Below, piece after piece: positions 1 to 35,462 of a DNA stretch of 35,462 nucleotides. The position numbers and the translations under genes were made by a program. The stretch is from contig SHXK01000010.1 of NCBI GenBank assembly GCA_009693335.1, positions 1 to 35,462 of the forward strand. Reading direction: 5' to 3'. This stretch comes from Betaproteobacteria bacterium (GTDB lineage: Bacteria > Pseudomonadota > Gammaproteobacteria > Burkholderiales > SG8-39). Below the pieces are notes generated by a model. It did no database searches. It saw only the letters and a list, made by a program, of their open reading frames with translations, and had not been told where the DNA came from. How positions within the stretch are numbered: the stretch's first letter is position 1; each line of letters starts with the position of its first letter.

Positions 1-342
1 CATGGCCGCGCCGGGCGGCACGTTCGGCATGTCCACGCACTTGCCCTCGACATCATATTTCCAACCGTGGTGGACGCAGCGCAGACCGCAGTCCTCGTTG
101 CGTCCGAAGAATAAGCTCGAGCCGCGGTGCGCGCAGCGCGGCTCGAGCAGCCCCACCCTGCCCTCGGTGTCGCGGAAGGCGACCAGCTCCTCCCCCATCA
201 CCTTAACGCGGATCGGTGGGCTGTCCGGTCCAGGCATCTCGCGCGAGAGCGCGACGGGCAGCCAAAAGCGCCGGAAATACTCGCCCATGACGGTACCGGT
301 ACCAGTACGGACGAGCAGTTGATTGTCGGCGGCGCTCAGCAT
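1..342 (-). CDS. Rieske [2Fe-2S] oxygenase, N-terminal part (phthalate-dioxygenase/VanA-like alpha subunit); C-terminus outside window
   Basis: Reverse translation from ATG at 342: MLSAADNQLLVRTGTGTVMGEYFRRFWLPVALSREMPGPDSPPIRVKVMGEELVAFRDTEGRVGLLEPRCAHRGSSLFFGRNEDCGLRCVHHGWKYDVEGKCVDMPNVPPGAAM; C-x-H...C-x-x-H Rieske motif. Open at window edge, so absent from the ORF track. Confidence 0.9.
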   Translation of the reverse strand, partial: MLSAADNQLLVRTGTGTVMGEYFRRFWLPVALSREMPGPDSPPIRVKVMGEELVAFRDTEGRVGLLEPRCAHRGSSLFFGRNEDCGLRCVHHGWKYDVEGKCVDMPNVPPGAAM

Positions 343-437
343 GGCAAGGACATTCTGGTTATCTTGGCCTTTTGGATGAGGAATTCGTAAATTATGCCGC
401 AACCCAGCAAACATCAATGCATTGACCGGACCTCATT

Positions 438-1068
438 TCACTCTGTAGTGGGTGGGTCCCAGACAATGACCTGGATCGGCGTCGGGTTGTAGTCGTTCAC
501 CGGGTTGTTGATCTGCGGGCAGTTGGAGATGACCGCCAGTACATCGGACTCTGCGCGCAGGTCGACGTAGTCGCCAGGCTTGGAGATGCTGGGACCCATG
601 TCCATGTCGCCCTTCGGTCCGACCGGCACGTACATGAAAAAATTGATATTGGCCGCCATGTCCTTGGGGCCCATGCCGTGCTTCTTCAGCTCGGTGAGAA
701 AATTGTCGCGGCAGTTGGGCTGGTAGCCAACCTTGTAGCGCAAGGCGTTCAGCGCCGCGCTGCAACAGCCACCGATGGTGTCGTGAAAACCGCAGGTGTC
801 GGCGACGATGGTGAAAAGCGGGGTGAGCCACACGCTGTAGAGCACCGTCCCGGTGGTGAGGAAGATGCCGCCGGGGTTGATCTTCATCGTGTCGGCCGCG
901 GCGTAGCGATCCGCGAAATCGTGCGTGTTGTAGCACAGGAAGTCGACCGCCTGCCTGCCCTCGATATCGACGATCCGCATCGATTGGCCATGATCGAGGA
1001 TGCGGCTCCACGACCCGCGCGCCGGTACCACCGTATCTTCGATGACCCTGCCAGAGATTTTCACCAGT
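438..1068 (-). CDS. DUF1989 / urea carboxylase-associated family protein
   Basis: ORF 438..1208; family-like sequence begins around VKISGRVIEDTVVPARGSW (possible GTG start near 1068; start uncertain). Motifs DTCGFHDTIGGCCSAALNALRYKVGYQPNCRDNF and NINFFMYVPV. Confidence 0.82.
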
Positions 1069-1112
1069 TTGAATGCCTTGTGCCAACACTTGGTACAAAA
1101 AAATCGGGTCAG

Positions 1113-1129
1113 ATCAGGCCTAGCCTGAT
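1113..1129. other. Inverted repeat / hairpin ATCAGGC-CTA-GCCTGAT in the ureG to DUF1989 gap
   Basis: Perfect 7-bp arms; on the minus strand a run of seven T follows about 9 nt after the stem. Confidence 0.6.
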
Positions 1130-1278
1130 TTTCGTCTACTTCTTCTTTAGCGCGAATGCCAAAACAAGAAATACCATGGGAAGTAGAAGTACAAGCTTCA
1201 ACCCCCACTTATGGAAATGAACTTCGAGCGCGCCATGGTCCGGATGCGCCAAAACCTGTCCCGAGAAAACCATTAAAG

Positions 1279-1890
1279 CTACGGCTGCGCGATACATAGC
1301 ATACCTTCCGTTGCGATGAATTTGACGATGATCTCCAGGCCCTGCCCGGTCTTCAGATTGCTGAAGACAAACGGCCGCTCGCCACGCATCCTCTTTGCGT
1401 CGCGCTCCATCACTTCCAGAGATGCGCCTACCATCGGCGCAAGATCGATTTTGTTGATGATCAGCAGGTCGGACTTGGTGATACCGGGCCCACCTTTGCG
1501 TGGGATCTTGTCGCCCGCCGCGACGTCAATCACGTAGAGCGTCAGGTCGGAGAGCTCCGGGCTGAAAGTCGCGGCCAGATTGTCGCCACCCGATTCGATG
1601 AAGATCAAATCGAGGCCCGGGAAGCGCCGGTTGAGCCGCGCTACCGCTTCCAGGTTGATTGAAGCGTCTTCGCGGATCGCCGTATGTGGGCAGCCGCCAG
1701 TCTCCACCCCGATGATGCGCTCGGGCGCCAGCGCCTCATTGCGCACCAGGAATTGCGCGTCCTCTTCCGTGTAAATGTCGTTGGTCACCACCGCGATGTT
1801 GAACCGCTCGCGTAGCTGTTTGCACAGCGCCAGCGTCAGCGCGGTCTTGCCAGATCCTACGGGCCCTCCGATGCCAACACGCAGGGTCAT
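1279..1890 (-). CDS. ureG: Urease accessory GTPase UreG
   Basis: [26 protein letters not shown] (P-loop), [22 protein letters not shown]; start set at 1890, overlapping the ureF end. The upstream extension of the listed ORF is spurious. Confidence 0.97.
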
Positions 1891-2537
1891 GAACGGAAGA
1901 GTCGAGAATATTGGGTTTCGTGCTGCGTCGACAGTATCGCCAGGCCGGGGGCGAAATTCGCCAGATCCTGCTGTTGCAAATTTTGCGCCTGCGCTGTCAG
2001 AGCAGGCAAAAGTCCACCCAAGGAAAGCAAAATCCTCTGGCCATCGGTCTGCCCAAGCGGTATCGCCTTGACCGCCGCCATGACCTGATTCTCGAGCCAC
2101 GCCCAAAGATAGGCTTGCAGCGCAACTGTAGGCTCGATTTCCCACTGCGTGGCCGCGTAGGCGTAGGCGGCCGGAAAGGAAGGCTCTTCCACGGGAACTT
2201 CGCCGACGTTCAGGTCGTGCAGGAGCCTGTTCAGCGAATAACCCATCTGCACGGTTTCGGCGCGCAACTCAGCGGTTTCGCGGCTGGCCAGGAACATTTC
2301 ATTTCTGGTCTTTATTTCAGAGAAATCTTTTCGATGGAAATCGGCCATAAAAGAAAACACTATCGGAGCTTCCATGCGTGCCATCGAGAACTCCAGTACG
2401 TCACCGATCCAGCGCTGCGCGCTCGTCGCATCCTTCACCTTGCCGGTTTCAATCGCTGCTTCAAGCCCGCCTGAGTAGCTGTAAGCCCCGACCGGAAGGG
2501 TGGGGCTGGCCAGCTGCAGAACTCTGACCAGGTTCAT
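1887..2537 (-). CDS. ureF: Urease accessory protein UreF
   Basis: [30 protein letters not shown]; 4-nt overlap with ureG. Confidence 0.96.
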
Positions 2538-3106
2538 TGGTGATGATGATCGGGGTGATCACAATCTGCATGATCGTGCGCATGGCCGTGATCGTGGCTG
2601 CCAGCATCATCGTGATGATGCTCGTGGATCTTGCCGCCGTGCCCCATTTCATCGTGCTGATGGTGGCCGCCGCCCGCGTAAGCACCCGCTTCGGGTTCGA
2701 ACGGCGCTTCCATCGGCGAAACCCTGGCGCCGAGTTTCTTCAGCATCTCCTCGAGCACGTGGTCCTCGACAAGACGCAGAAATCCGTCCCCCACCTGCAC
2801 CGGCACGTGCCGGTTGCCGAGGTGATAGGCGGCCTTCGCCAAGTCTGCCGGGTTCCCGCACTCCACATGCAGCACCTTCTCCAACTCGGCCAGGACTTCG
2901 ATGACACGCCCGTCGGAGGTAGTCACCAGGTCACCGCCGCGCAGAATCTCACCGCGCGGCAGCATCAGGCCCACCTCTTCGCCGGAGACAAGCTTAGTCT
3001 TGAGACGGCTCTTGCACCGAGCCTCGAAGGGCAGCTTCAGGGTTCCGCGAACCTCCAGCTTGTAGGCCCCGCGGGGGATCTTCAGTTTGGATTTGATTAC
3101 AAGCAT
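2534..3106 (-). CDS. ureE: Urease accessory nickel chaperone UreE with His-rich C-terminus
   Basis: [19 protein letters not shown]...; tail [46 protein letters not shown]. Start set at 3106. Confidence 0.95.
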   Translation of the reverse strand: MLVIKSKLKIPRGAYKLEVRGTLKLPFEARCKSRLKTKLVSGEEVGLMLPRGEILRGGDLVTTSDGRVIEVLAELEKVLHVECGNPADLAKAAYHLGNRHVPVQVGDGFLRLVEDHVLEEMLKKLGARVSPMEAPFEPEAGAYAGGGHHQHDEMGHGGKIHEHHHDDAGSHDHGHAHDHADCDHPDHHHQ

Positions 3107-4803
3107 CAGAAAAGAAAATACCTCTGGGTCAGGGGGAGCGTCTTGGCAGGTTCGCATACCAACAGCTCGCCTTCAGCGCGCACTTCGTAGGTTTCCGGAT
3201 CAACCGTGATCTTGGGCTGCCAGTCGTTATGGATCATGTCCCGCTTGCCGATTTTCCTGATGTTCTTTACGGCAATTAATTTTTTATGCAAATTTAAACG
3301 ACGAACCGAAGGGTTCTGCAATGCTGCCTTGGAGACAAATGTTACCGAGGAAGACAAAGCCTTGCCGAAGGCGCCGAACATTGGTCGGTAGTGCACCGGC
3401 TGCGGCGTCGGGATAGAGGCGTTCGGATCGCCCATCGCGGCGGCGGCGATCATGCCGCCTTTGATAATCAACGAAGGCTTGGCGCCGAAAAAAGCCGGCT
3501 TCCACAGCACCAGGTCCGCCAGCTTGCCGTTCTCGATCGATCCCACGACGTGCGCGATACCGTTGGCGATGGCCGGGTTGATGGTGTATTTCGCGATGTA
3601 CCGCTTTACCCGAAAATTGTCGTTTCTTGATTGGTCCTGTTTTAAAGGACCTCTTTGCAGCTTCATTTTGTGGGCGGTTTGCCATGTCCGGATGATGACT
3701 TCGCCCACACGGCCCATCGCCTGCGAGTCCGAAGACATCATCGAGAAGGCGCCAAGGTCCTGCAGAATGTCCTCTGCAGCGATGGTTTCCCGGCGGATGC
3801 GCGATTCGGCGAAAGCCACATCTTCGGCGATCGCCGGATCGAGGTGATGACACACCATCAGCATGTCGAGGTGTTCGGCGACGGTGTTGACCGTGTAGGG
3901 CATTGTTGGATTGGTGGAGGAGGGCAGTACGTTGGGCTCACCGCAGATCTTGATGATGTCGGGCGCATGGCCGCCGCCCGCGCCCTCGGTGTGGAAGGTG
4001 CAGATCGAGCGGCCCTTGATCGCCGCCACCGAGGTTTCCACGAAACCCGATTCGTTTAGCGTATCGGTGTGGATCGAGACCTGCACGTCCATCCGGTCGG
4101 CGACTGCCAGGCAGTTGTCGATTGCCATAGGCGTGGTGCCCCAGTCTTCGTGCAGCTTGAGGCCCATCGCGCCAGCTTTTACTTGTTCAATTAAAGGCAA
4201 AGGCTTCGAGGCATTGCCCTTGCCGAGGAAACCCAGGTTCACCGGAAAGGCTTCTGCTGCTTCCAGCATGCGATGCAGGTGCCAAGGCCCAGGCGTACAA
4301 GTGGTGGCAAAGGTGCCCGTTGCCGGGCCGGTGCCACCGCCGAGCATGGTGGTGACTCCCGACATCAGCGCCTCTTCGATCTGCTGTGGGCAGATGAAGT
4401 GGATATGCGAGTCGATGCCGCCGGGCGTGACGATCATGCCCTCACCGGCGATCACCTCGGTGCCGGCGCCAATCGGTATCGTGACCCCCGGCTGGATGTC
4501 TGGATTGCCGGCTTTGCCGACTCTCCAGATATTGCCGTCCTTGATGCCGATGTCGGCCTTGACGATGCCCCAGTGGTCGATAATCAGGGCATTGGTGATC
4601 ACGGTGTCGGCGACCTTGGCCGAGGGCAGCTGGCTCTGTCCCATGCCATCGCGAATCACTTTGCCGCCACCGAACTTCACCTCCTCGCCGTAGATGGTGT
4701 AGTCCTTCTCCACCTCGATCCACAGTTCGGTGTCCGCGAGCCGCAGGCGATCGCCGGTGGTCGGGCCGAACATCTCCGCATACGCCTGCCGGGAGATTTT
4801 CAT
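3106..4803 (-). CDS. ureC: Urease alpha subunit
   Basis: 565 aa; [13 protein letters not shown] metal motif, [15 protein letters not shown] carbamylated-Lys motif, MVCHHLDP active-site region. Confidence 0.98.
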
Positions 4804-5120
4804 TTGATCCTCGAAGACAATGCGCCCATCACTTTGCCGGTGAAACCGAATACTTTTTTATTTCCAGACAATAAAATCAATTCCACCGTTCTCGTCTGCC
4901 CGGGTTCGAAACGCACCGCGGTGCCTGCAGCGATGTTGAGCCGGCAGCCGTAGGCCACCTTGCGGTCGAACTTGAGCGCTTGGTTGGTTTCATGGAAGTG
5001 GTAATGCGATCCGACCTGAATGGGTCGGTCTCCGGAATTCACGATTTTCAATATAAAAACACGGCGCCCCCTGTTCAGCTCGAGGTCGCCCGCGACAACC
5101 CTCATTTCTCCTGGAATCAT
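4800..5120 (-). CDS. ureB: Urease beta subunit
   Basis: [20 protein letters not shown]...[16 protein letters not shown]; 4-nt overlap with ureC. Confidence 0.97.
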
Positions 5121-5419
5121 GGGATCGGGTTGTGCACAGTAACGAGCTTGGTTCCATCAGGAAACGTTGCTTCGACCTGGATGTCGGGAATCATCTCCGG
5201 TACGCCTTCCATGACGTCGATGCGCTTGAGGAGCGTGGCGCCCCATCCCATCAGTTCGGAGACGCTTCTCCCGTCGCGCGCGCCTTCCATCACTGCGGCG
5301 CTGATGTACGCAACCGCTTCCGGATAATTGAGCTTCAGCCCGCGTCCCTTGCGGCGTTCGGCGAGCAATCCGGCAGTGAAGATCAGGAGCTTGTCTTTTT
5401 CTCTGGGCGTTAATTCCAT
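5117..5419 (-). CDS. ureA: Urease gamma subunit
   Basis: [39 protein letters not shown]. Confidence 0.97.
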
Positions 5420-5453
5420 TGAATTTCCAATACCTTATTCGCTATCTCTCTTG

Positions 5454-6287
5454 TCATGTACGCCAGATCCTGGGTTCGCTTGCTTCCCGACCACTAAGCG
5501 CGGGACGCAGAATGCGCCAAAGCGCGATGAAATAATGCCGCGCCGCTTCGCTCGAATCACCGAGGTAGCGGGCAAGCAGGATTCCAGGCAGCAACGTCAC
5601 CGCGCCATAACCTTCTTCGGGTTTTGTCTTTCGAGTTTCATTTAAAAGCGCCTGATTCAAATTGAGTGCGCACGCAAACAAGCTCCCAAATATCGGCTTG
5701 CCCGCCAGTCCCGCGGGCGATTCCAGCAAGCGACTCCCGCCGTCGATGCGTCCACGCTCCAGCCATAACAGCTTGCCCTCGCGGCGGATCTGCGTCGAGG
5801 TGCAGAATGTTCCGCGCGTGAACTGCTCCCCCGAACCGCTGCGCCCCAAGCACACAATATCCCAGCCGATCAAGCCAGCGTCAGCGCCGAGATTCACCTC
5901 ATATTCCGTCTGCACCAGTGCGCCATCAAACACGATCGTTTCCTGTGGCAGCCACTCGAGCATCCCGTTCACGTTGAACGCCACGTTTTGCCTCGCCCAC
6001 GGTCCTGCCGACCGGTACCACTTCGCCGCGCCAGGGGTCGTCAAAAGGACCGACCCATTTTTTTCCGCGCTTACTTTCAGAGTTAATTCATCTCCGCCGG
6101 CAATCCCTCCGGGCGGGTGCACCACTATCGCGTGGCAGATCTCGGCGCCTTCCGGGTACAGAGGCTTCTGCACTACCAGGGGGCCGTCGTGATCCCTTTC
6201 CGAAAGAATTGTCCTGCCGTCAGAAAATGAGAAACCAAGCGAAAGGCGCGCCTTCCAGGGACTGGCCAGCGGCTCGGTAACCTTCAT
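5454..6287 (-). CDS. ureD: Urease accessory protein UreD
   Basis: 277 aa; HPPGGIAGGDELTLKV, TTPGAAKWYRS motifs. Confidence 0.95.
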   Translation of the reverse strand: MKVTEPLASPWKARLSLGFSFSDGRTILSERDHDGPLVVQKPLYPEGAEICHAIVVHPPGGIAGGDELTLKVSAEKNGSVLLTTPGAAKWYRSAGPWARQNVAFNVNGMLEWLPQETIVFDGALVQTEYEVNLGADAGLIGWDIVCLGRSGSGEQFTRGTFCTSTQIRREGKLLWLERGRIDGGSRLLESPAGLAGKPIFGSLFACALNLNQALLNETRKTKPEEGYGAVTLLPGILLARYLGDSSEAARHYFIALWRILRPALSGREASEPRIWRT

Positions 6288-6294
6288 CCGAAGA

Positions 6295-6987
6295 TCATAC
6301 TGCCAGCAGTCCCTTGACGCCGTCCTTCTCCATGTTGGCGCCTGAACCGCGTTTTACTATTTCTCCGCGATCCATGACGAGATACTGGTCTGCGAGGGAG
6401 CGGGCGAAATCGTAGTATTGTTCCACCAGCAGGATCGCCATGTCACCGCTGGCGGCAAGCGAGCGGATGGCGCGTTCGATGTCCTTGATGATCGAGGGCT
6501 GGATGCCCTCGGTGGGCTCGTCCAGGATAAGCAACTTGGGGCCCATCGCCAGGGCGCGTCCGATGGCGAGCTGCTGCTGCTGGCCTCCCGAGAGATCACC
6601 GCCGCGCCGCCACAGCATCTGGTTCAACACCGGGAACATCTCGAAAATCCGTGGCGGAACGCGCTCGCTGCGCGGGCGCGTCGCCAGGCCCATCACCAAG
6701 TTTTCCGCCACGGTAAGGCGCGCGAAGATCTCGCGGCCCTGGGGCACGTAGCCGATCCCGGCGCGCGCACGCTCGTAGGGCTTGGCGTGCGTGATGTCCT
6801 GGTCGAACAAAATAACCTCACCCGTCCTAGCGGGAATTAGCCCCATCAGGGTCCTGAGCAGCGTGGATTTTCCCACCCCGTTGCGGCCGAGCAATACGCT
6901 CACCTTGCCGGGGGGAATCTCGAAGCTGAGGTTTCTGAGGATGTGTGAGCCACCGTAGTACTGATTGAGATGTTTTACGGAAAGCAT
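6295..6987 (-). CDS. urtE: Urea ABC transporter ATP-binding protein UrtE
   Basis: Walker A GRNGVGKSTLL, signature LSGGQQQQLAIGRAL, LDEPTEGIQPSII; position in the urt cluster. Confidence 0.94.
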   Translation of the reverse strand: MLSVKHLNQYYGGSHILRNLSFEIPPGKVSVLLGRNGVGKSTLLRTLMGLIPARTGEVILFDQDITHAKPYERARAGIGYVPQGREIFARLTVAENLVMGLATRPRSERVPPRIFEMFPVLNQMLWRRGGDLSGGQQQQLAIGRALAMGPKLLILDEPTEGIQPSIIKDIERAIRSLAASGDMAILLVEQYYDFARSLADQYLVMDRGEIVKRGSGANMEKDGVKGLLAV

Positions 6988-6989
6988 GC

Positions 6990-7802
6990 CTATCTGCCCA
7001 GATAAACTTCGATCACTTTCGGATCGTTCTGTACCTTGCTCATCGAGCCCTCGGCGAGCACGCTACCTTCGTGCAGCACAGTGACCTTGCGCGCTATTTT
7101 CCCGATGAACGCCATGTCGTGCTCGACCACCACCAGCGAATGCTTGCCGGCGAGCGACAGGAACAGCTCGCCGGTGCGCTCGGTTTCCTCTTCGCTCATG
7201 CCCGCTACCGGCTCGTCCAGCAGCAGCAACCGCGGCTCCTGCATCAGCAACATACCAATCTCGAGCCACTGCTTCTGGCCATGCGACAGCAGACCCGCAA
7301 TGCGATCGGAGCTATCGTCCAATCGAATTTTTTTCATCGTTTCCGCGATTGAATCTTTTTCGCTTGAAGACAAAACGGAAAAAAGGGTCTTGCGCACGCG
7401 CTTATCAGCCTTCATCGCCAGCTCCAGGTTCTCGAACACGCTGTGGTGCTCGAAAATGGTTGGCTTCTGGAATTTTCGGCCGATGCCGGCGTGGGCGATC
7501 TGCGCCTCCGACAAGCGCGCCAGGTCGATGGACTGGCCAAAGAACGCGCTCCCCTGGTCAGGGCGTGTCTTACCGGTGATCACGTCCATCATGGTGGTCT
7601 TGCCGGCGCCATTGGGACCGATCACGCAGCGCAGCTCGCCGACGTCGATCGACAAGGTCAGCTTGTTCAACGCCTTGAAGCCATCAAATGAGACCGAGAT
7701 GTCCTCCAGGTAGAGCACCACGCCATGCGTGGCGTCCAGACCCTCAGTGGCGAGGTGTCCGAAAACGCCGCTCTCGTTCACCGTGGCCACGCTGGTGGTC
7801 AT
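6990..7802 (-). CDS. urtD: Urea ABC transporter ATP-binding protein UrtD
   Basis: GPNGAGKTTMMDVITGKTRP, LSHGQKQWLEIGMLLMQEPRLLLLDEPVAGM. Confidence 0.95.
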   Translation of the reverse strand: MTTSVATVNESGVFGHLATEGLDATHGVVLYLEDISVSFDGFKALNKLTLSIDVGELRCVIGPNGAGKTTMMDVITGKTRPDQGSAFFGQSIDLARLSEAQIAHAGIGRKFQKPTIFEHHSVFENLELAMKADKRVRKTLFSVLSSSEKDSIAETMKKIRLDDSSDRIAGLLSHGQKQWLEIGMLLMQEPRLLLLDEPVAGMSEEETERTGELFLSLAGKHSLVVVEHDMAFIGKIARKVTVLHEGSVLAEGSMSKVQNDPKVIEVYLGR

Positions 7803-8878
7803 TTATTCTTCCTCAGCAGGCCCATCACGCCCTGCGGGAGGAACAGGGTCACGAAGATGAAGATCAAGCCCAGCGCGTAGAGCCAGTACTCCGGGAAGGC
7901 TTGGGTGAAGAAGCTCTTGGCATAGTTCACCAGCCCAGCGCCGAGGATCGCGCCGCTGAGCGTGCCACGGCCGCCGACCGCGACCCAGATCGCGATCTCG
8001 ATCGAATTGGCGGGCGACATTTCGCTCGGGTTGATGATGCCAACCTGCGGTACATAGAGCGCCCCAGCGATGCCGCAGATCATCGCCGAGAGCACGAAGA
8101 TGGCGAGCTTGTAGTACACCGTGTTGTAGCCGCAGAAAGCGACGCGCGTTTCAGCGTCGCGGATCGCGGTCAGCACGCGGCCGAATTTTGAGGTCACGAT
8201 CCAGCGACCGAGCAGCAGCGTGCCAATTAGCGCCGCGCCGGTCAGTGTGAACAGAATCATGCGCGTTTCGGGGGTTGTGATCGGCAGGCCGAGGATGCTC
8301 TTGAAGTCGGTAAAGCCGTTATTGCCGCCAAAGCCGGTGGCGTTGCGGAAAAATAGCAGCATCGCGGCGAAGGTCAACGCCTGCGTGATGATCGAGAAAT
8401 ACACGCCCTTGACGCGCGAACGGAAGGCAAAGAAACCGAACACCAACGCGAGCAACCCCGGCACCAACACGACTAACAACAGGGCCCACCAGAACTGGTC
8501 GGTATACCACCATTGCCACGGCAATTCCTTCCAGTCGAGGAACACCATGAAATCGGGCAGGTCCGACTGGTACTGACCCTCGCGCCCGATCTGGCGCATC
8601 AGGTACATGCCCATGGCATAGCCGCCGAGAGCGAAAAACAGACCGTGCCCGAGCGACAGAATCCCGGTGTAGCCCCATACCAGATCCATGGCGATGGCCA
8701 CGATGGCGTAGCACATGATTTTCCCGATCAAGGTAACCCAGTACTGCGAAACATGGAACGTGCTGTCCTGGGAGACGACAAGACTCAGGATCGGAACAAT
8801 GACAAATACGGTAAGAGATGCAAGGCCGACAAAAAACCAATCCCTCATTGTGTAGATGCGACCAAACACGACACTCAT
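7799..8878 (-). CDS. urtC: Urea ABC transporter permease UrtC
   Basis: MSVVFGRIYTMRDWFFVGLASL...YTGILSLGHGLFFALGGYAMGMYLMRQIG. Start at 8878 (overlapping urtB) rather than the 594-aa ORF start. Confidence 0.94.
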   Translation of the reverse strand: MSVVFGRIYTMRDWFFVGLASLTVFVIVPILSLVVSQDSTFHVSQYWVTLIGKIMCYAIVAIAMDLVWGYTGILSLGHGLFFALGGYAMGMYLMRQIGREGQYQSDLPDFMVFLDWKELPWQWWYTDQFWWALLLVVLVPGLLALVFGFFAFRSRVKGVYFSIITQALTFAAMLLFFRNATGFGGNNGFTDFKSILGLPITTPETRMILFTLTGAALIGTLLLGRWIVTSKFGRVLTAIRDAETRVAFCGYNTVYYKLAIFVLSAMICGIAGALYVPQVGIINPSEMSPANSIEIAIWVAVGGRGTLSGAILGAGLVNYAKSFFTQAFPEYWLYALGLIFIFVTLFLPQGVMGLLRKNK

Positions 8879-10449
8879 GCTTCCACCGCTCTTCCCTTCA
8901 CGGCGAACAGTCCCTGCGGCCGGCGTTGGATGAAAATGATGATGAAGACAAGCACCATGATCTTGGCGATCACCGCGCCGGAGACTTCTTCGAGAAACTT
9001 GTTGGCGAAGCCCAGCGTCAGCGCCGCGTAGACGGTGCCCGCCAGCTGACCGACACCACCAAACACCACCACCATGAACGAATCCACGATGTAGCCCTGG
9101 CCAAGGTCGGGGCCGACGTTGCCGATCTGCGAGAGCGCGCAGCCGGCCAGCCCGGCGATACCCGAGCCGAGGCCGAAAGCCCACATGTCCACCAGGCCCG
9201 TAGGCACACCGACACAGGAAGCCATGGCGCGGTTCTGCGTCACGCCGCGCACGAACAGCCCGAGCCTGGTTTTGGTGAGAAGCAACCACATGGAAATCAA
9301 GACTGCAATGGCGAAGGCGATGATCACCAGGCGGCTCCACGGCAGCACCACCCCCGCGAACGCATGGATCCCGCCGGACATGAATGCTGGGTTCTCCACC
9401 TGCACGTTGGCCGCGCCGAAGACGGTACGCACTGACTGGATCAGCATCAGGCTGATGCCCCAGGTCGCGAGCAGCGTCTCCAGCGGCCGGCCGTAGAGCC
9501 AACGGATCACCACGCGCTCGAGGAGCATGCCCACCGCCGCGGCGACGATAAACGATACTGGCACTGCCAGCAGCAGATACCATTCGAAAAAATTTGTTTT
9601 CCTGAAAAGAATCTGCACGACGTACGTCGCATAGGCGCCAATCATGATCAACTCGCCGTGCGCCATGTTGATGACGCCCATCAGTCCGTAGGTGATCGCT
9701 AGCCCAAGCGCCGTCAGCAGCAGGATCGAGCCGAGCGAGATGCCCGCGAACAGCAGTCCGGCGCGCTCGCCCCAGGCGAGCTTGCCCTGCACTTCACGCA
9801 GGCTCTTCTGCGCCGCGAGGCGAATGTCGTCGTCCGCATCGGCGGCCGCTTGCGCGAGCAGCGTACGGCTATTCGGGCTGTTCGATTCCCCCAGCCGCTG
9901 GATCGCGGCGAGGCGTGTTTCCTTGTCTCCACTATGCATCTCCATCGACGCCGCCGTGAGTTCAAGCAGCAGTTTGATGTCGGAGTCGGTCTCCTTCTCC
10001 AGAGCTTTCTTTACCAGCGGCAGCATCGCCGCGTCGGCGCCGCCGGCTAGCGCCTTCGCCGCCGCTAGCCGCGTGGGGCGCTCGGGGGAGAGCAATTTGA
10101 AAGCCGCCAGCGCGCCCTCGATCTCGCGCCGCAGCCGGTTGTTGGCGACCACGTCCTCGCGGCCCTCAGGTAGCGGCGCGACCGCTTCGCCGGTAACGGC
10201 GTCGATCCCCTGTCCGCCCTTGACGATCAGGATACGCTTGCCTGCGCTCTGCATGTCGCCTTCCGACACCGCTTCGAGCAGCGCCGCAGCATGTGGATCG
10301 CCTTCGGCCAGTAGCGCCGCAATCGATGCGCTGCGCTCATCGGCGTCTCCAAACGCGAGCTTCTCGACAGCCGTCTTGTCGATCGCGAACGCCGGAGCGG
10401 CCGGGCTGGCCGATGCGCACAGGAGTAACGCGAATAGAAGGGTTTTCAT
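8875..10449 (-). CDS. urtB: Urea ABC transporter permease UrtB with long N-terminal extension
   Basis: Permease part ALGLAITYGLMGVINMAHGELIMIGAYATY; about 230-residue N-terminal signal peptide plus helical-repeat-like segment. Confidence 0.94.
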   Translation of the reverse strand: MKTLLFALLLCASASPAAPAFAIDKTAVEKLAFGDADERSASIAALLAEGDPHAAALLEAVSEGDMQSAGKRILIVKGGQGIDAVTGEAVAPLPEGREDVVANNRLRREIEGALAAFKLLSPERPTRLAAAKALAGGADAAMLPLVKKALEKETDSDIKLLLELTAASMEMHSGDKETRLAAIQRLGESNSPNSRTLLAQAAADADDDIRLAAQKSLREVQGKLAWGERAGLLFAGISLGSILLLTALGLAITYGLMGVINMAHGELIMIGAYATYVVQILFRKTNFFEWYLLLAVPVSFIVAAAVGMLLERVVIRWLYGRPLETLLATWGISLMLIQSVRTVFGAANVQVENPAFMSGGIHAFAGVVLPWSRLVIIAFAIAVLISMWLLLTKTRLGLFVRGVTQNRAMASCVGVPTGLVDMWAFGLGSGIAGLAGCALSQIGNVGPDLGQGYIVDSFMVVVFGGVGQLAGTVYAALTLGFANKFLEEVSGAVIAKIMVLVFIIIFIQRRPQGLFAVKGRAVEA

Positions 10450-10458
10450 ACGTGAAGA

Positions 10459-10476
10459 GGACCGGCGAACCGGCCC
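10459..10476 (-). other. Hairpin between urtA and urtB
   Basis: Minus strand GGGCCGG-TTCG-CCGGTCC: 7-bp stem with one G.U wobble and a 4-nt UUCG loop, not followed by a T-run. Confidence 0.6.
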
Positions 10477-10502
10477 TTCTTTTCTATCACATTAAGCGAA
10501 GA

Positions 10503-11792
10503 TTACTTCTTCTTTTCTGCCATCAGCGCGGGCTCGTCCTTTTTCTTGTCGTTGCCCGCGATGTACGGGCTCCAAGGCTGCGCCTTGACCGGGCCCTTGG
10601 TCTTCCAGACTACATTGAACTGGCCGTCGGCCTTGATCTCGCCGATGAACACCGCCTTGTGCAGGTGATGGTTCTTCGCGTCCATCGTGGAGGTGATGCC
10701 CGATGGCGCAGTGAAGGTCTGGCCGCCCATTGCCGCGGTCACCTTCGCCACATCAAAGCTCTTGGCCTTCTCGACCGCCTGCTTCCACATGTATATGCCG
10801 ATGTAAGTCGCTTCCATCGGATCGTTGGTCAGCGCCTTGTCCTTGTGGCCAGCGACGTTCTTCGTTTTGGCATAGGTCGCCCACTTCTTGGTGAACGCAT
10901 CGTTCGCCGGGGCCTTGATCGACATGAAGTAGTTCCACGCCGCAAGGTGGCCGACCAGCGGCTTGGTGTCGACCCCGCGCAGTTCTTCTTCGCCGACAGA
11001 GAACGCCACCACCGGCACGTCGGTCGCCTTCAAGCCCTGATTGCCCAGTTCCTTGTAGAACGGCACGTTCGAGTCGCCATTGATGGTCGAGACCACTGCC
11101 GTCTTCTTGCCCTCTGACGCAAACTTCTTGATCTTGGCGATGATGGTCTGATAATCAGAGTGCCCGAATGGCGTGTACTCCTCCATGATGTCGGCATCGG
11201 CGACGCCCTTGGACTTCAGGAACGCGCGCAGAATCTTGTTGGTGGTGCGCGGATAAACGTAGTCGGTGCCCAGGAGCACCCAGCGCTTGGCCGTACCGCC
11301 GTCCTTGGACATCAGGTATTCCACCGCCGGGATCGCCTGCTGGTTGGGCGCTGCGCCGGTGTAGAACACGTTCTTCGAGATTTCCTCTCCTTCGTATTGC
11401 ACCGGGTAGAAGAGCAGACTGTTGAGCTCTTCAAACACCGGCAATACAGATTTGCGCGATACCGAGGTCCAGCAGCCAAACGTAACGGCGACCTTGTCCT
11501 GCGTGATCAGTTGACGCGCTTTCTCGGCGAACAACGGCCAGTTAGAAGCCGGATCGACCACCACGGGCTCGATCTTCATGCCCAGTACGCCTCCCTTGGC
11601 ATTGATTTCGTCGATCGCCATCAGCACGGTGTCCTTGAGAACTGTCTCGCTGATAGCCATCGTGCCCGACAGCGAATGCAGCACCCCGACCTTGACTGTC
11701 TTCTGTTGCGCGTTGAGGCTGTTTGAACCTAAGCCGATGGCAGCAATCGCTGCCGTCAAGGCCAACTGCTTGATGAAGATTCTTCGTTTCAT
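10503..11792 (-). CDS. urtA: Urea ABC transporter substrate-binding protein UrtA
   Basis: MKRRIFIKQLALTAAIAAIGLGSNSLNAQQKTVKVGVLHSLSGTMAISE; ATG at 11792 preceded by AGGGGA. Confidence 0.95.
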   Translation of the reverse strand: MKRRIFIKQLALTAAIAAIGLGSNSLNAQQKTVKVGVLHSLSGTMAISETVLKDTVLMAIDEINAKGGVLGMKIEPVVVDPASNWPLFAEKARQLITQDKVAVTFGCWTSVSRKSVLPVFEELNSLLFYPVQYEGEEISKNVFYTGAAPNQQAIPAVEYLMSKDGGTAKRWVLLGTDYVYPRTTNKILRAFLKSKGVADADIMEEYTPFGHSDYQTIIAKIKKFASEGKKTAVVSTINGDSNVPFYKELGNQGLKATDVPVVAFSVGEEELRGVDTKPLVGHLAAWNYFMSIKAPANDAFTKKWATYAKTKNVAGHKDKALTNDPMEATYIGIYMWKQAVEKAKSFDVAKVTAAMGGQTFTAPSGITSTMDAKNHHLHKAVFIGEIKADGQFNVVWKTKGPVKAQPWSPYIAGNDKKKDEPALMAEKKK

Positions 11793-11795
11793 TGC

Positions 11796-11842
11796 ATCCC
11801 CTGTGTGGTTGAACAAACCGCTTGGCTGTTTGCACAGGGGAT
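11796..11842 (-). promoter_or_regulatory. 10-bp perfect inverted repeat spanning the urtA leader, one arm overlapping the Shine-Dalgarno
   Basis: Plus strand ATCCCCTGTG (11796-11805) and CACAGGGGAT (11833-11842); nested 5-bp stem 11814-11818 / 11828-11832. Confidence 0.7.
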
Positions 11843-11844
11843 AG

Positions 11845-11860
11845 AGCAACAACTGTGCCC
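11845..11860 (-). promoter_or_regulatory. Candidate sigma-54 (RpoN) -24/-12 promoter of the urt-ure operon
   Basis: Minus strand GGGCAC-AGTTG-TTGCT; GG and GC dinucleotides separated by 10 bp; predicted start about 11834, 42 nt before the urtA ATG. Confidence 0.75.
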
Positions 11861-11874
11861 GTTGCCATGGCAAC
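11861..11874. repeat. 14-bp perfect palindrome GTTGCCATGGCAAC
   Basis: Read directly; abuts the upstream side of the sigma-54 box. Confidence 0.7.
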
Positions 11875-12077
11875 ATTTAGCATCTTGTTTTATATAGATA
11901 TTTCTTTCCTCTCTGCATGAACATCGAAAAGGGAGCGCACCAATTCAGGGCGCACGCTTGTGTCGATGCACCATTGCATGGCGAAGGCGCCTCAGCAAAT
12001 CGCCCCGCCCATTGCGTCTCGGGCAGTTCAAGCTCATGGGCGTCGGCCGCATGCCGGGTGATCGGCACCTGCGTCGT

Positions 12078-12146
12078 CGGCAGTGGCTGCAGCGCATCGG
12101 CGCGAACACACTGCACATCGCGCCGGGGAGTCCCTGGGAGAACCCT
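12078..12146 (+). pseudogene. Fragment of IS3-family transposase (OrfB, rve integrase core)
   Basis: Frame of ORF 11958: RQWLQRIGANTLHIAPGSPWENP, resembling the conserved ...WL..vGvkTLYIEPGSPWENGY... segment. No complete transposase ORF. Confidence 0.75.
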
Positions 12147-12160
12147 GCGAAGACTCTCCG

Positions 12161-12253
12161 CGATCGATCGCCGATCTCGCTGGGGATGCGGCCATCAGCG
12201 CCGCCCACATCGCCGAAGCGATTCAGTATCGGCGGCTGGACGCGAGTTTTTGA
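12161..12253 (+). pseudogene. 3' fragment of comM/yifB (Mg-chelatase-like AAA ATPase)
   Basis: Frame read by hand: RSIADLAGDAAISAAHIAEAIQYRRLDASF*, matching the typical ComM C-terminus (...RVARTIADLAG...I...HVAEAIQYRR). No upstream ComM sequence found in frame. Confidence 0.7.
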
Positions 12254-12270
12254 AGTTATATTGATTGCGG

Positions 12271-13080
12271 ATGGCCACTTACGCGATCGGCGACGTGCAG
12301 GGTTGCTACGACGAGTTGCAGGCGCTGCTCGAATGCGTCGGTTTCAATCGCGCGCACGACCGGCTGTGGTTCGTCGGCGACCTGGTCAACCGCGGCCCAA
12401 AATCGCTGGCGGTGCTGCACTTCGTGAAGGAGTTGGGTGACCGGGCGGTGGTGGTGCTCGGCAACCACGATCTGCACCTCATTACCCAGCACGAGGGTTT
12501 CGAGCGCAAGCGTGCGGATGACACTTTCGATGACGTGCTCGGCGCGCCGGACTCGAAGGAGCTCGTGGATTGGCTGCGCACGCGGCCGCTGCTGCACCTC
12601 GAGGGGAACTGGGCGATGGTGCACGCGGGGCTGCTGCCGCAGTGGACGATGGCGTTTTCTTTGTCCTTGGCAAAAGAAGTGGAAGCTGCGTTGCGTGCGC
12701 CCAACTACCACGATTTTCTCGCCAACATGTACGGCGGCAAGCCGGCGCGCTGGGACGCTACGCTGATCGGTTGGGACCGGCTGCGGGTGATCGTGAACGC
12801 CATGACGCGCATGCGCTTTTGCACGACGGATGGAAGGATGGAATTCCATAGTAAGGGCGCGGCGCCGCCAGCGGACTATTTTCCCTGGTATGCAACGCGA
12901 ACCGCGGTGGAGCCAGCGATCGTGTTTGGGCACTGGTCTCAGTTGGGACTAAAGCTCACGCAGAGAATCGCCGCGCTCGACACCGGTTGTGTCTGGGGCG
13001 GCGCCTTAACGGCGCTGAGGCTGGAGGATCGCTGGCTGGTGCAAGTGCCCAGCCCCGGCTATCAAGCGATAGCAGAATGA
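12271..13080 (+). CDS. apaH: Symmetrical bis(5'-nucleosyl)-tetraphosphatase
   Basis: MATYAIGDVQGCYDELQALL, FVGDLVNRGPKS, VLGNHDLHL. Confidence 0.96.
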   Translation: MATYAIGDVQGCYDELQALLECVGFNRAHDRLWFVGDLVNRGPKSLAVLHFVKELGDRAVVVLGNHDLHLITQHEGFERKRADDTFDDVLGAPDSKELVDWLRTRPLLHLEGNWAMVHAGLLPQWTMAFSLSLAKEVEAALRAPNYHDFLANMYGGKPARWDATLIGWDRLRVIVNAMTRMRFCTTDGRMEFHSKGAAPPADYFPWYATRTAVEPAIVFGHWSQLGLKLTQRIAALDTGCVWGGALTALRLEDRWLVQVPSPGYQAIAE

Positions 13081-13117
13081 GAAATGCAGATGGCATGAAA
13101 AAAACCGGGAGAAGAAA

Positions 13118-13546
13118 ATGAGCGACTGCGTTTTCTGCAAAATCATCGCTGGCCAGATACCCTCGACGCGCGTGCATGAAGACGAGCACACGCTCGCTTT
13201 CATGGATATCGGCCAGGTCAATCCGGGGCATGTGCTGGTCACGGTGAAGAAACACGCGGACAACCTCTACGCGCTGGATGAGGTGCAAGCCGCGGCTGTG
13301 GCGCGCACGAGTGTGCGGGTGGCGCGCGCCATCCGCGACGCCTACGCACCGGCTGGACTATCGGTGTATCAGGCAAACGGCCAAGCGGCGGGACAAACGG
13401 TGTTCCACTATCACGCGCATCTGGTGCCGCGGCACGCGGACGACGGCATGGCGCTCAGCTGGCCGGTGAAAAATCCGCCGCGTGAAAAGCTCGAGGAGTA
13501 CGCCGGGAAAATACGCGCTGGGCTTGCCAAGCGCTCGCTAGCCTAG
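13118..13546 (+). CDS. HIT family protein
   Basis: CVFCKIIAGQIPSTRVHEDEHTLAFMDI; VFHYHAHLVPR (HxHxH-type motif). Confidence 0.94.
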   Translation: MSDCVFCKIIAGQIPSTRVHEDEHTLAFMDIGQVNPGHVLVTVKKHADNLYALDEVQAAAVARTSVRVARAIRDAYAPAGLSVYQANGQAAGQTVFHYHAHLVPRHADDGMALSWPVKNPPREKLEEYAGKIRAGLAKRSLA

Positions 13547-14478
13547 AAAGGCGAGGAACCGAAAGCCTTGCGGTAGTGGGCCTCGATCTGGGGGCGCGAG
13601 GGGGCGTGATTCTGCGCGCCACGGTGGGCGATCTTGATCGAGCCCATGACCGAGGCCAGGCGCCCGCTGCTGGGCCAGTCCCAGCCACGGGCGATGCCGT
13701 AGAGCAGACCCGCGCGGTAAGCATCGCCGCAGCCGGTGGGATCGAGCACGGCATCGGCCGCTACGCATGGAATGTCGTGGCGCTTGCCGTCGGCGTAGAT
13801 CACCGAGCCCTGCCCACCAAGCGTGAGTACCAGCGCTTTCAGGTCGCGCGCCAGCGCTTCGAGCTTCTTGCCGGTTTTCTCCTCCAGCATCTTGCCTTCG
13901 TAGTCGTTGACCGCGAGGTAGGAAGCAAGCCCCACCATTTCCATCAATTCATCGCCGGAGAACATCGGCAGGCCCTGGCCCGGATCGAATAGCAGGGGAA
14001 TGTCGTGCGCGGCGCACTGGCGCGAATGCTGCAGCATGCCCTCTTTGCCATCCGGCCCGACGATCGCCAGTGTGGCGCCCAGTTTCGCGCTGATCCGGTT
14101 CTCCTGCGAATAATTCATCGCCCCTGGATGAAAGGCGATGATCTGATTGTTGTCCAGATCAGTGGTGATGAAAGCCTGCGCCGTGAATTGTCCGGCGATG
14201 CGTTTCACCAATTCGGCGCCAATGCCGAGCCGCTGGAGTCGCTCGAGATAGGGCGCGATGTCCTCGCCCACAGTAGCCATCAGCAGCGGATCGTCGTCCA
14301 GCAGCTTCAGGTTATAGGCGATGTTGCCGGCGGTGCCGCCATACTCGCGCCGCATCTCCGGCGTGAGGAAGCATACGTTCAGGATGTGCAGCTGGTCCGG
14401 CAGCAGGTGATTCCGGAACCGATCCGGAAACACCATGATCGTGTCGTACGCCAGCGAGCCGGTGACCAGCGTTTTCAT
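13543..14478 (-). CDS. PfkB-family carbohydrate/adenosine kinase
   Basis: GGTAGNIAYNL; DPTGCGDAYRAGLLYGI signature. Confidence 0.93.
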   Translation of the reverse strand: MKTLVTGSLAYDTIMVFPDRFRNHLLPDQLHILNVCFLTPEMRREYGGTAGNIAYNLKLLDDDPLLMATVGEDIAPYLERLQRLGIGAELVKRIAGQFTAQAFITTDLDNNQIIAFHPGAMNYSQENRISAKLGATLAIVGPDGKEGMLQHSRQCAAHDIPLLFDPGQGLPMFSGDELMEMVGLASYLAVNDYEGKMLEEKTGKKLEALARDLKALVLTLGGQGSVIYADGKRHDIPCVAADAVLDPTGCGDAYRAGLLYGIARGWDWPSSGRLASVMGSIKIAHRGAQNHAPSRPQIEAHYRKAFGSSPF

Positions 14479-14496
14479 GTTTCTTGGACGGGCACG

Positions 14497-15270
14497 CTAC
14501 AAATAGGCAAGCGCAAGGCGGTAGCCAAAAGCGTTGTTATCGTTGGTTTCAAAGATGATCCGCACGTCAATGAGCGACTCCCCCGCGAACCCGGATCGTG
14601 TCACATCGGCGCTTTTCGAGGGCAGGTATTCCTGTGGCGAGATCGTCCGCCGCGCCAGGACCTCGTCTTTGGTGTCGGTCAAGGCGAGGATCAGTGACGG
14701 ATATTCAAGGGTGAGCGGAGAATAATTCCGGATCGTAGCGTCCAGTTGAACCCTACGCTCGCCCGAAATATGCCGACGCAGTTCCGAGGACTCGATTCTG
14801 ACGAGATTGGCGTAGCGTGGCAGCCGCACTTCGCAGCGGACTTGCGCGCAGGCGGCAACCAGGTAAGGGCGCGTCTCGGGAATCAGCACCGCGATTTCGG
14901 TGCGAAAGTAATGCACTGCCTGGGCCGTGAGCACGACCAGCGCCAGCGCGCTGCCGCAGGCCCATGCCAGACGCTGTCGGAGTCCGGACTGCGGCGCCTG
15001 GTTCAGAAATTCCGCGACCGGCGCATCTTCGTTCACGTCTACGCCCACACCGCCGATCGGGCTCTTGTCCGACGCCTCGAACAGGGCAAGCTGCGGCGAT
15101 GGTTCGGTCGCGGCCTGGGTTTCCTCCCGGCCTGCCAAAGCCAGCGCGGCCACGCCGTCGAATACATGGGTGCATTTGCTGCAGCGTACTTTGCCGCCGC
15201 GTGCCGAGAGTTGCGCCGGCTGGACGCGGAACGCCGTACCGCAGGCGGGACAGCGCGTCGTCAGATCCAC
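14497..15270 (-). CDS. MJ0042-type zinc-ribbon / DUF3426 membrane protein
   Basis: TRCPACGTAFRVQPAQLSARGGKVRCSKCTHVFDG; one TM segment; downstream of prmA as commonly seen. Confidence 0.87.
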   Translation of the reverse strand: MDLTTRCPACGTAFRVQPAQLSARGGKVRCSKCTHVFDGVAALALAGREETQAATEPSPQLALFEASDKSPIGGVGVDVNEDAPVAEFLNQAPQSGLRQRLAWACGSALALVVLTAQAVHYFRTEIAVLIPETRPYLVAACAQVRCEVRLPRYANLVRIESSELRRHISGERRVQLDATIRNYSPLTLEYPSLILALTDTKDEVLARRTISPQEYLPSKSADVTRSGFAGESLIDVRIIFETNDNNAFGYRLALAYL

Positions 15271-15301
15271 AGACGCGCTCCTTGACAGCGGGTCGTCAGG
15301 T

Positions 15302-16153
15302 TCACTTACGCCACCCTGCCACCAAGGCCCATCCTTCCTCGACGGTGTCTACGGCGATGTCGAAATCCTTTGCGTAGGCTAGGGCGACCTCGGCCGCCTG
15401 TGTCTCAAGTATGCCCGAGAGCACAATGCGACCGCCGCACCGCGTACGCCCGGCGAGCAGCGGCGCCAGGGTGATGAGCGGACCGGCGAGGATATTGGCC
15501 AGGACCAAGTCGAAAACTCCCGGGGGAAGGGACTCTGGCGCCGTCACCTTCAGGGCGACGCCATTGTTGGCCGCGTTCGCGGCGGTGGTCTCGAGCGCCT
15601 GCGGGTCGATATCGGTGGCGGCGATCTCTCCCACGCCGAGCTTGCCGGCGACGATGGCCAATATACCCGAGCCGCAGCCGTAGTCGAGCACGCGCTCCCC
15701 ACCGCGAATGTGTTTTGCAAGATACCTCAGGACCAGGCGGGTGCTGACATGGCTACCGGTGCCGAAAGCCAAGCCTGGATCAAGCCGTACCACGATCGCT
15801 GCCGGATCGGGCGGTGTATGCCAGTTGGGCACGATCCACAGGTGCTCGGTGACGCAAATCGGACCGAACTGGGACTGCGAGCGCCGCACCCAGTCCTGGT
15901 CCTCGACCGTGGCTAGCGTGAACCCAGGCGGTGCGATTGCGGCGATTGCGGCGGCGACACTAACCAGCGCGGCAGGATCGGTGGTGGTGGTGGCCAGCGC
16001 GATAACCCGCAGGCGCGCGCCGGGTTCTATGGTGGTCGTATCCTGCGAGGTGGGCTCCAGACTGACGGATTCGGCGCCCGCCTCCAGTAAGGCTTCGGAC
16101 AAGGTTTCCGCCTGCACCGAGGGCAACTCGAGCGTGATCGAGAGCCAGGCCAC
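15302..16153 (-). CDS. prmA: Ribosomal protein L11 methyltransferase
   Basis: VLDYGCGSGILAIVAGKLGVGEIAATDIDPQA, LVLANILAGPLITLAPLL; GTG start at 16153. Confidence 0.95.
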   Translation of the reverse strand: MAWLSITLELPSVQAETLSEALLEAGAESVSLEPTSQDTTTIEPGARLRVIALATTTTDPAALVSVAAAIAAIAPPGFTLATVEDQDWVRRSQSQFGPICVTEHLWIVPNWHTPPDPAAIVVRLDPGLAFGTGSHVSTRLVLRYLAKHIRGGERVLDYGCGSGILAIVAGKLGVGEIAATDIDPQALETTAANAANNGVALKVTAPESLPPGVFDLVLANILAGPLITLAPLLAGRTRCGGRIVLSGILETQAAEVALAYAKDFDIAVDTVEEGWALVAGWRK

Positions 16154-16157
16154 CGAC

Positions 16158-17516
16158 CTAGGACTTCTTTTTCTTTTCCTCGGCGAGTTTTTGCTCGAGG
16201 TAATGAATGGAGGTGCCGCCGCGCAGGAAGCGCAGGTCGTGCAGCAGATCCAGGTGCAGAGGAATGTTGGTCTGAATGCCCTCGATCGCCATCTCGGAGA
16301 GGGCAATGCGCATGCGGCGGATCGCCTGCTCGCGCGTGGCGCCGTAAGCGATCACCTTGCCGATCATTGAATCGTAGTTGGGTGGCACGCTGTAGCCTGC
16401 GTAAACATGCGTATCCACCCGGATGCCCGGTCCACCCGGCGGGTGGTATGAGGTGATCCGCCCCGGCGATGGGGTAAAGCGGTAAGGATCCTCGGCATTG
16501 ATACGGCATTCGATCGCATGGCCGCGCAGCTCGATATCCTTTTGCCGGAACGGCAGCTTCTCGCCGTTGGCGATGTGGATCTGCAGTTGCACCAGGTCCA
16601 GGCCGGTGATCATCTCGGTCACCGGGTGCTCCACCTGCAGCCGGGTGTTCATCTCGATGAAATAGAACTCGCCGTTCTCGTACAGGAACTCGAAAGTGCC
16701 GGCGCCGCGGTAGCCGATTTTGCGACAGGCGTCGGCGCAGCGCTCACCGATGCGCTCGCGCTGCTTGGCGGTCATCTCAGGCGCGGGCGCCTCCTCGATG
16801 ATCTTCTGGTGGCGCCGCTGCATCGAGCAGTCGCGTTCGCCGAGGAACACCGTGTTCTTGTGCTCATCGGCCAGCACCTGAATCTCGATGTGCCGGGGAT
16901 TCTCGAGGAACTTCTCGATGTACACGGTGGCGTTGCCGAACGCCGCGAGCGCTTCCTGTCGCGTGAGGTTGATCGCGTTCAGCAGCGCCGCCTCGGTGTG
17001 CACCACGCGCATGCCGCGCCCGCCGCCGCCGGCGGCGGCCTTGATGATCACCGGGTAGCCGACTTTGCGCGCGATTTTGATGATTTCGGTGCTCTGCTCG
17101 GGCAGTGCTCCCTCCGAACCGGGCACCACCGGCACGCCCGCTTTGATCATGGCTTGCTTGGCGCTGACCTTGTCGCCCATCAGGCGGATGTTTTCTGGGC
17201 GTGGACCGATGAAGACGAAGCCGCTCGCCTCCACCTTCTCCGCGAAATCGGCGTTCTCGGAGAGAAAGCCGTAGCCGGGATGAATCGCCTCGGCGTCGGT
17301 GACTTCCGCCGCGCTGATGATCGCCTGGATGTTCAGATAGCTCGCTGCGGCGGGCGCCGGACCGATGCACACCGATTCGTCGGCCAGTTTCACGTACTTC
17401 GCCTCGGTATCAGCTTCGGAATGCACTACCACCGTGCGGATGCCCAGTTCGCGGCAGGCGCGCTGGATGCGCAGCGCGATCTCACCGCGGTTGGCGATCA
17501 GGATCTTTTCAAACAT
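16158..17516 (-). CDS. accC: Acetyl-CoA carboxylase biotin carboxylase subunit
   Basis: [54 protein letters not shown]. Confidence 0.98.
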
Positions 17517-17575
17517 GCGTATCGCTCATCGAAGAAGAGAGGGGGGCGCGGGAGAACTTTATCCCCCTGCTCCGG

Positions 17576-18043
17576 CTAGCCAATGATGAACAGGGCCTGG
17601 CCGTACTCGACCGGCTGGCCGTTCTCGACCAGGATCGCCTTGACGATGCCAGAGACGTCGGCTTCGATCTCGTTCATCAGTTTCATGGCTTCGATGACGC
17701 AGAGGGTCTCGCCGGCCTTGATGGTGTCGCCGACCTCGACAAAGGGTTTCGCCTCCGGCGATGCCGAGTGGTAGAAGGTGCCCACCATCGGCGATTTGAC
17801 CACGTGGCCCTCAGGCGCGGCTTCGGCTGTGCTGGCGGCCGTAGGGGCCGCTGCGGCGTGGGCCACCGGTACGGTGCCTGCCTGGGCGACAGCGATGGGC
17901 GCTGACGCGGACGCGAGCGGGGTTACGCTGACCGCCCCGCCTCGTGAGATGCGGACTTTCTCCTCGCCCTCGGTGATCTCAAGCTCCCCGATGCCGGATT
18001 CCTGGACCAGGTCGATCAATTTTTTCAGTTTGCGCAGATCCAT
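17576..18043 (-). CDS. accB: Acetyl-CoA carboxylase biotin carboxyl carrier protein
   Basis: [32 protein letters not shown]; biotinyl motif [15 protein letters not shown]. Confidence 0.97.
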
Positions 18044-18059
18044 CTGGTTTCTTCCTTTT

Positions 18060-18081
18060 CCCCTGCAATTTATTGCCGGGG
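18060..18081 (-). other. Hairpin in accB leader
   Basis: CCCC-t-GCAAT-tt-ATTGC-c-GGGG: 9 paired positions with one mismatch, a few nt upstream of the AAGGAAG Shine-Dalgarno of accB. Confidence 0.6.
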
Positions 18082-18115
18082 AAGACCGCGGCGTTGAAGA
18101 CGGTGGCGTTCCGAA

Positions 18116-18574
18116 TTAACCGGTTTTGAGCCGCGCCATGGCGTAGTCGAGGGCAAGGTCGTAGCCGCGGCTGCCCAGGCCAAGTACGCTGCCGACCGCG
18201 ACTGCCGTGAAATGGGAATGCGCCCGCCACGGCTCGCGGGCATGGATGTTGGACAGATGAACTTCGATGAACGGGATTTGCACCGCAGTCAGAGCGTCGC
18301 GCAAGGCGATGCTGGAGTAGGTGAATGCGGCTGGATTGAGCAGGATGAACTCCACGCCATCACGCTTCGCCTGTTGGACGCGGTCGACTATCACCCCTTC
18401 GTGGTTAGTCTGAAAGCACTCAACCTTGATCCCTTTTGCCTTGCCCGCCGCGACGAGGCGACGTTCGATCATCAGCAGGGTTTCCCGCCCGTAGATCTCC
18501 GGCTCCCGGGACCCAAGGAGATTCAGGTTTGGCCCGTTTAGAACCAGGATGCTTTTGGATTTTGAGTTTTTCAT
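18116..18574 (-). CDS. aroQ: Type II 3-dehydroquinate dehydratase
   Basis: ILVLNGPNLNLLGSREPEIYG; EFILLNPAAFTYSSIALRDAL; EVHLSNIHAREPWRAHS. Confidence 0.97.
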   Translation of the reverse strand: MKNSKSKSILVLNGPNLNLLGSREPEIYGRETLLMIERRLVAAGKAKGIKVECFQTNHEGVIVDRVQQAKRDGVEFILLNPAAFTYSSIALRDALTAVQIPFIEVHLSNIHAREPWRAHSHFTAVAVGSVLGLGSRGYDLALDYAMARLKTG

Positions 18575-18638
18575 GATGTTCCGAGCAGAAGACAGCACTT
18601 TAACCGAAATTAGGCCACCCTTCAAAACCAGCTTGGGC

Positions 18639-19196
18639 TCAGGTCCGGGCCAAGGGGCCAAGGATCCTGTCCAGATCCTGTTGCTTGAGCACCCCCAGCT
18701 TCCGGTGGATGACGTTCCCCTGTCGGTCCGCAACCACAGTATAGGGTAGGCCCCCAGCACTGTTGCCAAGCTTGCGCATCAGATCCAGACCGTTAGCTTC
18801 GGCGATAAGGATAGGATAGGAGATCTTGAAAGATGCTGTGAAATCGATGATTTTAGAGGGATTATCGATGGCAATGCCGACAATTTCTACCCCTGCGGAG
18901 GCGTATTTCTCCCTGGCAGCGATCAATAAGGGGATCTCTTCCAGGCAGGGGGCGCACCAGGTCGCCCAGAAATTGCACATCAGGATGCGGCCTTGCCATT
19001 CGCTCAACTTGCGCGACTTGCCGGCCAGATCGACCAGGGTCGCCGAGCGCAGTGCCAGGCCCTCTGCGTCTGCGCTCTCCCCTGCACTGTCCCTGTTCGT
19101 CGATTGAAGCAGAAACGGTCCCAACAAAAAACCAGCTGCCGCGGCTGCGAGGCCGGCGGCGCCGAGCATCAAGGCCTCACGCCGGCCGGGTTTCAT
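18639..19196 (-). CDS. TlpA-family thiol:disulfide oxidoreductase
   Basis: N-terminal TM anchor, NFWATWCAPCLEEIPLL CxxC motif. Confidence 0.93.
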   Translation of the reverse strand: MKPGRREALMLGAAGLAAAAAGFLLGPFLLQSTNRDSAGESADAEGLALRSATLVDLAGKSRKLSEWQGRILMCNFWATWCAPCLEEIPLLIAAREKYASAGVEIVGIAIDNPSKIIDFTASFKISYPILIAEANGLDLMRKLGNSAGGLPYTVVADRQGNVIHRKLGVLKQQDLDRILGPLART

Positions 19197-19815
19197 CTGC
19201 GGATTCTTCCGGCCCGCTGTCCACCAAGGCCCGTACTTGTGCGATGCCGGCGCGTACCGTTACCCGGCCAGCAAGCGTGGTTTTTAGCGCTGAGCGCTCG
19301 TCGCGCGGATCGAACACCGATAAGCGCAGCGGCACGCCCTGCCAGTCGAGAGCAATCACGGCCACGGCGCGCGCGCGATCGCCGCTATAGCGCCGTTCGT
19401 CGCTCGCTTCATAGGCCAGGTGGCGGTCGATGAGAAACAACTCGACCTCCTTGGTGCTTTCCGGAAACAGCTGCAATTCAATTTCGGCGTAAGGCCCGGC
19501 GGTCCCCGTGAGCACCGCTCCGGTCAGATAGGGGTTGAAACGCTCCAGGGCGCGCATCGCCGCTAGGGCAAGTCCGCGCAGCTCAGCGACGCGCTCTGGA
19601 TGTTCTTCGGCCTGGTACAGCGCCAGATAGGCGCGCAACTCAGCCTCGATTTCGTCGTTGCCGGGAAGGGCTTCCGTATGGGCGGCGCCCAGCCCGCGCG
19701 CAGCCTTTTTCTTGGCGAGTGCGAAGTCGTTGATGCCGTCTTCGGCCATGAGGCGGGCCGCCGCCGCCGCGATGCGCGCCCGCATGCTGTTTTGCCGCGC
19801 GCTATTGCGACTCAT
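19177..19815 (-). CDS. Conserved hypothetical protein (upstream of mpl)
   Basis: 212-aa ORF with coding-like composition; overlaps tlpA by 20 nt; no confident domain assignment. Confidence 0.75.
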   Translation of the reverse strand: MSRNSARQNSMRARIAAAAARLMAEDGINDFALAKKKAARGLGAAHTEALPGNDEIEAELRAYLALYQAEEHPERVAELRGLALAAMRALERFNPYLTGAVLTGTAGPYAEIELQLFPESTKEVELFLIDRHLAYEASDERRYSGDRARAVAVIALDWQGVPLRLSVFDPRDERSALKTTLAGRVTVRAGIAQVRALVDSGPEESADETRPA

Positions 19816-19880
19816 CCCGGTGATGATAGCGCAGCCCTCGCGTACAATCGCCGCCTTCCCTTGGCCGGCCAGCGTACGCA

Positions 19881-21230
19881 GTGCATCTCCACATCCTCGG
19901 CGTCTGCGGCACCTTCATGGGCGGTATCGCGGCGATCGCGAAACAGGCCGGATTCCGCGTGACCGGATGCGACGCCAACGTTTATCCGCCAATGAGCGAC
20001 CAGCTCAGCGCACTGGGCATCGAATTGATCGAAGGTTATGGCGCCGACCAGCTGCACCTCGCGCCGGACTTGTGGGTGATTGGCAACGTGGTGAGCCGCG
20101 GCAACCCGTTGATGGAAGCGATCCTAGATCGTGGTGACCGTTACCTCTCTGGCCCCCAATGGCTTGCCGAGCAGGTATTGTTTGGTAAGTGGGTACTAGC
20201 TGTTGCAGGAACCCACGGCAAGACGACTACTTCCTCGATGCTGGCGTGGATCCTGAAGTTCGCTGGCCGGAGTCCAGGCTTCCTTATTGGTGGTATTGCC
20301 CCGGACCTGAAGGTGTCGGCTTGCTCGAGCGCTTCCGAGTGCTTCGTGATCGAGGCGGACGAGTACGACACGGCTTTCTTCGACAAGCGCTCCAAGTTTG
20401 TCCACTACCGGCCAAAAACCGTGATTTTGAACAATCTTGAGTTCGATCATGCTGACATCTTCGACGATCTTGCAGCGATTGAACGTCAATTTCATCATTT
20501 TGTACGTTCTGTCCCAGCCGTCGGCAGGATCATAGTGAACGGTCGGGACGCCGTGTTGAAACGTGTTCTTGCTCAGGGATGCTGGACCCCACTGGAAGAG
20601 TTCGGTGTCATGGCGGGGTGGGAGGCGGGCGACCCGGACGGCGAGGGCACTTTCGAGATCGCCTGGCAAGGCAGGGCTCTCGGCAGACTCAAGTGGGCGC
20701 AAGCTGGGGAAGTCAACCGCCTGAACGCGATCGCCGCCATTGCAGCGGCGCGCCATGTTGGCGTTGACCCGGAGGTTGCGATCGAAGCGCTCTCCAGGTT
20801 CAGCGGCGTACAGCGCCGCCTGGAACTGAAAGGCAGCGTTCGTGGCGTACGGGTGTACGACGATTTCGCCCATCACCCGACTGCGATTCGGGAAACCATC
20901 GCCGGGCTACGCCAGCGCCACCGCGACGGCCGTATCCTCGCGGTGTTCGAGCCGCGTTCAAACACGTTGAAGAAAGGTGTCATGAAAGATGCCCTTCCCG
21001 GAAGTTTTGTTGGGACCGATCGGACTTACATCTATAGTGCCGGTCTTTCCTGGGACGCCGAATCGGTGTTCGCGCCGCTCGCGGCAGGCGTCTGTTGCGA
21101 GGCGAACCTGGAGGTCTTGGTCGCTGCAGTCGTTGCCGAGGCCCGGAACGGCGACCAGATCCTGGTGATGTCAAACGGCGGCTTCGGCGGCATCCACCAG
21201 AAGTTACTGGCGGCGCTAGCAGGGAACTGA
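19881..21230 (+). CDS. mpl: UDP-N-acetylmuramate:L-alanyl-gamma-D-glutamyl-meso-diaminopimelate ligase
   Basis: HILGVCGTFMGGIAAIAKQAGFRVTGCDANVYPPMSDQL; AGTHGKTTTSSMLAWIL; GTG start. Confidence 0.95.
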   Translation: MHLHILGVCGTFMGGIAAIAKQAGFRVTGCDANVYPPMSDQLSALGIELIEGYGADQLHLAPDLWVIGNVVSRGNPLMEAILDRGDRYLSGPQWLAEQVLFGKWVLAVAGTHGKTTTSSMLAWILKFAGRSPGFLIGGIAPDLKVSACSSASECFVIEADEYDTAFFDKRSKFVHYRPKTVILNNLEFDHADIFDDLAAIERQFHHFVRSVPAVGRIIVNGRDAVLKRVLAQGCWTPLEEFGVMAGWEAGDPDGEGTFEIAWQGRALGRLKWAQAGEVNRLNAIAAIAAARHVGVDPEVAIEALSRFSGVQRRLELKGSVRGVRVYDDFAHHPTAIRETIAGLRQRHRDGRILAVFEPRSNTLKKGVMKDALPGSFVGTDRTYIYSAGLSWDAESVFAPLAAGVCCEANLEVLVAAVVAEARNGDQILVMSNGGFGGIHQKLLAALAGN

Positions 21231-21237
21231 CCAGAGC

Positions 21238-21825
21238 ATGCTCATCTACCTGCACGGCTTCAACAGTTCGCCCGCCTCGCACAAAGCGCAGGTGATGAAG
21301 GCCACTATGGAGAGCAGGGGACAGGGGCACCTCTACGCTTGCCCTGCGCTGCCCGATACGCCGCACGAAGCGATCCGCGTCATCGAGGCCGTTGTCGAGG
21401 AAAATTCGGCCGGCCGCGATCCGCGCACGGTAACTTTCATCGGCAGCTCGCTGGGTGGTTTCTACGCTACCTACCTTGCGGAAAAACTGGGCTGCCGTGC
21501 CGTTCTTATCAATCCGGCGATCACGCCGCATATTGGACTCGAGACCTACCTCGGCACACAGAAGAATCTGCATACCGGCCAGCTCTACGAACTGACGCAC
21601 GCGCATCTCGACGGTTGGCGGGCACTGGTAGTCGAGCGCATCGATCCGGAGCGCTATCTGCTGCTGCTGGAAACCGGCGATGAAGTCCTCGACTGGCGCG
21701 TAGCCGCGCGCAAATACGAGGGCGCGCGCACGGTGATCCGCGACGGCGGCGACCACTCCTTGCAGAGCTATGCCGAGCACCTTGAGCGGATCCTGGCGTT
21801 TGCCGGGCTAGGCGTTTGCAGATGA
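21238..21825 (+). CDS. YqiA/YcfP family alpha/beta-fold esterase
   Basis: MLIYLHGFNSSPASHKA; FIGSSLGGFYATYLAEKLG; GGDHSLQSY. Confidence 0.92.
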   Translation: MLIYLHGFNSSPASHKAQVMKATMESRGQGHLYACPALPDTPHEAIRVIEAVVEENSAGRDPRTVTFIGSSLGGFYATYLAEKLGCRAVLINPAITPHIGLETYLGTQKNLHTGQLYELTHAHLDGWRALVVERIDPERYLLLLETGDEVLDWRVAARKYEGARTVIRDGGDHSLQSYAEHLERILAFAGLGVCR

Positions 21826-23717
21826 ATGTCCTCTACGAGGAGGAGGGCGAGTACAAGGCCGGCGTGGTGCTGTCGCAAAGCCCCGCCCATTACCAGGTCG
21901 AGAGTCCGCATGGGCGCCGCTCCAAGATCAAGGCCGCCAATGTGGTCCTCAGCTTCGAGCAGCCCTCGGCGGGGGAACTGCTGACGGAGGCGCGCAAACT
22001 CGCCGATGACCTGGACACCGATTTCCTCTGGCAATGCCGCAAGGGTGCCGAGTTCAGCTTCCAGGATCTGTCGCGTGATTACGTCGGTCACCCTCCGAGC
22101 GCCGTGGAATCCGCCGGGGTGCTGCTCAAGCTGCACTCAGCGCCTATGTATTTCTACCGCCGGGGCCGAGGACGCTTCCAGGCAGCGCCCGAGGACACCC
22201 TCAAGCTGGCGCTGGCCGGGGTGGAGAAAAAAAAGCGCTTGCAGGAACAAATCGCGCAGTGGACGGTGCAGCTGTCGTCCTTTGTATGCCCGCCCGAGAT
22301 CGCCTGCCTGCGCGACGAATTGCTCTACGCTCCGGATCGCGCCAGACCGGAGACCAAGGCGCTGGAGCAGGCTTGCGCGCAGGCCGGCCTTAGCACGGCG
22401 CGCCTGTTCGAGCGCTGCGGCCTGCTTGCCGACAGCCACGAGTACCACCTCGGGCGCTTCGTGCACGAGTTCTATCCGAGGGGGACCGGTTTTCCGCCAC
22501 ATGACGCGCCCACGCCGCTTGACGACCTGCCGCTCGCCGCATGTGTGGCTTTCAGCCTGGACGACATCGGCACTACGGAGATCGATGACGCGTTTTCAGT
22601 GATGCGTGTAGCGGACGACGAGCTGCGCATCGGCGTCCATATCGCCGCCCCGGGCTTGGCATTCGCGCCCGGCTCGGCGCTCGATGCCATCGCCCGCGAA
22701 CGGCTCTCGACTGCCTACATGCCGGGACGGAAATTCACCATGCTCCCGGACGACACGGTGGCACAACTGTCGCTCGACGAGGGCCATGAGCGGCCGGTGG
22801 TATCGCTCTACCTGAACGTAGGGGCGAAGGATTTCGCGCTGCGCGGCCGGCATACAAAACTGGAGCGCGTGAAAGTGGCCGCCAATCTGCGCCACACCGG
22901 GCACGCTGCGCTGAATGCCGCTTTCGAAGCCGGCGGGGCCAATCCGGCCCGCCTGGGGCTTGCTTACGAAGAGGAACTGCACACGCTGTGGCAGCTGGCG
23001 CTGGCGCTCGAAAACCGCCGCGGCAAGCCCAGCGTCAACGCCGCTAACCTCGATTTCATTTTCCGCCTGGAGGGCGGGCGGGTGGTGATCGAAGCACGCA
23101 AACGCGGCGCGCCGCTCGACAAGTTGGTGTCGGAACTCATGATTCTTGCCAACACCAGCTGGGGCGAGCAGCTTGCGGAGAAGGACATCGCCGGCATCTA
23201 CCGCGTGCAGTCCTCGGGCAAGGTCAGGCTGAGCGTGCACGCGGAAATGCACGAAGGCTTGGGCGTGTCGTCCTATGCCTGGATGAGCTCACCGCTGCGC
23301 CGTTACGTGGACCTCATCAACCAGTGGCAGCTGGTGGCCGGTTTGCGCGGCCAGCGACCGCCGTTTGCGCGCAATACCGAGTCGCTGCTCGCGGCGCTGC
23401 GCGCATTCGAAGTAATCGCTGCGGGCTACGATGAGCATCAGCGCGCGATGGAGCATTACTGGTGCCTGCGCTGGATTGAGCAGGAGCGCCAAGCGCAGCA
23501 AGAAGGCAGTGTCGAGATCGAAGGCTTGGTGCTGCGCGACAACCTGGTGCGCCTGGTGCGCCTGCCACTGGTACTACGGGTGTCCTCGCTGCCCGAGCTG
23601 CCCCCCGGCGCGCGCGTGCGCCTGGCGCTCGGCGCGCCAGACCTGCTCGAGCGCACCGTGGCTTGCGCCTGGCGGGAGACGCTAGAGCCGGGGGCGCGCG
23701 AGCAGAAGCCGCGCTAA
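21822..23717 (+). CDS. RNB-domain (RNase II family) exoribonuclease
   Basis: SLDDIGTTEIDDAFSV active-site motif; YAWMSSPLRRYVDLINQWQL. Confidence 0.93.
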   Translation: MNVLYEEEGEYKAGVVLSQSPAHYQVESPHGRRSKIKAANVVLSFEQPSAGELLTEARKLADDLDTDFLWQCRKGAEFSFQDLSRDYVGHPPSAVESAGVLLKLHSAPMYFYRRGRGRFQAAPEDTLKLALAGVEKKKRLQEQIAQWTVQLSSFVCPPEIACLRDELLYAPDRARPETKALEQACAQAGLSTARLFERCGLLADSHEYHLGRFVHEFYPRGTGFPPHDAPTPLDDLPLAACVAFSLDDIGTTEIDDAFSVMRVADDELRIGVHIAAPGLAFAPGSALDAIARERLSTAYMPGRKFTMLPDDTVAQLSLDEGHERPVVSLYLNVGAKDFALRGRHTKLERVKVAANLRHTGHAALNAAFEAGGANPARLGLAYEEELHTLWQLALALENRRGKPSVNAANLDFIFRLEGGRVVIEARKRGAPLDKLVSELMILANTSWGEQLAEKDIAGIYRVQSSGKVRLSVHAEMHEGLGVSSYAWMSSPLRRYVDLINQWQLVAGLRGQRPPFARNTESLLAALRAFEVIAAGYDEHQRAMEHYWCLRWIEQERQAQQEGSVEIEGLVLRDNLVRLVRLPLVLRVSSLPELPPGARVRLALGAPDLLERTVACAWRETLEPGAREQKPR

Positions 23718-23752
23718 GAGCCTAAAATGCCCGCAGAGCATCGCCGTCAGAG

Positions 23753-24667
23753 GTGATTTTGCACGGCAACACCGCGAGCCTATTGCTGGATCCGCGTGAA
23801 TACTGGAGCGGACTCGACCGCCAGTCCCGCGTATTGGCGATGTCGGTCGCGGTTTCCATCCTGCTGCATGCGGTCCTGCTGACGATCCAGTTCCGCTTTC
23901 CGGACGCGCTGCGCTGGCAATCGGCCAATCAGCCGCTCGAAGTGATCCTGGTGAACGCCAAGACGAGCGACCCACCCTCGCGCGCCAAGGCGCTGGCGCA
24001 AGCCAACCTGGATGGTGGCGGCAATACCGACGAGAAGCTGCGCGCAAGTAGCCCGGCGCCGGTCAGCAACCCGCGCAATCCCGGACGCGATTTGTCCGAG
24101 TCGCAGCGCCGCCAGCGTGAGCTGGAGGCGCAGCAGCACAAACTCCTGGCGCTCAACCGCGAGCCGGGCGCCAAAGTGCCGACTGAATCACAGCAGCAAA
24201 CGTCGGCAGAGGCTACGTCGCAGGTTTCCGGGCGCGACATGGCCGAGCGTTCGCTGGCGATTCTCCATCTGCAAGCGCAGATCGCGCGGCAGACGCAGGA
24301 CCACCAGGAGCGGCCGCGCAAGCGCTTCATCGGCGCCAACACCAAGGAATACCGTTTCGCGCAATACGAAGAAGACTGGCGCGCCAAAATCGAGCGGGTG
24401 GGAACACTCAATTACCCGGCCGAAGCGCGTGGCAAGCTCTACGGCGAGCTGCGACTGACGGTGACGATCCGGCCCGACGGCACGGTGGAGGCCATCGATC
24501 TCGATCGCTCCTCCGGCCTCAGGGTGCTCGACCAGGCTGCGTTCCGTATTGTGCAGATGGCGGCGCCATTTGCTGCTTTTCCGGCCGACATTCGCAAAGA
24601 CACCGACTTGCTGGTGATCACGCGCACCTGGTTCTTCGCCCGCGGCGACAAGGTCTGGACAGAGTAG
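23753..24667 (+). CDS. Energy transducer TonB-like protein
   Basis: Single N-terminal TM; C-terminal LNYPAEARGKLYGELRLTVTIRPDGTVEAIDLDRSSG; GTG start. Confidence 0.88.
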   Translation: MILHGNTASLLLDPREYWSGLDRQSRVLAMSVAVSILLHAVLLTIQFRFPDALRWQSANQPLEVILVNAKTSDPPSRAKALAQANLDGGGNTDEKLRASSPAPVSNPRNPGRDLSESQRRQRELEAQQHKLLALNREPGAKVPTESQQQTSAEATSQVSGRDMAERSLAILHLQAQIARQTQDHQERPRKRFIGANTKEYRFAQYEEDWRAKIERVGTLNYPAEARGKLYGELRLTVTIRPDGTVEAIDLDRSSGLRVLDQAAFRIVQMAAPFAAFPADIRKDTDLLVITRTWFFARGDKVWTE

Positions 24668-24682
24668 CCAGAGCGATTCACG

Positions 24683-25498
24683 ATGCCCGACTGTTACGTT
24701 GTTATTGGCAACCCCGTGGCGCACTCAAAATCGCCGTGGATACATGCGCAGTTCGCCCGCCAGCTGCGGCAGGACATCGAGTACGCGCGCATTGAAGCGC
24801 CACTCGATGGTTTTGCGCGCACGGTGGATGCGTTTCGCGCTGCTGGTGGGCGTGGCGCCAACGTCACCTTGCCGTTCAAGGAGCAGGCTTTTGTCTACTG
24901 CCGCGACGCAGTAAGCCTAAGAGCGCGCGTGGCGGGCGTGGTGAACACGCTCATCTTCGAGGGCGGCGGCCCGGCCAGTGAAATACGAGGCGACAATACG
25001 GACGGCGTGGGGCTACTGCGCGATATCACGGTCAACCTCGGGCGCGCGATCATGGGTCAGCGCGTACTGCTGATGGGGGCGGGCGGCGCGGCGCAGGGCG
25101 TTCTCGGCCCGTTGCTCGGCGCTGGCCCGCAGTGCCTAGTGATTGCGAATCGTAGCGCAGCCAAAGCACGCTCGCTGGCGCAGCGCCATGGCGCGGCGGC
25201 AGGGGGTGGCTACGACGAGCTCGGCGGCGCGCAGTTTGATCTCTTGATCAATGCCACTTCGGCGGGCCTCGCGGATGAAGCCCCGCCGCTGCCGCCGAGT
25301 GCATTTGCGCCCGGTGCGCTCGGCTATGACATGGTGTACGGTCGCGACACGCCTTTTCTCGCTATGGCGCGCGCCGCAGGGGCCGAGGCACGCGATGGCG
25401 GCGGCATGCTGGTTGAGCAGGCGGCGGAATCCTTTTTCCTTTGGCGCGGCCTGCGCCCGGACACAGCGCCGGTACTCGCAGCGCTGCGCCAGCCCTGA
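24683..25498 (+). CDS. aroE: Shikimate dehydrogenase
   Basis: VIGNPVAHSKSPWIHAQFARQL; GANVTLPFKEQAF; GAGGAAQGVL. Confidence 0.96.
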   Translation: MPDCYVVIGNPVAHSKSPWIHAQFARQLRQDIEYARIEAPLDGFARTVDAFRAAGGRGANVTLPFKEQAFVYCRDAVSLRARVAGVVNTLIFEGGGPASEIRGDNTDGVGLLRDITVNLGRAIMGQRVLLMGAGGAAQGVLGPLLGAGPQCLVIANRSAAKARSLAQRHGAAAGGGYDELGGAQFDLLINATSAGLADEAPPLPPSAFAPGALGYDMVYGRDTPFLAMARAAGAEARDGGGMLVEQAAESFFLWRGLRPDTAPVLAALRQP

Positions 25499-26226
25499 TG
25501 TCGGCCGCCGCAGGCCGCGTGTTTCGCAGGACGCGCATCGCTTGGAAGATTTTCTGCTACAGCCTGGGCGCACTGGTCTTGGCCGTGGCCGTGGTGCAGT
25601 GCTGGTTCTACGCCCACGTTCTGTGGTGGCGTGTGTACCAGCCCGCCAATACCGCGTTTATGGAAACGCGTCTCGAGCAACTGCGCGAGAAGGATCCCAA
25701 GGCGAAGCTCGCGCACCAGTGGGTGGACTACGCGCGTATCGCGACGGAGTTGAAGCGCGCCGTGGTTGCCGCCGAGGATGCGAAGTTCGTCGGCCACGAA
25801 GGCTTCGACTGGGAGGCGATCTCCAAGGCCATGGAGAAGAACGAGAAAACAGGCAGAGTGGTGTCCGGCGCCTCGACCATCAGCCAGCAGCTGGCAAAGA
25901 ACCTGTTCCTCTCGGGCGAGCGCTCCTGGCTGCGCAAGGGCCAGGAAGCGGTGATCACCTGGATGCTGGAATCCACTCTCAGCAAGCGTCGCATCCTGGA
26001 GCTCTATCTCAATTTCGCCGAGTGGGGTGTAGGGGTGTTTGGCGCCGAAGCCGCAGCCCGATACCATTTCGGCATCAACGCGGCGGCCTTGAATGCATCA
26101 GAAGCGGCATTTCTGGCAGCGGTCCTGCCCAGCCCGCGACGCTATGCGCCGGGACACATCACGCCTTACGTCGCTGGCCGGGTCGAGACGATCCTGGCGC
26201 GCATGCCGGCGGCGCAGATCCCTTAA
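25498..26226 (+). CDS. mtgA: Monofunctional biosynthetic peptidoglycan transglycosylase
   Basis: AVVAAEDAKFVGHEGFDWEAI; GASTISQQLAKNLFLS; 1-nt start/stop overlap with aroE. Confidence 0.95.
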   Translation: MSAAAGRVFRRTRIAWKIFCYSLGALVLAVAVVQCWFYAHVLWWRVYQPANTAFMETRLEQLREKDPKAKLAHQWVDYARIATELKRAVVAAEDAKFVGHEGFDWEAISKAMEKNEKTGRVVSGASTISQQLAKNLFLSGERSWLRKGQEAVITWMLESTLSKRRILELYLNFAEWGVGVFGAEAAARYHFGINAAALNASEAAFLAAVLPSPRRYAPGHITPYVAGRVETILARMPAAQIP

Positions 26227-26243
26227 GCGGACCTTATACCTGC

Positions 26244-27617
26244 ATGAGTGAATTTCCGACGCGCCTAGAGGTCGAGGATCTGCAGCACAACCTGCGCAAG
26301 GTGCGGGACAGGCTTGTGCGGACGGACCAAGCTGACGAACTGCGCGCCGAGCTGGACCAACTCCACCCGGCCGACGCCGCCTACCTCCTCGAGGCGCTGC
26401 CCCTGGAGGAGCGACTGCTGGTTTGGGGCTTGGTCAAGGCTGAGCGCGAGGGAGAAATCCTGCTCGAGCTGTCGGACGCGGTGCGCGAGTCGCTCATCGC
26501 GACCATGGACTCCAAGGAGTTGGTCGCTGCGACCGAAACCCTGGAAGCAGACGAGATCGCCGATCTCGCGCCGGATTTGCCCGAGGCGGTGGTGCAGGAC
26601 GTCATCCGGGCGCTGCCGCACGAGGAACGCGTGCTGTTGCGCGCCGCGCTGTCCTACGATGAAGGCACGGTCGGCGCGCTCATGGACTTCGACCAGGTCG
26701 CCGTGCGCAAAGACGTGACACTCGAGGCGGCGACCCGTTATCTGCGGGCGCTGGATGAATTGCCAGCGCATACCGATCAGCTGTTCGTGGTGGATCGCGG
26801 CGGCAAGTTGCAAGGCGTGCTGCCGCTGGCGCGCCTTATTGTTTCGGACCTTGAGCGCATGGTTGGCGATGTCATGGCGCCCGGGAGTGTCAAGCTGCAT
26901 CCCGAGGATCGCGCCGAGGACGCGGCGCAGACTTTCGAGCGCTACGACCTGGTTTCGGCGCCGGTGGTCGACTTGATCACTGGCAGCCTGGTGGGCCGCG
27001 TTACGGTGAATGCAGTCATGGACTACATTCGGGAAAAGAGCGCCGAAACGCAGCTCGCCGAGGCCGGGCTATCCAGAGAAGAGGACGTGTTCGCGCCGGT
27101 GTGGAACAGCTTCAGGAATCGCTGGGCCTGGCTGGCGGTGAACTTGATCACCGCGTTTATTGCCTCGCGCGTGATCGGCGCTTTCGAAGGCTCGATCGAG
27201 AAGCTGGTGGCGCTTGCCGCGCTGATGCCGATCGTCGCCGGCATTGGCGGCAACTCGGGCAATCAGACCATCACCATGATCGTGCGCGCGCTGGCGCTGG
27301 GCCAGATCCAATCTGCGTACTGGACCAAGCTGGTTATCAAGGAGCTCGGCGTGGCCACCTTGAACGGCGTGATCTGGGGCGGTCTGCTCGGCCTGGCTAC
27401 CTATGTGCTCTACGGTAGCGTGGCGCTGGGCGCTGTGATGGCGCTGGCGATGCTGCTGAATTTGCTCCTCGCTGCGGGCATGGGCGTGGCGATTCCCTAT
27501 CTGCGCGCCCGGCTTGGCCGTGATCCTGCGGTCGGCTCCTCGGTGCTGATCACCGCCTGCACCGACTCGGGCGGGTTTTTCATTTTCCTCGGCCTGGCGA
27601 CGCTGTTCTTGCTATAG
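26244..27617 (+). CDS. mgtE: Magnesium transporter MgtE
   Basis: Start [15 protein letters not shown] domain, CBS region, [30 protein letters not shown]. The longer listed ORF extension is not coding. Confidence 0.95.
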
Positions 27618-28892
27618 CGCGGCGAAAGCCTCGCGTGCGGCGGCGAGCGTCGCGTCGATTTCCGTAGGGCCGTGCGCTGCGGAGACAAAGCCTGCTTCGT
27701 AAGCCGACGGCGCCAAGTACACGCCGCGCGCGAGCATGCCGTGAAAGAATTTATTGAAGCGGTCTTTGTCGCATTGCATGACTTCGGCAAAGCTGGTCGG
27801 GGGCGCGGCACGGAAATACAGCCCGAACATGCTGCCGATCGATTGCGCGGAGAAAATCACCTTGGCTTTGCGGGCTTCCGCCATCAGACCGTCGACGAGT
27901 GATTGTGTGGTTTTTTCTATCTTTAATTGAAAATCTTTTTCCTCTACCAACCGCAAGGTCGCCAATCCTGCAGCGACGGCGACGGGATTGCCTGAAAGCG
28001 TTCCGGCCTGGTACACGGGCCCGAGCGGGGCAATTTTTTCCATGATCTCGCGCTTGCCGCCGAAAGCACCGACCGGCAGCCCGCCGCCGATGACTTTGCC
28101 CAGCGTCGTGAGGTCCGGCCGGATGCCGTAGCGCGCTTGTGCGCCGCCCAGCGCGACGCGAAAGCCGGTCATCACTTCGTCGAAAATCAATACCGCCCCA
28201 TGCCGAGTGCAATGCTCGCGCAGCGATTCCAGGAAGCCGGGTTTGGGCAGCACCAGATTCATGTTGCCGGCGACGGGTTCCACGATCACGCAAGCGATTT
28301 GCGCACCGCAAGCAGCGAAGGTTTTTTCGATTTGATCAATATTATTGAAATCAAGAACCAGCGTATGCGCGGCGGTCTCGGGCGGCACCCCGGCGGAGCT
28401 CGGGTTGCCGAAGGTAAGTGCGCCGGAGCCGGCTTTTACCAGCAGGCTGTCGGCATGACCGTGATAGCAGCCCTCGAACTTGACGATCAGGCTGCGGGCC
28501 GTGTGCCCACGCGCGAGGCGGATCGCCGACATGGTCGCCTCGGTGCCCGAGGAGACTAGGCGCACCATCTCCACCGATGGCAGCAGACGGCAGATGGCCT
28601 CGGCCAATTCGATCTCGCTTTCAGTCGGGGCGCCGAAGGAAAGGGCTTTCGCAGCTGCCGCCTGCACCGCTTCCACGACGTCCACATGAGTGTGGCCGAG
28701 CACCATCGGCCCCCAGGAGCCAAGATAATCGATATAGCGCTTGCCGTCGGCGTCCCAAAGATAGGGGCCGGAAGCACGCTCGAAGAACAGCGGTGTGCCG
28801 CCGACGGCGCGAAATGCGCGCACCGGCGAATTCACGCCCGCGGGGATGTGCTCCCGCGCGCGCGCGAACAGGGATTCATTGCGTGAGGTCAT
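27612..28892 (-). CDS. hemL: Glutamate-1-semialdehyde 2,1-aminomutase
   Basis: [63 protein letters not shown]. Confidence 0.97.
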
Positions 28893-29508
28893 GTTTGCAG
28901 AGCTTAGCGTAAGCGCGCGCTTTTTCGGCAATCTCCGGCGCTTCGAACAGATCCGTGATCACGGCCAGGCAGTCGGCGCCGGCGCTGAGCAACTGCGGTG
29001 CGTTTTGCAGCGTGATGCCCCCGATCGCAATCAGTGGTACGCCCAGCGAGCGTGCTTCGCCAAACAAGGTGAGGGGCGCGCATACCGCCGCGGGTTTGGT
29101 CGAGGAGGGAAACACGCTGCCGAAAGCGATGTAGTCGGCGCCCGCGGCAACCGCGGCGCGGGCAGCGGACAGAGAGTTGTAGCAGGAGGCGCCGAGCAGC
29201 CTGCTGCCGAGTCTGGCGCGCGCGGCGGCGAGCTCGCCATCGTCGCGTCCGAGGTGTACGCCGTCGGCGCCGGATTCGAGGGCAAGCTCGAGGTCGTCAT
29301 TGATGATGAAAGGAACCTGGTGGTCGCGGCACATGGCGGCGAGGGCTTTTGCTACGCGCATTTTCTGCTCCACTCCGGCCAGCTTGCTACGGTATTGCAG
29401 CACGGCGATGCCGCCCTGCAGTGCCAAGGCGACGCGCCGCAACAGCGTCTCGCTGTCGGGCAATTCGGGGGTGATCGCATAGAGGCCATGCATTCTTGCC
29501 GCTAGCAT
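28876..29508 (-). CDS. thiE: Thiamine-phosphate synthase
   Basis: [43 protein letters not shown]. Start at 29508 or 29493. Confidence 0.95.
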
Positions 29509-30314
29509 TATTTCGTTGCTCCTGCACGTGCTGCGAAGAACCGGTCGGGGAGATGTTGCCCCTTGCCGGGACGAAAGCCAGCCGCCAGCGATCGCCAGGT
29601 GTAATCCTGTGCCTGTTGCACCGCCTGCTCCATTGCCAGTCCTTTGGCGAGCAGCGCGGCGATGGCTGAAGCAAGGGTGCAACCCGATCCGTGGTAGCTC
29701 CCGGGCAGGCGCCGCCAGCGATCTTCACGCACTATGCCGCGCGCGTCGTAGAGCGTGTTGACGACCTCCGCCCCCGTTTCGTGCGTGCCGGTGACGAGTA
29801 CGTAGCGGCAGCCGCAGGAAATAAGTTCGCTCGCGCAGCGGCGAAGATCTGCGTCCGGCGCTGCCCCCGCCAGCTGGCGAGTCTCCAGGCTGTTCGGCGT
29901 CAACACCGTGGTGCGGGGCAGTAGTGCGTGGCGCATGCTCTGCACAGTTTCGGCATCCGCGAGGCAATCGCCCCGGCCGGAGGCGAGCACCGGATCAAGC
30001 ACCACGGGTGTGCGCGGATCTTCGGCGAGGATGGCGGCGACGACTTGCGCATTGCGCGCCGAGCAGAGCACGCCCAGCTTGAACGCCGCAACCGACATGT
30101 CTTCCAGCACACGACGCGCCTGCCTGTCCACCCAATCCGGCTCGATCGCCAGCAGGCGATCGACGCCGCGCGTGTCCTGCACCGTGAGGCCGGTGACTAC
30201 CGACAGCGGATGACAGCCGAGACTGGCCAGCGTGAGCAGGTCTGCTTGCAGGCCTGCGCCGCCGGTTGGATCGGCAGCGGCAAAGGCGAGGACGATCGGG
30301 GGTGACGACGACAT
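29508..30314 (-). CDS. thiD: Hydroxymethylpyrimidine/phosphomethylpyrimidine kinase
   Basis: AFAAADPTGGAGLQADLLTLASLGCHPLSVVTGLTVQDT; GSGCTLASAIAALLAKG. Confidence 0.96.
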   Translation of the reverse strand: MSSSPPIVLAFAAADPTGGAGLQADLLTLASLGCHPLSVVTGLTVQDTRGVDRLLAIEPDWVDRQARRVLEDMSVAAFKLGVLCSARNAQVVAAILAEDPRTPVVLDPVLASGRGDCLADAETVQSMRHALLPRTTVLTPNSLETRQLAGAAPDADLRRCASELISCGCRYVLVTGTHETGAEVVNTLYDARGIVREDRWRRLPGSYHGSGCTLASAIAALLAKGLAMEQAVQQAQDYTWRSLAAGFRPGKGQHLPDRFFAARAGATK

Positions 30315-30352
30315 GCGTTAATATCCGCTGCTATTTTACTGTCCCGACGCCA

Positions 30353-30538
30353 ATGACCGAACAGCAAATTGAATACAAGACTTGGATGTGCCTTATTTGC
30401 GGCTGGATTTACGACGAGGCTGCCGGCCTCCCCGGAGAAGGTATCGCGCCGGGCACGCGTTGGGAAGACGTGCCGATGAACTGGACCTGTCCCGAGTGCA
30501 GCGCGCGCAAGGACGATTTCGAGATGACCGAGATCTGA
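30353..30538 (+). CDS. Rubredoxin
   Basis: MTEQQIEYKTWMCLICGWIYDEAAGLPGEGIAPGTRWEDVPMNWTCPECSARKDDFEM; two CxxC(G/S) knuckles. Confidence 0.97.
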   Translation: MTEQQIEYKTWMCLICGWIYDEAAGLPGEGIAPGTRWEDVPMNWTCPECSARKDDFEMTEI

Positions 30539-30581
30539 GCGTCCGCTGCCGAGAGAAATCGGAGGACGACGAGCAGGCGAT

Positions 30582-30596
30582 GCGCTAAAATAGCGC
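30582..30596 (+). promoter_or_regulatory. Candidate -10 element inside a palindrome upstream of yqgE
   Basis: GCGCTA-AAA-TAGCGC containing TAAAAT; no convincing -35 seen. Confidence 0.35.
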
Positions 30597-30601
30597 CAAG
30601 C

Positions 30602-31174
30602 GTGTCTTCGATCAACCTGACGAATCATTTCCTGATCGCCATGCCTAACATGGCCGATCCGTATTTTGCGAAGACCCTGACTTACGTTTGCGAGCACAAC
30701 CAGCAAGGCGCGCTCGGCATCGTCGTCAACCGCCCCATCGACATGACCCTGCGGGCGCTGTTCGAACGCTTGTCCCTCAGTCTCAAGGATTCGCCCTTGG
30801 CCGACACGCCGATCTATTTCGGCGGCCCGGTGCAGACCGATCGGGGCTTCGTCCTGCACCTGCCGGCGGGGAAATGGCAATCGACCTTGAAAGTAAGTAG
30901 CGGAGTGCACGAGGCCATCGGCCTGACCACCTCCAAGGACATCCTCGAGGCGGTCGGTCGCGGCGAGGGTCCTGCCAAGATGCTGGTTTCGCTTGGCTAT
31001 GCCGGCTGGACGGCCGGGCAGATCGAGCACGAGCTGAAGCAGAATGCCTGGCTTACCGTGGAGGCTAAGGACGCCATCCTGTTCGATATCCCGGCCGATG
31101 CCCGTCTGAGCGCAGCCATGCAGCTGCTGGGGATCGACTTAGCGCAGCTCGCCAATCAGGCGGGACATGCCTGA
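30602..31174 (+). CDS. YqgE/AlgH family protein
   Basis: [41 protein letters not shown] start. Confidence 0.95.
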
Positions 31175-31610
31175 ACGAGCCACCGGTACCGTCCTGGCGT
31201 TCGATTTTGGATTGCAGCGTATCGGCGTCGCAGTGGGCGAAGCCGAACTGGGCAGCGCGCATCCCCTGCCGGGGGTCGCCGCGAGCACCCAACCCGACCG
31301 TCTTACCGCCATTGAACACCTGGTGACGGAGTGGCGGCCTACCCTGCTGGTGGTCGGGCGCCCGCTCGGCGAAGACGGCACGCCGCACGAAATAACGCGC
31401 CGGGCCGAGCGTTTCGCGCGTCAGCTAAATGGCCGCTTCCGGCTACCGGTGGAACTGGTCGATGAGCGTTACAGCTCTGCGGAAGTCGAGAGTCGTGTGC
31501 GGGCGGCCTACGGCAAGCGCAAAGCGGCGAATCTGGCCCGCAGCAAGTCCCTGGATTCGCACGCCGCGCAGATCATCCTCGAACAGTACTTCGGTGAAAA
31601 AACGGCGTGA
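31167..31610 (+). CDS. ruvX: Holliday junction resolvase-like RuvX (YqgF)
   Basis: [41 protein letters not shown]. Confidence 0.95.
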
Positions 31611-32096
31611 GCAAAATTCCTGACGCTGAAATATTGCTGCCCAAGCTCGTCGCCGAACTGAAGGCCCGCATTGCGCCGGCGACAGCGATGATCGGTCTTT
31701 ACACGGGTGGCGCCTGGCTCGCCGAGCGGCTGCATCCGCTGCTCGGGCTGAAGGACCCCTTGGGACTGATGGATGTCGCGTTTTACCGCGACGATTACGC
31801 GCAACAGGGACTGAAGCACGATCCCAAGCGAACGAAAATTCCGTTCGATGTCGAAGGTCGCGAGATCCTGCTGGTGGACGACGTGCTCTACACCGGGCGC
31901 ACGGTGCGCGCGGCGATGAACGAACTGTTCGACTACGGCCGGCCGAAGAGCATCTCGCTGGTGGTGCTTGCCGACCGCGGTGGTCGGCAGTTGCCGATCG
32001 GCGCGCAGTACTGCGGCGCGCAGGTGGAGGTAGCCGAGGGCATGCGGCTGCGCCTGAAGCGCACGGCGAGCGGCAAGCTTTCGCTGGAGATCGAAC

Positions 32097-32107
<11 letters not shown>
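31607..32107 (+). CDS. pyrR: Bifunctional pyr operon regulator / uracil phosphoribosyltransferase
   Basis: [25 protein letters not shown] motif; GTG start overlapping ruvX stop. Confidence 0.94.
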
Positions 32108-33047
<940 letters not shown>

Positions 33048-33058
33048 GGAACCGGCAC

Positions 33059-34324
33059 ATGAAACTACTGATCAAGGGTGGGCGGGTCGTGGACCCGGCG
33101 AGCGGACGGGATCAGCTAAGTGACATTTTTATCTCTGACGGCCGGGTGGTGGAAGCTTTCAGAGAAAAACCTGAAACAACCATCGACGCTACAGGCCTGG
33201 TTGTCGCGCCGGGCCTGATCGACCTGTCGGCACGGCTGCGTGAGCCGGGCTACGAATACAAGGCCACCCTCGAATCGGAGATGGATGCCGCGGTGGCGGG
33301 CGGTGTCACCAGTCTCGCTTGCCCGCCGGATACCGATCCGCCGCTGGATGAACCTGGACTGGTGGACATGCTGCGCCGGCGCGCCAAGGTGCTGGCCCGT
33401 GCACGTGTGTATCCCATCGGCGCGCTTACCGTAAAGTTGGCCGGAGAACGCTTGACCGAAATGGCCGAGCTCGCCGAGGCGGGCTGCGTCGCGTTCTCGC
33501 AGGCCAACGCGCCCCTCCCCGATACCCAGGTGCTCTGGCGCGCGCTGCAGTATGCCGCCACCTTCGGTTTTCCCGTATGGCTGCGCACCGAGGACCGCTG
33601 GCTGGCGCACTGCGGTGTGGCGCACGACGGCGAAGTTGCGACGCGACTGGGACTGCCCGGCATCCCGGCATTTGCCGAGACCATCGCCCTGGGCACCGTG
33701 TTGCAACTGGTGCGCACCACCGGCAGCCGTGTACACGTCTGTCGCCTGTCCACGGCCATCGCCGTCGAGATGATCCGCGCCGCGAAGAAAGAGGGACTGC
33801 CGGTCAGCTGCGATGTCGGCATCCATCATGTGCACCTGTCTGAAATGGACCTCGGTTATTTCGACGCGCACTGCCGGCTGGAGCCGCCGCTGCGTTCGCA
33901 GCGCGACCGCGAAGCGCTTGCCGCCGGCCTGGCTGACGGCACCATCGACTGCGCCGTATCCGACCACACGCCGGTAGACGAGGACCAGAAGCAGATGCCG
34001 TTCGCGGAAGCCGAGCCTGGCGCCACCGGCCTGGAACTGCTGCTGCCGCTGGTGCTCAAGTGGGGCGCGGAGAGAAAATTGCCGCTGGTAAAGACCCTGG
34101 CGCGCATCACCAGCGATGCGGCGCGCATCCTGGGCGTGTCATCGGGCCGCCTCGAGGCTGGTGCACCGGCAGACTTGGTGCTGTTCGATCCCGAGCAAAG
34201 CTGGCGCCTGACCCCGGAGATGCTGCGAAGCCAGGGCAAGAACACGCCTTTCCTCGGCTACGAAATGGCCGGTCGCGTGCGCACCACGATCGTCGCCGGC
34301 AACGTGGTGTACCAGCAAGCATGA
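33059..34324 (+). CDS. Dihydroorotase-like protein (PyrC'/PyrX type, probably catalytically inactive)
   Basis: Dihydroorotase homology throughout, but APGLIDLSARLREPG in place of the usual ...DxHxHLREPG, and HVCRLST in place of the usual HxxHVST-like segment. Confidence 0.92.
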   Translation: MKLLIKGGRVVDPASGRDQLSDIFISDGRVVEAFREKPETTIDATGLVVAPGLIDLSARLREPGYEYKATLESEMDAAVAGGVTSLACPPDTDPPLDEPGLVDMLRRRAKVLARARVYPIGALTVKLAGERLTEMAELAEAGCVAFSQANAPLPDTQVLWRALQYAATFGFPVWLRTEDRWLAHCGVAHDGEVATRLGLPGIPAFAETIALGTVLQLVRTTGSRVHVCRLSTAIAVEMIRAAKKEGLPVSCDVGIHHVHLSEMDLGYFDAHCRLEPPLRSQRDREALAAGLADGTIDCAVSDHTPVDEDQKQMPFAEAEPGATGLELLLPLVLKWGAERKLPLVKTLARITSDAARILGVSSGRLEAGAPADLVLFDPEQSWRLTPEMLRSQGKNTPFLGYEMAGRVRTTIVAGNVVYQQA

Positions 34325-34872
34325 GGTTGCTGGCGTTTGCGGCAGTCCTTGCCATGGCGGGCTGTGCCAGCAGCTCTCGCCATGAAGCGCCGCCACCTTC
34401 GGTTTCCGTGCCCGCCAAAGGCGCCTACTACAAGGACGACGGCCCGGGCGCCAATCCGCCGCTCGATTTGGCGGCGATTCCCGACGCAAGGCCCAGGGTC
34501 GAGCCGCTGCACCGCTTCGCCAATCGGCCCTACCAGGTGTTCGGCAAGGACTATGTGCCGGTCGCGAAGCTAGCGCCGTTCCGGCAGGCCGGCGTTGGCA
34601 GCTGGTACGGTCGGCGCTACCACGGCTCGCCTACCTCTAGCGGCGAGCGCTACGACATGTATGCGATGACCGCGGCGCATCCGACTCTGCCGATTCCCAG
34701 CTACGTGCGCGTCAGCAATCCCGCCAATGGCCGCAGCGTGGTGCTGCGTATCAACGATCGGGGGCCGTTCCATGCCGACCGCATCATTGATCTTTCCTAC
34801 ACTGCCGCATGGAAGTTGGGTTACGTGGAAGCCGGCAGTGCCCGCCTTGAAGTGGAATCCCTGTTGCCATGA
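34321..34872 (+). CDS. rlpA: RlpA-like septal ring lytic transglycosylase family lipoprotein
   Basis: MRLLAFAAVLAMAGCASS lipobox; GVGSWYGRRYHGSPTSSGERYDMYAMTAAHPTLPIPSYVRV; RINDRGPF. No SPOR domain visible. Confidence 0.93.
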   Translation: MRLLAFAAVLAMAGCASSSRHEAPPPSVSVPAKGAYYKDDGPGANPPLDLAAIPDARPRVEPLHRFANRPYQVFGKDYVPVAKLAPFRQAGVGSWYGRRYHGSPTSSGERYDMYAMTAAHPTLPIPSYVRVSNPANGRSVVLRINDRGPFHADRIIDLSYTAAWKLGYVEAGSARLEVESLLP

Positions 34873-34879
34873 AATCCTG

Positions 34880-35462
34880 ATGCTGCGCCATACCCTCTTT
34901 CTGATCCTCTTACTGCCGGCCCTGGTACTAGCGCAAGCACCGCAAGTCACGGGCCGCGCCTGGGTGGTCGCGGATCTCTCGAGCGGCCAGATCCTCACCT
35001 CGGAAAAGCCCGACGAGCGCTTCGAGCCTGCTTCGCTGACCAAGTTGATGACGGCCTACCTGGTGTTCGCCGCGCTGAAGGAGAAAAAGCTCGCGCTCGA
35101 TCAGCAGGTGAACGTCTCCGAGCGCGCCTGGCGCGCGCCGGGCTCGCGCATGTTCATCGAACCGAAAAAACCGGTGAGTGTGGACGAACTGCTCCGCGGC
35201 ATGATCGTGCAGTCGGGCAACGCCGCCTGCATCGCTCTTGCCGAGCAGCTGGCCGGTGCTGAGGAGGCCTTCGCCGGCATGATGAACCGTGAGGCCGAGC
35301 GCCTCGGCATGAAGAACACCAGGTACATGAACGCTTCGGGCCTACCCGATCCGCAGCACTATTCCACGGCGCGCGATCTGTCCCTGCTCGCCACGGCGCT
35401 GATCCGTGATTTTCCCGAGCAATACGCGCAGTACTACGCGCAGCGCGAGTACCGCTACAACG
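34880..35462 (+). CDS. D-alanyl-D-alanine carboxypeptidase (PBP5/6, DacA/DacC type), truncated by window end
   Basis: MLRHTLFLILLLPALVLAQAPQVTGRAWVVADLSSGQILTSEKPDERFEPASLTKLMTAYLVF...VQSGNAACIALAEQLAG; SxxK and SGN motifs. Not in ORF track because it is open at the edge. Confidence 0.93.
   Translation, partial: MLRHTLFLILLLPALVLAQAPQVTGRAWVVADLSSGQILTSEKPDERFEPASLTKLMTAYLVFAALKEKKLALDQQVNVSERAWRAPGSRMFIEPKKPVSVDELLRGMIVQSGNAACIALAEQLAGAEEAFAGMMNREAERLGMKNTRYMNASGLPDPQHYSTARDLSLLATALIRDFPEQYAQYYAQREYRYN

Follow-up and report, generated by a model that had tools for sequence, protein, structure and literature searches.

Does the leader of the urea transporter gene urtA couple the choice of promoter to translation? 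The question is raised by a 35,462-nucleotide stretch of DNA from a Betaproteobacteria bacterium (contig SHXK01000010.1; hereafter the window), which carries genes for urea uptake and urease on its minus strand. urtA (10503-11792, start ATG 11792-11790) encodes a urea ABC transporter substrate-binding protein that begins MKRRIFIK and matches TIGR03407 with 595.8 bits. It is followed by urtB (8875-10449, TIGR03409), urtC (7799-8860 with a provisional start codon, TIGR03408), urtD (6990-7802, TIGR03411), urtE (6295-6987, TIGR03410) and ureD (5454-6287, PF01774), and then by the urease genes ureC (4803-3106), ureE (3157-2534) and ureG (within 2145-1279), all on the minus strand. At its N-terminus UrtB is extended by about 230 residues, in which a HEAT-repeat match (PF13646) is found. 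The next gene upstream of urtA, apaH, is divergent, with its start at about 12271. A sequence-only reading of the region between them had proposed that a sigma-54 promoter overlaps an inverted repeat able to hide the urtA Shine-Dalgarno sequence (SD), so that the promoter used would decide whether the transcript is translated. On the evidence below, urtA likely has an ordinary NtrC-activated sigma-54 promoter, with the repeat a coincidence specific to this lineage.

The promoter element, GGGCACAGTTGTTGCT, lies on the minus strand at 11860-11845. It combines GG-N10-GC spacing with a GGCAC/TTGC context, and the exact 10-bp distance from GG to GC is present as the sequence-only reading had described it. 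Because the C at -12 is position 11846 (the -12 GC occupying 11847-11846), the transcript is predicted to start at about 11834, a position that may shift by a few nucleotides. The bare pattern is not significant on its own: with at most one mismatch it matches the 2.06-Mb genome 55 times, against 66 matches for a reversed control, and its window-wide count shows no excess. The significance of the promoter comes from its conservation across the family, the bare pattern carrying no weight. Among 49 urtA upstream regions from the same family as the window's genome, with the site required at a leader-like distance, 48 contain an equivalent -24/-12 site scoring at least 13.5 of 16, compared with 89 of 4900 shuffles (1.8%). 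GGCA and TTGC are invariant in an alignment of the urtA upstream regions of close relatives. Such conservation argues that the sigma-54 promoter before urtA is almost certainly real; urtABCDE should be transcribed from it, and so, probably, should the ure genes next to them.

A 14-bp perfect palindrome, GTTGCCATGGCAAC, lies directly upstream of the -24 element at 11861-11874; the aligned relatives do not show it in this form.

A scan for the NtrC dyad pattern (TGCACC-N5-GGTGCA, expected about 100-150 bp upstream) identified an NtrC-like enhancer site, CGCCCTGAATTGGTGCG, on the minus strand at 11952-11936, centred at about -110 (p 0.04 against shuffles), and a second, weaker NtrC-like site, CGCCATGCAATGGTGCA, on the same strand at 11983-11967, centred at about -141. 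A terminator-like match at 11955-11935 proved to be the NtrC-like dyad and was discarded. Such dyads are enriched at p<0.05 in 83% of the family's urtA upstream regions. The genome also encodes rpoN (PF04552, 218 bits) and ntrC (TIGR01818, 685 bits against an NCBIfam cut-off of 558.6). Conservation, NtrC-like sites and the presence of both regulator genes strongly support the sigma-54 promoter; from these observed elements we infer NtrC binding, the start site and nitrogen control at urtA.

Control of urea uptake by NtrC and sigma-54 is already known. The urt genes belong to NtrC regulons in several Proteobacteria (PMC5343134). According to the relevant parts of two reports on Paraburkholderia phymatum, the RpoN-dependent urea transporter genes are preceded by a high-scoring RpoN site (PMC5979394) and an rpoN mutant is unable to use urea (PMC5748707). 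The likeness to Bphy_2251 of that species lies in a -24/-12 site before urea transporter genes, in NtrBC/RpoN encoded in the genome and in urease genes nearby. The P. phymatum system differs in that those same parts of the two reports (PMC5979394, PMC5748707) make no mention of an SD-masking inverted repeat, and the urtA promoter described here is known from sequence alone.

Eighty further Burkholderiales urtA loci divide into 29 with a sigma-54 site and 51 with none. The palindrome TACGCC-N4-GGCGTA is found 79-145 nt before the start codon in 37 of the 51 loci without a sigma-54 site, in one of the 29 with such a site, and in 4 of 10,200 shuffles. These counts suggest that Burkholderiales urtA genes have two nearly exclusive promoter types, the palindrome apparently replacing the sigma-54 site in other members of the order.

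The inverted repeat over the urtA SD was confirmed, with both arms and the SD where they had been placed. The 5′ arm, ATCCCCTGTG, occupies 11842-11833 on the minus strand (about -8 to +2) and is mostly outside the sigma-54 transcript. The 3′ arm, CACAGGGGAT, occupies 11805-11796 on the same strand and contains the SD AGGGGA (11802-11797). The two arms form a perfect 10-bp inverted repeat with a loop of 27 nt. Perfect repeats of at least 10 bp arose in 61 of 20,000 dinucleotide shuffles of the 68-nt leader (p about 0.003), and the window as a whole contains 5 such repeats against 3.2 +/- 1.9 expected from shuffles. The repeat is unremarkable by count; its position alone is striking. A dispersed element carrying the arm was ruled out because the 2.06-Mb genome holds ATCCCCTGTG four times, counting both arms, and a 10-mer is expected there about four times by chance. 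As a perfect dyad with one arm overlapping the transcript start, the repeat could also be a DNA-level operator, its half-sites flanking the start and bound by a repressor. The half-site is, however, not over-represented in the genome, the 27-bp gap between the arms is long, and the arms are not conserved in relatives, which makes an operator very unlikely.

Folding of the two transcript forms agreed with what had been proposed for them, the SD being predicted to open about 8-10 kcal/mol more easily without the 5′ arm. The calculated cost of opening is 3.4 kcal/mol when transcription begins at 11834 or 11831, 9.4 kcal/mol when it begins at 11840 and 11.5-12.9 kcal/mol when it begins at 11842 or further upstream; the SD is predicted to be partly paired even in the short sigma-54 form. 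Among 72 sigma-54 leaders, the urtA leader of the window's genome shows the largest change in SD accessibility. Masking of the SD by the 5′ arm thus exists as a predicted physical effect that depends on the predicted start site. Were the real start a few bases upstream, at about 11840-11842, the sigma-54 transcript itself would carry the arm, and the SD hairpin might be an RNA thermometer or the target of a trans-acting regulator. Sigma-54 starts can differ by a few nucleotides around the canonical distance, and a start at 11840 would already bring the opening cost to 9.4 kcal/mol. Such a start would nevertheless have to lie 4-6 nt from the -12 element, below the usual distance; the closest relative has no such arm, and no Rfam family reaches threshold in the leader. 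We consider this alternative very unlikely.

The small hairpin noted at the 5′ end of the predicted sigma-54 transcript (CAAAC 11832-11828 with GTTTG 11818-11814, minus strand) is present, but its stability is no better than that of shuffles (z -1.4, p 0.11). A conserved 5′ hairpin in sigma-54 leaders was rejected as well: over 70 leaders the mean z is -0.65, p<0.05 is reached in 17%, and no common structure emerges.

The Rfam scan of the leader returned only a sub-threshold match, to the narK RNA (RF03032). At 17.2 bits it falls below the gathering score of 43.2. The alignment is full-length, from the -24 GG to the SD, and the first 15 positions of the family are a -24/-12 promoter. The match comes mainly from this promoter rather than from the hairpin of the RNA or the terminator found behind that hairpin in many members, and the RNA part of the match was set aside for that reason. 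The narK motif, whose source is reportedly the work of Weinberg et al. in 2017, has a consensus opening with GGCaCAgcucUUGCU, a -24/-12 promoter (GGCAC-N5-TTGC). After the start comes a CCAACGGCGG-type hairpin, often with a terminator-like GGACAAAGGCGTCC...GGACGCCTTTTT, a portion that we take to resemble NasT/ANTAR leaders. In 150 genomes of the order, RF03032 has 15 matches (L156-L170), each with a -24/-12 site that, as judged by eye, coincides with the start of the match or lies just before it; several of them, again by eye, stand ahead of nitrate-transporter-like substrate-binding proteins. RF03032 joins a DNA promoter and an RNA leader in one family.

If the predicted masking served a function, transcripts arriving from upstream with both arms would be untranslatable and sigma-54 transcripts, starting inside the 5′ arm, would be translated; only the arm-less transcripts being translatable, urtA would therefore be made only when NtrC and sigma-54 are active. 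Several observations favour such insulation from read-through: the geometry of promoter and arm, the gap between 3.4 and 11.5-13 kcal/mol in SD opening, and a perfect 10-bp repeat exactly over the SD, at the low frequency in leader shuffles given above. The relatives speak against it. Conservation of the arms had been named in the sequence-only reading as a test of its own proposal, and the test fails in the closest relative, G004. G004 has the most similar UrtA, at 96% identity, and retains CACAGGGGA from the 3′ arm, but its 5′ region offers no more than a CTCCC/GGGAG pairing. The 5′ arm is missing from G004 and from most of the family. Covariation of arm and SD gave no better result. When 5′ regions and SDs were swapped among 72 sigma-54 leaders, the permutation p at the arm position was 0.0015 with the window's own sequence left out, against 0.0000 and 0.0005 in control windows at -76 and -36. 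Over the 71-72 leaders the arm signal is no better than that of these controls, and because far-upstream positions give comparable or smaller p values it is best taken as a relatedness effect. Within a near group of 14 members p was 0.20.

When the change in SD accessibility of each leader was compared with shuffles of the 14-nt element alone, the window's genome gave p 0.010. A like trend appears in G008 (p 0.015), G005 (0.045) and G001 (0.055), which have shorter or weaker SD-pairing elements in the same place despite a different local sequence. In G004, G009, G006 and G011, from which the SD-pairing element is absent, p was 0.58-0.88, and the mean p over all 71 leaders was 0.50. The seven other genus members combined by hand (Fisher) gave about 0.06, these members not being independent of one another. 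The trend across the genus is a hint, short of evidence for selection. Insulation of urtA from read-through keeps a small share of the probability because weaker elements able to pair with the SD occur there in three of the seven other loci from the genus, and it is judged unlikely. That this uncultured betaproteobacterial genus keeps the region from -12 to the start complementary to the urtA SD, leaving only sigma-54 transcripts translatable, as in a phage T4 gene e-like insulator, appears quite unlikely.

Read-through also needs a source. In G001, G005, G006 and G008 the promoter is closely preceded by the end of an intact class I/II aminotransferase gene read in the same direction, the distance being about 75 nt in G001; PF00155 was matched for G001 and G005, and in neither of these two genomes was a terminator seen in the direction of urtA. 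The gene is a possible source of read-through in G008, G005 and G001, three genomes that show the trend in SD pairing, and it counts in favour of insulation. The window's genome probably holds only a 3′ remnant of it, at 11935-12005. Aligned locally with G001, it reaches a score of 59 where shuffles peak at 43, and the support is clear only against G001, the scores and shuffle maxima being 46 and 47 for G005, 37 and 51 for G004, and 47 and 44 for G008. The genome with the strongest repeat has therefore seemingly lost the obvious supplier of read-through; in addition, apaH is read in the opposite direction, and a search of the stretch between apaH and urtA found no sigma-70-like promoter. The same interval contains, at 12158-12255 on the plus strand, a fragment of a ComM/Mg-chelatase-like C-terminus (PF13335, E 1.8e-6 on 29 aa), probably a gene remnant. 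The promoter-choice switch put forward for this locus is thus upheld in its geometry and folding, and is opposed by conservation, by covariation, by the lack of a sigma-70-like site and by the apparent reduction of the upstream gene to a remnant. A translation switch at urtA is possible, though unsupported as an evolved device.

Phage T4 provides the known case of such a device. In genes e, soc, 49 and I-TevI the stem that masks the SD in long transcripts has a late promoter within its 5′ strand, so that transcripts from this promoter have a free SD; for gene e, translation from the long form is about 100-fold lower (PMC3014915, PMC2988022). In urtA, as in gene e, a regulated promoter would start its transcript too late to include the 5′ arm of the stem that masks the SD, and folding predicts such masking only when RNA 5′ of the regulated start is present. 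If long transcripts exist, the urtA leader would work like that of gene e. The two differ in that the long transcripts of T4 are proven and the structure recurs in related phages, whereas a long urtA transcript is hypothetical and the arm, missing from G004 and from most of the family, shows neither conservation nor covariation beyond control windows in related loci.

In the preferred reading, that of an ordinary sigma-54 promoter, NtrC would occupy the sites at about -110 and -141 under nitrogen limitation and from there activate the sigma-54 polymerase at the -24/-12 element. Transcription would then begin at about 11834 and give a leader of about 42 nt. Because this leader begins without the 5′ arm, we infer that the inverted repeat has no part in its translation. 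An ACTCCC-like pyrimidine tract, common just upstream of the start in the genus, would be complementary to any GGGAG-type SD, and in the window's genome this complementarity may simply happen to reach 10 perfect pairs. The repeat is most likely a lineage-specific coincidence.

As established, the urtA promoter adds one more betaproteobacterial family to those in which NtrC and sigma-54 probably control the uptake of urea. If insulation of urtA were nonetheless true, it would mean that a chromosomal operon shields a sigma-54-controlled gene from the read-through of its neighbours.
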